Below, in pieces: positions 1 to 64,000 of a stretch of 64,000 bases of DNA (position 1 is the stretch's first letter; every line of letters begins with the position of its first letter). Source of the DNA: Flavobacteria bacterium RIFCSPLOWO2_12_FULL_35_11 (GTDB taxonomy: Bacteria; Bacteroidota; Bacteroidia; Flavobacteriales; Flavobacteriaceae). The notes below the pieces were generated by a model that worked only from the letters and a program-made list of their open reading frames with translations, was not told the origin of the DNA and searched no databases. The stretch is from assembly GCA_001800975.1 (NCBI GenBank), contig MGWK01000056.1, positions 1 through 64,000 on the forward strand, read 5' to 3'. Position numbers and translations under genes: made by a program.

Positions 1-52
1 AAAAAAGCAGCAGGACAACCACTTTCCGCAGCATTGGTTTACGCTATTTTGA

Positions 53-655
53 ATGGAAAATCCTAACGAAAATCAACCGCATCGGCATTTTAAAATTTAC
101 AAACCTTATGGTTATTTGAGTCAGTTTGCGAACCATGACATCAGCAAACACAAGAAAAAATTATTGGGTGAATTTTACCCATTTCCGGAAAAAATAATGG
201 CAATTGGAAGGTTGGATGAAAAGTCGGAAGGTCTTTTATTGCTTACCACCGATGGAAATATGAGCGAATTGGTAAGAAGCAACAACGTAGAAAAAGAATA
301 TTTTGCCGAAGTTGACGGTGACATTACTTCAGAAGCCATTGAAGCCCTAAAAAATGGCGTAGAAATTGGTTTTGGCGGGATAAAATATACCACAAAACCT
401 TGCGAAGTTTATAAATTAAATGAAATTCCAAATCTGCCCGAAAGAGGAAAAAAATTAAGGGATAATCGGCACGGTCCAACAAATTGGGTTTCCATCACTT
501 TAATTGAAGGAAAATTTAGGCAAGTTCGAAAAATGACTGCCGCTACAGGTTTTCCAACTTTAAGATTGGTGAGAGTTCGCGTTGGAACCATTCATATAAA
601 CGATATGAAAGCAGGTGATGTGGAGGAAATCAGGAATTTCGATTTACGATTTTAG
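53..655 (+). CDS. rluE: rRNA large subunit pseudouridine synthase E-like (RsuA/RluE family)
   Basis: ORF; GRLDEKSEGLLLLTTDG catalytic motif and EKEYFAEVDG, KFRQVRKMTAATGFPTLRLVR motifs of the RsuA family. Confidence 0.88.
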   Translation: MENPNENQPHRHFKIYKPYGYLSQFANHDISKHKKKLLGEFYPFPEKIMAIGRLDEKSEGLLLLTTDGNMSELVRSNNVEKEYFAEVDGDITSEAIEALKNGVEIGFGGIKYTTKPCEVYKLNEIPNLPERGKKLRDNRHGPTNWVSITLIEGKFRQVRKMTAATGFPTLRLVRVRVGTIHINDMKAGDVEEIRNFDLRF

Positions 656-782
656 ATTTACGATTCACAAATTTTAGATATTATTAATCTTTTTTCTTTT
701 CTCTATTATCTTTTTTTTTTCAACTTTTCACTTTAAAAAAAATCATTACCTTGTAATTCTCAAACGAAAACTAACCAATACG

Positions 783-1241
783 ATGATTACACTTCAAATA
801 AACGGGAAAAAACACCAAATTGATGTTGCTCCCGAAATGCCTTTGCTTTGGGCAATTAGAGATATTGTTGGACTTACAGGAACAAAATATGGCTGCGGAA
901 TCGGCGTATGCGGCTCATGTAAAGTATTGCTGGACAATTCGCCGGTGCAATCGTGTATGATTCCAGTTTCGGCTGCTGAAGGTAAAAATGTAATAACTAT
1001 TGAAGGTGTTTCAGAAAATTTGCAACTCTTGCAAGCCTCTTGGACAGCCTTAAATGTGCCTCAATGCGGATTTTGCCAGCCAGGACAATTGATTGCGGCG
1101 ACTGCTTTGCTCGACAAAATTAGCGAGCCGACCGATGAAGAAATTAATGAGGCCATGATTGGAAATATATGCCGATGCGGCACTTATCAGCGCATAAAAA
1201 GTGCCATTCACCGAACTGTTGAACTTAAAAAACAAGGTTAG
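783..1241 (+). CDS. iorA: (2Fe-2S)-binding subunit of molybdenum hydroxylase (isoquinoline 1-oxidoreductase alpha-like)
   Basis: Cys motifs CGIGVCGSCKVL and CGFCQPGQ...GNICRCGTYQRI; 2 bp upstream of the molybdopterin subunit. Confidence 0.9.
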   Translation: MITLQINGKKHQIDVAPEMPLLWAIRDIVGLTGTKYGCGIGVCGSCKVLLDNSPVQSCMIPVSAAEGKNVITIEGVSENLQLLQASWTALNVPQCGFCQPGQLIAATALLDKISEPTDEEINEAMIGNICRCGTYQRIKSAIHRTVELKKQG

Positions 1242-1243
1242 TT

Positions 1244-3433
1244 ATGAATCCAATTAGAAATATAAGTCGTAGAACTTTTGTAAAAAGTGTTGGTTTGGCA
1301 TCTGGCGGATTGATATTGGCCTGCAATACTTCTGTTTTTTCAGATAAAGAAACAGCAGAAAATAAAGATCTAGCCAATTTTAACCCAAATTTATTTGTTC
1401 AGTTAAACTCCGACGGAAGCTTAATCTTAATTGCATCACGTTCAGAAATGGGAAATGGCGTAAGAACTTCTTTAACCTCGGTTATTGCTGATGAAATGGA
1501 TGCTGACTGGACGAAAGTTATCGTACAACAGGCAGTTGGCGACGCAAAATATGGCGATCAAAATACCGATGGCTCAAGAAGTGTTCGTTATTTATACGAA
1601 CCGATGCGGAAAATTGGCGCGATGGCGAGAGCCATGTTAATTTCGGCAGCAGCGCAAACCTGGAAAGTTCCTATGACTGAATGTACCGCCGAAAACCATG
1701 TTGTATTGCATTCAAGCGGAAAAAAAATAGCCTATGGCGATTTGGTGGAAATAGCAAAAAATTTGGAAGTTCCAACCGAAATAACCTATAAAAATCCGAA
1801 AGATTTCAAGTATATCGGCAAAAAATTAAGAGGCGTTGATGTTGAAGAATATGTAAACGGAAGCGCCATTTTTGGATTGGACAAGCGGTTACCAAATATG
1901 AAGTTTGCGGCTATGCAACGCTGCCCGGTAACTTTCGGAACCGTAAAATCTTTTGATAAAACCGCTGCTATGAAGGTAGCGGGAGTTATTGATGTGATTG
2001 AAATTCCAAGAATTGAAAAACCTTTTGGAACATTGGGCGGTATCGCAGTGATTGCCTCAAATACCTGGGCGGCTTTCAAAGGAAAAGAGGCCTTAAAAAT
2101 TGAATGGAATTTTGGCGATAATGTGGCATACGATTCAGAAAAGTATATGAAACAAATTACTGGGAATGTCCACAAACAAGGAAAAGTCGGTAAAGATGTC
2201 GGCAATGTAAATAAGGCTTTTAAAAATGCCCATAAAACCATTGAAAGCACTTTTCAATTGCCACATTTGGCTCATGCGCCTATGGAAGTTCCGAATGCTG
2301 TGGCTTGGGTTCAGGGCGATTCCTGCGAAGTTTGGGCACCAACCCAGGATCCGCAATCTGCCAGAAAAGAAGTTGTTGATTATTTAGGAACTACGGAAGA
2401 AAAAGTCACCATCAATGTGACATTTTTAGGCGGCGGATTCGGACGGAAATCAAAACCCGATTATGTGGTTGAAGCAGTTGCGATTTCAAAAGCAATGAAT
2501 GCGCCCATTCAGGTTGTTTGGACCAGAGAAGATGACATCAAACATGGGTATTACCATACCGTAAGTTCCCAATATTTAAAAGCGTCACTTGATAAGCAAG
2601 GAAATGTTACCGGTTGGCTGAATCGATTTGCGCTTCCTTCAATTGCTTCAACATTTTCACCGGGAGTGGATTATCCGGCCGGATTTGAAATTTCGAGCGC
2701 TGCGAATGTACCGTTTGACATAAAAAATATGAAAGTTGAAGTTGGACAATCACCTGCCCATGTGAGAATTGGCTGGTTGCGTTCGGTAATTAACATTCCG
2801 CACGGATTTTCACAAAATGTTTTTGCTGATGAGTTGGCTGTTGCCGCAGGCAAAGATCCGCTTGAATTTCGGTTGAACTTAATAGGAGAAGATCGCATTG
2901 AAGAAACCGAAGATCCTATAAAATACAATACGGCACGATTGAAAAACGTACTAAAATTGGCTGCCAAAAATGCGAATTGGGGAAAACCGCTTCCCGAAGG
3001 TCACGCTTATGGCTTGTCGGTTCATTACAGTTTTTACTCTTATGTGGCCTCTGTGGTTGAAATTTCAATGATTGATAATAAAGTGAAAGTTCACAATGTT
3101 TATACAGTCATAGATTGCGGAACTGTGGTAAATCGCGATACGGTTAAAGCACAATTGGAAGGCGCCGCCATTTTTGGAATGTCCTTGGCATTTTATGGTA
3201 AAATTACCGCTAAAAATGGTGCTATTGAGCAAAGCAATTACAGCGATTATAAAATGATTCGCATGAATGAAATTCCTAAAGTTCACGTGGAAATAGTGGA
3301 AAGCACCGAAAATCCAACTGGTGTCGGCGAACCAGGCGTTCCTGTAATTGCGCCTGCAATTGTAAACGCCATTTATAAATTAACCGGGAAAAGATATTAC
3401 AATTTACCCTTGTCTGATTATGGATTGGTCTGA
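1244..3433 (+). CDS. iorB: xanthine dehydrogenase family molybdopterin-binding subunit (isoquinoline 1-oxidoreductase beta-like), Tat-exported
   Basis: Twin-arginine SRRTFVKSVG N-terminus; GGGFGRKSKPDYVVEA and GVGEPGVPVIAPAIVNAIY motifs. Confidence 0.9.
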   Translation: MNPIRNISRRTFVKSVGLASGGLILACNTSVFSDKETAENKDLANFNPNLFVQLNSDGSLILIASRSEMGNGVRTSLTSVIADEMDADWTKVIVQQAVGDAKYGDQNTDGSRSVRYLYEPMRKIGAMARAMLISAAAQTWKVPMTECTAENHVVLHSSGKKIAYGDLVEIAKNLEVPTEITYKNPKDFKYIGKKLRGVDVEEYVNGSAIFGLDKRLPNMKFAAMQRCPVTFGTVKSFDKTAAMKVAGVIDVIEIPRIEKPFGTLGGIAVIASNTWAAFKGKEALKIEWNFGDNVAYDSEKYMKQITGNVHKQGKVGKDVGNVNKAFKNAHKTIESTFQLPHLAHAPMEVPNAVAWVQGDSCEVWAPTQDPQSARKEVVDYLGTTEEKVTINVTFLGGGFGRKSKPDYVVEAVAISKAMNAPIQVVWTREDDIKHGYYHTVSSQYLKASLDKQGNVTGWLNRFALPSIASTFSPGVDYPAGFEISSAANVPFDIKNMKVEVGQSPAHVRIGWLRSVINIPHGFSQNVFADELAVAAGKDPLEFRLNLIGEDRIEETEDPIKYNTARLKNVLKLAAKNANWGKPLPEGHAYGLSVHYSFYSYVASVVEISMIDNKVKVHNVYTVIDCGTVVNRDTVKAQLEGAAIFGMSLAFYGKITAKNGAIEQSNYSDYKMIRMNEIPKVHVEIVESTENPTGVGEPGVPVIAPAIVNAIYKLTGKRYYNLPLSDYGLV

Positions 3434-3520
3434 TTTTAGTTGAAAGTTGAAAAGTTAAAAGTTAGAAGGTTTTAAAAAAAGTAAATAAACGATTAAACAA
3501 ATAAACGCTTTAACAACTAA

Positions 3521-4282
3521 ATGAACAATTGGATTGAATTATTGCAGGAGTTTAAACGAAAAAAGCAGCCTGTAGCATTGGTTACGGTGACAAAAATTTT
3601 AGGATCGGCGCCTTGTAAACTGGCTTCAAAAATGATTGTCACCAAACAAAAAGAAATCTACGGAACCATTGGCGGCGGAAAATTGGAATTTCAGGTGATG
3701 GACGAAGCCGTTGTTGCCATTCAAAAAAATAAAACAACAGCGTTGTCCTATACGTTGGGTCCGGAATTTGAGCAATGCTGCGGCGGAAAAGTGGAATTAA
3801 TTATTGAACCTATGAACCAATCTCCCGAATTGTATCTTTTTGGCGCCGGACATATCGGTGTTGAATTATGCCATATTTTAAAAAACACGCCATTCAATAT
3901 TACCTTATTGGATATCCGAGAAAATTGGAAAAACACCATTGAAATAGACAAATCAATTACGTATATCGACATTGTTTTTGATTTTTACAAGCAATTTATC
4001 ACCTGGGGGCCAAATTGTTATGTCGCCATTATGACTCACGACCATAAATTGGATTTTGAAATAACTGCCTTGGCCCTGCATTCCGAAACAAAATACATTG
4101 GACTGATTGGCAGCAAAACAAAAAAAAACAAATTCAATAATTTACTGAAAAAGGAACTTAATTTTGAGCCGGGAATTTCTCCTGTCCATTGTCCGATTGG
4201 CCTGGATATCGGCGGTTTTACGCCCAAAGAAATTGCCATCAGCATTGCTTCGGAATTACTGAAAGAATATTATGGAAAATGA
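3521..4282 (+). CDS. XdhC/CoxI family molybdenum hydroxylase accessory protein
   Basis: VTVTKILGSAPCKLASKM...GTIGGGKLE N-terminal XdhC motif; Rossmann LFGAGHIGVEL; YIGLIGSKTKK. Confidence 0.88.
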   Translation: MNNWIELLQEFKRKKQPVALVTVTKILGSAPCKLASKMIVTKQKEIYGTIGGGKLEFQVMDEAVVAIQKNKTTALSYTLGPEFEQCCGGKVELIIEPMNQSPELYLFGAGHIGVELCHILKNTPFNITLLDIRENWKNTIEIDKSITYIDIVFDFYKQFITWGPNCYVAIMTHDHKLDFEITALALHSETKYIGLIGSKTKKNKFNNLLKKELNFEPGISPVHCPIGLDIGGFTPKEIAISIASELLKEYYGK

Positions 4283-4907
4283 GACTGTTTTTGTCCTGCT
4301 CGCAGGCGGAAAATCAGATCGGATGGGTGTGGATAAAGGCCTGCTTAAATACAAACATACTTTTTGGATTTTAGAGCAACTGAATCGCATCTCAAAAACA
4401 AGCGTTAAAACAGTTTACATCGGACTGGGTTACCATTCCCTGCACTATTTTGATGCGATTTCCTGGTTTAAAACTGCATTGACCAATGATGAAGATTATC
4501 AAGGCTTAAAAATAAAAACCATTGTTAATCCAACACCTGAATTGGGCTCATTTTCTACACTTCAAACGGTATTAAAAAATATAAATTCCGGTTGCGATGT
4601 GCTTGTAAGTCCGATAGATGTTCCACTTTTAAATACAGATGAATTGAACAAAATCATTGCTGCAAAAAACAACATTGTGATGCCAAATTTTGAAGGCAAA
4701 AACGGCCATCCAATAAAAATGGGTGCCAGTTTTTGGCGAAAACTGGTTTCTTTAAATGTTTCTGAGGAGAATTCGCGTCTGGATCTGCAGATTAAAAAAG
4801 TCAATCCTGAAGAAATTTCAATTATTAAAGTAAAAGACGCTTCAATCTTAAAAAACTTAAATACCAAAACAGCCTGGATTTCCTTTTTGAATGAAGAAGA
4901 AAAGTGA
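4272..4907 (+). CDS. MobA-like NTP transferase (molybdenum cofactor nucleotidyltransferase)
   Basis: VLLAGGKSDRMGVDKGLL nucleotide-binding motif; overlaps the xdhC-like gene by 11 bp. Confidence 0.82.
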   Translation: MENETVFVLLAGGKSDRMGVDKGLLKYKHTFWILEQLNRISKTSVKTVYIGLGYHSLHYFDAISWFKTALTNDEDYQGLKIKTIVNPTPELGSFSTLQTVLKNINSGCDVLVSPIDVPLLNTDELNKIIAAKNNIVMPNFEGKNGHPIKMGASFWRKLVSLNVSEENSRLDLQIKKVNPEEISIIKVKDASILKNLNTKTAWISFLNEEEK

Positions 4908-4927
4908 TCTTGTTTTTGATTTCAAAT

Positions 4928-4964
4928 CCTATCCCCTAACCCTTTCCAAAGGAAAGGAAGTTTG
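4928..4964. repeat. Dispersed intergenic element CCTATCCCCTAACCCTTTCCAAAGGAAAGGAAGTTTG
   Basis: Similar to 60277-60312; contains the CTTTCC-AAA-GGAAAG dyad. Confidence 0.75.
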
Positions 4965-5010
4965 GTTGAAATAAGAATAGAATTTACAATAAAAAACTTT
5001 TAACTAAAAA

Positions 5011-5592
5011 CTAAAAAAGCAGCTTAATGTTTTCATAAGTATTTTCAAGGGCCAGCTTAACTTCAGCCTCATTTTTAAAAATAACCTGTTCAATGCCTTC
5101 TTCTGATTGTGGCGTTAATTCACCAACAAAATCGGTGTGCATCAAAAACCAATAGGTCGTTTTTAAAATGGTTTTGCCTTTTTCTTGATAAATATGATAA
5201 GTGGTTTCCAAAGATTGTATAATTTGAAGATTTTTAATGCCGCATTCTTCTTCAACTTCCCGAATAGCGCATTCTGAAACAGATTCTCCATTGTCCAATT
5301 TTCCTTTTGGCAAATCCCATTTGTTAAAACGGTAAATAAAAAGCACTTCATTATTGGCATTTAAAACCTTCCCTCCTGCCGCTTCTTGCCTTTTAAAATA
5401 GGTTTGAAACTCGCCCCAACATGCTGATAAGTTTTCACAAAACAGCGTAATTCCTGCCAATTTATTCTGAAAAATTTGCGCCACAATTTCATCAACCTGG
5501 ACACTTTCAAAATGAACCAAGTTAAAATTTATTGCATTTTTCTTAGTATCTGTCAAAATTATTGGACAGTCATTCACAAAAACTTTATACAT
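5011..5592 (-). CDS. Nudix hydrolase
   Basis: Nudix box GKLDNGESVSECAIREVEEECGI. The longest ORF runs to 5727 but overlaps pyrE; the internal Met (MYKVFVNDCPI) at 5592 is the likely start. Confidence 0.85.
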   Translation of the reverse strand: MYKVFVNDCPIILTDTKKNAINFNLVHFESVQVDEIVAQIFQNKLAGITLFCENLSACWGEFQTYFKRQEAAGGKVLNANNEVLFIYRFNKWDLPKGKLDNGESVSECAIREVEEECGIKNLQIIQSLETTYHIYQEKGKTILKTTYWFLMHTDFVGELTPQSEEGIEQVIFKNEAEVKLALENTYENIKLLF

Positions 5593-5599
5593 TTGCGGT

Positions 5600-6241
5600 A
5601 TGATTTTGAACAAAGATACTGCAAAAAAAACAGCTGCACTTTTGTTGCAGATAAAAGCAATTAAATTACAGCCAAATGACCCATTTATCTGGGCTTCAGG
5701 ATGGAAATCGCCGATATATTGCGACAACAGAACTACGCTTTCTTTTCCTGAAATACGGACTTATATAAAAGAAAATATTGCGAAAATTATTGAACAGGAA
5801 TACGGAAAGCCTGATGTAATTGCAGGTGTTGCCACTGGCGCTATCGCAATAGGAATGTTAGTGGCGCAACAATTAAACGTTCCTTTTGTTTATGTACGAC
5901 CTGAACCTAAAAGCCATGGCAGAAAAAACCAGGTTGAAGGATTTTTGGAAAAAAATAAAAATGTGGTGGTTATCGAAGATTTAATCAGCACAGGAAATAG
6001 CAGCTTAAATGCGGTAAAAGCTTTGCAGGAAGAAGGCGCAAACGTAAAAGGAATGGTGGCTATTTTTACCTATGGTTTTGATATTGCCCAAGAAAATTTT
6101 GAAAAAGCCAAGGTTAAATTGCATACATTAAGTAATTATGATTATTTGCTGGAACAATCTCTTGACAATAATTATATAACAGAAAAAGAATTAGAAACGC
6201 TCAAACAATGGAGAGAAAATCCGAGTGAGTGGAAACAATAA
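5600..6241 (+). CDS. pyrE: orotate phosphoribosyltransferase
   Basis: FIWASGWKSPIYCDNR, PRPP-binding VVVIEDLISTGNSS. Confidence 0.93.
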   Translation: MILNKDTAKKTAALLLQIKAIKLQPNDPFIWASGWKSPIYCDNRTTLSFPEIRTYIKENIAKIIEQEYGKPDVIAGVATGAIAIGMLVAQQLNVPFVYVRPEPKSHGRKNQVEGFLEKNKNVVVIEDLISTGNSSLNAVKALQEEGANVKGMVAIFTYGFDIAQENFEKAKVKLHTLSNYDYLLEQSLDNNYITEKELETLKQWRENPSEWKQ

Positions 6242-6251
6242 ATTATAAATT

Positions 6252-6641
6252 ATGAACTTAGAAAGTAAAAAATCAGTCGTAAATAAATCTCAGAAGGAAT
6301 TTTTTGAATTTTTGACCAACCTGCAAAATTTTGAAAAATTGATGCCAGAAAACATTGACAAATTTGAAGTTGACGGAGATTCTTTTCTTTTCAGCTTAAA
6401 AGGAATGCCAGAAATCAGACTTGTTATTAAAGAAAAAAAGGAGTTTGACAAAGTTGTATTGAGTGCCGCAAGCAGCAAATTAAATTTTTCTTTAACAACC
6501 CTAATTCAACCTATTTCAGAAAATACCTGTGACCTGCAATTGCTGTTTGAAGGAGATTTTAATCCGATGATGGCGATGATGGTAAAAAGTCCGTTGCAAA
6601 AATTTATTGACACGTTGGCTGAAAATGCAGAGAAATTATAA
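6252..6641 (+). CDS. SRPBCC/polyketide-cyclase-like small protein
   Basis: 129 aa ORF directly downstream of pyrE; START/SRPBCC-like pattern. Confidence 0.6.
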   Translation: MNLESKKSVVNKSQKEFFEFLTNLQNFEKLMPENIDKFEVDGDSFLFSLKGMPEIRLVIKEKKEFDKVVLSAASSKLNFSLTTLIQPISENTCDLQLLFEGDFNPMMAMMVKSPLQKFIDTLAENAEKL

Positions 6642-6649
6642 TTAAAAAT

Positions 6650-7393
6650 TTAACTTCTGCGACTCGCAAATTTAATTTCCTTCAAATTAAATTTGCGGTT
6701 TTTTTCATCTTCTAATTCAACCACCAATTTTCCGTCTTCAAAAACATCCACTATTTTTCCTAAAAAAATAGCGCCTTTTTTATCTTCAAACATAGCGGGT
6801 TTTTTATATTTATAAAGTGATTTTAAATATATTTTTTTTAATTGTTCAAATTCTTTTCGTTCCACATAACCCATAAAATTTTGAATTGAAATTACAATGG
6901 TTTCCAGCAATAAGTCGGTATCTAAAAAAATTCCGGTAACATTTTTTAATGAGGTGACGTTTCCAATAGTTGCAGGAAACTGTTCTTGGTTAACATTAAG
7001 TCCAATCCCAATTACTGTTTGCTTAATGGCATTTCCGCTTACTATATTTTCAATTAAAATTCCAGCAAGTTTGTCTTTCTCTGCCAAAATGTCGTTTGGC
7101 CATTTAATAAATAATGGCGATGAAATATGCATACGAATAGCTGCCAATAACCCTAAAGAAACTGCCATACTTAAATAAAACTGGTGCTCAATTTCAAGTG
7201 AATCAAATTTAATTAATATACTGAATGTTAAGTTTTTGCCTATTTCCGAGTGCCATGTTGCGCCCATTTGTCCCCTCCCGGCAATTTGATAATTCGCAGA
7301 CACCACAGTATAACTCTCAACGTCATTTTTAACTGCAAGCTCCTTCAAGTAAAAATTTGTAGATTCAATGGCATCAAGTTTGATAATATTCAT
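6650..7393 (-). CDS. birA: biotin--[acetyl-CoA-carboxylase] ligase
   Basis: GRGQMGATWHSEIGKNLTFSIL and KWPNDILAEKDKLAGILIE motifs. Confidence 0.92.
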   Translation of the reverse strand: MNIIKLDAIESTNFYLKELAVKNDVESYTVVSANYQIAGRGQMGATWHSEIGKNLTFSILIKFDSLEIEHQFYLSMAVSLGLLAAIRMHISSPLFIKWPNDILAEKDKLAGILIENIVSGNAIKQTVIGIGLNVNQEQFPATIGNVTSLKNVTGIFLDTDLLLETIVISIQNFMGYVERKEFEQLKKIYLKSLYKYKKPAMFEDKKGAIFLGKIVDVFEDGKLVVELEDEKNRKFNLKEIKFASRRS

Positions 7394-7479
7394 TTAGTAT
7401 AGATTATTTTAGCAAAGTTACTTTACGCACGTTATGTTATAAAAATATAATAACTTTGCACAAAACTAAAAAAAAATTA

Positions 7480-7851
7480 ATGGCAAAAAAAATTAATAAC
7501 GCAGACGACTTAATTGTAGCAATTTTAAAAGCGATAGATGATGTTAAAGGTGTAAACGTTCAAATTTTAGATTTGAGAGAAATTGATAATACAGTTTGTG
7601 ATTATTTTATTACATGCACAGGAACTTCAAATACCCATGTAAATGCCATTTCAGGCATTATACAAAAACAAGTGAGTAAAATAACAAAAGAAAAACCTTG
7701 GCATGTTGAAGGCGAAGGCGTTGCAGAATGGATATTATTGGATTACGTTAATATTGTTGTTCACGTATTTCAAAAACATATTCGTGAATATTACGATATT
7801 GAACGTTTATGGGGTGATGCAAAAATCACAAAAATAGCTTCAACAAATTAA
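7480..7851 (+). CDS. rsfS: ribosome silencing factor RsfS
   Basis: DYFITCTGTSNTHVNAI, EGEGVAEWILLDYVNIVVHVF; likely start at MAKKINNADD (7480). Confidence 0.92.
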   Translation: MAKKINNADDLIVAILKAIDDVKGVNVQILDLREIDNTVCDYFITCTGTSNTHVNAISGIIQKQVSKITKEKPWHVEGEGVAEWILLDYVNIVVHVFQKHIREYYDIERLWGDAKITKIASTN

Positions 7852-7879
7852 ATTTCACAAATAATTGAAAAGAAAATAA

Positions 7880-9877
7880 ATGACTCAGAATACTAAAAAT
7901 ACGCCAAATAACAAAGGCATAAAAACTCCTAAATTTAATTTTTATTGGATTTATGGGGGCATTTTCGTTCTATTTCTTGTTTATCAATTTTTTAGTGCCG
8001 GAGATTTATCTTCCAAAAATTTGAGCCAGAATGAGTTTAAAACAATTCTGACAGAAAATGATATTTCCAGAATTGACATTGTAAACAAAAATGTTGCCAA
8101 TATCTATATTAAAAAAGAGGCTCAAGACAAAGAAAAACACAAAAAAAACAAAAGCTCTTTATATTCTGGCGATATGCCAATGTATTCTTATTCCTTTGGG
8201 GATTTACAGAATTTTGAGAAGGAATTAAGTGCCGCAAAAGAGTTAAAACAATTGGATTTTGATGTTAAAAATGTTGAAAAAACCAATTTTTTTGAGCAAA
8301 TATTAATGTACTTGCCTTTTATCTTTTTAATTGGATTGTGGATTTATTTTATGAGAAGAATGTCTGGCGGCGGTGCCGGAGGCGGTGGCGGACAAATATT
8401 TAGCATCGGAAAATCGAAAGCAAAATTATTTGACCAAGACCAAAAAGTAAAAACTTCTTTTAAAGATGTTGCCGGATTAGAAGGTGCAAAAGAAGAAATT
8501 CAAGAAATAGTGGACTTCTTAAAAAGTCCGGATAAATATACTTCACTTGGTGGAAAAATTCCAAAAGGAGCCTTATTGGTTGGCCCTCCAGGTACAGGTA
8601 AAACATTATTGGCCAAAGCTGTTGCCGGTGAAGCGGGCGTTCCATTTTTCTCACTTTCAGGTTCAGATTTCGTTGAAATGTTTGTTGGTGTTGGTGCATC
8701 TCGAGTTCGAGATTTATTTAAACAAGCACAACAAAAAGCGCCTTCCATCATATTTATTGATGAAATTGATGCCGTTGGAAGATCCCGCGGAAAAAACAAT
8801 GTCACAGGAGGAAATGATGAAAGAGAAAATACACTGAACCAGTTATTGACAGAAATGGATGGTTTTGGAACCGATTCAAACGTCATTGTAATTGCAGCTA
8901 CCAATCGTGCAGATGTACTGGATAAAGCATTACTGAGAGCAGGGCGATTTGACCGTCAGATTTATGTAGACTTGCCAAATTTAACAGAACGTGAAGCTAT
9001 TTTTAAAGTACATATTCAACCGTTAAAACTTCATAAAGATGTGGACATCAAATTTTTGTCACAACAAACACCTGGATTTTCAGGAGCTGATATCGCAAAT
9101 TTATGTAATGAAGCTGCTTTAATTGCTGCCAGAAAAAGCAAAAAAGCGGTACATCATCAAGATTTTCTAGATGCAGTTGACAGAATTGTTGGAGGTTTGG
9201 AGAAAAAAAATAAAATTATTTCACCAAGAGAAAAGAAAACAATCGCTTTTCACGAAGCTGGTCATGCAACTGCAAGTTGGATGCTAGAACACGCTGCACC
9301 ACTTGTAAAAGTAACTATTGTGCCAAGAGGACAATCATTGGGTGCTGCATGGTATTTGCCAGAAGAACGTCAAATTGTGCAATCTGAACAAATGTTGGAT
9401 GAAATGTGTGCAACCCTTGCAGGAAGAGCCGCTGAAAAACTTATGTTTGACAGAATATCTACCGGTGCTTTAAACGATCTTGAAAAAGTGACCAGACAAG
9501 CAAGAGCAATGGTTACTGTTTATGGTTTAAACGATAAAATTGGGAATATAACTTATTATGATTCCTCAGGACAATCCGATTATAATTTTACCAAACCTTA
9601 CAGTGAAGATACCGCTCAAATTATTGATAAAGAAATTTCAAAAATAATTGAAGAGCAATATCAAAGAGCCATTCAAATATTGAGTGAAAATAAAGATAAG
9701 TTAACTACTTTGGCTGAACTGTTGCTTGAAAAAGAAGTTATCTTCAAAACAGATTTAGAAATAATTTTTGGAAAAAGAGCTTTTGAAAACGAGTATGCGG
9801 AATTGGTAACGGAACTGGTTGACGAGGAAATTATTGATGAAACAAAAAATGAAAATTCATTAGAAACACAAGAGTAA
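7880..9877 (+). CDS. ftsH: ATP-dependent zinc metalloprotease FtsH
   Basis: [26 protein letters not shown] region, HEAGHA zinc motif. Confidence 0.97.
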
Positions 9878-9920
9878 ATTGCAAACTTTTTTATAATTTT
9901 GGATTTATTCAATATAAATA

Positions 9921-10508
9921 ATGAGTTTTTTCAAGAAATTATTTAATATCCCAGATCCAAAAGAAACAGAAGAGGAATCTTTAGAGTTTCAGGACTTGCC
10001 AATTGATCAAATTTTTGTTAAAAATTTCATCAAAAATAAAGGCAAGTTTTTGTATTGTACCTCTTTAGAAGAAGTGACGCTAAATTTATCAAAAATAATT
10101 CAGGAGAATTCTTGGAAAACCATAAGTTGTAACGATTACGATTTGCTCAAACTTTTGAAAGCAATTAAAGTTGAAATTACCGAAAAAATTGATAAATCAT
10201 TGCCTTTTTTTTTAAGTTGTGAGCATCTCATTGCAGAGAATGGAAGTATTTTATTTTCTTCAAATCAACTAAAAGAGCATAAATTTTCTGAATTGTCCGA
10301 AAACTTTATTGTTTATGCCACCACCAGTCAACTGGTAAACACAAAAGGCGAAAGTTTAACAGGAATAAAATCACGCTATCAGGGAAATATTCCCAGCAAT
10401 ATTAGTGCTATTAACAATTTTAATATTGAAGCCATCGAAGAAGATTTTATGTGTTATGGCAATACCAATTCAAAAAACCTATATTTGCTGTTATTTGAAG
10501 ATCTATAA
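9921..10508 (+). CDS. LUD-domain (LutC/YkgG-like) protein
   Basis: Conserved synteny ftsH-LUD-cdsA in Flavobacteriia; LISCEHLIAENGSILFSSNQ pattern. Confidence 0.65.
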   Translation: MSFFKKLFNIPDPKETEEESLEFQDLPIDQIFVKNFIKNKGKFLYCTSLEEVTLNLSKIIQENSWKTISCNDYDLLKLLKAIKVEITEKIDKSLPFFLSCEHLIAENGSILFSSNQLKEHKFSELSENFIVYATTSQLVNTKGESLTGIKSRYQGNIPSNISAINNFNIEAIEEDFMCYGNTNSKNLYLLLFEDL

Positions 10509-10511
10509 CCT

Positions 10512-11327
10512 ATGAAACTAATTTATAAGCGTACTTTATCAGGGCTGGTTTTTGCAGGTGTTTTAATATTTTGTATTCTTTTCAGTAAAATAACATTTAT
10601 AGTCATTTTTTTTATTTCCATGCTGTTTTGCCTGTATGAATTTAAAAAAATGATTCAGTTAAGAAGTATATTTCCCTACATTATTGGAACCCTATTATTC
10701 ATTTTTGGAAACATTCTTAATGTTGATGACGTTCCTGCCAGAATTATATTTGAATATGTGGGTGTGGCGCTATTTTTAACTATTTTCATCACTTTTGCTT
10801 CCATCTTATTCGCAAAAAAGGAAGAAGTTATCAGTCACCTCGGTAAAATTTTTCTCACCATTATATACATCGTCGTTCCGTTTACTTTAATTGTGCAAAT
10901 CCCCTTTTTAAATGCGTCATTTAATTATATAAACACGACCATTTTAGGCGTATTTCTTTTAATTTGGACGAATGATACTTTTGCCTTTTTGGTAGGTAAA
11001 AATATTGGAAAACATAAATTATTGGAACGCATTTCACCAAACAAAACGATAGAAGGTTTTATTGGCGGTATGGTTTTTACTTTTATGGCAAGTTTTATTT
11101 TAGCGAACCAATTTACTTCTCTTACCCTTAAACAATGGCTTGTCATTGCTGGAATTGTAAGTATATTTGGGGTGTTGGGCGATTTAATTGAATCTATGTT
11201 TAAAAGACAGGCGGGCGTAAAAGACAGCAGTAATTTTATTCCCGGGCACGGCGGATTTTTAGATAGGTTTGACAGTGTTATTTTTGCTGCGCCTTTTATA
11301 TTTATTTACTTACAACTAGTTCAATAA
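10512..11327 (+). CDS. cdsA: phosphatidate cytidylyltransferase
   Basis: Multiple TM helices; ISPNKTIEGFIGG and GDLIESMFKRQAGVKDSSNFIPGHGGFLDRFDS signature. Confidence 0.94.
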   Translation: MKLIYKRTLSGLVFAGVLIFCILFSKITFIVIFFISMLFCLYEFKKMIQLRSIFPYIIGTLLFIFGNILNVDDVPARIIFEYVGVALFLTIFITFASILFAKKEEVISHLGKIFLTIIYIVVPFTLIVQIPFLNASFNYINTTILGVFLLIWTNDTFAFLVGKNIGKHKLLERISPNKTIEGFIGGMVFTFMASFILANQFTSLTLKQWLVIAGIVSIFGVLGDLIESMFKRQAGVKDSSNFIPGHGGFLDRFDSVIFAAPFIFIYLQLVQ

Positions 11328-11329
11328 TT

Positions 11330-11980
11330 ATGTTCCATAAAGAAGGTTTTAAAATAATAATCATTGCAACTTTTATTGTTGGTTTGGGCATCATAGTCAT
11401 TGATTATCTGGTTGAACTAATTTGGCTTAATAAATTATTGTCCGTTTTATTGTTTGGTTTTTATGTGCTGATTTTACAATTTTTCAGAAATCCGAAAAGA
11501 CAAACAATTATTAATGATACGCATATTATTGCTCCTGTTGATGGTAAAGTGGTTGTGATAGAAGAAGTTTTCGAAAAAGAATATTTTAAAGAAAAACGGA
11601 TTCAAGTTTCTATATTCATGTCGCCGCTAAATGTTCATGTCACAAGATATCCAATTGGCGGAGAAGTTGTCTTCAGTAAATATCATCCCGGAAAATATTT
11701 GGTTGCATGGCATCCAAAAGCCTCTGAGGACAATGAAAGAACCACCGTGGTGATCGCCAATAAAACTTCAGGAGAAATATTGTACCGCCAAATTGCCGGT
11801 GCATTGGCAAGGCGCATTGTGAACTACGCAGAACCACAAATGCAAGTTATCCAGGGCAGTGATGCCGGATTTATTAAATTTGGCTCCAGAGTCGATGTTT
11901 TTTTACCCTTAAATGCCGTTATCAAAGTAAATCTAAACGATAAAGTGAAAGGCGGAGAACAAATAATTGCCACACTTTAA
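11330..11980 (+). CDS. psd: phosphatidylserine decarboxylase family protein
   Basis: IFMSPLNVHVTRYPIGG; C-terminal VIQGSDAGFIKFGSRVDVFLP (GS processing site). Confidence 0.9.
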   Translation: MFHKEGFKIIIIATFIVGLGIIVIDYLVELIWLNKLLSVLLFGFYVLILQFFRNPKRQTIINDTHIIAPVDGKVVVIEEVFEKEYFKEKRIQVSIFMSPLNVHVTRYPIGGEVVFSKYHPGKYLVAWHPKASEDNERTTVVIANKTSGEILYRQIAGALARRIVNYAEPQMQVIQGSDAGFIKFGSRVDVFLPLNAVIKVNLNDKVKGGEQIIATL

Positions 11981-12001
11981 TTTTATCTAAAACTTATTGT
12001 T

Positions 12002-12268
12002 ATGGCAAAAAAACTCGACATAGAATTTGAAAAAGCCTACAAAATTTCATCAACTACTTCCTTAAAGCTTCCACCCGATGTGATGCTGCAATTATACGCC
12101 TACTACAAACAGGCGACCAAAGGGACCAATTACCAACAGCCTTCTGGCAATGTAGAATTAAGAAATGCGTTTAAATTAAATGCATGGTTTCAATTAAGCC
12201 AAATTTCTGAAGATGAGGCAAAAAAAGCTTACATTGACCTCGTAAATAAATATTTAAAAAACCACTGA
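12002..12268 (+). CDS. acyl-CoA-binding protein
   Basis: LKLPPDVMLQLYAYYKQATKG; ACBP length and motif. Confidence 0.88.
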   Translation: MAKKLDIEFEKAYKISSTTSLKLPPDVMLQLYAYYKQATKGTNYQQPSGNVELRNAFKLNAWFQLSQISEDEAKKAYIDLVNKYLKNH

Positions 12269-12273
12269 CTATT

Positions 12274-12888
12274 ATGAAAAAAATTTATGTATTATCATTA
12301 ATACTCTTAATAATGGTATTTGTTTCTTCTTGTAAAAAGAATGAAAAAAAAGAGGTAAATCAAATAGAAAAAACATATTCGGTAATTGCAGATTCAACTA
12401 AAATTAATTGGACTGCATACAAAACAACCGCTAAAGTTCCCGTAAACGGACAATTCGCAGAAATAACCATTGAGAATGTTAAAAAAGACAGCACGGCGTT
12501 AGGAGCTTTAAACGGATTAAAATTTAAAATACCGGTAAGCAGTTTGATAACAAATGACACCATTAGAGACAAAAAACTGAAAGAATACTTTTTTGGGGCT
12601 ATGAAAAACTCAAGCGTAATAACAGGTACTGTCCATATAAATAAAGATAATGCCAGCACTGTTGATTTGACTTTGAACGGCATCACAAGAGAATTGCCGA
12701 TAGCCTATATTGTAACAGACAATAAAGTTACCATTATAGGAAACATGGAATTAGACAATTGGCAAGCTAAGGCTGCTTTAGAAGCCTTAAATGTGGTTTG
12801 TAAAGATTTGCATACTGGCGATGATGGCATTTCAAAAACGTGGAGTGATGTTAAAATTGAAGTTATTGCCATTTTAAAATATGAATAA
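12274..12888 (+). CDS. YceI family lipoprotein
   Basis: Lipobox MVFVSSCKK; INWTAYKTTAKVPVNGQF YceI pattern. Confidence 0.8.
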   Translation: MKKIYVLSLILLIMVFVSSCKKNEKKEVNQIEKTYSVIADSTKINWTAYKTTAKVPVNGQFAEITIENVKKDSTALGALNGLKFKIPVSSLITNDTIRDKKLKEYFFGAMKNSSVITGTVHINKDNASTVDLTLNGITRELPIAYIVTDNKVTIIGNMELDNWQAKAALEALNVVCKDLHTGDDGISKTWSDVKIEVIAILKYE

Positions 12889-12922
12889 AAAAACGGCTAG
12901 GTTCTAAACACCTTTATCCATT

Positions 12923-12950
12923 AAAAAAGCCTGCAAATCGCAGGCTTTTT
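12923..12950. terminator. Bidirectional Rho-independent terminator between convergent genes
   Basis: AAAAAAGCCTGC-AAATC-GCAGGCTTTTT hairpin. Confidence 0.9.
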
Positions 12951-12953
12951 AAT

Positions 12954-14966
12954 TTAATAATCCAAATGTTTTAAATACTCTAATTTGGCTTTCCAAACAT
13001 CTAATTTTTCCTTATAAACATTGATTTGGTTCCTTACATTCTGAACTAAAGGATTGTCTTCGGAAACATTGGATATAAATCCGATATTATTTTCCAATTG
13101 TTGTATTTCTTTAGAAGTTTCATCAATTTTTCTTCGAACGAAAAGCTGTTCCGAATCTAATTTTCTATAATTTTTTTGCTCAATATAACTATTCACCAAG
13201 TTTTCAAACTTAATCATTTCAATATCTTGCTTGTCAATTTCATTTTCCTCGACAATTTTATCCAGTAATTTATTGAATTTAACTTCAATATGCTTCATTT
13301 CATGAGGCACTCTGCCAAGGTCACGCCATTTTTTGACATATTCTTTGAGCGTGCTTATGGTAATTTTAGTTTTATTGTCAATGGCTTCCTTAATCTCTGT
13401 TAAAAGATCTTTCTTTTTGCTGAATACATCAAGTTCCAATTTAGAACCTGCATCCTGCTGCTGGTGAAATCTGTCAAAATAATAATTGCAGGCATCTTTA
13501 AATTCTTTCCACAATTTATCAGAATATTTTTGGGGTACATGGCCAATCTTTTTCCAGTCTGTCTGAATTTTTTTCATTATTTCAGTAGAAGCATCCCAAT
13601 TTTCACTGTCTTTTAAGGCTAAAGCCTGATCTATCAGCGATTTCTTTTTATTTAAATTATCTAGATGTTCGTGTTTGACAAGCTTAAAGTAATTATTTTT
13701 ATCGACATTAAATTTTCGAGTTGCCTCTTTATACTTCGCCCAAATTAAATCACTTTTTTCTCTTGGCACTTGCTTAATTTCAGAAAACTTATTGCGCAAA
13801 ACTTCCAATTCCTTGATGCTTTTTTGCCAATCAATTCGTGTTAAATTTTTTGAAGTGTCAATTGCTTCTATCTCGGAAATCACTGCCAATTTTTTTTCAA
13901 CGTTGCCTTCATATTTAGATTTCAGGTCTTTGAAAAAATCATGGCGTTTGTCGTGTACTTTTCTGGTCGCTTCACTAAATCGGTCCCAAACGTCATCTCT
14001 TTGTTCAGTTGCTATTGGCCCTACATCTTCTTTCCACAGTTTATGCAAAACCTGAAGTTCTTTAAAGGCGGCATTAACATCTTCCGATTCAGCCAACTCT
14101 TCAGCTCTTGTGACAAGCTTCAGTTTTTCTTCTAAATTATGTTTAAAATCAAGGTCGCGTAAATCATTGCTTAAATGCAATAAATCATAAAAACGCTCAA
14201 CATGGTGTTGATATGTTCTCCAAGTATCGTTGTATTTTACTCTTGGAATAAGCCCTATTTTGACCCATCTGTTTTGAATGTCCTTAAACATTTTATACAT
14301 GGTAGCGCCTTCTGCGTTATCAATTAAATGTTTAAGCTCATCAATTAAACCAAGTTTCGCTTGTAAATTATCGTTTAATTGTTTGTCCTGTCCCGCATAA
14401 AAGTCATTTCTTTTGATCTTAAAATCATAAAGAATACTGTTATAAGTAGATTTTATTGGACTATTGTATTGAAAATCAACCAAATCACCGCCTAGTTCTA
14501 AAAATTTCTCCTTTTCAACTTTTAATACTTCCCCGTATTTAATATGAAAAGCCTGTTTAATGGCATTAACGTTATTTGTAATACTTTGAACAGAATTTTC
14601 TTTAACAAGTTTACCCAATTCAGTCACCAAATCTTCTAAAGTGAAGTCGTCATAATTGACCATTTCAATGGTGGAATGCTCAATATTTTCTGAACTTTCA
14701 GCAATTTCACTGTCCATTTCATCAACTGCTTTGCTGGCTGCTGTCTTTTTTTTCGGCTTTAATTCTTTTGTAGTTTCTTCCTTTATTTCAGAAACTTGCG
14801 GTGCTGGTTCACTTTCCGGAAGTACATTATCCATTTCATCAACAACTTTGCTGGCTGAAGGCTTTTTTTTAGGCTTTAATTCTTTTGGAGTTTCTTCCTG
14901 AATTTCAGAAACTAATGGCGTTGAATTACTTTCTTCGACTGGTAATCTGTTGTCTTCGTCTAACAT
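12954..14966 (-). CDS. DUF349 domain-containing protein
   Basis: Repeated W...K...WKKIGHVPxKYSDKLWKEFKDACNYYFDR units typical of DUF349; Lys/Glu-rich N-terminal tail. Confidence 0.88.
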   Translation of the reverse strand: MLDEDNRLPVEESNSTPLVSEIQEETPKELKPKKKPSASKVVDEMDNVLPESEPAPQVSEIKEETTKELKPKKKTAASKAVDEMDSEIAESSENIEHSTIEMVNYDDFTLEDLVTELGKLVKENSVQSITNNVNAIKQAFHIKYGEVLKVEKEKFLELGGDLVDFQYNSPIKSTYNSILYDFKIKRNDFYAGQDKQLNDNLQAKLGLIDELKHLIDNAEGATMYKMFKDIQNRWVKIGLIPRVKYNDTWRTYQHHVERFYDLLHLSNDLRDLDFKHNLEEKLKLVTRAEELAESEDVNAAFKELQVLHKLWKEDVGPIATEQRDDVWDRFSEATRKVHDKRHDFFKDLKSKYEGNVEKKLAVISEIEAIDTSKNLTRIDWQKSIKELEVLRNKFSEIKQVPREKSDLIWAKYKEATRKFNVDKNNYFKLVKHEHLDNLNKKKSLIDQALALKDSENWDASTEIMKKIQTDWKKIGHVPQKYSDKLWKEFKDACNYYFDRFHQQQDAGSKLELDVFSKKKDLLTEIKEAIDNKTKITISTLKEYVKKWRDLGRVPHEMKHIEVKFNKLLDKIVEENEIDKQDIEMIKFENLVNSYIEQKNYRKLDSEQLFVRRKIDETSKEIQQLENNIGFISNVSEDNPLVQNVRNQINVYKEKLDVWKAKLEYLKHLDY

Positions 14967-15094
14967 ATGAAAATGTTTAAGGTTCGTTTAATTATATTCA
15001 TTAATAATTTAAAAAATATCCTTTTTACCTAAAAACTACTTCCTTAAGAGATGTGAATTTTTAACAAAAGTTGCGTAAATTTAAGGAATTCTTT

Positions 15095-15841
15095 TTATGA
15101 ATTCCATATTTCCCACGACTTTTCTGCTTGTAATTCAAGCATTTCCAATCCGTTTTTAATACTGGCTCCATGTTTTTTGCCCTCAAGTAAAAATTTTGTT
15201 TCTGAAGGATTGTAAATTAAATCATATAACAAGTTTTTTTCTGATAAATATTGATAAGGAATGGCAGGGGCTTCTTCAACATTTGGATATGTTCCAATAG
15301 GCGAACAATTGACAATTATTGAATATTCACCCATCATTTCAGCATCTAGCATCTCATAGGTCAACATGTTTTCATTCTCGCTTCTTGAAACGAATTTATA
15401 CGCAATATTTAATTTATTAAAAACATAGGCAATGGCCTTTGAAGCACCACCTGTTCCAAGAATTAATGCCTTTTTATGATGACTTTTCAGTAAAGGTTCA
15501 ATCGATTTTTGAAAACCGTACACATCGGTATTGTACCCTATTAATCGATTGTCTTCGGTTACTTTAATGGTGTTTACCGCACCAATTTTTTGCGCCTCAC
15601 TTTCAACCTCATCCAAATATTTGATGATGGCTTCCTTATAAGGGATGGTAACATTCAATCCCCTAAATTCATCTTCTCTATGGTATAATAAAAAAGGAAA
15701 TTCTTCAATTTCTGGAATGTCGAAATTGTAATATTGATAATTGTCAAAGCCCATTTTTTTAAATTTTTCCAGAAAGTATTTCCTGGAAAAAGAATAGGAA
15801 ATATCTTTTCCTATAATGCCAAATTTAATACGATTATTCAT
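15095..15841 (-). CDS. aroE: shikimate dehydrogenase
   Basis: GLNVTIPYKEAIIKYLDEV, LILGTGGASKAIAYVF, GLEMLELQAEKSWEIW; likely start MNNRIKFGIIG at 15841. Confidence 0.93.
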   Translation of the reverse strand: MNNRIKFGIIGKDISYSFSRKYFLEKFKKMGFDNYQYYNFDIPEIEEFPFLLYHREDEFRGLNVTIPYKEAIIKYLDEVESEAQKIGAVNTIKVTEDNRLIGYNTDVYGFQKSIEPLLKSHHKKALILGTGGASKAIAYVFNKLNIAYKFVSRSENENMLTYEMLDAEMMGEYSIIVNCSPIGTYPNVEEAPAIPYQYLSEKNLLYDLIYNPSETKFLLEGKKHGASIKNGLEMLELQAEKSWEIWNS

Positions 15842-16856
15842 TGCTGTATTCTTTGCGTTCAGATCCAAATTTATCAATTAACAAAACCAGTCCGGCTCCA
15901 ATTACAATAAAGAAAATGGCAATCCAGGTTTCCTGCTGGGAAAAATCGGGAAAATACCTTTTATAATTTTCAATCACTTTATCACCATTGATGTCGAGTA
16001 ATGTTTTTCCATTCACAATTTTATAAACTTCCATTTTCCATGGCCAAACAATGCCCAAAGAACCCGCTATAAAACCAATAATTAAGGAAGTAACTATTTG
16101 ATGCCATCTTTTTAACACATAGCCTAAAATATGGGATGTAACCACCAAGCCAAAACCTGAACCGAGGGTAAATACCGTAATGATTTTAAGATATCTTATG
16201 CGTTCTTCACTGTCCATAAAACTAAAATCACCCGTAAAAATATCAACAAAAGTTTTATACAGCATGGTTACAGAATCTACCAAAAGCAACACGTAATTAC
16301 CCATTAATATTAAGATAAACGAACCTGAAAGTCCGGGCAACGTCATTCCAGTAACGCCAACTATACCACAGAAAAAAACAAACCATAAGTTGTCATTTTC
16401 TTTGGCCGGATTCATAAAACTAATAGCGATACCTATTAAAATTCCCAAAACCATAGAAATTATATTGCTTCTCCTCCAATCGTTAAAATCTTTTGAAATA
16501 TAGTAGATTGAACCAATGATCATCCCAAAAAAGGAACTCCAAACGTACAGTTCGTAATGCCTTAAAAAATAATCCAACAACAACGAAACGCTAAAATAAC
16601 TAAAAACGCTTCCGCCCATAACAAGCAATAAAAAAGTTCCGTTTACATAGTAATAAAAGCTTTTAAACCGCCTGTTGTAAAGCAATAAAAACGCTTTATA
16701 ATTTATTTTTCTAAACGAATAAATTAACTCTTCATAAAAACCAAACACAAATGAAACCATGCCTCCAGAAACTCCGGGAACTTTATTTGCAACTCCCATA
16801 GAAAGTCCCTTTATAAAAAGGAAAATCTTATCTAAAAAACTGCGATTTCTTGCCAT
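15834..16856 (-). CDS. DUF368 domain-containing membrane protein (copy 2)
   Basis: GLSMGVANKVPGVSGGMVSFVFGFYEEL and GMTLPGLSGSFILILMGNY; paralogous to the next gene. Confidence 0.88.
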   Translation of the reverse strand: MARNRSFLDKIFLFIKGLSMGVANKVPGVSGGMVSFVFGFYEELIYSFRKINYKAFLLLYNRRFKSFYYYVNGTFLLLVMGGSVFSYFSVSLLLDYFLRHYELYVWSSFFGMIIGSIYYISKDFNDWRRSNIISMVLGILIGIAISFMNPAKENDNLWFVFFCGIVGVTGMTLPGLSGSFILILMGNYVLLLVDSVTMLYKTFVDIFTGDFSFMDSEERIRYLKIITVFTLGSGFGLVVTSHILGYVLKRWHQIVTSLIIGFIAGSLGIVWPWKMEVYKIVNGKTLLDINGDKVIENYKRYFPDFSQQETWIAIFFIVIGAGLVLLIDKFGSERKEYSNE

Positions 16857-16859
16857 AGA

Positions 16860-17792
16860 TTAAACTTTATTTGAAATGTTAGCCAATTTTTCTAAGAGTA
16901 TAATCAATAAAAAACCGACTATTAACAAAATGATGGCCATCATTAATTGTGGATCTCCCTGATAAGAAAAAGGCGAAACACTTTGTTCATTAAAAGGAAT
17001 CTTTACGCCATGAGAATTTACACGCCAAGTAAGCGTTTCTTTCCAAGGCCAAATTTTATTTAACGATCCTAAAATAAAACCCGTTAATACCGCCAATGTA
17101 TAATTTTTATGATGATCAAATAGCCATCTTAACAATTTTGAAAATGACAATATTCCAACAACAGCTCCAAAAGCCACTACGGCGAGCAGTTGAATATTTC
17201 TATTGTGAATGGCGTCTAAAACAGGTTTATAGGCACCTAAGAGTACCAAAATAAAAGAGCCTGAAATACCCGGTAAAATCATAGCGCAAATGGCCAAAGC
17301 TCCCGCAAAAAAGTAAAACAACAACGAAGAACTTTCTGAAATTGCAGGATGTAAAGTAGTGATGAAATAAGCGGCTAAGGCGCCTGTTATAAACAAAATT
17401 ATAATAGGAGCATTCCATTTTGCAATTTGTTTGCCAACAAATAAAATACTTGCCAAAACCAGTCCAAAAAAGAAAGACCAAACTAGAATTGGTTTGTTTT
17501 CCAACAACCAGGAAATTAGTTTCGCCAATGAAACAATACTGATAAAAATACCCGACAATAAGGCCAACATAAAATTACCGTTAACGGCTTTCCATGCGGC
17601 TTTAAAGCCTTCCTTTTTTAACAATTTTAAATTGGCAATATTGATGGAACTTATTGACGATAGCAATTCCTCGTAAATACCCGAAATAAAAGCGATTGTT
17701 CCGCCAGAAACACCAGGAACCACATCGGCGGCGCCCATCGCAATTCCTTTCATTAAAATAATGAGGTAATCGGTAAATTTTCTTTGTTGCAT
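16860..17792 (-). CDS. DUF368 domain-containing membrane protein (copy 1)
   Basis: GIAMGAADVVPGVSGGTIAFISGIYEELL, AMILPGISGSFILVLLGAY. Confidence 0.92.
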   Translation of the reverse strand: MQQRKFTDYLIILMKGIAMGAADVVPGVSGGTIAFISGIYEELLSSISSINIANLKLLKKEGFKAAWKAVNGNFMLALLSGIFISIVSLAKLISWLLENKPILVWSFFFGLVLASILFVGKQIAKWNAPIIILFITGALAAYFITTLHPAISESSSLLFYFFAGALAICAMILPGISGSFILVLLGAYKPVLDAIHNRNIQLLAVVAFGAVVGILSFSKLLRWLFDHHKNYTLAVLTGFILGSLNKIWPWKETLTWRVNSHGVKIPFNEQSVSPFSYQGDPQLMMAIILLIVGFLLIILLEKLANISNKV

Positions 17793-17838
17793 TTGTCGCT
17801 ATTGGTTATGAGGCAAATGTAACATTTTATAATGAAAT

Positions 17839-19224
17839 TTATTTAAATTGGGCTATTATATCCTTTACTTTTTGCAGTTTATATACTTCAGGAAATAACT
17901 CTTTTATAATTGTATGGTATTCAAAATCTATGGACAATGCTTCTTTTAAATGAAGGCTTCCTTTTGGATAATTCTTAAATTTAAAATACAAACTTGCCAG
18001 CCTGTATTCTATTTCTGCAAAATCGTCAAAATACAACTTGGCTTTTAACAAATTCGACAATGCATCTTCATAATCGCCCAAAAAGCATAAGACATCGCTT
18101 AAACCAACCCAAATCACCAAATCCAAATCCTGCAATAAAAGACATTGATCAAACGCTTTTGCAGCTTCTTCAAAATAGTTTAGTTTTAAAGTGATTTCGG
18201 CATATTTTCTCCAATACAGCGTATTTTGATCATCAATTTCAAGTGCTTTGTTCACGTAAAATAAGGCCTTGTCATATTTTTTTCCTTTAATGTGCAGATT
18301 GGCAATGGCAATCCAGCCTTTATCCAAAAGCGGGTCTTCCTGAACCGCTTTTTTGTAATACTTTAAGGCCAATGTTGTTTTCTTTAATTTTTCATGGCAT
18401 TCCCCTATTCTAAAAAAAACGAATGAGGTTGGGTCATCTAGTTTTATCGTGATCTTGTAATTTTCTATGGCTTCCTCAAAACGATTTAATTGTTCCAAAG
18501 TTTTTGCTTTTTCGAGATATGCACCCACAAAATATTCATCTATCAACACGGCGTAATCAAATGCTCGCAATGCTTGATCATAATCTTCGCCTATAAAATA
18601 TTGACGGCCCAATTGGTGCCAGGCAATTTCACTGTAAGGCTCTTTATTGATATAGTTGTTCAAATATTCCGTTGCTTCCAAATGCTTGTTTTGCATATCA
18701 AAACAATAAATGACGTTGTAGAGTGAGGAATAATCTTCAGAATCGGCTTCCAGACATTTTGAAAAATTCAGGAGCGCTTCATCAAAATCATCCAAATATA
18801 AATATTCCATTCCCAGCAACGAAAAAATATCGGCTTCATCATCAGTATGGGTAAGCGCAATTTTCAACAAAGTTATCGCTTTAAAATGATTGTCCTTTTT
18901 CGAAAAAATACTTGCCTGCTGAACATAAATTTCATCATTGGCGGGCTCCAAAGCCTGCAACTCTTTTAACAAAGCGGTAGCCTTGTCATACTCTTCATCA
19001 AAAATCAACAATTCTGCCTGCAATAATTTTAACATTACAGAATTAGGATGTTGTTTTAGCCCCAAATTAATCGCTTTTTTCGCCAAAGAATTTTTGCCTG
19101 AGTCTAAATAATAATGCACTATTTCTTCAAATTCAACCGAATCGAAAAAATATACGCTATTGGTTTTTAGCATCGATTCGAATTTTGAAAGCGGAATATT
19201 ATTGTCTTTTGGAGTTAAAGCCAT
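17839..19224 (-). CDS. tetratricopeptide repeat protein
   Basis: Many tandem TPR units (e.g. EIAWHQLGRQYFIGEDYDQALRAFDYAVLIDEYF). Confidence 0.92.
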   Translation of the reverse strand: MALTPKDNNIPLSKFESMLKTNSVYFFDSVEFEEIVHYYLDSGKNSLAKKAINLGLKQHPNSVMLKLLQAELLIFDEEYDKATALLKELQALEPANDEIYVQQASIFSKKDNHFKAITLLKIALTHTDDEADIFSLLGMEYLYLDDFDEALLNFSKCLEADSEDYSSLYNVIYCFDMQNKHLEATEYLNNYINKEPYSEIAWHQLGRQYFIGEDYDQALRAFDYAVLIDEYFVGAYLEKAKTLEQLNRFEEAIENYKITIKLDDPTSFVFFRIGECHEKLKKTTLALKYYKKAVQEDPLLDKGWIAIANLHIKGKKYDKALFYVNKALEIDDQNTLYWRKYAEITLKLNYFEEAAKAFDQCLLLQDLDLVIWVGLSDVLCFLGDYEDALSNLLKAKLYFDDFAEIEYRLASLYFKFKNYPKGSLHLKEALSIDFEYHTIIKELFPEVYKLQKVKDIIAQFK

Positions 19225-19361
19225 TATAAAAGTTGCCTAATTAGTGCTACATTAAAAATACGGGAACAAAGTAAGATATTAAAAATAACTTCTAAATGTT
19301 TTTAACAAATTAATTAACAAAATGCTTTATATTTGTATTCCAAACAATGTTTGGTACTGTC

Positions 19362-19901
19362 ATGGGTAAAAAAATACTGCTTAGCTCAAAAGAAATTCAC
19401 ATCATATTACACAGATTAGCCTGTCAACTAATTGAAAATCACACCAATTTTGAAAATACCGTGCTTATTGGAATTCAGCCAAGAGGCACTTATTTGGCCG
19501 AGCGTTTGGTCACTATTTTAGAAAATGATTACCGCATTCCAAACGTAAAATTAGGGCTGTTGGACATCACTTTTTATCGTGATGATTTTAGGCGTCGTGA
19601 AACTCCTTTGCAGGCCAATGCAACAAATATTAATTTTATTGTTGAAAATAAAAAAGTGGTTTTTATAGACGACGTGCTTTTTTCAGGAAGAAGTGTTCGG
19701 GCTGCTTTAACTGCCATTCAATCTTTTGGAAGACCTTCAGAAATAGAACTTTTAGTGTTAATTGACAGAAGGTTCAGCCGTCATTTACCTATTCAGCCAG
19801 ATTACAGCGGAAGCCAGGTAGATGTTTTTAACGAAGAAAAAGTAGTTGTTTACTGGGAAGAAAAAGATGGTAAAGATGCCGTATATATTATAAATAAATA
19901 A
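19362..19901 (+). CDS. pyrR: bifunctional pyr operon regulator/uracil phosphoribosyltransferase
   Basis: VLIGIQPRGTYLAERL, VVFIDDVLFSGRSVRAAL PRPP motif; likely start MGKKILLSS (19362). Confidence 0.92.
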   Translation: MGKKILLSSKEIHIILHRLACQLIENHTNFENTVLIGIQPRGTYLAERLVTILENDYRIPNVKLGLLDITFYRDDFRRRETPLQANATNINFIVENKKVVFIDDVLFSGRSVRAALTAIQSFGRPSEIELLVLIDRRFSRHLPIQPDYSGSQVDVFNEEKVVVYWEEKDGKDAVYIINK

Positions 19902-19908
19902 TTTAGCA

Positions 19909-20844
19909 ATGAGTCAGTTAAGCGTAAAACACCTTTTAGGAATAAAACATATAAACAAGGCTGATATTGATTTAATTTTTAAAACAGCCGACCATTTTAA
20001 AGAAGTGATTAACCGGCCAATTAAAAAAGTGCCTTCGCTTCGTGACATTACCATTGCCAACCTATTTTTTGAAAACAGCACACGAACAAGGCTTTCATTT
20101 GAACTGGCAGAAAAACGTTTATCGGCAGACGTGATTAACTTCTCAGCAAGCCAATCTTCCGTTAAAAAAGGAGAAACCCTTATTGATACCGCCAACAACA
20201 TTTTGTCGATGAAAGTTGATATTATTGTGATGCGGCATCCCGATGTTGGTGCCTGTGATTTTTTATCGCAGCACGTAAACGCACAAATAGTAAACGCCGG
20301 AGACGGTACGCACGAACATCCAACACAAGCATTGCTCGACTCCTTTTCAATTCGTGAAAAACTGGGAAGCGTTGAAGGTAAAAAGATTGTAATTGTGGGT
20401 GATGTTTTACACTCACGAGTGGCGCTTTCAAACATATATGCCTTAAAATTACAGGGTGCCGAAATAAAAGTTTGCGGTCCAAAAACCCTCATCCCAAAAT
20501 ATATTGAAAGTTTGGGCGTAAGTGTTGAATTCAATATTAAAAAAGCACTGGAATGGTGCGATGTTGCCAATGTGCTGCGCGTACAAAACGAGCGTATGGA
20601 AATCAATTATTTTCCTTCAACAAGAGAATACTCACAGCTATTCGGCATAAACAAACAACTTTTGGACTCTTTGGACAAGAAAATATTAATTATGCACCCC
20701 GGACCTATCAACAGAGGTGTTGAATTAACTAGCGATGTTGCCGACTCACCAAACCAATCCATTATCTTAAATCAGGTAGAAAATGGCGTGGCCATTCGTA
20801 TGGCGGTTATTTATTTATTGGCGCAACAAAATGAACGAAATTAG
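19909..20844 (+). CDS. pyrB: aspartate carbamoyltransferase catalytic subunit
   Basis: FFENSTRTRLSFELAEKRL, HEHPTQALLD, IMHPGPINRGVEL. Confidence 0.96.
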   Translation: MSQLSVKHLLGIKHINKADIDLIFKTADHFKEVINRPIKKVPSLRDITIANLFFENSTRTRLSFELAEKRLSADVINFSASQSSVKKGETLIDTANNILSMKVDIIVMRHPDVGACDFLSQHVNAQIVNAGDGTHEHPTQALLDSFSIREKLGSVEGKKIVIVGDVLHSRVALSNIYALKLQGAEIKVCGPKTLIPKYIESLGVSVEFNIKKALEWCDVANVLRVQNERMEINYFPSTREYSQLFGINKQLLDSLDKKILIMHPGPINRGVELTSDVADSPNQSIILNQVENGVAIRMAVIYLLAQQNERN

Positions 20845-20846
20845 TT

Positions 20847-21179
20847 ATGATTGTAAACAAAACAAAAACATACACCCACCTTAAACCCACTCAAATTTTA
20901 GTGGCTGAGTTCATTGCTGAATTTAAAGATCGCGACAAAGAATTTAAAGGAGAACATATAATTATTGATTTTTCTGATAAAATTAACATAGAAATTAAAG
21001 AAATATTGTTATTTTTGAAACTAAGTGTGCAACACAGAAAAAATGGTACAAGTTTTGTACTGGTTTGTAATGGTATATCTGTTGATGATGTGCCAGACGA
21101 ATTAAATGTTGTTCCAACGTTTAACGAAGCTTTAGACATTCTTGAAATGGATGCCATTGAACGAGATTTAGGATTTTAA
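20847..21179 (+). CDS. small STAS-like protein upstream of ribonuclease Z
   Basis: 110 aa ORF with STAS-like alternation; sits between pyrB and rnz. Confidence 0.5.
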   Translation: MIVNKTKTYTHLKPTQILVAEFIAEFKDRDKEFKGEHIIIDFSDKINIEIKEILLFLKLSVQHRKNGTSFVLVCNGISVDDVPDELNVVPTFNEALDILEMDAIERDLGF

Positions 21180-21193
21180 AACCAATTGGCTTA

Positions 21194-21556
21194 TTGATGA
21201 AAAAACTACTTTTAATCACTTTTTTACTGTTTTTCTCATATTCTTTTGCGCAACAATCCGAGAAAAACAACGGGAATGCAACCAACAATATTCCGCCAGC
21301 TACACTTTTGTCAGTTTCTGCATATCCAAATCCTTTTATTGCAGACACGAGCATCAATTTTAGATCCAGCAAAGCACAAAATGTAGAATTTACAGTAAAA
21401 AATTTGCTGGGAACAACTGTGTATGAGGAAAAATTTAATGCCTCTGTTGGTTATAATGCCATTCCATTTAACAGAAATAGTTTATCCAAAGGCATGTACA
21501 TTTACACTTTGCAAACTGATGTTGAGATTGTCTCTAAAAGATTGATCATTAAATGA
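21194..21556 (+). CDS. T9SS type A C-terminal sorting domain-containing protein
   Basis: Signal peptide; SAYPNPFIADTSINF...KGMYIYTLQTDVEIVSKRLIIK is a T9SS CTD. Confidence 0.87.
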   Translation: MMKKLLLITFLLFFSYSFAQQSEKNNGNATNNIPPATLLSVSAYPNPFIADTSINFRSSKAQNVEFTVKNLLGTTVYEEKFNASVGYNAIPFNRNSLSKGMYIYTLQTDVEIVSKRLIIK

Positions 21557-22470
21557 GTTTGAAACTCACGATCTTAGGATGTCATTCTGCAACACCACGC
21601 GTAAATGCGCACCCGACTGCGCAATTTTTAGAAATCAAAAACCATCATTTTTTAATTGATTGCGGCGAAGGCACCCAAGTGCAATTGCGCAAATACGGCG
21701 TTAAATTCTCCAAAATTAAACACATATTCATTTCCCATTTACACGGCGATCATTTTTACGGATTGGTTGGGTTAATTTCAACATTCAGACTGTTGAACCG
21801 CGAAGCGGAATTACATATTTATGCACCAAAAGGATTGAAGGAAATCATCACTTTACAATTAAAACTTTCCAATTCCTGGACGCAATATCCTTTGCTTTTT
21901 CACGAGCTAAATTCAACTGAAAGCGAGCTTATTTTTGAAGACGCCAACGTTGAAGTGCATACGATCCCTTTAGATCACCGAGTTTACACAAACGGGTTTT
22001 TATTCAAGGAAAAACTGGGGGAACGCAAATTGAATGTAAATGCCATCGCAAAATTCTCAGAAATTAAAATTTGCGATTATCAAAACTTAAAAAACGGCAG
22101 AGATTTTACGCTACAAAATGGCACCGTCCTAAAAAATGACTCGCTGACCTTAGATCCGCCATTTCCTTTAAGCTATGCTTTTTGCAGTGATACCGCCTAT
22201 TTTCCGGAAATTGTGCCTTTAATAAAAAACGCAACCTGTTTGTATCACGAAACCACTTTTTTAAAAGACAAAGAAGCGCTTGCTTTAACCACCAAACATG
22301 CAACTGCGGCACAAGCAGCCGATATTGCGCAATTGGCGCAAGTAAAACAGCTTATTATTGGGCATTATAGCAGCCGCTATACCAACAAAGAAGACTTTAA
22401 AATTGAGGCACAGGAGGTTTTTGAAAACACCCATTTGGCTTTGGAAGGAAAAATTTTTGAGATAGCTTAA
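21553..22470 (+). CDS. rnz: ribonuclease Z
   Basis: FISHLHGDHFYGLVGLI metallo-beta-lactamase motif; CYHETTF/KHATAAQAADIA; HYSSRY. Confidence 0.94.
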   Translation: MSLKLTILGCHSATPRVNAHPTAQFLEIKNHHFLIDCGEGTQVQLRKYGVKFSKIKHIFISHLHGDHFYGLVGLISTFRLLNREAELHIYAPKGLKEIITLQLKLSNSWTQYPLLFHELNSTESELIFEDANVEVHTIPLDHRVYTNGFLFKEKLGERKLNVNAIAKFSEIKICDYQNLKNGRDFTLQNGTVLKNDSLTLDPPFPLSYAFCSDTAYFPEIVPLIKNATCLYHETTFLKDKEALALTTKHATAAQAADIAQLAQVKQLIIGHYSSRYTNKEDFKIEAQEVFENTHLALEGKIFEIA

Positions 22471-22673
22471 ATTCACCAAGCGTTTACCTTACATTTAAAT
22501 TTTACATAACCTTTGTGCAAAAAAATTGTTATGGATTACTTATTTTCTAAAACAAAAAAACGTGAAACTTTACAATTTGGTAAAAAATTAAGACACTATT
22601 AAATGAACCATAAACATTCTTTCCATAAACGGCAATCTTAATTTTACCAAAACGCCAAAAACTTTAACGCATA

Positions 22674-22706
22674 AAAAAACCTCCCTTTTTCAAGGAAGAT
22701 TTTTTA
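22674..22706. terminator. Putative terminator between convergent rnz and the subunit-like gene
   Basis: AAAAAACCTCCCTT-TTTC-AAGGAAGATTTTTT imperfect hairpin with flanking A/T tracts. Confidence 0.65.
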
Positions 22707-22726
22707 AATATTTTGTTAGTTACCGA

Positions 22727-23314
22727 TTAAATATCTGTAAGTGTGTAAGTAATTGTTAATGGTGCAATTATATCAAATCTTAAAGCAGCGTAATCAGTTG
22801 ATTCACCAGTAGCATAATCAAGTTTGTAGGTTAACTTACGACCTTTATCTACTCCGGTTCCGGTGTAAGTGCTTCCAATTCCTGTAACAATACTTTGTGC
22901 AGTAGTTGTTAAAATAAGTTCAGTTGCTGCAGCCGTACCTTTTGTACCTGCACCATCTGCAGTAGCATCAGAAGCAAGCACTGATAATTTTAATCCTGCA
23001 GGAACAGTTCCAGTACCAGTAATTGCAACAGATACATTTCTTAACAATGCTGTACCTTTAACAATAGAAGAATAGTTCATCCAAATGGTTGAGTTAGTTG
23101 CTGCAGCTCCAAAAGTCATTGGATCACCAGCTTCTGTTGGTGCAGTACCTGCTAAAGTAATAGCTGTTGATGCCGCTTCAAGATCCAATAAGGCAATTTC
23201 TGGAATACTGATAGTCACTAAATGAGAAGCTGCTTTTCCGTCTGTTGCTTGTGCAAAAGAAGCGTTGGCAGATAAAACGATTACAGCGGCGAAAAATAAT
23301 TTTTTAAAGTTCAT
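22727..23314 (-). CDS. Secreted subunit-like (pilin-like) protein A of the usher-like locus
   Basis: Signal peptide ...SANASFAQ; shares IPEIALLDLE, WMNYSS, GTVPAGLKL, GIGSTYTGTGVDKG, LTITYTLTDI with paralogs at 23698 and 25903. Confidence 0.7.
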   Translation of the reverse strand: MNFKKLFFAAVIVLSANASFAQATDGKAASHLVTISIPEIALLDLEAASTAITLAGTAPTEAGDPMTFGAAATNSTIWMNYSSIVKGTALLRNVSVAITGTGTVPAGLKLSVLASDATADGAGTKGTAAATELILTTTAQSIVTGIGSTYTGTGVDKGRKLTYKLDYATGESTDYAALRFDIIAPLTITYTLTDI

Positions 23315-23376
23315 GAGGGTTGTTTTTTTAAATTGTTTGTTATTTATTTTTTTGTTGTTATTTTCTTTTGATGGTA

Positions 23377-23405
23377 CAAATATAGGTTGACATTAAAGCT
23401 TGCAA
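23377..23405 (-). promoter_or_regulatory. Bacteroidota-type promoter upstream of subunit A
   Basis: Minus strand TTG (23405-23403) - N18 - TATATTTG (23384-23377). Confidence 0.65.
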
Positions 23406-23420
23406 TGCAAAAAATAGGCA

Positions 23421-23448
23421 GGTAAACGTTAAGTGTCGGTGAACGGTA
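23421..23448 (-). promoter_or_regulatory. Putative operator: TACCGTTCACC / TAACGTTTACC direct repeat (17-bp period)
   Basis: Minus strand tACCGTTCAcCGACACTTaACGTTTAcc, ending 16 bp upstream of the predicted -33 box; 15-mer TGTCGGTGAACGGTA shared with the 32.14 kb site. Confidence 0.5.
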
Positions 23449-23697
23449 GGTTTCATTAGATGAATAAACTTAACGGCAGTTGAAAGCTGTGAAATGTGGG
23501 GAGAATATTTGCCCAAAAACTGAAGGATTATAGGCCAATTTGGCGTTTACTGCAGATTTAAAATGAAAGATTTCACCATGAGCCTAAACAATAGCTGATA
23601 GTGAAAGACCAACGTTAATTTGGTGGCATAAAAAAACACCATCCTAAAAAATGTCTTCGGGAATAGTGTCTTTTTCTAAATAGAAACCAAAAGTAAA

Positions 23698-24267
23698 TTA
23701 GTTGTCGGATAACGTATAGTTGATCACCAAGGTATTGCTTTGGTCGAAATCCAAATTAGCAAAAGCGTTTGGTTCATCACTAAGTTTTAAGGTATATTGC
23801 ACATTGTTGCCTTTATTGGCGCCTGCACCCGTATAAGCACTTCCTATATCGGTAATAATCGTAAGCGGATTAGCAGTAAGCTCTTGCATTGTGCTGATTG
23901 GTTTCCCCATTGTGCCTGCACCAGCGCTATTATCTTTCTCTACTTTAACATAAAGCTTCACGCCGGCAGGAATGGTGCCTTCAGAAATACGAATGCTAAT
24001 ATCTCTGCTTGGTTGTGTTTGTGAGCCAATAATGGAAGAATAATTGATCCAAACGCTGTTGTTTGTATCTTCAATGCTTAATGGTTTTCCTGCTTCAATA
24101 ACCGTAGTGTTTCCTAATGAAATGGCTGAATTAGAATAAACATTAATTAAGGCAACTTCCGGTATTGTTAAATTTATTTTGTGGCTGTCATGATTCTCTT
24201 GAGCGCTTAAATTGCCAATCACTAATAAAAATAAGAACAGGGCTATATTTTTGTAGGTTGTGGTCAT
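23698..24267 (-). CDS. Secreted subunit-like (pilin-like) protein B
   Basis: Signal peptide; IPEVALINVY, VWINYSSI, GTIPAGVKLYV, DIGSAYTGAGANKG, LVINYTLSDN. Confidence 0.7.
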   Translation of the reverse strand: MTTTYKNIALFLFLLVIGNLSAQENHDSHKINLTIPEVALINVYSNSAISLGNTTVIEAGKPLSIEDTNNSVWINYSSIIGSQTQPSRDISIRISEGTIPAGVKLYVKVEKDNSAGAGTMGKPISTMQELTANPLTIITDIGSAYTGAGANKGNNVQYTLKLSDEPNAFANLDFDQSNTLVINYTLSDN

Positions 24268-24350
24268 TTTTTTGGCTTAAGAGGTATTGCGTTTATAGGT
24301 TTTTATGTTTGTGTAACTAAAAAAGTTAATTGCTCTATTTAGATTTATTC

Positions 24351-24380
24351 TAAAGATACAAACAAAAAATGATTAAACAA
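24351..24380 (-). promoter_or_regulatory. Bacteroidota-type promoter upstream of subunit B
   Basis: Minus strand TTG (24380-24378) - N19 - TATCTTTA (24358-24351). Confidence 0.6.
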
Positions 24381-24400
24381 TGAAATAAATGATATATTTT

Positions 24401-24450
24401 ACCATTTATTGCAAATTAATTACCATTCATTATAATTAATATACCGTTTA
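24401..24450 (+). promoter_or_regulatory. Triple LytTR-like direct repeat ACCATTTA-N13-ACCATTCA-N13-ACCGTTTA
   Basis: Three 8-mers at 24401, 24422 and 24443, exact 21-bp period, 20 bp upstream of the predicted -33 box of subunit B. Confidence 0.65.
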
Positions 24451-24732
24451 TATTTTATTATATCATTTTTCAGGTGTTGAAAAAAGTAAAAAGCGCGTTA
24501 AACTGCTTCCTTTTACTTAAAGTTACGCGATTAATTTTGAAAAATTTGTGGGAGGTTGAAAAAATATGCCCGTTTTCAGAACTTTTTATTTTGATGAAGA
24601 ATATGGAATGAAAGAATTTTAAAAAGATATAATTATTGTCGTCCAGAAACTTTGGAACAATGGTGTGAGAAGCATTTTCTAAAAAATGCGATTTATAATG
24701 ACAAGATTCAACGTTATAATAAAATTGATTTT

Positions 24733-25371
24733 CTATTGAAGATGCGACAAAGCAATTTCTAAATCAACCAACAACAGTTTCATATTTTCCAATTGATTTT
24801 CAGTATCATTTAAAATATGAACATCAATTTCTTTGCACAAGAGTGCAGAAAGCGGCAAATCCAGCATCGAAAATTTGCTGCTCAATTGGTGCGCCCTGCT
24901 TTTTAATTCCGATAAATTTTTGTTTTCAATCAATGCAGGGATTTCCTCAAAATTTTGTTTGAATTCATCAACAATTAATGCTTTTAATTGTTCAAAAAAT
25001 TCTTCATCATCCATGGCGTATTCTTCAATGGCTACATAAGAAATAGGCGTGTTTTCCGCTAAAAAAGCAAACAATGTTGAATAACTTAAAGGTGATTTTG
25101 TGTTTGCATAAGAAGTTCCCGATAAATCCAACTCGGCATCGTTCACAACCAACACAGGTAGCTTAATTAAGTCTCCAAACGCCAGAATAGACTCATTTTT
25201 AATAAAAGATTGCGCAACCAGATGCGTATAAGTCCCCGCATTTAACGCCGCATCCAATTCCTTAAAATCAGCGATTATTTCATAGGGAATGCCTGTGTTT
25301 TGCTGAAGGCACAATTTAATAGCTTCTTGCTTTATGTCATTTTCTTCAATAAAAAGTATTTTTATGGGCAT
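24733..25371 (-). CDS. Degenerate receiver + C-terminal histidine phosphotransfer (HPt) domain protein
   Basis: N-terminal receiver-like fold (KILFIEENDIKQEAIKLCL) without a clear phosphoacceptor Asp; C-terminal LSELKSRAHQLSSKFSMLDLPLSALLCKEID resembles an HPt His motif. Confidence 0.65.
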   Translation of the reverse strand: MPIKILFIEENDIKQEAIKLCLQQNTGIPYEIIADFKELDAALNAGTYTHLVAQSFIKNESILAFGDLIKLPVLVVNDAELDLSGTSYANTKSPLSYSTLFAFLAENTPISYVAIEEYAMDDEEFFEQLKALIVDEFKQNFEEIPALIENKNLSELKSRAHQLSSKFSMLDLPLSALLCKEIDVHILNDTENQLENMKLLLVDLEIALSHLQ

Positions 25372-25432
25372 TGTTTCAAGTGTTTAATTGTTTTTGTCTT
25401 TTTAGCTATTTCTATTATCATTTTTAACCTCA

Positions 25433-25903
25433 TTATTGAAGCATTACGGTGAACATAATTGAAGTTGAATAACTTTGAACCGGCAATAAAATACTTATCC
25501 CTGTAATTTCATATTGTAATTGCACAAATGTAAGAAGGTCACTACAAGTAAAAAAGTTAGCATCATTGTTTGTAATTACTTGATAATTTAAGCCTCCATT
25601 GATGGAGTTATTCCCATTTGTGCCGTTTGATGTGCGTCTTATTTTAAGGGTCAAAGCTGCGATCCAAGCGATATCTTCTTTGTGAACAAAAACGACAAAA
25701 GTTTTATTTTTATTTTTAGGGTCTATTGTTAACAAAGTTTGATTTAGGTTACTGGTAAAAGTGGCTGGGTAATCACTCCCCGCTTCGCCTATATCTGATG
25801 CATCTATAGTTCTCGTCCAATTGCCTGTGACAGTCATGTCAAAACCTTGACCAAACAAACTGTTAGAAATAACCAAAAAGGCGATAAAGATTAAGTTTTT
25901 CAT
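25433..25903 (-). CDS. Secreted small protein, possible minor/tip subunit
   Basis: Signal peptide MKNLIFIAFLVISNSLFGQ; beta-rich; start codon overlaps the upstream stop codon (TAATG). Confidence 0.5.
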   Translation of the reverse strand: MKNLIFIAFLVISNSLFGQGFDMTVTGNWTRTIDASDIGEAGSDYPATFTSNLNQTLLTIDPKNKNKTFVVFVHKEDIAWIAALTLKIRRTSNGTNGNNSINGGLNYQVITNNDANFFTCSDLLTFVQLQYEITGISILLPVQSYSTSIMFTVMLQ

Positions 25904-26445
25904 TAAAATTCATTTAAAGTTAGAATAATAGACAATGTTGCTGACTGGTCGAAATCCAATAATTTATAATCGTAAATTTCCAAATAATAGGTAAGCTCGT
26001 AACCATTATTGATGCCATTTCCTGTATATGCGCCCTTTATATTGGATATAATTGTTTGTGGTGTGTCATTTAAGGTCACAACACCTGAAGGCGAACCTAA
26101 CACGCCTTGACCAATACCCATATAATTTGAAGTGCTCAGTTTTAAATAAATTCCCGGAGGCGCTACTTGACCAACATCCATTTGAATTGAAATGCTTCTG
26201 GAGTTACCCGCAATAACAGCCGATGAAAAATTAATCCACTTTTTGTTATTCGCCATTACAATTGCCGCTTTTTCGCCAGCCTCATTTGATGCGGCTAAAT
26301 TTAGTGTTACAGTTGAATTATTGGGCTCCAGATCTATCATCGCCACTTCCTGCAAATTAAAGATCGCAGTAACGCTTCCAAAGTCGTTCTGAGCGTAATT
26401 TGAAATTGCGCAGAAAACGCAAATGATGAAAATTAGTTGTTTCAT
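25903..26445 (-). CDS. Secreted subunit-like (pilin-like) protein C
   Basis: Signal peptide; LQEVAMIDLE, KWINFSSAV, VAPPGIYLKL, NIKGAYTGNGINNGYELTYYLE, LSIILTLNEF. Confidence 0.68.
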   Translation of the reverse strand: MKQLIFIICVFCAISNYAQNDFGSVTAIFNLQEVAMIDLEPNNSTVTLNLAASNEAGEKAAIVMANNKKWINFSSAVIAGNSRSISIQMDVGQVAPPGIYLKLSTSNYMGIGQGVLGSPSGVVTLNDTPQTIISNIKGAYTGNGINNGYELTYYLEIYDYKLLDFDQSATLSIILTLNEF

Positions 26446-26529
26446 CTGTTTAAATTTTATTTTTTAGCGGTAACAGATGCTGTTCGCCATTAATCATTCC
26501 TTTGTGTGTCAAAATTTGTCTTGCTCGTT

Positions 26530-29250
26530 TCATAACTTAAATATTTTATCGCTTTTTTTAACCTCTCTATTTTTATTGCTGGCTTTAAAAACAGCCTTCC
26601 CTTCTTCATTGGATACCACAGTGATTGTTTTTTGCGTTTCACTAAAAATGAAGTCGTTCAGTAAATTTCTGACAACCAACTCAACAGCCCAATCGCCAGG
26701 CGTAAGTTCTTTAAACCAAAACTTACCGTCTTTGTCGGTTTTCGTATAATAGGTTTTGTCCTCCTTGGTTATTTTTACGACCAAATTAGGCAATTTTTTG
26801 ATGAATTTTGAAGATTGCATCACCGTTGTTTCTTCAAAAATAATTTGTCCGAATAAAGCGCCTGTATTTCCCATTTCAAGTACCACTTCCGTTTCTTTAT
26901 TCGGGAAAATGTCTATATCAATAGGCTGTTGCATCACAATAATTTTATTTTTTGGCAAACTCGATTGCTTAACATACAAACGGTAGGTTTTGGGTTTTAA
27001 ATTATAAAAGTGAAATACGCCTTTTTCATTGGTGATGGCAATATGATCATCCAATAAAACCAGGATGCCTTCCAAATTTGCTTTTTCGGCTGAAGTTATC
27101 TTCCCGGTTAAAGAGCCCACGGTTTTATTTTTTGAAACAGGCACATTCATCACAAAACTATACGATGCCGTAATTAAAAGTTCCTTTTTTATGGGAAAAA
27201 CAGGCAAACTCGTTTGTGAAACAGCCACGCTCAACAAATGTTTTCTTTGATAGTTGTAATTTACTTGCGCCTGCAAATAATTTTGGGCTTCATCCAATTC
27301 GTCAAAATCGTAATTTTTTTTGTAGAAAACACTTACATTTAGGTACGATTTTAAATTGTATTGTAAATTTCCGCCGTAATAAAATGTTTTAACGATTTCA
27401 TTTTCTTCGGATTGCTTGTTGCTTTGCTGGTAATCACCATTTAAGCCAACAATTAAATCTCTAAAAATATTTCCAGAAATACTTAAGGAACTGAAAAACG
27501 TATTTTGGGGTTCTGTGCTATCCGCCAAGAAATTTGTGGTCTTCCCAACGCGATTTTGCCAAATTAAATTGTATTTGTTTGGAATTCGGCTATAAAATGA
27601 AAGCGTCGCCAATTTTTCTTCAAAATTGTAGGTCTGCAAACTTAACTGATCTTCCTTATTTCTGTAATAACCTCCTACCCTAACCTTATTGTTTCTGTTG
27701 ATATTGTAATTAAAATACGCTTGATACTTTGTTGTTATTGGCGATGAACTGTAATTAATAGTGTCTTTAACCGGATTTATGGCACGATACTCCACGCCTA
27801 TTTGCATATCAATTGTATTGTTGAACCGGTAATTTGCCAGCGACAACAATTGCTTGCTGTTTCTTATATAACCCTTATAATTTTTATCGGAATATTGCGC
27901 AGAATTGATAAAATCCCATTTTTTTAAATTTAAATAGGCTTCCAAAGAATAAGCAAGCCCGTTTGTTTTATAATTGCTTTCATAAGCAATTTCACCGTTG
28001 ATTTTGAATCGGTCAAGGGTGTAAAAGGAAGCGATGTTAAAAATTTTAGAATTAAATTCTTCGTTGTCTTCAAAAAGGGTTCTGTTGATAAATCCCATTT
28101 CTACATACGCTTTATCCGATAAATCCTGTGATATTTTACCGCCGTATGAATCGGATATTTGTTTGGTGAACCGCGGTTTTACGTAGAACAGTGTCGCCGT
28201 TGTTTTACCAAAATCATAGCTTAAAATTCCGCCCGTTCCATAACGGGATGTTTCGGTAATATTGGAAAGCGAAAAATTAACATGTCCTAAAACAGCTTCC
28301 ATTTTTTTATTTTTGTAAAGCAGGCTGTACCTTTCATAATCGCCAAACCTCACAATATCGCTTTGGCTCGGACCAGAATATTCAAAATTTAAATAATGTT
28401 CATTTCCCTTATCCAAGAAACCTTGTCCGCTCACCTTAAATTTAAAAACATTCAAGGTATCCAAACCTTTTAACGAGTTAAAAATAGTGGAAACGGTAAT
28501 TGGAAACCTATGGTACAAATCGGGTTTTTTGGTGTTGTTTGGGTAAAGTGTGATTGCCACGCGATTTGAAAAAAGCAAGTCTTTTGAAACCACATAGGCT
28601 TTTAAGTTGTTCAAAACCATGGTTTTGCTGCTTACATTTCCGGGAACTTGCTGATAAACGGCAACAACCATCGAAGAATCTGGTTTCAGCACGGCGTTTG
28701 CAGGCACTATCTTAAGCGCATTACTCGATTCAAAAGTTATTTTCTCTTCGCTGTTCCCATTATTCGTCACCAAATACTCACAGTAATATTCTTTTTCCAG
28801 CCGCAAATATTCAGGGGCATTTAAAACCTCAACAGCCAAATTGTATAATTTAGAAACGGTAAGCGCTATTTCCTGAGAAGCCATTGGTTCATTATCGCTT
28901 GAAATTTTTAGCAATGCGTTGTAATTTCCCGCTGCACAATGGTTCTTAACGTCAAATGTGAACAGCACTATTTTTTTATTGTTTGCGGCAACAATAATAT
29001 TTTTAGTATTTGTTGTCAAATAAAACTGGTCGGAAATTGCAAATTCGCAACTTAAATTAAGCGGATTGCCGGAGGTATTTGAAATTTCGAAAGCGATGGT
29101 GTAGTTTTTTCCGGGAACTAAATTTTCTGGGATATTTTTTGCTGAAATTTCAACCGCACTATTCTGCGCTTCAACTTTTGACACTGACATAAACATCAAT
29201 ATAAAAAGAAAAAAATAGTTTAATGTTGCTATTTCAGGAAAGTTTCTCAA
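26530..29250 (-). CDS. Usher-like outer-membrane beta-barrel protein with N-terminal Ig-like (NEW3/COG1470-like) and C-terminal carboxypeptidase-regulatory-like domains
   Basis: 906 aa, signal peptide; NTSGNPLNLSCEF / VTNNGNSEEKITFES domains; central strand-rich aromatic segment; C-terminal GKITSAEKANLEGILVLLDDHIAITNEKGVFHFYNLKPKTYRLYVKQSSLPKN and a second TKTDKDGKFWFKELTPGDWAVELV domain. Confidence 0.62.
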   Translation of the reverse strand: MRNFPEIATLNYFFLFILMFMSVSKVEAQNSAVEISAKNIPENLVPGKNYTIAFEISNTSGNPLNLSCEFAISDQFYLTTNTKNIIVAANNKKIVLFTFDVKNHCAAGNYNALLKISSDNEPMASQEIALTVSKLYNLAVEVLNAPEYLRLEKEYYCEYLVTNNGNSEEKITFESSNALKIVPANAVLKPDSSMVVAVYQQVPGNVSSKTMVLNNLKAYVVSKDLLFSNRVAITLYPNNTKKPDLYHRFPITVSTIFNSLKGLDTLNVFKFKVSGQGFLDKGNEHYLNFEYSGPSQSDIVRFGDYERYSLLYKNKKMEAVLGHVNFSLSNITETSRYGTGGILSYDFGKTTATLFYVKPRFTKQISDSYGGKISQDLSDKAYVEMGFINRTLFEDNEEFNSKIFNIASFYTLDRFKINGEIAYESNYKTNGLAYSLEAYLNLKKWDFINSAQYSDKNYKGYIRNSKQLLSLANYRFNNTIDMQIGVEYRAINPVKDTINYSSSPITTKYQAYFNYNINRNNKVRVGGYYRNKEDQLSLQTYNFEEKLATLSFYSRIPNKYNLIWQNRVGKTTNFLADSTEPQNTFFSSLSISGNIFRDLIVGLNGDYQQSNKQSEENEIVKTFYYGGNLQYNLKSYLNVSVFYKKNYDFDELDEAQNYLQAQVNYNYQRKHLLSVAVSQTSLPVFPIKKELLITASYSFVMNVPVSKNKTVGSLTGKITSAEKANLEGILVLLDDHIAITNEKGVFHFYNLKPKTYRLYVKQSSLPKNKIIVMQQPIDIDIFPNKETEVVLEMGNTGALFGQIIFEETTVMQSSKFIKKLPNLVVKITKEDKTYYTKTDKDGKFWFKELTPGDWAVELVVRNLLNDFIFSETQKTITVVSNEEGKAVFKASNKNREVKKSDKIFKL

Positions 29251-29301
29251 ATTAATACTGAAAAAAAACAGAAATTTTTAGGGTCATATGATACTTTAGG
29301 G

Positions 29302-30084
29302 CTATTTATTTTCAAATTCCAAATCGATGGAATAAATATTTTTTCCATAATCGGCAATCAATACCGCCGTGTAAGCGCCTTTTGGCAAGCCTGAAATATC
29401 AAGCGAAAATGATTTACAAGAATTTGGATACACTTTTTTAAATTTAACTTCCACTTTTTTTGCTTGTTCACCATTGGCATTAAACACTTCAAGCATTAAG
29501 GTTGGCTCCACATAAAAGTTCCCTAAATTTTTTAAATCAACATTTATGAGTTTGTTCCCGTCGGGTTCTTCAATTTTGATGTCGTAAAATTCAAGTTCAG
29601 AAAGTGTTCTTTCATTAATGTCGGCAATAATTTGAATTCCATATCTTACTTTTGATTCCAGTTTTACGCCAAATTCAAGTTCATCTTCTTTAATTGGTTT
29701 TTCAATTTCAACCATTAAAACACCCCAATACGAACCGTCAATTGCAACATCATTGGGCACATTGATGGTATAAATTAGTTCATATTCTTCGTTTGCCTTA
29801 AAAACGTGCTCATTTACATTTGTAGACAACCAATTTTTTATGGAATTCTTGTGACTGATGTCAGCCGTTAAAACAGTTTCATTGCCACATTCCTGAAACA
29901 AATCATTAAAATAGATAATAACACGTTGCTCCGTTGCATCGGTGTTTTTTAAACTAATAACGCCGGTGATTAATTGTCCGGAAGCCGATTGATGCACGTG
30001 TGTTAAGCCATTAAGTATGACAACACCGGCATTTGAGACCTGAAAACTCAAAAATAATAAAAGAAATAGTAGGGATTTTTTCAT
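29302..30084 (-). CDS. Periplasmic chaperone-like protein (PapD/DUF916-like beta-sandwich)
   Basis: Signal peptide; ...FKANEEYELIYTINVPNDVAIDGSYWGVLMVEIEK...SKVRYGIQIIADI resembles periplasmic chaperone / WxL-locus DUF916 domains. Confidence 0.55.
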   Translation of the reverse strand: MKKSLLFLLLFLSFQVSNAGVVILNGLTHVHQSASGQLITGVISLKNTDATEQRVIIYFNDLFQECGNETVLTADISHKNSIKNWLSTNVNEHVFKANEEYELIYTINVPNDVAIDGSYWGVLMVEIEKPIKEDELEFGVKLESKVRYGIQIIADINERTLSELEFYDIKIEEPDGNKLINVDLKNLGNFYVEPTLMLEVFNANGEQAKKVEVKFKKVYPNSCKSFSLDISGLPKGAYTAVLIADYGKNIYSIDLEFENK

Positions 30085-30135
30085 TTTTCGAAATTTATTT
30101 TGTTAATAAAATTGGGGTTTATGATCGATTTTAGT

Positions 30136-30852
30136 TTACAGTAAATTTAGGCGTTTCATTAATTCGGGTTTGCTCGACCGGCTTACCGGAACTACAGTTT
30201 TCCCTATCAACACACTGCTGTCTTCTATATCAACAATCTTTTTAATGTTGATGATAAATGACCTGTGTACTTTTAAAAACAGCTCATCGGGCAATTTATC
30301 TTCTATTTTTTTTAGGGTTGAATGAACCGTGTAATTTTCCTTATCAGTTTTTATCAAAATATAATCTCCTTTTGCCTCAATTAAATTGATGCCATCAAAA
30401 CTAATTTTAACCAGACGTTTATAAATGTTTACATACAATTCACTTTTGGATTCATTTACGGCTGTGGTCACCGGCAAATCTGGCAGCTCTTTTTTGGAAT
30501 TGGCAAACAACTTGGCCTTTTCAACCGCTTTGTCAAATCGCGCTTGGGCGATTGGTTTCTCTAAATAATCTACCACAGAATTGTATTCAAATGCTTCTAA
30601 AGCAAAATTTGCGTTAGAGGTAATTAAAATTACCTTGGGCGCATCTTTTAACGTTTGCAATAAATCAAAACCCGTGAAGGCTGGCATGTTTATATCCAAA
30701 AAGATGAGATCAACTGTATGCTGATTTAAATATTTAAGCGCCTCAATTGGGTTGTTGAAACTGGCGACCAGATTTAGGTTTTTATTGTTGGAAATTAACT
30801 TTTCAATAATGACTCTTGCAATTTCTTCATCATCAATAACAATGCATTTCAT
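30136..30852 (-). CDS. LytTR family response regulator
   Basis: Receiver IDDEEIARVIIEKLI...DLIFLDINMPAFTGFDLL; LytTR output YTVHSTLKKIEDKLPDELFLKVHRSFIINIKKI. Confidence 0.93.
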   Translation of the reverse strand: MKCIVIDDEEIARVIIEKLISNNKNLNLVASFNNPIEALKYLNQHTVDLIFLDINMPAFTGFDLLQTLKDAPKVILITSNANFALEAFEYNSVVDYLEKPIAQARFDKAVEKAKLFANSKKELPDLPVTTAVNESKSELYVNIYKRLVKISFDGINLIEAKGDYILIKTDKENYTVHSTLKKIEDKLPDELFLKVHRSFIINIKKIVDIEDSSVLIGKTVVPVSRSSKPELMKRLNLL

Positions 30853-30937
30853 AAGGTAATTTTTTTAGGAAATTTTCAATGCCGAAGATACCCTTTTTTT
30901 GCTTCATTTTATGAACAATACCAGCACATTATTGATT

Positions 30938-31639
30938 TTATTTTTTAGGAATTGTGAAATAAAATGTGGTACCCTTTAAAACTTCACTCTCCAGCCAAAT
31001 TTCACCACCAAATAGGTCTAAAACCCTTTTCACAATGGAAAGTCCCATGCCGGTCGATTTTTCTTGATAGCCTAATGTGGTAAAAGTGTTAAATATTTTT
31101 TGGTGGTATTCCTTCGGAATTCCCTGCCCATTGTCTTTTATGGAAAAAGTATAAAAATCTTCCGCTTCCTCAACCCCAACTTCAACCAAGCCTTTTTCTT
31201 TATCATTGAAGTTAACGGCATTGCTGATTAAATTTTGAAAAACTTGCTGTAATTTTCTTGCATCAGCCTTTAAAATAGGCAAATTACCTTTTACGACTAC
31301 GTTAATATTTTTGGGAATGTTAATGCTGCCAATTATTTTATTCAGCATTTCATTTAAATCAATGGTATTTGTTTTTAGTCCAGTCGCTCCAATTTCCGAG
31401 TAATTGATAATGTCTTCCAAAAACTGATCCATCTTTTCAATTTTCGCCTCCATAAGGTTCAAATTGCCAACACTTTCTTCTCCAATTTTTTCGCTGCAAT
31501 CCTCTTTCACCCAGGCTAACAAGGCCGAAAGGTTTCTTAAAGATGATTTTAAATCGTGCGAAACCAAATGTGCATAGTCATTCAACTGCTCATTTTGGTG
31601 TTTTAATTTTTGAAGTAATTGTTCTTTTTGATGCATCAT
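30938..31639 (-). CDS. Sensor histidine kinase lacking a recognisable sensor domain
   Basis: H-box YAHLVSHDLKSSLRNL; N-box FQNLISNAVNFN; DNGQGIP; GMGLSIVKRVLDLFGGEIWLES. Confidence 0.92.
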   Translation of the reverse strand: MMHQKEQLLQKLKHQNEQLNDYAHLVSHDLKSSLRNLSALLAWVKEDCSEKIGEESVGNLNLMEAKIEKMDQFLEDIINYSEIGATGLKTNTIDLNEMLNKIIGSINIPKNINVVVKGNLPILKADARKLQQVFQNLISNAVNFNDKEKGLVEVGVEEAEDFYTFSIKDNGQGIPKEYHQKIFNTFTTLGYQEKSTGMGLSIVKRVLDLFGGEIWLESEVLKGTTFYFTIPKK

Positions 31640-31647
31640 GTTAAGCT

Positions 31648-32061
31648 TTATGCTTGCACAAATTCATTATAACACCAGTAATCCAGCACCGTTTTAATGG
31701 ATTCGGAATAATCGCTGTATTTTAAAGGTTTTACCAAATAACCCGCAATGCCAAGTTGGTGACAATCTGATACATCTTTATGGTCATTTGACGAGGTTAA
31801 TATAACGGTTGGAATAAATTTTAAATGTTCATTTTTTCTGATGATGCTTAAAAATTCAAGGCCATTTATTTTAGGCATATTTAAGTCGAGCAAAATAAGA
31901 TCGGGCAATGATTCATTTTTATATAAAATATCCAACGCTTCTTCCCCGTTTTTAGCTTCAACAATGTTATGAGGACACTCCAATTTTGAAATTGTTCTGT
32001 TAAATTTCATAATTTCTATCATATCATCTTCAACCAGCAATATGTTTAAGCTTTTTCTCAT
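31648..32061 (-). CDS. Single-domain response regulator (Rcp1-like)
   Basis: LLVEDDMIEIMKFNRTI, DLILLDLNMPKINGLEFL, TSSNDHKDV, GYLVKPL. Confidence 0.93.
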   Translation of the reverse strand: MRKSLNILLVEDDMIEIMKFNRTISKLECPHNIVEAKNGEEALDILYKNESLPDLILLDLNMPKINGLEFLSIIRKNEHLKFIPTVILTSSNDHKDVSDCHQLGIAGYLVKPLKYSDYSESIKTVLDYWCYNEFVQA

Positions 32062-32144
32062 CAGTAGTTTTTTAAATTATCATCAAAGATCTTAAGATTG
32101 CCCAATTTTTTATGAAGTAATTCGACAAGTCTAAATTATGTGTC

Positions 32145-32176
32145 GGTGAATGGTAAATAATTGTCGGTAAACGGAA
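32145..32176 (-). promoter_or_regulatory. LytTR-like direct repeat TCCGTTTA-N13-ACCATTCA upstream of the regulator operon
   Basis: Minus strand tTCCGTTTACCGACAATTATTtACCATTCACCGACA; 21-bp period; GGTGAATGGTA at 32145 and GGTAAACGGAA at 32166 on plus strand. Confidence 0.6.
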
Positions 32177-32245
32177 TAGTCAACCAATCACAAATTCTTC
32201 CCCATAAATTAGGTATTAATTCGTTCTTTTGCCTAAATTGGTTCA

Positions 32246-32722
32246 ATGAAAGCAGTCACCGTAAAAGAAATAAAAACAGAATTGTCGCATTATTCACAGA
32301 AGGAATTGGTGGAACTGTGTTTACGTTTGTCGAAATTTAAAAAGGAAAATAAAGAACTGCTCACCTATCTTTTGTTTGAATCCTCCAATGAAGAAGGTTA
32401 CATCAGCAGTATAAAACTGGAAATTGATGAACAGTTTGAACTGGTTAACACAAAAACATATTACTTCATAAAAAAAAGCGTCCGTAAAATTTTACGCAAC
32501 GTTAAAACCGCCATCCGCTATTCAAAAAACAAGGAAACTGAAGTGGAACTTCTCCTCTATTTCTGCAAAAAAATGAAGGATTTTAAACCTTCCATCAATA
32601 AAAATACGGTGCTCAAAAATCTGTTCGACAGAGAAATAGCGTATATCAAAAAAAAGATGCTCGCATTGCATGAAGATTTGCAGTACGATTATGGAATGGC
32701 GTTGGAAAGTTTGAAAAGTTGA
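32246..32722 (+). CDS. Conserved hypothetical protein
   Basis: 158 aa ORF, helical, divergent from the regulator operon. Confidence 0.6.
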   Translation: MKAVTVKEIKTELSHYSQKELVELCLRLSKFKKENKELLTYLLFESSNEEGYISSIKLEIDEQFELVNTKTYYFIKKSVRKILRNVKTAIRYSKNKETEVELLLYFCKKMKDFKPSINKNTVLKNLFDREIAYIKKKMLALHEDLQYDYGMALESLKS

Positions 32723-32741
32723 AAGTGTAAAGTTTAAAAAA

Positions 32742-32774
32742 CAAAAGACCGAGAAAAAATTTCTCGATCTTTTT
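32742..32774. terminator. Bidirectional terminator between convergent genes
   Basis: AAAGACCGAGAAA-AAAT-TTCTCGATCTTTTT hairpin. Confidence 0.85.
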
Positions 32775-32810
32775 ATCACTAACTACTAACAAACAGCTTC
32801 AGACAAAAAA

Positions 32811-33191
32811 TTAAGCAGTTTCTTTTTCCTTACTTCTGGCTTTGGCAATCTTATCGATCATTTCAGGCATTTTTTCAAATACAGAGGCAAGTCCGCTTGA
32901 TTTTCCTGCGGCAAGAAAAGAAATGTCACTTCCCCTGCTTACCAAAAAACCAATTGGTTCAATTCCCACGCCTGCGCCTGCCCCGCCACCTTGAGATGCT
33001 CCTTCTCCTTTAACATCTTTTTTTTGGGTATCTGCTGCAACGCCAGAACCAAATCCCATGCCAACTTTAATCACCGGCACACACTTGAATTCTCCCAATT
33101 CAAACTGTTTTCCAATCACAGTTTCCGTGTTGGCTTCCGACTTGATAAAGTCGGTAATTTTGCCCAACAATTCTTCCATACGTAATTCCAT
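32811..33191 (-). CDS. GerW (YtfJ) family protein
   Basis: GVGIEPIGFLVSRGSDISFL and VIGKQFELGEFKCVPVIKVGMGFGSG. Confidence 0.88.
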   Translation of the reverse strand: MELRMEELLGKITDFIKSEANTETVIGKQFELGEFKCVPVIKVGMGFGSGVAADTQKKDVKGEGASQGGGAGAGVGIEPIGFLVSRGSDISFLAAGKSSGLASVFEKMPEMIDKIAKARSKEKETA

Positions 33192-33202
33192 AATATTGTT
33201 TT

Positions 33203-33727
33203 TTAAAGGTTCATAAATGATTTAATTAAATATATTGGCCTGCTGTAAATATGCAGTTCCACTCGGTTTCTTCCTTCAAAATTGACACTAAAACCGCCCA
33301 CGTGATAATTCAACATTGCAAATAGCGGATACAATTTTGCGTTCAAAATGCAATCACCCGTATCTATATCAAAAAGAAATCTTTTCACCTTAAACGATTT
33401 TAGCAACCGCAAACCTTTTTCAATGTCAATTCCCTTGCCAATTTTCTTTTTATTTACTGTACTTTTTAAGGTCTTTTTCTTATTTCCTAATACAATATTT
33501 CTTAGCGGATAAAAATAAAAACTTAAAAAAAACAGCTTCAGTCTTATTCTGATCAATTCATCTTCGTGACTTTCTATACTTGCCTTTACCAAACCTTTTA
33601 CTTGCAGGTAATATTGATTTGTTTTTGTGTCAATAAACAGCACAATTGGCATCATCGACAAATAAAATAGCAACAATAAAAACAAGATTGAAGAGAAGGT
33701 TATAAGCATTGCTTTGTTTTTCGGCAA
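33203..33727 (-). CDS. DUF2953-like membrane protein adjacent to gerW
   Basis: N-terminal TM helix; C-terminal FLFDIDTGDCILNAKLYPLFAMLNYHVGGFSVNFEGRN pattern; position next to gerW as in Firmicutes ytfI-ytfJ. Confidence 0.55.
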   Translation of the reverse strand: MPKNKAMLITFSSILFLLLLFYLSMMPIVLFIDTKTNQYYLQVKGLVKASIESHEDELIRIRLKLFFLSFYFYPLRNIVLGNKKKTLKSTVNKKKIGKGIDIEKGLRLLKSFKVKRFLFDIDTGDCILNAKLYPLFAMLNYHVGGFSVNFEGRNRVELHIYSRPIYLIKSFMNL

Positions 33728-33882
33728 AATACTTTGAATTGGGAATATCTTACAATGATTTTGGTCAAACTGCCGAAGTAATTTTACAATATGCCGTGAT
33801 ATTAATCACCCAAAAAATTGATTTTTATCAGATTAGAAAGTTGAAAAGTTATAAGTTAACTGTTATATGTTAAACGTTAAAA

Positions 33883-33951
33883 AATCGTAAATCCAAAATC
33901 GTAAATCTGAAATTTGCAATCGTAAATCCAAAATCGTAAATCTGAAATCAT
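33883..33951. repeat. Two tandem copies of a ~35-bp unit AATCGTAAATCCAAAATCGTAAATCTGAAAT(TTGC/CAT)
   Basis: Direct reading; reverse-complement fragment also at 641-665. Confidence 0.85.
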
Positions 33952-33982
33952 AAAGCCGTATCTTTGCGCAACCAAAAATGAT

Positions 33983-34939
33983 ATGAACTACACGCTGCTC
34001 TCTTCACCCCTGCAAGGATTTACCGATTTTCGGTTTAGAAACGCCTTTAACACCATTTTTGGCGGCATAGACACCTTTTATTCGCCTTATATTCGCTTAA
34101 ACGGAAGTCTGGTGATCAAAAAGGCGTATGAGCGCGACTTGCTTCCCGAAAACAATGTGGGTTTGGAAGTGATTCCGCAAATTATCACCAATGATGCAGA
34201 TGAATTTTTGTTCGTGGCCAACTATGTGCAGCAACTTGGCTATAAAGAATTAAACTGGAATTTAGGCTGTCCGTACCCAATGGTCACCAAATGCGGTATG
34301 GGTTCCGGACTCATCAGCGACCCGGAAAGAATTGACAAGATTCTTGAAAAAGTACACGCTGAATCGGATATTATTGTATCGATGAAAATGCGTTTGGGAT
34401 ACGAAAACACGGAAGAAATTTTGCGGGTTTTGCCAGTTTTGGAAAAATATCCCATAAAAAACGTTGCCATCCACGCACGCATTGGAAAACAATTGTATAA
34501 AGGCGGCGTGCATTTAGATGCGTTTCAACAATGCGTCAACCAAACCAGCCTGAAACTGTATTACAACGGCGACATTACTTCGGTGGCGAAATTTCACGAA
34601 ATGCAAGAACGCTTTCCAAGCATTGACCACTGGATGATTGGACGGGGATTGATTGCCGATCCTTTTTTGCCGAGTATGATAAAAAGCAATACCGCACAAT
34701 ACCCTGCAAACAAACTTGAAATGTTTAGGACGTTTCACGACACGCTTTTCCAAAATTACAGTGAATCGTTGTCGGGTTCAACGCATCTTTTATTGAAAAT
34801 GTACCATTTGTGGGAATACTTTTCCGTGCTGTTTTCAAATCCGCACAAAGCGTTAAAAAAAATTAAAAAAGCAGGCAGCATTAAAAATTACCAAGCGGCT
34901 GTAAAAGAAATTTTGGACACGGAACGTGATCTTCGATAG
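33983..34939 (+). CDS. dus: tRNA-dihydrouridine synthase family protein
   Basis: SPLQGFTDFRFRNAF, ELNWNLGCPYPMVTKCGMGSGL, YNGDITSVA, MIGRGLIADPFL. Confidence 0.92.
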   Translation: MNYTLLSSPLQGFTDFRFRNAFNTIFGGIDTFYSPYIRLNGSLVIKKAYERDLLPENNVGLEVIPQIITNDADEFLFVANYVQQLGYKELNWNLGCPYPMVTKCGMGSGLISDPERIDKILEKVHAESDIIVSMKMRLGYENTEEILRVLPVLEKYPIKNVAIHARIGKQLYKGGVHLDAFQQCVNQTSLKLYYNGDITSVAKFHEMQERFPSIDHWMIGRGLIADPFLPSMIKSNTAQYPANKLEMFRTFHDTLFQNYSESLSGSTHLLLKMYHLWEYFSVLFSNPHKALKKIKKAGSIKNYQAAVKEILDTERDLR

Positions 34940-35056
34940 TAACTTCATAAGTAATTAAGGAATCTTCTTGCGCTTGTGCTGAGCGGAGTCGAAGTATGGC
35001 AATCTGTTGTTTTATAAATACAAACCCCTCCAAAACTTCCTCGTTTATATTTCATT

Positions 35057-35095
35057 ATTTTTCCTATATTTGATGGACTACTAAAAAAATTGCAT
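35057..35095. repeat. 39-bp direct repeat, copy 1 (ATTTTTCCTATATTTGATGGACTACTAAAAAAATTGCAT)
   Basis: 38/39 identical to 35670-35708; contains TATATTTG. Confidence 0.9.
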
Positions 35096-35199
35096 TAGCC
35101 TTACTATAAATTTAGTTTTTTGGATTTAGGATTGTTGAAACAAACTGTTTGGAATTTGGTTTGGCTAATTTTCAAAATTAAAAAAATAACATACCTATT

Positions 35200-35577
35200 A
35201 TGAGTATAGAATATGTAAAACATGATTTGTATCCGGAATCTATATTAATTAGAAATTTTATTGGAAAAGTTGATGTCAATGATATTATTGATTCTTGGGA
35301 ATATCTAAATAAAAACAAGCTAATTGATAAAAAAATTAAAGGCGTAATAACTAATTTAACTGGCTGTGAATTGATCATGGATATGGAAAGTTTTAAAACT
35401 CTGATTGCCTATCTAAAAAAAGAGGATTACATTAAAAAAATTAAACTAGCCGTAATTTCAAACATTCCAGAAACAATAGTTTTTCCATTTTTAGGTGAAA
35501 TTCAAGAAAGTGAATTAAAAATTAAACCATTCTCAACAATGGAAGCTGCTGTTGATTGGATATCAAAGGGTTTATAA
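35200..35577 (+). CDS. STAS/SpoIIAA-like small protein
   Basis: 125 aa ORF; ILIRNFIGKVDVNDIIDSWEYL...GVITNLTGCELIMDM; pattern seen in Bacteroidota STAS-like proteins. Confidence 0.55.
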   Translation: MSIEYVKHDLYPESILIRNFIGKVDVNDIIDSWEYLNKNKLIDKKIKGVITNLTGCELIMDMESFKTLIAYLKKEDYIKKIKLAVISNIPETIVFPFLGEIQESELKIKPFSTMEAAVDWISKGL

Positions 35578-35669
35578 TAAATCTTGGAATCTGAGTCTTA
35601 TATGCATAAAATGAAAAACATTCAACACGTAATTTCGACTCTCGAAAAACTTCCCTTTTTTATCTCCTA

Positions 35670-35708
35670 ATTTTTCCTATATTTGATCGACTACTAAAAA
35701 AATTGCAT
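35670..35708. repeat. 39-bp direct repeat, copy 2
   Basis: 38/39 identical to 35057-35095. Confidence 0.9.
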
Positions 35709-35803
35709 ACGTATTCACATAAAAATGATTGTTGTTGGGCTGAAGAGGTCTAATGTGTAGGATTTTTAGTTGGATAGAGTTAGTAATTCACTAGGCGCTA
35801 TAA

Positions 35804-36517
35804 ATGAATAAAAAAATAATTAAACCACGTTACTTTAAATTTCCATCATTAGGAGAAAGAAAGGCACTTTCAAATGCAATCCCTAAATATGAAAGACTAA
35901 CTTTTAATCAAATAAACGCAATAAGTTCTGCACTGAACAGAGAATATAACTTTGATGAAATAAACAGAATTGACAATTTATATTATTGGAATTATATTTT
36001 TTCAAAGAAGCTTTTTAAACTTAGTGAAACTCACCTATTCCTCCTAACACATTATGAAAGAGGATTTAAGGAAAAAATATTGGATTGCAATCAAAGAGAA
36101 TTAGTTGACAACATTTTATTTAATTATTTTACAGAAATATTTTATTACTTTTTCTTTTCTGCTCTTGAAACATTAGCACATATACTAAATAAGCAACACA
36201 AGCTAAAATTTAAGGATCATAAAGTAAAATTCAATAATGAATTAATTGAAAAAATAGAAAATGAAAGTATTAAAAGCATAATATTGAAATTTAATTGTTC
36301 AATAGAAAACGCTAGGGAAAAAAGAAATAGTTTTACACATAGATTTCCTAAAAACGAGAAAGACTTTAGAACCAAGTCTAGTGTTGTAAATGGTCGAAAT
36401 ACTTTATCTGCTGGTAGTGGTGAATTTATTTCAAATTACGAATTTTTAAAAAATATAAATGAAAGTTCCGAATTATTTAAGAAACTACTTGATAATTTAA
36501 AATTAGAAATAAAATAA
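35804..36517 (+). CDS. HEPN-like (Cthe_2314-type) protein
   Basis: Helical; NAREKRNSFTHRFP contains the RNxxxH (Rx4H) HEPN motif. Confidence 0.55.
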   Translation: MNKKIIKPRYFKFPSLGERKALSNAIPKYERLTFNQINAISSALNREYNFDEINRIDNLYYWNYIFSKKLFKLSETHLFLLTHYERGFKEKILDCNQRELVDNILFNYFTEIFYYFFFSALETLAHILNKQHKLKFKDHKVKFNNELIEKIENESIKSIILKFNCSIENAREKRNSFTHRFPKNEKDFRTKSSVVNGRNTLSAGSGEFISNYEFLKNINESSELFKKLLDNLKLEIK

Positions 36518-36539
36518 AGAAAGCCATACAGGTAACAAT

Positions 36540-36593
36540 ATATAAAATTTATGCTCAAATCGGATTTAGTACAAACCGACAAACATTCAATAA
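36540..36593. repeat. 54-bp imperfect direct repeat flanking the Mrr-like gene, copy 1
   Basis: 46/54 positions identical to 38499-38552. Confidence 0.85.
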
Positions 36594-36699
36594 TAATATT
36601 GCTTCGGCGGAAAAATCTCCGATTTTTACGTCGCACAAATCATAATACAAAACCATTATACGCTATTTCATAAAAAAAACAAAAATAACTAATATACAA

Positions 36700-38475
36700 A
36701 TGACCAAAGATTTAATTCAAATTAACTATCGTCAAGAATATGTAGGTATTAGGACTTACAAGATAAAGTATATTGCAGAAATTACTCATAGAGGATTTAA
36801 TGACTTTAAAGTTCTAACTTCTGACCATAGTGGGATTTTACAGAATAAAGTTATTGCACATATCGCTAAACTTGAAGAAAAGTGGGACAAAATTGTTGAA
36901 AAAGAAAATATTTTCAGAAGCAAAGAAGAAATTCAAAAGGAAGCAAACTTGTTGACAAAAGGAGCAATAAATGCTCTAAAAGAAATTGACAATATATTAT
37001 TGCATACTTTGGAAGTTGATGACACAGTTGATTGGGAGCAATTAAAGGATAAAACTAAATTCAATTTCCCAACACCTGAAAAAGAATTAAATAAATTATT
37101 GTCAGCAATTACAAAACCAAAACAACCTTCAAACCTTGATTATTCTAAAAAGCCAGAAACAATAAGCTTTCAGCCTAGACTTTCATTTTTAGACAAAATA
37201 ATTAAGTCGAAAAAAGAAAATAAAATTGAACAAGCTAATTCGATTTTTGAAAAAGCATTAAATGATTGGGTACAAAATTGTAAAACAATTGATGATGCTA
37301 ACCAAAATTTAAAAAATAAATTTCAAAATGAAATTTCAAATTATGAGAAAGAAATTGAAAAAGTAAAACAAAAAAATATCTCTGACATTAAAAATTGGGA
37401 AAAAGAAAAATTTGAATTTATTTCAAATCAAGAGCAAGCCAATATAAAAGTGGACGAAATGAAACAAATGTATTTAAAACTTGATCTTAGTTCTGTAATT
37501 GAATATTGTGATTTGGTGCTTAACAACTCACAATATCCAGTAAGTTTTCCAAAAAGTTATGAAATTGATTACAATTCAGAATCAAAAATTTTAATAGTTG
37601 AATACTCACTTCCTTCTATTGAAGAATTGCCAACATTAAATGAGATAAAAGTTATAAAAAATGAACTCAAAGAATATCATATTTCAGAAGCACAACTTTT
37701 AAAAATGTTTGATGCAACAATGTATAATATTACGTTGAGAACATTACACGAACTATTTGAAGCCGATATTGCTAATGCTATTGAAGCGATTTCTTTTAAT
37801 GGTTGGGTAAATTCTATTAATAAAGCAACAGGTAAAAGAGAAAACAACTGTATTTTATCAATATTAGCTAAAAAATTGGAATTTATGGAAATCAATTTAA
37901 AACACGTTGATCCTAAAACTTGTTTTAAAAATTTTAAAGGTATTGGTAGTAGTAAATTAAATGGACTTACTGCAATTCAACCAATTTTACAAATTAGCAG
38001 AACAGACAGGCGATTTACAAATCATTATGAAGTAGCTGATTCAATTGACAGTTCAACAAATTTAGCATCAATGGATTGGGAAGATTTTGAAAATTTGATA
38101 AGAGAAGTTTTCGGAAAAGAGTTTAGTTCAAATGGTGGCGAAGTTAAAGTAACGCAAGCCAGCAGAGATGGTGGCGTAGATGCAATTGCATTTGACCCAG
38201 ACCCAATTAGAGGAGGCAAAATTGTAATTCAAGCAAAAAGATATACAAATACAGTTGGCGTTTCTGCTGTGAGAGATTTATATGGAACAGTCATGAATGA
38301 AGGTGCAACAAAGGGCATACTTGTTACAACGGCAGACTACGGACCAGATGCTTATGAATTTGTGAAAGGAAAACCTTTAACACTTATGAATGGTGCAAAC
38401 TTACTATACTTGCTCGAAAAACACGGACATCAAGCTAAGATTGACATTAAAGAAGCGAGAGAAAATATGAGGTAG
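36700..38475 (+). CDS. Mrr-like restriction endonuclease-fold protein with coiled-coil N-terminus
   Basis: C-terminal MDWEDFENLIREVFG...ASRDGGVDAIAFDPDPIRGGKIVIQAKRYTNTVGVSAVRDLYG: Mrr_cat D...QxK core. Confidence 0.87.
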   Translation: MTKDLIQINYRQEYVGIRTYKIKYIAEITHRGFNDFKVLTSDHSGILQNKVIAHIAKLEEKWDKIVEKENIFRSKEEIQKEANLLTKGAINALKEIDNILLHTLEVDDTVDWEQLKDKTKFNFPTPEKELNKLLSAITKPKQPSNLDYSKKPETISFQPRLSFLDKIIKSKKENKIEQANSIFEKALNDWVQNCKTIDDANQNLKNKFQNEISNYEKEIEKVKQKNISDIKNWEKEKFEFISNQEQANIKVDEMKQMYLKLDLSSVIEYCDLVLNNSQYPVSFPKSYEIDYNSESKILIVEYSLPSIEELPTLNEIKVIKNELKEYHISEAQLLKMFDATMYNITLRTLHELFEADIANAIEAISFNGWVNSINKATGKRENNCILSILAKKLEFMEINLKHVDPKTCFKNFKGIGSSKLNGLTAIQPILQISRTDRRFTNHYEVADSIDSSTNLASMDWEDFENLIREVFGKEFSSNGGEVKVTQASRDGGVDAIAFDPDPIRGGKIVIQAKRYTNTVGVSAVRDLYGTVMNEGATKGILVTTADYGPDAYEFVKGKPLTLMNGANLLYLLEKHGHQAKIDIKEARENMR

Positions 38476-38498
38476 AAAAAATTGCTTAGGATATTACC

Positions 38499-38552
38499 AT
38501 ATAAAATTTATGCTTAAATTGGACCCGGTAAAAACCGACAAAGATTCAATAA
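38499..38552. repeat. 54-bp imperfect direct repeat flanking the Mrr-like gene, copy 2
   Basis: 46/54 positions identical to 36540-36593. Confidence 0.85.
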
Positions 38553-38559
38553 AGCTAAT

Positions 38560-39597
38560 ATGACAAAATCCCTCCTAAAATTCCCTTCTTTAATACTTCT
38601 TATTTTTATAATGATTTTTGCAAGCAGTTGCAATAAAGGCAAAGCCCAGGAACCAACCATGGAAAACGGCAAAAAAGACTCTGTAAAAACCATCGCTGCC
38701 CCAGAAAAGAAAATTTCCGCAATCGACACGGTCGATTACAACAATAAAATGTTAGCCTTATCCAATAACGACACCACTGGATTTTGGCCCGTAAAAACTC
38801 CGTATCCATTGCCTGGAGCTGTATTTCCGTACAACAGAATCATTGCCTTTTACGGAAATCTGTATTCCAAAAGAATGGGGATTTTGGGTGAATTGCCTAA
38901 AGAGGAAATGCTTAAAAAACTACAAGGCGAAGTTGCCAAATGGCAGGCAGCCGACCCAACGACAAAAACAATTCCTGCCTTGCACTACATCGCTGTCACG
39001 GCTCAGAGCAAGCCCGGAAAAGCAAATATGCACCGATTGCGAATGCCTTTTAAACAAATAGACACCGTTTTAAATTGGGCAAAATCAATTGATGCTTTGG
39101 TGTTTTTAGATATTCAGGTTGGGCACAGCAATGTAAAGGACGAAGTTACCGCGCTGGAAACCTATCTTAAACTGCCCAACGTTCATTTGGGAATTGATCC
39201 TGAATTTTCCTTAAAAAATGGTCATGTTCCCGGCACCAAAATAGGAACTTACGATGCCAAGGACATCAATAATGTGATTGATATTTTGGCAAACTTGGTT
39301 CGAAAAAATAAGCTGCCGCCAAAAGTTTTGGTCGTACACCGGTTTACGCAAGGAATGGTGACCAATTATAAAAATATAAAAATAGTTCCTGAAGTTCAGG
39401 TAGTTATGGATATGGATGGATTTGGCTCTAAAATTTTAAAAAGATCTACTTACCTGAGATATATTTATAGAGAACCTGTGCAATTTACAGGCTTTAAATT
39501 ATTTTATAAAAACGACAATAAAAATGGATGGGAAATGTATAAGCCCGAAGAGTTATTGAAATTTACGCCCAAACCCATCTATATTCAATATCAGTAA
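38560..39597 (+). CDS. Secreted lipoprotein, TIM-barrel-like hypothetical
   Basis: Lipobox IFASSCNKG; ALVFLDIQVGHSNV...HLGIDPEFSL. Confidence 0.65.
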   Translation: MTKSLLKFPSLILLIFIMIFASSCNKGKAQEPTMENGKKDSVKTIAAPEKKISAIDTVDYNNKMLALSNNDTTGFWPVKTPYPLPGAVFPYNRIIAFYGNLYSKRMGILGELPKEEMLKKLQGEVAKWQAADPTTKTIPALHYIAVTAQSKPGKANMHRLRMPFKQIDTVLNWAKSIDALVFLDIQVGHSNVKDEVTALETYLKLPNVHLGIDPEFSLKNGHVPGTKIGTYDAKDINNVIDILANLVRKNKLPPKVLVVHRFTQGMVTNYKNIKIVPEVQVVMDMDGFGSKILKRSTYLRYIYREPVQFTGFKLFYKNDNKNGWEMYKPEELLKFTPKPIYIQYQ

Positions 39598-39693
39598 TTC
39601 ATCGTGATCCTTTTTTTGAGTCAAATTTTGACTAATTTTATCTTTGTAACAAAAATTATTTATAAACGTCAAATAATATAAAAAAATCAAACG

Positions 39694-40356
39694 ATGAACA
39701 AAGTCATAAAATTTGGGGAAGAAGTAAAAGGATATGATATTCCTGTTTTAAACGAACGAGAAATAAGAGCTGCGGCCGGACTGCTCTTTTTACTGATGTT
39801 TATCTCCATCATGGTCGTAATTCTAAAGGGCGATTTTTTAATGCTAAAATATGCCGTTACCATATTCCTTGCCGATATTTTAATAAGGGTATTTGTGAAT
39901 CCTAAATTTGCGCCGACTTTAATCATGGGACGTTTAATTGTGAGAAATCAAGTTCCCGAATATGTTGGTGCTGCCCAAAAAAAGTTTGCATGGATCATTG
40001 GCGTGGTTTTGGCCACTACCATGTTCGGTCTTTTAGTGGTTGCAAATACTTATAGCCCAATTACAGGCCTTATCTGTTTAATTTGTCTCCTGTTCTTATT
40101 CTTTGAATCGGCATTTGGTATTTGCATAGGATGCAAATTTTATAATTTGTTTTACAAAGAAAAAGCCCAATACTGCCCTGGTGAAGTGTGTGATGTGAAA
40201 TCAAGACAAGATATTCAGAAAACATCCTTCATACAAATCCTAATCGTTTTTGCCTTTATCGCGTACATTTTCTTAACTGTTTTTTTATTTAATGATACTT
40301 TTACGGAACGGCCATCTGACTTGTTTGGAATAGAAAGTACACAACATTCGAATTAA
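39694..40356 (+). CDS. DUF4395 family membrane protein
   Basis: INEREIRAAAG...RVFVNPKFAPTLIMGRLIVR; CxxC-type ESAFGICIGCKFYNLF. Confidence 0.72.
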   Translation: MNKVIKFGEEVKGYDIPVLNEREIRAAAGLLFLLMFISIMVVILKGDFLMLKYAVTIFLADILIRVFVNPKFAPTLIMGRLIVRNQVPEYVGAAQKKFAWIIGVVLATTMFGLLVVANTYSPITGLICLICLLFLFFESAFGICIGCKFYNLFYKEKAQYCPGEVCDVKSRQDIQKTSFIQILIVFAFIAYIFLTVFLFNDTFTERPSDLFGIESTQHSN

Positions 40357-40401
40357 AAATTGCGCTATTATTCAAGTTCGAAACTGTTAGAAACTATTAA
40401 A

Positions 40402-40920
40402 ATGAAAACCTACAAACACTTTGAAACTGAACGACTAATTTTACAGCCAACCTCTTCAGCAGATGCCGAATTCATTTTTGAATTGGTAAATACACCGAAA
40501 TGGCTTGCAAATATTGGCGACAGAAACGTGAAATCGGTGGAAGATGCCAAAGCGTATATTGAACATAGAATGACCACTCAATTGGAAAAACTTGGCTATG
40601 GAAATTACACGCTCATCAGAAAAGCTGACAACCTTAAAATAGGCACTTGCGGATTGTATGACCGTGAAGGTTTGGAAGGCATTGATATTGGTTTTGCCTT
40701 GTTGCCGGCTTACGAGAATATGGGTTATGGTTTTGAAAGTGCGGCAAAACTGCTGGAAGTTGGCATTAAAGAGTTTCATATTAAACGCATCAGCGCCATC
40801 ACCACCAAAGAAAATATTCCTTCACAAAAACTCATAGAAAAACTGGGACTTAAATACATCAAAACTGTAAAAATTCCCAATGATGAGGAGGAATTACTGC
40901 TTTATAGTTTAGAATGTTAA
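40402..40920 (+). CDS. GNAT family N-acetyltransferase (RimJ-like)
   Basis: TERLILQPTSSADAEFIFELVNTPKWLANIGDR; likely start MKTYKHF (40402). Confidence 0.88.
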   Translation: MKTYKHFETERLILQPTSSADAEFIFELVNTPKWLANIGDRNVKSVEDAKAYIEHRMTTQLEKLGYGNYTLIRKADNLKIGTCGLYDREGLEGIDIGFALLPAYENMGYGFESAAKLLEVGIKEFHIKRISAITTKENIPSQKLIEKLGLKYIKTVKIPNDEEELLLYSLEC

Positions 40921-41046
40921 AATTACGCTACGGAAAGGTTTTAAAATAAAAAGCCACTATTCCATATATTGGTGTAACTTGTATCCCATTGGATTTATTT
41001 GGATATTTTTTTGATAAAAAATAAGCACCAATTAAAGGGAAATATT

Positions 41047-41724
41047 ATGTGTTTTTCAGCAGAAGCAAGTTTTACGGGTGGAATTATCATTTTTTCAATA
41101 GGAATTGCCACCGTTAAAAGCGTTCATAAACCGTCGCAATTGGTATTTGCCATCATCCCTATGTTTTTCGGAATTCAACAAATTACCGAAGGCTTTTTAT
41201 GGCTATCCTTGCAAAATCAGGAATTTCCCAATATTCAAAAGCTCACATCCACTATTTTTTTAATTATGGCAGAAGTCCTCTGGCCTATGATAATTCCACT
41301 TTCCGTATTGTTAATTGAAGAAAACAAAAGCAAAAAAAGAATATTGCGAGTCTTCCTTGTAATGGGAATATTGCTATCCTCCTATTATGCGTATTGTTTA
41401 CTGAATTTCACCGTCAATCCGCAAATTGTAAATTATCATATTCAGTATAACAATGATTTCCCCATAGCTTTCAGAAACTTGGCTTTTGCAGTTTACCTCA
41501 TCGCCACGATTACACCGCTTTTCGTTTCGAGCATTAAAAGAATGAATTATTTAGGCGTATTGATGTTTTTTTCATGCTTAATTTCAGCCCTGTTTTTTAT
41601 GCAATACCTTACTTCGGTATGGTGCTTTTTTGCCGCATTTATAAGCGTGGTGATTTTCTGGATTCTCAAAGATTCAAAAAAGACTTTCAATTTTGAAATG
41701 CTAAATTTGTTGAAAAAGCAGTAA
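41047..41724 (+). CDS. DUF6629-like membrane protein
   Basis: MCFSAEASFTGG N-terminus, multiple TM helices; likely start 41047. Confidence 0.7.
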   Translation: MCFSAEASFTGGIIIFSIGIATVKSVHKPSQLVFAIIPMFFGIQQITEGFLWLSLQNQEFPNIQKLTSTIFLIMAEVLWPMIIPLSVLLIEENKSKKRILRVFLVMGILLSSYYAYCLLNFTVNPQIVNYHIQYNNDFPIAFRNLAFAVYLIATITPLFVSSIKRMNYLGVLMFFSCLISALFFMQYLTSVWCFFAAFISVVIFWILKDSKKTFNFEMLNLLKKQ

Positions 41725-41731
41725 AGAAAAA

Positions 41732-42460
41732 CTACAAATCAAACATATTCGCTTTTCTTGTCCGCTTTTTCAGTTTAAAAATTCGGTCGTGGTAATATTC
41801 CTTTAGCTCATCAATAAACGTCAGCGGATTTTCATATTCGGTCAACACTTTATAGGTGTGTTTGGTTTTGGCAGCTTGCAGCTGTTTTTCCAATTTCAGG
41901 AGCTCATTTTGCAAATAAGCATCTTCTTTGGCAGTTTTTTCAGAAAATTCAGGGAACTGCATCATTGCATTTCCGCTAAAAATGTGCGTATGGAAAATTT
42001 GAAGTTCGTCCAAATTACCAGTTTGGTAAATTTCTATCAATTTAGTGGTCACTTCTGTTGCGAGGTCAATTTTTTCGCCGTGCATCGAAAATTTATCGGG
42101 ATGCACAAAAAGCATGGCTTCCCGGTACAAGCGCTTTTTTTCTTTTTGATCGTCATCGCTAATAACATTCACGTTGTTTTTGGCAATCACTTTTAACCCT
42201 TCAACTTCCTTAAAATTCTTCCCCTTCTTTTTTTGCGCAAAGCGTTTTTCCTTTTTTGCCAATTGCACTTTTTTGTAAAGTACCGTCAACTCTTGTTCCT
42301 CTATAAGTTCATTGGTCAAATGCGAACGCAAAATGGCTTCAAATGCATTTGTTTTTTGCTCAATATCATTAAGTTCTTGTTGCAAAATGGTAATCTTGGC
42401 TTTCAGCAATAAATGCTCTTGCTCAGGATCGTTTGAAACGGGAAGCGTTTTTTTGGTCAT
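41732..42460 (-). CDS. J-domain-like protein with long coiled coil
   Basis: KKRLYREAMLFVHPDKFSMHG (HPD motif); likely start MTKKTLPV (42460). Confidence 0.65.
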   Translation of the reverse strand: MTKKTLPVSNDPEQEHLLLKAKITILQQELNDIEQKTNAFEAILRSHLTNELIEEQELTVLYKKVQLAKKEKRFAQKKKGKNFKEVEGLKVIAKNNVNVISDDDQKEKKRLYREAMLFVHPDKFSMHGEKIDLATEVTTKLIEIYQTGNLDELQIFHTHIFSGNAMMQFPEFSEKTAKEDAYLQNELLKLEKQLQAAKTKHTYKVLTEYENPLTFIDELKEYYHDRIFKLKKRTRKANMFDL

Positions 42461-42536
42461 TTTACAAAATATCGATGTGCAAATTTGCAAAAAAATTGCA
42501 ATGAAATGACATTGCGGAATTTGCATGATGACAAAT

Positions 42537-43916
42537 TTATTTTAAGAGGTCTTTTTTAGACAGAAAAAACAAATTCTTATTGATGAAATACTGTCGTATT
42601 CTTTTGTCTTCTTCAGATTTTTTAGACTGAATAATATCTCCGTTAAAACTGAGAAGCGTTTTAATTTTTAGGTTAATTTCTTCGAGTTTCTGAACTTTTA
42701 TTCGCTCATTATGGGCGGCGCTGTATTGCTTTTCTTCCACCAAGCTTAATATTTTATTGGAGCTTACCGCCGTTCCCGAAGCCAACAATCTTAAAATCTC
42801 CATCGCTTTTTGGTCGAACTCGATAAATTTATTTTGATGCCGCAAACCATTGTCCAACAAAACAATTTTCTTCCTTTTTTTGAATTGCTTAAAACCAAAA
42901 TTTGCCAAAAGTGCAGTAAACAGTAAGCCGGCGACCAAAGAAAAAGATCCTTTTAATAAATTATAATTGCTGTAAAAAGGTTTATCGGAAATGAATTCGC
43001 CTATAAATTCATTTTCACTGGCACTTTTTAAATAGACTTCATTATTATTATCTTCTTTACTATAAAAGAAAAAATAAAAACGATCATTCAAAAAATAATG
43101 ATTTAAAGATGCGATCACATTATGGGAATATTTACCATGTTTAAATTTTATGTATTTGTTATTGCCCAAATCTATGATTGATATTCCATTGGTATAAAGT
43201 ACCAATAAAGATTTTTTATACCGAATTGGATGGGGAAAATGAGTTAAATCAATTAATTCACTTGTTCCCAAATAACGCCATTCATTCAATTTCAAATTGT
43301 ATTTCCATACTTCATTGTTAAAATACATTTCCGTTTTATTAAAATCGTCAATGCTTTTACCGTTAAAAATATAGGCGTTATCATGATCCAAAATATACAA
43401 TCCGTCAAAAGTTCCCTTGGGTACTTCTTTAGAATTAACTGGACTTATGGTTTCCCATTCCAACAAATCGGTATCAAAATAGGTGAAGAAATTTCTTGCG
43501 CTCCAAAAACCATAACCACCATATCTTACTATTTTATCATCATAAACAAAGATGCTGGAATTGATTTGCATTTTATGGTTAAAAGAATTGTCAACGCGTA
43601 CAATCGTATCATTCTGCAATTTATATACTATTCCACCCTGAGTATGCACAAAATAATAGTTAGAATTCACCAACACAGGTTTGCAGCCCATGAATTCAAA
43701 TTGCGGGTCAACAACAATTTTTACGCTGTCTATTTCAAAAGTTTCCAGATCTATTTTTTTGTAGTAATCCTTAAAAAAAACGAAGATGGCATTATTTGCG
43801 CTGTCCAATGAAGTGTGGGATATTTCATCATGTTTACCAACATAAACCGATTGTGAAAAGGTCAACGTTGTAATTAGAAATAAACCCGCGGTTAAAATCT
43901 TGTTCTTTAACATCAT
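42537..43916 (-). CDS. Secreted beta-propeller/kelch-like sensor with TM helix and cytoplasmic HTH-like domain
   Basis: Signal peptide; W/Y-rich repeats; TM SLVAGLLFTALLANFGF; cytoplasmic QKAMEILRLLASGTAVSSNKILSLVEEKQYS...ERIKVQKLEEIN. Confidence 0.55.
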   Translation of the reverse strand: MMLKNKILTAGLFLITTLTFSQSVYVGKHDEISHTSLDSANNAIFVFFKDYYKKIDLETFEIDSVKIVVDPQFEFMGCKPVLVNSNYYFVHTQGGIVYKLQNDTIVRVDNSFNHKMQINSSIFVYDDKIVRYGGYGFWSARNFFTYFDTDLLEWETISPVNSKEVPKGTFDGLYILDHDNAYIFNGKSIDDFNKTEMYFNNEVWKYNLKLNEWRYLGTSELIDLTHFPHPIRYKKSLLVLYTNGISIIDLGNNKYIKFKHGKYSHNVIASLNHYFLNDRFYFFFYSKEDNNNEVYLKSASENEFIGEFISDKPFYSNYNLLKGSFSLVAGLLFTALLANFGFKQFKKRKKIVLLDNGLRHQNKFIEFDQKAMEILRLLASGTAVSSNKILSLVEEKQYSAAHNERIKVQKLEEINLKIKTLLSFNGDIIQSKKSEEDKRIRQYFINKNLFFLSKKDLLK

Positions 43917-44048
43917 AACTCAAATATACACAAAATACAGTTTGTGAGATGAAAAAAATAATCATCTCATTATAATGCGAGATTGTATTTTAACGAAATG
44001 ATGTTCATAAATTCGCCTCATTCATTTGGTTTTAAAACATTTAAATTT

Positions 44049-44183
44049 ATGAAAAAGATTTTACTTATTACCATTAACCAAATTCAGCAGAAAACCACCC
44101 AAATAGCAATCATTGGTTTGTTGATTCTTTTTGTGATGATTTCAAGCCTCTATTTGATGTACACCGTTTTTAGCAACATTTAA
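44049..44183 (+). CDS. Small single-pass membrane peptide (44 aa)
   Basis: MKKILLITINQIQQKTTQIAIIGLLILFVMISSLYLMYTVFSNI; followed by hairpin at 44263-44293. Confidence 0.45.
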   Translation: MKKILLITINQIQQKTTQIAIIGLLILFVMISSLYLMYTVFSNI

Positions 44184-44340
44184 TTGTTTGCTTAAAGAGA
44201 AAAAAATTATGAAAAAGTAATTTTTGGAAAATTGCAATTAATCAAAAGAAAAAGAAAAATTACCCTCAGTTTTATGATTGGGGGTATTTTATGAAATTGC
44301 ATTTTAACCTTAGAAAATTAAAAAAGCACCAGTGAAAATA

Positions 44341-44384
44341 AAATAAACACTTGTCCTTTTTAAAAAAGTACAAGTGTTTATTTA
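44341..44384. terminator. Long hairpin downstream of the ABC transporter
   Basis: AATAAACACTTGT ... ACAAGTGTTTATT inverted repeat. Confidence 0.7.
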
Positions 44385-44403
44385 AACTATTTTTAGGAAG
44401 TTT

Positions 44404-46140
44404 TTAAATCCTGCTTTGGTAAGTATATAAATCGTAATACCTGCCTTGTTTGGCAATCAATTCTTCGTGTCGTCCCTGTTCAACAATATTTCCGTTTTCA
44501 ATCACCAAAATTTGATCCGCTTTTTGAATGGTGCTTAACCGGTGCGCAATTACAAAAGTGGTGCGGTCTTTCATCAAAATATGCAAACTTTTTTGGATAA
44601 AAGATTCACTTTCGGTATCCAAATTTGATGTGGCTTCATCTAAAATAATAATTTTAGGATCTGCCAGCAAAGCTCTTGCAATGGTGATTCGCTGACGCTG
44701 TCCGCCCGATAATTTAACGCCGCGTTCGCCAATTACGGTATCCAACCCGTCTTCAAATCGGTCCGTAAATTCATTCACATAAGCGCCTTTTACGGCTGCC
44801 AATAACTGTGCTTCCGTAGCATTTGGCCTTGGAAACAAAATATTTTCTCGAATGGTGCCTTCATACAAAAAATCGTCCTGAAGCACCACGCCCAAATGAC
44901 TTCTGAAACTGCTCAAATTTACGGTGGACAAGTCGATCCCGTCAACCGTAACTTTTCCTTCTGTCGGATTTAAAAATGATGCCGCCAATCCGGCTATCGT
45001 TGTTTTTCCTGAACCTGAGGAACCCACCAAAGCCGTTACGCTTCCTGATGGCGCTTTAAACGATATATGATGCAGCACTTCCTTGCTTTTTTCATAACTG
45101 AAAGAAACATCCTCAAAAACCATATCTCCAACAATCTCGTCCAAAACAATCCTTCGAATTTCCGGATCATCTTCTTCTGTCATATTCATTAATTCTTGGG
45201 TACGATCGAGTCCCGCCATCGCCTCGGTTAACTGGCTGCCAATATTGCTCATTTGCACAATTGGGGCAATCATAAAGCCCAAAAACAACGTAAAGGACAC
45301 AAATTCGCCAATGGTCATGGTGTTATTCATAATAAAATAACCGCCAATTCCCATTATGCCTGCGGAAGCCAATCCGAGCAAAAAAGTGGAAGAACTGGTA
45401 ATTAAAGCCGTAGCCGTCAAGCTCTTTTTTACATTCAAAAACAATCGTTCAACGCCTTCCTCAAAAGTTTTATTTTCCTGATTTTCGGCATTAAAACCTT
45501 TTATCACCCGAACACCGTTCAGGGTTTCTGTCAGCCTGCCCGTAACTTCGGCGCTAATTTTTCCGCGATCCCTAAAAATAGGGCGGATATAGCCAAATGC
45601 TTTCATAGCCACAATTGCAAAAATGGCAACAGGCACCAACACGAAAAAGGTCATTAAAGCATTAATTTTAATTAAAATCACCAATGAGATCACCGCAGTA
45701 ATGGAACCGCCAACCAATTGCACCAAACCGGTTCCCACCAAATTTCGGACGCCTTCAACATCGTTCATAACGCGGGAAACAAGCGCACCCGATTTATTAT
45801 TGTCGAAAAAACTGATGGGCAGCGTAAGCAGTTTCCTTTGTACTTTAGCCCTTAAAACGGAAATCAAATGCTGGGCTTCCACACTCAACAAACGCGTCAA
45901 CTCAAAGGAAGTTAACGCCTGAATTAAAATAGAAAAGCAAACCACAGCCAATAAAATTATCAATGCTTGCACATCCTTAGACGGTATTACATCATCAATC
46001 AAATTTTTACTGGCATAAGGTAGCACCAATCCGGCCAAACTTTTAGCAATGATTAAGATGATTCCAACAAGAATAATTTTCTTTCGCGGCCAAATAAATT
46101 CCTTAAAGGCCCACTTATACGATACGTTTGTTTTACTCAT
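44404..46140 (-). CDS. ABC transporter ATP-binding/permease (MsbA-like exporter)
   Basis: Walker A GSSGSGKTT, signature LSGGQRQRITIARALL, Walker B IIILDEATS; TM domain. Confidence 0.94.
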   Translation of the reverse strand: MSKTNVSYKWAFKEFIWPRKKIILVGIILIIAKSLAGLVLPYASKNLIDDVIPSKDVQALIILLAVVCFSILIQALTSFELTRLLSVEAQHLISVLRAKVQRKLLTLPISFFDNNKSGALVSRVMNDVEGVRNLVGTGLVQLVGGSITAVISLVILIKINALMTFFVLVPVAIFAIVAMKAFGYIRPIFRDRGKISAEVTGRLTETLNGVRVIKGFNAENQENKTFEEGVERLFLNVKKSLTATALITSSSTFLLGLASAGIMGIGGYFIMNNTMTIGEFVSFTLFLGFMIAPIVQMSNIGSQLTEAMAGLDRTQELMNMTEEDDPEIRRIVLDEIVGDMVFEDVSFSYEKSKEVLHHISFKAPSGSVTALVGSSGSGKTTIAGLAASFLNPTEGKVTVDGIDLSTVNLSSFRSHLGVVLQDDFLYEGTIRENILFPRPNATEAQLLAAVKGAYVNEFTDRFEDGLDTVIGERGVKLSGGQRQRITIARALLADPKIIILDEATSNLDTESESFIQKSLHILMKDRTTFVIAHRLSTIQKADQILVIENGNIVEQGRHEELIAKQGRYYDLYTYQSRI

Positions 46141-46383
46141 ATTACTTTTTTAACGAATATCACGCCAAAATATATTAAGTGACAATTCGACAGTTGTTTT
46201 TAAGTTAAATGTTGAAATGTTATATGTTATTTGTTGAAATTTTAAAAATTGAAATGTTATTGGTTGAATTGTTAATGGTTGAATTGTTAAAAATTGAATA
46301 TTGAATATATAAATAAACTTTAAACAAATAAACAGTTAAACATATTTTTCGTAAATTTAGGTAGATTTCCACAAACAAAAAAA

Positions 46384-47286
46384 ATGGCATTTATAGATTA
46401 TTATAAAATATTGGGCATTGATAAAAGTGCTTCTGCTGGTGACATTAAAAAAGCCTATCGAAAATTGGCCAGAAAATACCACCCCGATTTGAATCCTTCA
46501 GATAAAGAAGCCGAGCGGAAATTCAAAGAAATTAATGAAGCCAACGAGGTGTTGAGCAATCCTGAGAATCGCAAAAAATACGATGAACACGGAAAAGACT
46601 GGAAACATGCCGAGGAATTTGAAAAAGCAAAACAACAGCAGCGACAGTACCAGGGAAGCGGAAAACAAAGTCCGTTTGGTGATTTTGGCGGTGGCGATTA
46701 CTCCGACTTTTTTGAATCTATGTTTGGCGGACGTTCCTCAACAAGAGGCAGCACTGGCAGCAGCGTAAAATATAGAGGTCAAGACCTCAACGCTGAATTG
46801 CACCTCAACTTAAAAGACGTGTATACCACCCATCAAAGAACTTTAACAATTAATGGAAAAAACATTAGGCTTACCATCCCAGCAGGCGTAAAAAATGGGC
46901 AGGTCATAAAAATTAAAGGTCACGGCGGCGAAGGCATCAACGGCGGTCCAAAAGGAGATTTGAACATCACCTTTTCCATTGAAAACAATACCAATTTTAA
47001 ACTGGACAATGACAATTTATACACAACGGTTGATTTGGATTTGTACAAAGCCATCTTGGGTGGGGAAATTACCGTGGAGACTTTTGACGGAAAAGCAAAA
47101 TTGAAAATTGCGCCTGAAACCCAAAATGGCACCAAAGTAAAATTGAAAGGAAAAGGTTTTCCTGTTTATAAAAAAGAAGGTTCTTTTGGTGATTTATACA
47201 TTACTTATCATGTAAAAACGCCCAAAAACCTTTCGGAAAAAGAAAAACAATTGTTTACTGAACTTGCAAAATTAAGACCGTCATGA
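46384..47286 (+). CDS. cbpA: DnaJ/CbpA co-chaperone
   Basis: J-domain [34 protein letters not shown]-terminal substrate-binding domain without Zn fingers. Confidence 0.93.
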
Positions 47287-47576
47287 GCAAAGAAAACTTC
47301 ATACCACTTCATAAATTATGTGAACTTTACAAGGTTGAGATGTCATTCTTCAGCAGTTTAAATGAAATTGGCCTGATTCAAATCACCACTATTGAAGAAT
47401 CAAACTATATCCATCAGGATAAAATAAACGATATTGAAAAAATGATACGGATGCACCGCGATTTGGATATTAATATTGAAGGAATTGACATTGCATTTAA
47501 TTTATTGCAGAAAATAGATGAATTGGAAAATGAAATAATCTCCATAAAAAACAGGTTAAAGATTTATGAAAACTGA
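47283..47576 (+). CDS. cbpM: Chaperone modulator CbpM-like (MerR-like)
   Basis: 97 aa overlapping the cbpA stop by 4 bp; [22 protein letters not shown]. Confidence 0.82.
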
Positions 47577-47615
47577 TTTTAAGGATAAAAATAGCAGTAA
47601 CTAAAACTACAGAAA

Positions 47616-48215
47616 ATGGAAGAATTTAAGCAAAAAAGATTCTTTAACTCAAAAAGAGTTGAATTTGAAAGTGAAGGAATCACTTTTTATTCGGGAAATT
47701 TTTTAAACGCCAAAGAAATTTTTATTCCTTTTGACGACATTCTCCCTGATGCAATTACAAAGGAAACCAAAACCAGCAGGCTCTTCCTCTGGATTACAGT
47801 AACTTCAGGTTTAATATTTAGCCTTGCTTTATGGGATATTTTTAAAATTCCTTTTGCAGTTTATATGGTAGTGGTATTTTTTTCTGGATTGATTTTCGCA
47901 GTTTTTTTATTGCTGACAATTTTCAGCAGAAAATATATGCTGTACATTACCACATTAAGCGGGTATTTAATTGATTTTTACGATAAAAACCCAAATGAAG
48001 AAGCTATGGATGAATTTCTGGAAACACTCAAAACAAAAACCTTTGCTTATCTGAAAGAAAAGTATGCCGTAATTGATATAGATTTACCTGTTGAAAAACA
48101 AATAGAAAACTTAAATTTTTTGAAAGAGCGAAATGTGATTACAGAAAAAGAATATGAAGCATTGAAAGAGAAATTGAAAAATATTAATATAGATGTTAAA
48201 GGCTTTAAATATTAA
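47616..48215 (+). CDS. Membrane protein with C-terminal SHOCT-like motif
   Basis: Two TM helices; EKQIENLNFLKERNVITEKEYEALKEKLKN. Confidence 0.65.
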   Translation: MEEFKQKRFFNSKRVEFESEGITFYSGNFLNAKEIFIPFDDILPDAITKETKTSRLFLWITVTSGLIFSLALWDIFKIPFAVYMVVVFFSGLIFAVFLLLTIFSRKYMLYITTLSGYLIDFYDKNPNEEAMDEFLETLKTKTFAYLKEKYAVIDIDLPVEKQIENLNFLKERNVITEKEYEALKEKLKNINIDVKGFKY

Positions 48216-48243
48216 AAAATAGCAAGACCCAATTAATTAAGCA

Positions 48244-48810
48244 ATGATAACTTATACAACCTCGAAAACAACAGAAGACCTTTCTGAAATAATAGATTTG
48301 CAGAATAGCAACTTACGCCAAAATTTAACAGCTGAAGAAATACAAAATCAAGGCTTTTTAACGGTGTCTTACTCTATGGAAACCCTACAAAAGATGCAAA
48401 ATAAAGAAAGACATATTATTGCAAAACACAAGGATAAAATAGTTGGATATGTGCTTGCCTTGACTGAAAAATCAAAATTGGATATTCCCGTTCTAGCTTC
48501 AATGTTTGAAACCTTCAACCAAATACAATATAATGAAAAATTGGTTTCTTCCTATAATTATATTGCCGTGGGCCAAATTTGCATTGACAAAGAATATCGT
48601 GCTCGGGGATTGTTTGACGGTTGTTATGAAACCTATAAAAACTATTTTAAAAACAAATATGATTTTGCCATTACCGAAATTGCTACGGCAAACACACGTT
48701 CAAGAGCCTCCCATAAAAGAAATGGTTTTACAGAAATTCATACTTATAAAGATTTCAATGATTTAGAATGGGTTATTGTTATTTTAGATTGGAACAATAA
48801 ACCAGCATAA
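48244..48810 (+). CDS. GNAT family N-acetyltransferase
   Basis: VGQICIDKEYRARGLFDGCYETYKNYF acetyl-CoA-binding motif. Confidence 0.8.
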   Translation: MITYTTSKTTEDLSEIIDLQNSNLRQNLTAEEIQNQGFLTVSYSMETLQKMQNKERHIIAKHKDKIVGYVLALTEKSKLDIPVLASMFETFNQIQYNEKLVSSYNYIAVGQICIDKEYRARGLFDGCYETYKNYFKNKYDFAITEIATANTRSRASHKRNGFTEIHTYKDFNDLEWVIVILDWNNKPA

Positions 48811-48881
48811 ATGATTACGAAATGCAACTTTTGCTAAAATCAATAGTATTTTATATTCAAGGCATTAAATGATAAAAAAAA

Positions 48882-49862
48882 ATGATTCTCGACCATAAAT
48901 TTGATTTAGGATTTTTCCCCACTCCCCTACATCGCATAAAAAACCTTTCGGAAAAATACGCTCCTTACCATATTTTCATCAAACGAGATGACCAAACCGG
49001 ACTTGCTTCCGGAGGAAACAAAACTAGAAAACTTGAATATTTAATTCAGGAAGCCTTGGAAAACGGATGCGACACGGTAATTACAGCCGGTGCGCAACAA
49101 TCCAATCATTGCCGGCAAACTGCGGCCGCCTGTGCCATTGCCAAACTGAAATGTCATTTATTGTTAGGCGGAACAGCTCCCCAGAATTATAACGGCAACT
49201 TACTGCTGTCCCATTTACTGGGCGCTCAAATTCATTTTACGGTAGAAAACAGGAAAGGTGAGGACATTTACAGCTTGAAAAACAAACTGGAATTGGAAGG
49301 TAAAAAGCCCTTTATAATTCCCTATGGCGGGTCGAACATTACGGGAGCGCTCGGATTTGTGAATGCCGTAAAAGAATTAAAAACGCAACTCATTGCCCAA
49401 AACCTTAAAATTGACTATCTGTTTTTCGCTTCCAGTTCGGGCGGCACGCAAGCCGGATTGACCTTGGGAAATGATTTGTATAATTTGAATATGAAATTGA
49501 TACCAATCGGAATTGACAAGAGCGAAACACAGGGCTTGAGCCTCGAAGAAGTGGTTCTTCATCTTGTTAATGAAGGAAAATTGCTTCTTAATCTTAAAAA
49601 AGAATATACGATTGATGAGGTGAAAATCAATAACGATTATAACGAAGCAGGCTATGGTGTCATTACCGAAAATGAAAAAGGAGCTATAAAAGAATTGGCT
49701 GAAAATGAAGGAATTCTTTTGGATCCAGTTTATACCGGACGCGCATTTTATGCAATGATGGATTATTTAAAGAAAAACAAAATCCGTTCAAACGCTAACA
49801 TTCTCTTTTGGCATACGGGCGGATTTCCTGCAAATTTTTATTATGCAGACCAATTAAAGTGA
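48882..49862 (+). CDS. PLP-dependent D-cysteine desulfhydrase / ACC deaminase family
   Basis: IKRDDQTGLASGGNKTRKLEYLIQEAL PLP Lys motif; SSSGGTQAGL. Confidence 0.92.
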   Translation: MILDHKFDLGFFPTPLHRIKNLSEKYAPYHIFIKRDDQTGLASGGNKTRKLEYLIQEALENGCDTVITAGAQQSNHCRQTAAACAIAKLKCHLLLGGTAPQNYNGNLLLSHLLGAQIHFTVENRKGEDIYSLKNKLELEGKKPFIIPYGGSNITGALGFVNAVKELKTQLIAQNLKIDYLFFASSSGGTQAGLTLGNDLYNLNMKLIPIGIDKSETQGLSLEEVVLHLVNEGKLLLNLKKEYTIDEVKINNDYNEAGYGVITENEKGAIKELAENEGILLDPVYTGRAFYAMMDYLKKNKIRSNANILFWHTGGFPANFYYADQLK

Positions 49863-50041
49863 TAAAAAAGTCGGTTTATGTTTTCTGGCTGCTATGGTTT
49901 AAAATCGAATATTCTAAGTTTTCAAGTTCAAATGGCACAGTTTAGAATTGGCCTAAACATAGCTTGTAAAAAAGAAACCCAACTAAAATCCCAATTTTAT
50001 ACAGTTATGGGTTTCATTTTTATTTTTTTAAAGTGTGAATG

Positions 50042-50072
50042 ATGTAACATTTTTCAAAAGTTGTGTAACACC
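50042..50072 (+). promoter_or_regulatory. Putative regulatory motif ATGTAA-N15-GTGTAACACC upstream of the bfr-like gene
   Basis: Same motif and spacing at 53330-53360. Confidence 0.5.
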
Positions 50073-50143
50073 CCTCCTATTAAAGTGACGATCTTTACAC
50101 ATTCAAAAATTTATGATTTCAAATAAACTAAAATAGAGCAAAA

Positions 50144-50626
50144 ATGAAAGGAAATGCAAAATTAATTACAGTATTAAATTCGCTATTGGCCGATGAATTA
50201 ACGGCTATAAACCAGTACATGGTACATTCTGAAATGTGTGAAAACTGGGGTTACGGGAAACTTCATAGCGCTATCCGTTAGCAGGCAATGGATGAGATGC
50301 ACCATGCTGAGTGGCTAATTGAACGCATTATTTTTTTGGATGGCGCACCAACAGTGTCCAAATTGAACGCCATAAAAATTGGAAGAACAATTCCGGAAAT
50401 AATTAATAACGACAGCGACGACGAGCTTAATGCAGTAAGCGCTTACAATGATGCCATAAAACTGGCCCGTGAAGTTGGTGATCAAATCACTTCCGATTTG
50501 CTTTCCAAAATACTGGCTATGGAAGAAGGTCACGCAGATTGGGCTGAAACTCAAAACACACAAATAAATCAGATGGGTCTGGAAAATTACCTAATGAACC
50601 AAACGGCAAGTCCGGCAGTAGATTAA
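50144..50626 (+). pseudogene. bfr: bacterioferritin interrupted by an in-frame TAG
   Basis: MKGNAKLITVLNSLLADELTAINQYMVHSEMCENWGYGKLHSAIR*QAMDEMHHAEWLIERIIFLDG...; TAG at 50279-50281, same frame continues. Confidence 0.88.
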
Positions 50627-50868
50627 TTCATTCCCCATTTTATTTCCAGCTTTAAATAGCACCAATTGAAATTTGAAACTGGTGATTACAAACTTATTAT
50701 CGATACCAAAGCCAAAAATAAGATTGTCATAGTTCGGTAATTAAAAAAGAAATTAAACAGAAGAAAGATAAACGAAGACGGGAGACAGAAGATGACAGAC
50801 GGAGTTTTATGGGTGAATATAACTGCGAACTCCCGACTTCGGCTTTCGTACCTTAAAAACAGAATCAC

Positions 50869-51687
50869 ATGAGACACAAAGGAAATAACATCAAATTAAC
50901 AGTAAATAACTGCAACGTAAGTTATAACGACGAAGGACCGGATGGAGCGCCAATTATTATTTTCATTCATGGTTTTCCTTTAAATAAATCCATGTGGGAC
51001 AAACAAGTGAAAGCATTAAAGGATAACTATCGCGTGATTGCTTACGATATTCGCGGACATGGGAATTCTGAAGTAGGGGCAATTGATTTTTCAATTGACC
51101 TTTTTGTGAATGATTTGCTCAGTTTTATGGATGCTTTAAAAATTGAAAAAACCATGCTGTGTGGTTTATCTATGGGCGGATATATTGCCTTAAATGCGAT
51201 TGAAAACCATCCTGGACGTTTTAAAGCACTGGTATTAAGCGACACAAATTGTAGAGCCGATACGCCAGAAGCAAAAGAAAAACGGATGAATACCATTATA
51301 AGCATCAAGGAAAACGGATTGGATAAGTTTGCCAATGATTTAATCATAAATTTATTTTCGGCAGAATCTTTTAAAAAAAATTCAGAAGAAATTCCGGTTG
51401 TAAGGGAGATGATTGTAAAAACGACCACCCAATCGCTATTCAAAAGTTTACATGCTTTAGCTGAGCGCAAGGAAACCTGCAGCAAACTGGCGGAAATAAA
51501 AATGCCTGTGCTTATTTTAGTGGGAAAAGAAGATAAAATCACGCCTCCTGAAGTTGCAAGCGCCATGCAAGAAAAAATAGAAGGTTCCCAATTAAGCATT
51601 ATTGAGCATGCAGGTCATTTAAGCAATATGGAAAATGAGGGTGAGTTCAATAGCCAACTTATGAAGTTTATTGGCAACTTAAAATAA
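50869..51687 (+). CDS. alpha/beta hydrolase
   Basis: IFIHGFPLNKSMWDKQ, CGLSMGGYIAL nucleophile elbow, VGKEDKITPP, EHAGHLSNMEN. Confidence 0.92.
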   Translation: MRHKGNNIKLTVNNCNVSYNDEGPDGAPIIIFIHGFPLNKSMWDKQVKALKDNYRVIAYDIRGHGNSEVGAIDFSIDLFVNDLLSFMDALKIEKTMLCGLSMGGYIALNAIENHPGRFKALVLSDTNCRADTPEAKEKRMNTIISIKENGLDKFANDLIINLFSAESFKKNSEEIPVVREMIVKTTTQSLFKSLHALAERKETCSKLAEIKMPVLILVGKEDKITPPEVASAMQEKIEGSQLSIIEHAGHLSNMENEGEFNSQLMKFIGNLK

Positions 51688-51708
51688 AGTTAACTTAAGG
51701 AAGAAAAA

Positions 51709-52014
51709 ATGGAAAATAAATCAATGATTACAACAACTGACAATTTGGAACCTAACGAAATTAGAACAGATTGCCAAGGGCAAAACTCAAATAAAAATTT
51801 GGTTTATGAACACCTTGAGAATTATCTGAATTCAAGAATTCTTAAAATTACAACGATAATTAAGAATCAATATCCTGAATTGTTGGAATTTTTGAATGAA
51901 ATGCCTGTGACAATTCCTTCGGAAAAGAGTCCGGAAATTACACTTAACAACCTAAAAACATACGGCGAATCACTGAATTCTATTTTGATAAAATACGAAT
52001 TAGAACATTCCTAA
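51709..52014 (+). CDS. Hypothetical protein
   Basis: 101 aa ORF closely following the hydrolase; C-terminal LEFLNEMPVTIPSEKSPEITLNNLKTYGESLNSILIKY. Confidence 0.6.
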   Translation: MENKSMITTTDNLEPNEIRTDCQGQNSNKNLVYEHLENYLNSRILKITTIIKNQYPELLEFLNEMPVTIPSEKSPEITLNNLKTYGESLNSILIKYELEHS

Positions 52015-52193
52015 ATCCCAAAATTAACCAATGGGCTTATTTCAATCTGATTTAATTTCAACAAGATTTTAAAGATTAAGCCGAGCGTGAAATAAGAAAT
52101 CTTGTATCTATCCAGATTATTATAAATTGGTGGCTGAATCAATTTTGGAAACCTTCAACTTCAGCTTAGTTGATTGAATTAATAAGTGCCTAA

Positions 52194-53258
52194 ATGTCAA
52201 AAGAACCATTACGATCGGAGACAAACTGCCTAAACTGCAATCATGTGGTTGAACAGCGTTATTGCCCTAACTGCGGGCAGGAAAACAGCGTGATTCGTAA
52301 AAGTTTTTACCATTTGTTTATTCATTTCTTTGAAGATTTAACCCATTATGACAATTCATTTTGGAGGACTATTTTTTACCTGCTCATCAAACCTGCTGCT
52401 GTAACTAAAGCTTATACCTCAGGGAAAAGAAAGTCATTTTTACCGCCCATGCGCTTGTACATTTTTACAAGTTTTATTACTTTTTTGCTGATATCCCTTT
52501 TTCCTGCTGAAAATGCCAAAATCACCGCAACAAATGTTAAAAATAAGGTTGAACAAGTTGTTCCCACATTAGATTCTTTGAAGATTGACGAAAAAGGTGT
52601 AGACGGGCTTACTATAATTGGCATTATCTCCGAGGCAGAAAATGATACCCTAAAAAAATTATTGCAGGTGACAAAAGACATTGATCCAAAAAACATCACC
52701 GATTTTGGCTATGAAGGCACCAAAGAACTGGATTACATTCAAAAGCATGGCACAAAAAAAGCAAAAGTCGGCAAAACGGAATATTGGTTCCTTAAAAAGT
52801 GGCTTGCCGTAAAAGAAGAGAATACAAACAAAGAAATTATTGAAAAATTTGGCCAGTCATTTATTGGCAACTTTCCCAAGGTATTGTTTATTTATATGCC
52901 GGTTTTCGCCTTTCTTTTATGGCTTTTTCACGATAAAAAAAGATGGTTTTTTTATGACCATGGTATTTTTACGCTGCATTTATTTTCGTTTTTGCTGTTG
53001 ATGATATTACTGCTCTTTTTCATCGACAAACTTTTTGCTTTGTCCGACTGGCCTTTTATAGGCTGGATTAACCTAATCATTAAATCGATTGGTATTTTTT
53101 GGATGTTGTTTTATTTTTTTCCGGCACATCGTCGTTTTTATGAAGAATCACATTTGGTTTCCGCTTTCAAAAGCAGTTTGGTTTATGCCATCAATATAAT
53201 TATGGTTACTTTTCTGATGGTATTATACGGATTGTACACTTATATCAATTTACATTAA
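52194..53258 (+). CDS. DUF3667 domain-containing membrane protein
   Basis: N-terminal Zn-ribbon CLNCNHVVEQRYCPNCGQ, TM helices. Confidence 0.85.
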   Translation: MSKEPLRSETNCLNCNHVVEQRYCPNCGQENSVIRKSFYHLFIHFFEDLTHYDNSFWRTIFYLLIKPAAVTKAYTSGKRKSFLPPMRLYIFTSFITFLLISLFPAENAKITATNVKNKVEQVVPTLDSLKIDEKGVDGLTIIGIISEAENDTLKKLLQVTKDIDPKNITDFGYEGTKELDYIQKHGTKKAKVGKTEYWFLKKWLAVKEENTNKEIIEKFGQSFIGNFPKVLFIYMPVFAFLLWLFHDKKRWFFYDHGIFTLHLFSFLLLMILLLFFIDKLFALSDWPFIGWINLIIKSIGIFWMLFYFFPAHRRFYEESHLVSAFKSSLVYAINIIMVTFLMVLYGLYTYINLH

Positions 53259-53329
53259 TGCAATTCCTGAATAAATGATTTCGGATTTTTGAACTCCTGC
53301 TAAACCCAACTATCCAAAATGTGAGAATC

Positions 53330-53360
53330 ATGTAAATTATCGTCATAATTGTGTAACACC
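53330..53360 (+). promoter_or_regulatory. Putative regulatory motif ATGTAA-N15-GTGTAACACC upstream of the CsbD gene
   Basis: Followed 19 bp later by TACCTTTG (-7-like); matches 50042-50072. Confidence 0.55.
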
Positions 53361-53423
53361 TTCCGCAATAAATGGGAATACCTTTGAAATGTGAAAATTC
53401 ATTCACAGATAAATTCTACTATC

Positions 53424-53609
53424 ATGAACACAACAGAAGCGAAAGGAAACTGGAATATCCAGAAAGCGAAATTGAAACAAAAATTTGCAGATTTAACTGA
53501 CAATGACCTCATGTATGAAGAAGGTCAAAGGGAAGAAATGCTCGGAAAACTTCAAGTAAAACTTGGAAAAACCAAAGAAGAATTGAATGATTTTTTAGAA
53601 TCACTATAA
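53424..53609 (+). CDS. CsbD family stress protein
   Basis: GNWNIQKAKLKQKFADLTDNDLMYEEGQREEMLGKLQVKLGKTKEE. Confidence 0.9.
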   Translation: MNTTEAKGNWNIQKAKLKQKFADLTDNDLMYEEGQREEMLGKLQVKLGKTKEELNDFLESL

Positions 53610-53712
53610 TTGATTACACATATTTCTGTCGCTGCTTGTAATGCATTATGATTGAAAAGTAATCGTATTACAACGGCTTCAGAAAACTTTTATCAAATTA
53701 AAACACCTCATA

Positions 53713-53748
53713 AAACCTCTTTAAATCCAATTTAAAGAGGTTTATTTT
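53713..53748 (+). terminator. Rho-independent terminator
   Basis: AAACCTCTTTAAA-TCCAA-TTTAAAGAGGTTTATTTTT. Confidence 0.88.
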
Positions 53749-53858
53749 TGGATGTAATTTGAAAAAAAACCAAAACTGCTTCTGTATAAAGTCATCCGTT
53801 TATTTGCAAGTGAATGCTAAAGTCTGTAAATTTAGTTGTGCAATAAATAAACACTGGT

Positions 53859-54299
53859 ATGCAAATGATTCACAAAATTTTAGTGGGAATTGATGGAAGT
53901 GATTCTGCCATCAATGCCGCAAATTATGCCATTAAATTGTCAAAGGAAATGCAGGCTGAATTGGAAATTATTTATGTAATCCGGTTTTCCATTGGAAATG
54001 TTGATGCTGGTATTTTACCGGTTAAAATTGAAGAATATGAAAAAGAAAGGGCGGTGGAATTGGTCGGAAAAATTAAAAAGCAACATCCGGAAATAAAAAT
54101 AAACGATATAGAACCCATCGGACTTCCTATCGCCGAAATCAACAAGGCAATCGATAATTGGAAACCCGATTTGTTTATTATTGGCCATCATACGCAACAC
54201 TTTCTTGAACATTTGTTTATTGGCAGCATCGAAAAAAAATTGCTCAGCAATCTTAAAATTCCTTTATTAATTGTTCCTGAAAATTATATGCTGAAATAA
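53859..54299 (+). CDS. Universal stress protein (UspA family)
   Basis: KILVGIDGSDSAINAANYAI; GSIEKKLLSNLKIPLLIVP. Confidence 0.9.
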   Translation: MQMIHKILVGIDGSDSAINAANYAIKLSKEMQAELEIIYVIRFSIGNVDAGILPVKIEEYEKERAVELVGKIKKQHPEIKINDIEPIGLPIAEINKAIDNWKPDLFIIGHHTQHFLEHLFIGSIEKKLLSNLKIPLLIVPENYMLK

Positions 54300-54388
54300 C
54301 ATAAAACAGTATTTTTACAATTATTTCATTTTAAATTGAATTCAGAAAAAAAATCTAAAAGCCATTTTTGGATCATACAAGCTAAACA

Positions 54389-56824
54389 ATGACGACAAAA
54401 CGAACTTTTATTTTACTTCTTATTATTTTTACATTTTCCACACAAACTCATTCCCAGGAACGAGAAATCACTAACCTTAACGCGGCGTGGAAATTTTCAA
54501 AAGGCCACAACGAAATGGCGCATCAAAAAACAATTGATGATTCCAATTGGCAACAAGTTACCATTCCTCACGACTGGGCAATAGCGGGATCTTTTATTGT
54601 TGATGGAGACGGAAATACCGGAAAACTTCCTTGGAAAGGTGAAAGCTGGTATCGAAAAATTATGGCTATTCCAGCCAATTATGAAGGGAAAAGATTGTAT
54701 TTGTTATTCGACGGAATTATGGCTTTTCCGAGCATTTACGTGAACGGACAACTTGCAGGAAAATGGGATTATGGGTACAATTCCTACTATTTAGACATCA
54801 CCAACTTGGTGAATTTTAGCAGTGATAATACGTTGGCAATTCATGTAGACACCCGAAAGCATGACAGCAGATGGTATCCCGGAGCGGGAATTTATAGAAA
54901 AATACAATTGATTGCCGTAAATCCAATCCACGTTGCCGTTTGGGGAACTTATATTACAACGCCGGTCATAAAACCAAATTATGCAGAGGTGAGAATTGCC
55001 ACTACAATAAATAATTATTCGGAAAACGCCAATGAAATTAAAATAAAACACACCATTTTAGCCCCAAATAATTCCATAATTGCAGAAAAAGAAGTTGCCG
55101 GAATTGTTGCCCTGAACAAAAATAAAAGTATTGAAACTACCTTAACCGTTCCCAATCCGAGACTTTGGGATACTGAAAATCCGCAATTATACAAACTTGT
55201 CACCACCATTTCCCAAAATAACAAGCTGCTCGACACCTATACTTCCACTTTTGGCATTAGAGATATCCGGTTTACGGCAGACAACGGATTTTACTTGAAT
55301 GACAAACGTGTGCAATTAAAGGGTGTAAACTTGCATCACGACCACGGTCCGCTGGGCACTGCATTTAATGAAAGAGCCATGGAACGGCAATTGGAAATTA
55401 TGAAAAGTATGGGCACAAACGCCATAAGAACCAGCCACAATACTGCCGCTCCTGAATTGTTGGATCTATGCGATAAAATGGGAATCTTGGTTTTAAATGA
55501 GGTATTTGACAAATATGATGCGAAAGCGGATATTGTTGACAGCACCAATTTTGAAAATTTTGCCCAAAGAAACATCAAAAATTTTGTGGTTAGAGATCGA
55601 AACCATCCTTCCATATTTTTATGGAGTGTGGGCAACGAAATTTCTGATGTGCAGTGGAATCTTGACAACGGTTTTCACCGACTTCAAACAATGCTTAATT
55701 ATGTGAAAAAATATGACAACACCAGGCCAACCACCTTGGTTTGCGACAGTTACAAAAGTGCTGAATTAAGGCATTTCGATTATTACGACATCCACAGTTG
55801 GAATTATGGTCGCCGTTACAGTTTGGCCCGCCAATTGGAGCCAAATAAATCGGTAATCATCAGCGAATCGGCATCTACATTGAGCACAAGGGGTTTTTAT
55901 GAATTCCCATTACCCAAAGAAAAAATTGATTTTACCAAATCCCTTCAAGTAAGTTCGTACGATTTAAATGCGCCCGATTGGGCCGAACTTGCCGATGACG
56001 ACTTTATGTGGCAACAAGATGAACCTTATGTTGCCGGGGAATTTGTTTGGACTGGTTTTGATTATTTAGGTGAGCCAACACCTTATGACAATAAATGGAC
56101 GAAATAACACGGAATGACCGATAATGAAGCTTCAAGAAGTTCTTATTTTGGCATTGTTGATTTATGCGGAATCCCAAAAGATCGCTATTATTTGTATAAA
56201 AGTTATTGGAAACCCGAAGAAACCACCATACATATCCTTCCACATTGGAACTGGAAAGACAGGATTGGAGAAATTACCCCCGTTTTTGTGTATACAAACG
56301 GCGATTGTGCTGAACTCTTTTTAAACGGAAAATCCTTAGGAAAAAAATGTAAAAATCCGAAATCGGTAAAATCCATTGAACGTTTCAGATTGATGTGGAA
56401 TGACGTGGTTTATGAGCCTGGAGAATTAAAAGCCGTTGCCTACAAAGAAGGAAAAATAATTGGGGAACAATTGATGAAAACAGCCGGTGAACCCTATAAA
56501 TTAAAACTAACTCCCGACAGAAAAATGATTAAAGCCGACGGAAATGACTTGTCCTATATCCTAATTGAAGCAATTGATAAAAACGGAAATATATGTCCGT
56601 TAGCTACCAACAACATCGGCATTAAAATAAACGGAGCTGCAAAAATTGCTGGCGTTGGGAATGGAAATCCGCAATCTTTTGCTTCCTTTAAATCAAATTC
56701 CGTACAGTTGTTTTATGGAAAAGCGATGCTTATTGTTGGTGCCGAATTTACCAAAGGAAATATCACTGTTGAAGCAACTTCAAAAGGATTAAAAAGTGAA
56801 AAGGTTGTTTTAGAAATCAAATAA
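54389..56824 (+). pseudogene. Glycoside hydrolase family 2 (beta-galactosidase-like), interrupted by an in-frame TAA
   Basis: LKGVNLHHDHGPLGTAFNERAMERQLEIMKSMGTNAIRTSHN, WSVGNEISD; WTK*HGMTDNEASRSSYFGIVDLCG: stop at 56105-56107, frame unchanged after it. Confidence 0.85.
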
Positions 56825-56846
56825 AAAAAGTTTCAACAAAAAAGAT

Positions 56847-56886
56847 AAAAGGGCTGAAGTATTTTAACATACTTCAGCCCTTTATT
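56847..56886. terminator. Strong bidirectional terminator
   Basis: GGGCTGAAGTA-TTTTAACA-TACTTCAGCCC perfect 11-bp stem, flanked by A/T tracts. Confidence 0.92.
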
Positions 56887-56906
56887 ATGCTGTAATAATT
56901 TCTAAG

Positions 56907-57269
56907 TTAATATTGCCCCGTACCCAGCAACACCAACGTACACGCTTCTTCAAAAGCAATGTTATTTTTTGTCAGTAAATTTTGCAATTCCTCATTTTCG
57001 GTCCCAGGATTAAAAAGAACGCGTTTAGGTTTTAATTCCAGAATATAGTCATAAAAACTTTTCTGATTATTTTCATTTAAATACAGCGTTACAGTATCAA
57101 TGTCTTCAAACATGACTTTTTCTGTGCTAAATTTTACGCCGCTAACTTCCCCTTCTTTATTTCCTATCGCCAATACGGGATGCCCATATACGATTAACTT
57201 TTGAATGGCCTTATAAGAATATCTGCTTGGATTTGTTGAGGCTCCAATAACCAATGTCATTTTTTTCAT
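56907..57269 (-). CDS. CoA-binding domain protein (YccU-like)
   Basis: TLVIGASTNPSRYSYKAIQKLIVYGHPVLAIG; LFNPGTENEEL. Confidence 0.85.
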   Translation of the reverse strand: MKKMTLVIGASTNPSRYSYKAIQKLIVYGHPVLAIGNKEGEVSGVKFSTEKVMFEDIDTVTLYLNENNQKSFYDYILELKPKRVLFNPGTENEELQNLLTKNNIAFEEACTLVLLGTGQY

Positions 57270-57395
57270 TCTCCAAAATTAGTTAAAGTTTAGGAAACAC
57301 TGTAACATAATTTAAAGTATGTAGTCTATTAAAACAAAAGCTTTCAAAAAACTATTACGGACAATAACCCATGAAATGTTAAATAATTCTTAAAA

Positions 57396-57420
57396 TAGTA
57401 CTTTGCTTTGCATAGTACTA
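57396..57420. promoter_or_regulatory. 25-bp dyad operator candidate TAGTACTTTGCTTTGCATAGTACTA
   Basis: Near-perfect inverted repeat overlapping the promoter region of the TonB receptor. Confidence 0.6.
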
Positions 57421-57464
57421 AAATAAAATATATTTTTGTTCTACTAAATCAAAAAAACTTAAAA

Positions 57465-57584
57465 ATGAAAACAACAAATAAAACATCTGAACAATCAAAT
57501 ATTGAATTGATAAGCACCACAAAACGCATAAAATGGAATGACAAGAGACGTTATTCTTTTGTAACGCAATTCAAATTTTTATAA
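57465..57584 (+). CDS. Possible 39-aa small ORF upstream of the TonB receptor
   Basis: MKTTNKTSEQSNIELISTTKRIKWNDKRRYSFVTQFKFL; 37 bp before the receptor start. Confidence 0.3.
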   Translation: MKTTNKTSEQSNIELISTTKRIKWNDKRRYSFVTQFKFL

Positions 57585-57621
57585 TAATTAACATAACGAC
57601 TACTAATTACAACTTACTAAA

Positions 57622-60066
57622 ATGAAAAAAATACTTTTACTATGCAGTCTATTCATATCATTGGCTATTTCTGCACAACTTCCTTCAAATGGGAATCCGA
57701 AAACCGGCGTAGTTACCGGAAAAGTGATCGATGAAACAACAAAACAGGCATTGCCATATGTCAGTATTGTTATTAAAGATGCCGGGAACAAATCTACCAC
57801 AGGGGGAATAACCGATGCAAATGGAAATTTTTCCATCAAACAAATTCCTGAGGGTGAAAACAATGTCGAAATTCAGTTTATTGGTTATAAAACCGAAACT
57901 AAAAAAATAAACATTACCAAATCCAATACCAACATTAATTTAGGAACCATTGCTTTAAAAGAAGAAGCGGCACAATTGGAAGAAGTAGTGGTGGTAGCCG
58001 AAACCTCAACGGTGACACAAAAAATCGACAGAAAAGTGATTAATGTCGGAAAGGATTTAACTTCTGCCGGAGCAACTGCTTCGGAACTGTTGAACAACGT
58101 GCAATCTGTTTCGGTCGATAGCCAAACAGGTAACATTAGCTTGCGCGGAAATGACAATGTAAGGGTGTTGGTTGATGGCAAACCGTCAAATATTGACACG
58201 GCGCAATTGTTAAAGCAAATTCCGTCAACCTCTATCAAAAGTATTGAGTTGATTACAAATCCATCAGCAAAATACAATCCGGAAGGAATGAGCGGGATTA
58301 TTAATATTGTACTTCACAAAAATTCAAATTTAGGGTTTAATGCAACCGTTAATATAGGAGCGACTTCAGGAATAAATGACAAGTTTAACGGTTCTTTGGA
58401 CATGAATTTTAAAACAGGAAAAGTAAATTTCTTTTCAAATTACGGTGTGAATGACGGAAAAAGTGAAAATGAGGGGAAAGTTATAAGATTCGACAATAAT
58501 GCTGTCCAAGATTTTTCATTTAAAGATGACCGCACTTCTCACCTGCTAAAATTGGGTGCAGATGTGTATATAAACGATAAGAACACATTTTCATTTTATA
58601 CCACTCAAAATATATCGAAAACGCTTTTTGAAGGAAATACTTTAGTTACTTATAACAATGTTCTGAATAGCAACAGTCCGATGTTGGTCGACTCCGAAGA
58701 CACTTCCCAAGCCTATAATTTTAATTATACCCTAAATTTTGATGAAAAAGGTCATAATTTAGAACTGGAAGCAAATTTTTCAAACTCTGACAGTCCGGAG
58801 AATGCTTTGTATAAAGAACTTATTCACCCAAATGATTTAACTTCAAATTATAATGACAAAATTGAAAATGACAGAAAAACCAATCTAATTAATTTAGATT
58901 ATACCAACCCAATTTCAGAAAACGTAAAAGTGGAAGTTGGCTTTGAAGTCAGGATGGATGATACCAAGAATAACAACATTACCAACCAGCACGAATTTGT
59001 TTATGACGCAAACGGAAATTTAATTCCTGACGGAAATGGTTGGTATGAAACTTCACCCAAAGGAAATTCCTCCTTTGAATATGATCGAAATATATATTCG
59101 GGTTATGCAAACTACAACCAAACTTTCAATAAATTATCAATGCAGCTTGGGGCGCGTGCAGAACAGTATGAAGTGAATGGCACTTTTGTTAAAAATACAG
59201 AAACTGCGACTTACAAAGATGAAATTTTCACCGTATATCCTTCCGCATTTTTTACCTACAATGCCAATGATAAAAACCAGTTTCAGTTAAGTTATAGCCG
59301 CAGGGTCGACCGTCCGTCAATTGAACAGGTAAATCCGATAAGAGAATGGAGTACGCCAACAATTACCTCAGTGGGAAATCCGAATCTAAAACCACAATTT
59401 ACCAATTCCTACGAGCTGAATTATACGCATAATTACGAAAAGGGATCAGTAACTTTTGGAACATTTTACAGAAAAGTGAACGATAATATTACAAGAATCC
59501 TGAATGTTGACCCTTTAGATGATGATAAAGTGGAATTGTCCTACACAAATACGGCAAGTAACAACCGCTATGGCGTAGAGTTGTCCAGCAATCATAAATT
59601 CGCAGATTGGTGGAAAGTAAATGCAAGTTTCGATTTATACACGCAAAAAGAAAGTGGAATTGCCAATGGACAACAGCTTGAAGTTACTAATAACTCCTTA
59701 AATTTTAGGGTAAACAACAATTTTACGGCCACCAAAAACCTGCGTTTTCAGTTATTTGCAATGTACAGAGGAGGCGGAGAGTCTATTCAATTTAAAACAG
59801 ATCCAATGTGGATGATAAATACTGGCGCCAGTTTAAATGTGCTGGACGGCAAAGGAACCATAAGTTTAAGGGTTAACGATATTTTTAAAGGAATGAAATT
59901 CAAATTTGAATCAGAAAATCCTTATCCGCAATCAGGAGAATTTAAATGGGAAAGCAGAACAGCCTATGTTGGATTTATGTACAAATTTGGGGGAGGGAAA
60001 AATAGTGCAAGAAATCGTAAAGCAAGAGACAACAATGAAGCGCAAGGCAGCGGCGGATTTATATAA
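57622..60066 (+). CDS. TonB-dependent receptor / outer membrane beta-barrel family protein
   Basis: Signal peptide; CarboxypepD_reg-like N-terminal domain; plug GNISLRGNDNVRVLVDGKPSNI; FQLSYSRRVDRPSIEQVNP. Confidence 0.93.
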   Translation: MKKILLLCSLFISLAISAQLPSNGNPKTGVVTGKVIDETTKQALPYVSIVIKDAGNKSTTGGITDANGNFSIKQIPEGENNVEIQFIGYKTETKKINITKSNTNINLGTIALKEEAAQLEEVVVVAETSTVTQKIDRKVINVGKDLTSAGATASELLNNVQSVSVDSQTGNISLRGNDNVRVLVDGKPSNIDTAQLLKQIPSTSIKSIELITNPSAKYNPEGMSGIINIVLHKNSNLGFNATVNIGATSGINDKFNGSLDMNFKTGKVNFFSNYGVNDGKSENEGKVIRFDNNAVQDFSFKDDRTSHLLKLGADVYINDKNTFSFYTTQNISKTLFEGNTLVTYNNVLNSNSPMLVDSEDTSQAYNFNYTLNFDEKGHNLELEANFSNSDSPENALYKELIHPNDLTSNYNDKIENDRKTNLINLDYTNPISENVKVEVGFEVRMDDTKNNNITNQHEFVYDANGNLIPDGNGWYETSPKGNSSFEYDRNIYSGYANYNQTFNKLSMQLGARAEQYEVNGTFVKNTETATYKDEIFTVYPSAFFTYNANDKNQFQLSYSRRVDRPSIEQVNPIREWSTPTITSVGNPNLKPQFTNSYELNYTHNYEKGSVTFGTFYRKVNDNITRILNVDPLDDDKVELSYTNTASNNRYGVELSSNHKFADWWKVNASFDLYTQKESGIANGQQLEVTNNSLNFRVNNNFTATKNLRFQLFAMYRGGGESIQFKTDPMWMINTGASLNVLDGKGTISLRVNDIFKGMKFKFESENPYPQSGEFKWESRTAYVGFMYKFGGGKNSARNRKARDNNEAQGSGGFI

Positions 60067-60237
60067 AAACTTTGTGAATTTGTTTACATTTAATTAACTA
60101 TCTTTTAACAAGTTAAACACGTTAAAGCCTTAAATTTGTAGCGTAAATAACACGAACATAAAGCGCATGCAAATGCCCTAAAAATATAAAAGAATATTTA
60201 TAATTATTTGAATTAGTTAATTGATAGTCTTTTTGAG

Positions 60238-60269
60238 AAAGCCTCTAAACTTGCGTTTTAGAGGCTTTT
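60238..60269 (+). terminator. Rho-independent terminator
   Basis: AAAGCCTCTAAA-ACTTGCG-TTTTAGAGGCTTTT hairpin. Confidence 0.85.
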
Positions 60270-60276
60270 AATTTTT

Positions 60277-60312
60277 CCTATCCCCGACCCTTTCCGAAGG
60301 AAATGGAGTTTG
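60277..60312. repeat. Dispersed intergenic element CCTATCCCCGACCCTTTCCGAAGGAAATGGAGTTTG
   Basis: Similar to 4928-4964. Confidence 0.75.
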
Positions 60313-60392
60313 ATTTCGGCATTAGAGAAAAATATTTTTTTCTTTAACATTTTTGCCAAATGCCTTTTTTCAACTTTAAACTTTAAACTTTT

Positions 60393-61400
60393 TTACCACC
60401 TAATAATCACGCTTCCCCAAGTAAATCCGCTTCCAAAAGCTGCCAAAACCACAAGGTCATTGTCTTTAATTTTTCCTTTTTCCCAAGCTTCTGTAAGTGC
60501 AATGGCAATAGATGCTGCTGTGGTATTTCCATATTGCATAATGTTGTTGTACACTTGGTCATCATCCAATCCAAATTTTTTCTGAACAAATTGAGAAATG
60601 CGCAAATTTGCCTGATGAGGAATAAACAAATCAATATCTGATGCCTGTAAATTATTTGCCTGTAATCCTTCATTTATAACTTCCGCAAACCGCACAATTG
60701 CATGCTTAAACACAAAAGTTCCGTTCATATAAGGAAAGTACGACTCATCATTTTCGTCATTGGCCTCTAAAATTTCAGGCACCCAATGTTTAATGCTAGG
60801 CGCAGCCACTATTAATTCTTTGGCATGTTTTCCTTCAGAATGCAAATGCGTGGACAATATTCCTTTATTGTTGTCTTCAGTTCTCGACAAAACTGCAGCT
60901 CCTGCCCCATCGCCAAAAATTACCGTAACCCCTCTGCCTCTATCCGTTTTATCCAATCCGCCCGAATGAAATTCAGCGCCAACCACCAACACATTTTTAT
61001 ACATGCCTGTTTTAATGAACTGGTCGGCAACAGAAAGCGCATAAACAAAACCTGAACATTGATTTCTAACATCAAGCGCACCGATGGTTCTCATATCAAG
61101 CATTTCCTGCAATTGAACGCCACAACCGGGAAAATAAAAATCTGGACTCAAGGTTGCAAAAACTATAAAATCTATATCGTCTTTTGTGAGTCCCGCTCTT
61201 TCTATGGCAATTCGTGCAGCTTTTGCGCCCATCACGGAAGAACTGTCTTCACTTCCTTCTTTAATCCATCTTCGCTCTTTAATTCCTGTTCTTTCCTGAA
61301 TCCACTCATCGTTGGTGTCCATCATTTTGGATAAATCATCATTGGTGACAATATTATCAGGAACGTAGAAACCAAGACCCGTTATTTTAGAATTATACAT
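60393..61400 (-). CDS. fabH: 3-oxoacyl-ACP synthase III family protein
   Basis: GALDVRNQCSGFVYALSVADQFI active-site Cys; FIPHQANLRI; YGNTTAASI; likely start MYNSKITGLG. Confidence 0.92.
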   Translation of the reverse strand: MYNSKITGLGFYVPDNIVTNDDLSKMMDTNDEWIQERTGIKERRWIKEGSEDSSSVMGAKAARIAIERAGLTKDDIDFIVFATLSPDFYFPGCGVQLQEMLDMRTIGALDVRNQCSGFVYALSVADQFIKTGMYKNVLVVGAEFHSGGLDKTDRGRGVTVIFGDGAGAAVLSRTEDNNKGILSTHLHSEGKHAKELIVAAPSIKHWVPEILEANDENDESYFPYMNGTFVFKHAIVRFAEVINEGLQANNLQASDIDLFIPHQANLRISQFVQKKFGLDDDQVYNNIMQYGNTTAASIAIALTEAWEKGKIKDNDLVVLAAFGSGFTWGSVIIRW

Positions 61401-61848
61401 AAACTTTGCTTTTTTGGTATATTTATTCAAACTTACTAAAATCAAAAACTATTTACAACATTAATTTTACGATGTTCATAACTATTTTATTGCCTATTTT
61501 AACTGAAATATAAAACTTAACTCATATATTGTCAATAATATAACCGTCATTTTTAAATTTATCAAAATACGATATTCAACCAAAAATAAAAATAGCCAAA
61601 CCAAAAGATAACAAAACAACTTCGCTAAAAACATCTAATTTAGAATTATCCTTCATCAATTTAAACAATTTAAATGTTTTGTTTAAATTAAGATAAAAAT
61701 GACCTTCGTTTATTTAACCATTCATAATATTTTTTTTGATCTTTCAGTCATTTCTTTTTCAGAATAAATTTCTTGGCAATGTCTAATATATGTTTATAAC
61801 CTTCAACTAAAATATAATCATATGTTTTTCATAATTTTTAAAAATTAA

Positions 61849-63420
61849 TTAAGAAGGCTTTGCCTCAATTTTACTCATCGCATACTCTGTAATTGCGGTT
61901 ATAGACAATGACGGATTTACTCCCGGATTTGCCGAAATCATAGAACCGTCGCAAACAAACATATTTCGATAACCAAAAACCTGGTTATTTTTGTCGATAA
62001 CACCTTTAGATCTGTCTTCTCCCATTACCGCGCCACCTAAAATATGCGCAGTTGTTGGCGTTCCCAGCAAAACATCGACAAAATTTCCAAATGGAATTCC
62101 GTTCACAATTTTGCCGTATTTTTTGCTTAAATCAAATGCTTCAGGAATAATTCCGGAGGGTGTTGCCCCCATTTCACTTACCGTTTTCATTTTTGTGAAT
62201 TTTCCCAATTTTAATCGAATGGTGCTGTCAACCGTCTGCATAAATAATAAAACAGAGGTGCGCTTTGCATAGTTTTTAGTGAAAATGGTTTTCAGCAACT
62301 TCAATGGAAATTTTACGAATAATAATAAAACACCCAAAAATCGCAATACTGCGTATTTATTAAAGATAACCGGTATGGTCAGGGTTCTGAAAAAAGCGGA
62401 ACCTTCCCCATAACGAACGGGCTCTAAATGACTGTTGTCATCGGTATGCAAAATAGAACCAATAGCCAATCCTTTTGAATAATCTTTTGGATTTTTATCC
62501 ATTGAAGTGACCAACATTAAAGATTCATTGTTGGTTCTTATGGCGCACCCAACCATCTCAGATAAATTGGGCAATGATTTCTTTTTTAGTTTTAAAAATA
62601 ACGGCACTGTGCCAACAACGCCTCCCGAAAAAATAACGCCTTTTGCAGTGACACTGGCCATTTCCTTTTTTCCAATACTGGATTTATATTCAATTTTATA
62701 TCCGTCAGAGCCATCTTCAACGCCTAAAACAACAACATTATGCACTTCTTTTTCGGCTAAAATTTCAGCGCCCAACTGTTGTGCCAAATACAAATAGTTT
62801 TTATCCAAGGTGTTTTTTGCATTGTACCTGCAACCTGTCATACAAGCGCCACAATGGGTACAGCCAGTTCGGTCAGGGCCTTTTCCTTCAAAATAAGGAT
62901 CTTCAACGGTACGTCCTGCTTCACCAAAATAAACAGCCACTTTTACCGCTTCAAAATGGGCTGATTTCCCAATGCTTTCTGCCAAATCCTTAATTGCCAA
63001 ATCAGCGGCATGCAGTTTGGGATTGGTCGCTGCGCCCAGCATTTTATAAGCTGTTTCGTAATGCGGTTTAAGCGCTTCTTCCCAATTATTTAAGGTTGCC
63101 CAACTGCCCGAAGTGAAAAAATTTGTTTTGGGAATGGGCAATGTATTGGCATAAGTCAAGGAACCACCGCCAACGCCAACGCCCGATAAAACCGTAACAT
63201 GATTCAAAAAGGTCATTTTAAAAAAGCCAAATAAATTCATGTTTGGCTGCCACAGCCACTTTTTTAAGTTCCAATTGGTTTTGGGAAAATCCTTGCCGAT
63301 AAACCACTTACCTTTTTCAATAACCAAAACTTTATAGCCTTTTTCGGAAAGTCGCAAAGCACTTACCGATCCGCCGAATCCGCTGCCAATAATAACGTAG
63401 TCAAAATCCAGTTGTGACAT
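61849..63420 (-). CDS. GMC family oxidoreductase (cholesterol-oxidase-like)
   Basis: FAD-binding VIIGSGFGGSVSALRLSEKGYKVLVIEKG; CTHCGACMTGCRYNAKNTLDKNYLYLA; start likely MSQLDFDYV. Confidence 0.9.
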   Translation of the reverse strand: MSQLDFDYVIIGSGFGGSVSALRLSEKGYKVLVIEKGKWFIGKDFPKTNWNLKKWLWQPNMNLFGFFKMTFLNHVTVLSGVGVGGGSLTYANTLPIPKTNFFTSGSWATLNNWEEALKPHYETAYKMLGAATNPKLHAADLAIKDLAESIGKSAHFEAVKVAVYFGEAGRTVEDPYFEGKGPDRTGCTHCGACMTGCRYNAKNTLDKNYLYLAQQLGAEILAEKEVHNVVVLGVEDGSDGYKIEYKSSIGKKEMASVTAKGVIFSGGVVGTVPLFLKLKKKSLPNLSEMVGCAIRTNNESLMLVTSMDKNPKDYSKGLAIGSILHTDDNSHLEPVRYGEGSAFFRTLTIPVIFNKYAVLRFLGVLLLFVKFPLKLLKTIFTKNYAKRTSVLLFMQTVDSTIRLKLGKFTKMKTVSEMGATPSGIIPEAFDLSKKYGKIVNGIPFGNFVDVLLGTPTTAHILGGAVMGEDRSKGVIDKNNQVFGYRNMFVCDGSMISANPGVNPSLSITAITEYAMSKIEAKPS

Positions 63421-63605
63421 CTCTTCTTTAATTAGTTTGATCATTTAAATTTTCTGCCACTTTTGTAAATTCCTTAAAATTACATGAACGAATATACACA
63501 AATATCCTAATTCCATATAATTGTCTTGCCAATTTGTCACCTAATTTACTTTGGTATTTTTTTTGACTAACAAAAGAAGATAAAATTAATTAAAACCTAA
63601 AAAAT

Positions 63606-64000
63606 ATGGCAAAAGGAAGTATTAAAGTAACGGCTGAAAATATTTTTCCCATTATTAAAAAATTCTTGTATTCTGATCACGAAATATTTTTGCGTGAATT
63701 GATTTCAAATGCAACAGATGCTACTTTAAAATTAAAACACTTAAACACTTTAGGCGAAATTAAAGGTGATCTTGGAAATCCAATTATTGAAATAAAAGTA
63801 GATAAAGAAAAAAAAGAAATCAGAATTATTGACCAAGGTGTTGGAATGACGGGTGACGAAGTTAAAAAATACATCAACCAAATCGCTTTTTCAGGCGCTG
63901 AAGAATTTGTTGAAAAATACAAAGATAAAATAGAAGATACCGGAATTATCGGTCATTTTGGATTGGGATTCTACTCGTCTTTCATGGTTGCCGAAAAAGT
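63606..64000 (+). CDS. htpG: Molecular chaperone HtpG (truncated by window end)
   Basis: MAKGSIKVTAENIFPIIKKFLYSDHEIFLRELISNATDATLKL...IDQGVGMTGDEV; runs off the window. Confidence 0.96.
   Translation, partial: MAKGSIKVTAENIFPIIKKFLYSDHEIFLRELISNATDATLKLKHLNTLGEIKGDLGNPIIEIKVDKEKKEIRIIDQGVGMTGDEVKKYINQIAFSGAEEFVEKYKDKIEDTGIIGHFGLGFYSSFMVAEK

Follow-up and report, generated by a model that had tools for sequence, protein, structure and literature searches.

What kind of surface system is encoded by the ten consecutive genes at positions 22727-32061 of this flavobacterial, Lutibacter-like DNA? The surface systems familiar from Bacteroidota are type V pili and the T9SS. Chaperone-usher pili have been described from Proteobacteria, Cyanobacteria and Deinococcus-Thermus, and Bacteroidota are absent from the phyla given for these systems (PMC4654587, PMC10104325). 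A first-pass annotation had read the locus as an usher-type system for a fibre or surface coat, distinct from type V pili and equipped with its own phosphorelay. A check of the open reading frames in the window (the whole 64-kb stretch analysed) finds all ten genes at the coordinates and on the minus strand where they had been placed. The locus probably encodes an assembly system for surface fibres of chaperone-usher-like design, with a chaperone of the WxLIP/DUF916 class. The genes for assembly are as follows.

29302..30084, minus strand: probable periplasmic chaperone with two Ig domains, WxLIP (DUF916-DUF3324) superfamily (PDB, Pfam and profile matches)
26530..29250, minus strand: usher-like outer-membrane protein (OMP), 906 aa (AF2, Foldseek, Pfam)
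25903..26445, minus strand: B, minor subunit, 180 aa, immediately behind the OMP gene (motifs; gene order across loci)
25433..25903, minus strand: small subunit, last in the cassette, 156 aa (profile kinship to the A/B subunits; a natural B-TIP fusion in locus L133)
23698..24267, minus strand: A2, second A-type subunit, 189 aa (open reading frame and shared motifs)
22727..23314, minus strand: A1, probably the major subunit of the fibre, 195 aa, with a signal peptide (AF2 model, family alignment of 84, codon adaptation)

The core cassette comprises five genes, for the major subunit, the two-Ig chaperone, the ~906-aa OMP, the minor subunit and the small last subunit. The string of OMP, subunit and small subunit lies directly behind 70 of the 79 homologous chaperone genes (80 named loci), and its recurrence is thus far above chance. 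The full order A-chaperone-OMP-B-small subunit is seen in loci of Flavobacteriia, Cytophagia and Saprospiria, with Lutibacter, Chryseobacterium, Dyadobacter, Flectobacillus, Emticicia and Leeuwenhoekiella among the carriers. It is also the order of fimA-C-D-F-H in E. coli K-12. From the gene for the receiver-only regulator to that for the HPt protein (both listed below), the intergenic gaps are -1 to 85 nt, an operon-like arrangement. The two final genes, A2 and A1, are set apart by 465 and 383 nt. The analysis establishes gene set and order, together with the family relations, strand patterns, predicted folds and codon bias described in the following paragraphs.

The chaperone is the component with the clearest relatives. 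It matches the PDB entries of EfmWxLIP1 (9i1y/9i25) at E=1e-8, its profile matches Gram-positive WxLIP at E=9.3e-9, and PF06030/PF11797 are detected in its relatives. On these sequence matches it is a full-length homologue of WxLIP, a two-Ig DUF916/DUF3324 protein, in agreement with the PapD/DUF916-like pattern of the earlier reading. A G1-type strand is strictly patterned in the family: positions 140, 142, 146, 148, 150 and 152 are hydrophobic in 100% of 79 sequences, Tyr148 is present in 79/79 and Arg147 in 77/79. In archaic chaperone-usher chaperones a conserved G1 Tyr is the donor residue (PMC4654587). The family is homologous (E=2.8e-16, 239 columns) to the chaperones of a second type of Bacteroidota locus, here called X-type, which lie immediately upstream of a plug-bearing usher in 30/30 loci. 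The X-type chaperones in turn match the FimC-type chaperones of K-12 (profile E=6.7e-5), with a weak PapD_N match in 5/25. The direct profile comparison of the 29302 family with the K-12 chaperones is not significant (E=0.045), so that the two are linked only via the X-type intermediates, and the X-type chaperone profile finds no PapD by sequence in the PDB.

WxLIP is the closest solved relative of the chaperone, and this kinship admits a different reading, namely a WxL-like coat on the surface of a Gram-negative cell. The WxLIP homologue would then be a structural partner that stays bound to the small proteins, with no strand exchange and no polymer, and the barrel would only secrete or anchor the complex. 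In Gram-positive bacteria a strand of WxLIP is predicted to insert into WxL and complete it, and a lasting partnership of the two has been proposed (PMC10599100). However, the protein encoded here stops at residue 260 (...YSIDLEFENK, read directly) and lacks the C-terminal TM helix of WxLIP, its nearest Bacteroidota relatives are paired with plug-bearing ushers, and a large multidomain WxL protein is missing. As WxL domains (PF13731) the small proteins were rejected, with Pfam matches in 0/21 genomes and a profile E=0.22, and DUF4402, proposed for comparison together with WxL by the first-pass annotation, did not match either. The subunit C-terminus YTLTDI does look like the TWTLxxxP of WxL, a resemblance noted here although the WxL reading is rejected. 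Codon usage also speaks against a lasting pair. A1 has the highest codon adaptation of the 53 open reading frames in the window (0.776, compared with 0.61-0.75 for ribosomal-protein genes), a result repeated in 7/7 loci of the Lutibacter clade. An ENC-based search for codon bias of the A subunit as a general mark gave no general trend outside that clade. As the major subunit is hugely biased and the chaperone gene average, a 1:1 stoichiometry of the two is unlikely. Taken together, a coat of this kind is an improbable reading of the locus.

The small proteins themselves may be subunits of a donor-strand polymer. The motifs IPE[IV]AL, W[IM]N[YF]SS and YTGxGxxxG and the C-terminal strand, reported earlier for three of the four, are real in A1, A2 and B. 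The fourth, encoded at 25433..25903, belongs to their family at a greater distance (profile-profile E=1.3e-6) and is a candidate tip or terminal subunit. The AF2 model of A1 (pLDDT 90.8) has seven strands and an unstructured N-terminal segment. A1 begins with an alternating hydrophobic strand and ends with an edge strand, and across the family hydrophobic and polar residues alternate strictly at both ends. In the alignment of 84, positions 33, 35, 37 and 186, 188, 190, 192 are hydrophobic in 99-100% with polar residues between, and 84/84 sequences stop 3-5 residues past T191. In the model these patterns resemble donor-strand pilins. A fold search with the A1 model gave no significant match in the PDB; the best pilus-related one, the CupB6 tip adhesin, is not significant (E=0.14, prob 0.90, TM 0.42). 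A profile match to the K-12 pilins (0.0011) aligned only 23 columns and was not used. Unrelated profiles reached 0.004 through the signal peptide alone, and profile values of about 1e-3 are therefore noise.

The OMP was expected to be an outer-membrane barrel of usher type. Its AF2 model (pLDDT 86.9) consists of two N-terminal Ig domains, a ~26-strand barrel at residues 246-707 and two C-terminal CarboxypepD-like beta domains (PF13620/PF17802). This arrangement agrees with the usher plan of a ~24-strand barrel between N- and C-terminal periplasmic beta domains. In a Foldseek search of the PDB the best nine matches are all FimD (E down to 1.7e-15, ~800 columns), with TM-scores of only 0.27-0.40. 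BtuB-type barrels reach 0.35-0.39, as good as FimD, but with far weaker E-values. By sequence, Pfam Usher (PF00577) does not match the OMP and passes its cut-off in 0/198 Bacteroidota genomes, the barrel shows no sequence similarity to the K-12 ushers (profile E=0.056), and the model has no plug-sized insertion between barrel strands. By comparison, X-type ushers match the FimD-type ushers of K-12 at 1.2e-6 over barrel and plug; their profile finds no FimD by sequence in the PDB. When the whole OMP profile was searched against the phylum, most of the 200 matches were short and covered barrel parts or CarboxypepD-like C-terminal parts of other proteins. Neither a viral fold library nor a plasmid search for the OMP returned a match.

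A large barrel with carboxypeptidase-like domains might also serve to export small beta-sandwich proteins, few in number, that reach the cell surface or the medium without building a fibre, the chaperone only preventing misfolding. The similar TM-scores of FimD and some TonB-type barrels and the small, simple subunits suit such secretion or adhesion. It leaves aside at least two paralogous A-type subunits accompanied by B and the last subunit, with alternating N- and C-terminal strands, as well as the fim-like gene order and a chaperone superfamily common to pilus chaperones. These features indicate polymerization, and fibre-less export is more doubtful still than a WxL-like coat. Type V pili of the FimA/Mfa kind and a surface layer dependent on the T9SS, though both known in Bacteroidota, are scarcely credible here. 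Neither has a dedicated pair of chaperone and barrel, and the subunits have, as first annotated, no lipobox cysteine on direct reading and no T9SS CTD by Pfam (they end in the last strand of the fold); they also lack a FimA/Mfa match.

The system encoded here is plug-less and WxLIP-based, and it belongs neither with the Pfam Usher and WxL systems nor with those of type V or the T9SS. The original proposal of an usher-type system distinct from type V pili is supported by the predicted fold of the OMP and by the WxLIP chaperone: two findings named in advance as refuting it, a 906-aa protein without a barrel and a 29302 protein without an Ig/PapD-like fold, did not occur. It is corrected in that there is neither a Pfam usher nor a plug. 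The codon bias of A1, above that of ribosomal-protein genes, also counts in favour of the fibre reading. For its assembly we infer a route based on donor-strand exchange. A1, A2, B and the small last subunit would enter the periplasm via Sec, each one beta-strand short. The chaperone would lend its G1-type strand GVKLESKVRYGIQI and so hold the C-terminal edge strand of the subunit. The complex would then dock onto the OMP at its Ig and C-terminal domains in the periplasm, where the next subunit would displace the chaperone with its own alternating N-terminal strand. The growing chain would be extruded through the ~26-strand barrel, probably with the small last subunit leading, followed by B and then by very many copies of A1, to give a surface fibre.

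The remaining four genes and the candidate control sites suggest how expression may be regulated.

31648..32061, minus strand: receiver-only response regulator (PF00072)
30938..31639, minus strand: soluble histidine kinase, HisKA and HATPase (domain matches; no sensor domain or TM segment seen)
30136..30852, minus strand: response regulator with receiver and LytTR DNA-binding domains (PF00072, PF04397; in several genera a LytTR gene lies with the cassette)
24733..25371, minus strand: HPt-domain phosphotransfer protein (PF01627 at E=3e-4, below the cut-off; orthologues in the same place in 12 other loci)
24399..24451, minus strand: 21-bp direct repeats upstream of A2, TTACCATTTAT on the plus strand (TRF)
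23421..23448, minus strand: conserved footprint upstream of A1, TACCGTTCACCGACACTTAACGTTTACC (phylogenetic footprint, 7 sequences)
23377..23405, minus strand: promoter-like sequence of the Bacteroidota type for A1, TTG-N18-TATATTTG, 63-91 nt before the ATG
22680..22698, minus strand: terminator-like hairpin directly behind A1 (consensus scan)

Pfam finds the receiver, HATPase/HisKA and receiver-LytTR domains that had been read into the first three proteins. In the fourth, annotated as a receiver/HPt protein, the HPt part stands below threshold and no receiver is detected. The regulator, kinase and HPt genes of the putative phosphorelay accompany the cassette in the Lutibacter clade and its near relatives alone; the LytTR gene recurs more widely. 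A1 and A2 each have a promoter-like sequence of the Bacteroidota type, and the -7 part of that of A1 is kept in 7 loci; the strict motif is not enriched over chance in the window. The footprint upstream of A1 may be a LytTR/AlgR-type site, and the repeats upstream of A2, whose spacing is conserved in 7 loci, are candidate regulator binding sites. A1 and A2 may be controlled independently of the assembly genes; the LytTR regulator would probably do this, with input from the kinase, receiver and HPt proteins.

The cassette predicts an unstudied fibre in the Bacteroidota genera that carry it. The kinship of its chaperone links pilus-type assembly with a Gram-positive cell-wall adhesion protein, systems thought unrelated, and offers an explanation of WxLIP and WxL as partners akin to a chaperone and a pilin, one of them being completed by a strand from the other. 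It is about as likely as not that the cassette represents a chaperone-usher class apart, whose plug-less usher forms a family of its own, and that Gram-positive WxLIP (DUF916) and PapD-type pilus chaperones descend from one ancestor. Such an ancestor would make two-Ig strand complementation common to single- and double-membrane surface systems.

Several known systems share parts of this design. Type V (FimA/Mfa1) pili are Bacteroidota fibres, as is predicted here, but their subunits are lipoproteins processed on the surface without chaperone or usher. Bacillus TasA/TapA fibres follow the donor-strand polymer logic proposed here, and the TasA fibre (8aur) is among the weak fold matches of the subunit model (E=0.22); they have no usher and no sequence relation to the present proteins. 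The WxL/WxLIP (DUF916-DUF3324) clusters of Firmicutes encode a full-length homologue of the chaperone alongside small secreted beta proteins. In contrast to them, the present chaperone has no TM helix, WxL domains and a large WxL protein are missing, and the host is diderm with an outer-membrane barrel. The X-type loci of other Bacteroidota, with plug-bearing usher and DUF4402 proteins (for example L176, L178, L188), have a homologous chaperone, several small subunits and, in matching order, both C-terminal domains of the OMP. Their OMP has a different NTD and carries a plug, and SPOR or TPR domains often stand at its C-terminus; their subunits are DUF4402 in the loci checked. From chaperone-usher pili (type 1, archaic Csu/CupE) the present system departs in the two Ig domains that replace the usher NTD, in the ~26 strands and plug-less barrel, in an OMP without detectable sequence relation to PF00577 and in the DUF916/WxLIP class of its chaperone. 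It shares with them the gene order major subunit-chaperone-usher-minor-last subunit, a probable two-Ig chaperone with an alternating G1-type strand, a predicted barrel between periplasmic beta domains, and small subunits with a putative N-terminal strand and C-terminal edge strand.

The locus is best read as a chaperone-usher (CU)-like fibre system that combines a chaperone of the WxLIP class (DUF916-DUF3324 proteins of Gram-positives, partners of WxL) with a plug-less usher-like barrel. All ten minus-strand open reading frames claimed at 22727-32061 by the first-pass annotation are present:

31648-32061, minus strand: receiver-only regulator (RR)
30938-31639, minus strand: histidine kinase (HK)
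30136-30852, minus strand: LytTR regulator
29302-30084, minus strand: chaperone
26530-29250, minus strand: outer-membrane protein (OMP), 906 aa
25903-26445, minus strand: minor subunit B
25433-25903, minus strand: small last subunit (TIP)
24733-25371, minus strand: HPt protein
23698-24267, minus strand: A-type subunit A2
22727-23314, minus strand: A-type subunit A1

The first eight genes are transcribed in this order with gaps of -1 to 85 nt; A2 and then A1 come after HPt, behind gaps of 465 and 383 nt, and each has its own promoter-like sequence. Pfam bears out the proposed receiver, histidine kinase and LytTR proteins, and the match of the supposed HPt protein stays below threshold. It also places CarboxypepD-type domains at the C-terminus of the OMP, detects weak WxLIP similarity in the 29302 protein and returns no match for the small proteins. 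Adjoining the locus (window 32811-33727) lies a 126-aa protein, with a neighbouring 174-aa protein; it presumably resembles the GerW/YtfJ sporulation family, which is odd in a non-sporulating lineage.

OMP homologues occur in 22 of 100 relatives. The chaperone profile retrieved 80 named loci, in which one gene order keeps returning: subunit A, chaperone, OMP, subunit B, small last subunit. The named hosts belong to Lutibacter, Chryseobacterium, Leeuwenhoekiella, Pseudozobellia, Mariniflexile, Dyadobacter, Flectobacillus, Emticicia, Arcicella, Telluribacter, Saprospiraceae and Mariniphaga. Exactly OMP, B and TIP follow the chaperone gene in 70 of 79 cases; most of the others reflect contig ends or partial genes (L058, L086, L127), an additional subunit (L071, L075) or a B-TIP fusion (L133), and the last small gene went unrecognised in three loci of Dyadobacter. 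The natural, in-frame fusion (L133:12526-13572), whose 348-aa product has no internal signal peptide, suggests that B and the last small subunit sit side by side in the assembled structure. Lutibacter-clade loci have their A genes downstream of HPt. RR, HK and HPt are linked to the cassette mainly in this clade and its near relatives, which makes the phosphorelay look like an addition specific to that lineage; linkage of a LytTR gene extends to more genera, and LytTR control may be general.

In the PDB, the chaperone family profile matches E. faecium EfmWxLIP1 structures over nearly its full length (E=1e-8), family members match PF06030 (2.7e-6) and PF11797 (7e-9), and the family aligns over 225 columns (E=9.3e-9) with a Gram-positive WxLIP profile built from seven sequences of lactic acid bacterial plasmid loci. 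Other Bacteroidota have an X-type group, in which a chaperone gene of this superfamily immediately precedes the gene for a different OMP (30/30 loci), with DUF4402 small subunits in the two loci scanned. For the X-type chaperones the E-values are 2.8e-16 against the window family, 1.6e-6 against Gram-positive WxLIP and 6.7e-5 against a set of nine fimbrial chaperones of E. coli K-12, and PapD_N is matched weakly; pairs without relation in the same series gave 0.04-0.2, and a spurious match of two signal peptides 0.004. By these profile comparisons the window chaperone would sit between PapD-type chaperones and WxLIP, its link to PapD being transitive, via the X-type, and of moderate strength. 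A further hit, CP069367.1, labelled as a Klebsiella pneumoniae plasmid, encodes a WxLIP with 72% identity to enterococcal WxLIP; the record is probably mislabelled or contaminated.

In the AF2 model of the OMP (68 sequences, pLDDT 86.9, pTM 0.60), two Ig domains at the N-terminus precede about 26 long strands (246-707), and two beta domains form the C-terminus; no plug-size insertion is seen. FimD takes the top nine places among its PDB matches (E=1.7e-15 to 6.2e-12), followed by PapC; the FimD TM-scores are low (0.27-0.40, at large rmsd), and barrels of the TonB type score similarly on TM at E around 1e-7. The domain layout and the FimD-led ranking support a usher-like protein without proving common descent. 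By sequence, alignment to X-type ushers is limited to the two C-terminal domains (1.4e-5), and no part aligns with K-12 ushers; the X-type OMPs do match K-12 ushers (seven sequences, 1.2e-6), over barrel and plug. OMPs of the Y-type group (L174, L175, L180), which has its own WxLIP-like chaperone, are homologous to the window OMP along the whole length (E=1.1e-35). Variants of 1025-1330 aa occur in L018, L024, L029, L084 and L113, the first three with an N-terminal extension bearing a lipoprotein-like Cys; B subunits of these three loci have a longer N-terminal segment.

The plug-bearing (X-type) usher family (L186-L215, L176, L178) is widespread, occurring at E<=1e-10 in 64 of 297 Bacteroidota genomes, and scores under the Pfam Usher cut-off. 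Its loci have a PapD/WxLIP-type chaperone and, where checked, DUF4402 small proteins, and the ushers often carry C-terminal SPOR or TPR domains; it is seemingly an unrecognised chaperone-usher group. Pfam Usher gave no match over cut-off in 198 Bacteroidota genomes, with the E. coli control detected. For the window locus, a usher-fibre way of working is better supported than formal CU membership, since neither PF00577 nor a plug was found. A search of open-licence literature yielded no account of a system like this from Bacteroidota, a weak negative.

Measured against ribosomal-protein genes of the same genome, A1 has the highest codon adaptation of the 53 window ORFs (0.776; mean 0.54, sd 0.07), above every ribosomal-protein gene; the remaining cassette genes are average. 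The A1 orthologue tops the cassette in 7/7 Lutibacter-clade loci, and this bias fits a rod subunit produced in large excess. Footprints upstream of A1 and of A2 are each conserved in seven sequences, with 21-bp direct repeats upstream of A2; these are candidate sites at which the LytTR regulator may bind.

A, B and the last subunit belong to a single superfamily; an assignment to WxL was rejected. In the A1 model (pLDDT 90.8) there are seven strands; the N-terminal segment behind the signal peptide is unstructured, and the C-terminal strand runs to the chain end. Foldseek gave no significant match for the subunit. Across 84 subunit sequences, positions 33, 35, 37 and 186, 188, 190, 192 are 99-100% hydrophobic, the residues between them are mostly polar, and the chain always ends 3-5 residues past T191. 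This pattern is the one expected of a donor strand and of a C-terminal strand anchored by a chaperone. In one genome (L174:2160-4961), four tandem, near-identical secreted-subunit genes (181 aa) stand before a second pair of WxLIP and OMP genes.

In archaic CU systems the chaperone lends the subunit a G1 strand that bears a conserved Tyr, and it anchors the subunit's carboxylate (PMC4654587). Tyr148 is invariant and Arg147 near-invariant in the window chaperone family, and the strand carrying them may be the counterpart of that G1 strand. A similar loan is predicted for WxLIP, which would supply WxL with a hairpin strand (PMC10599100).
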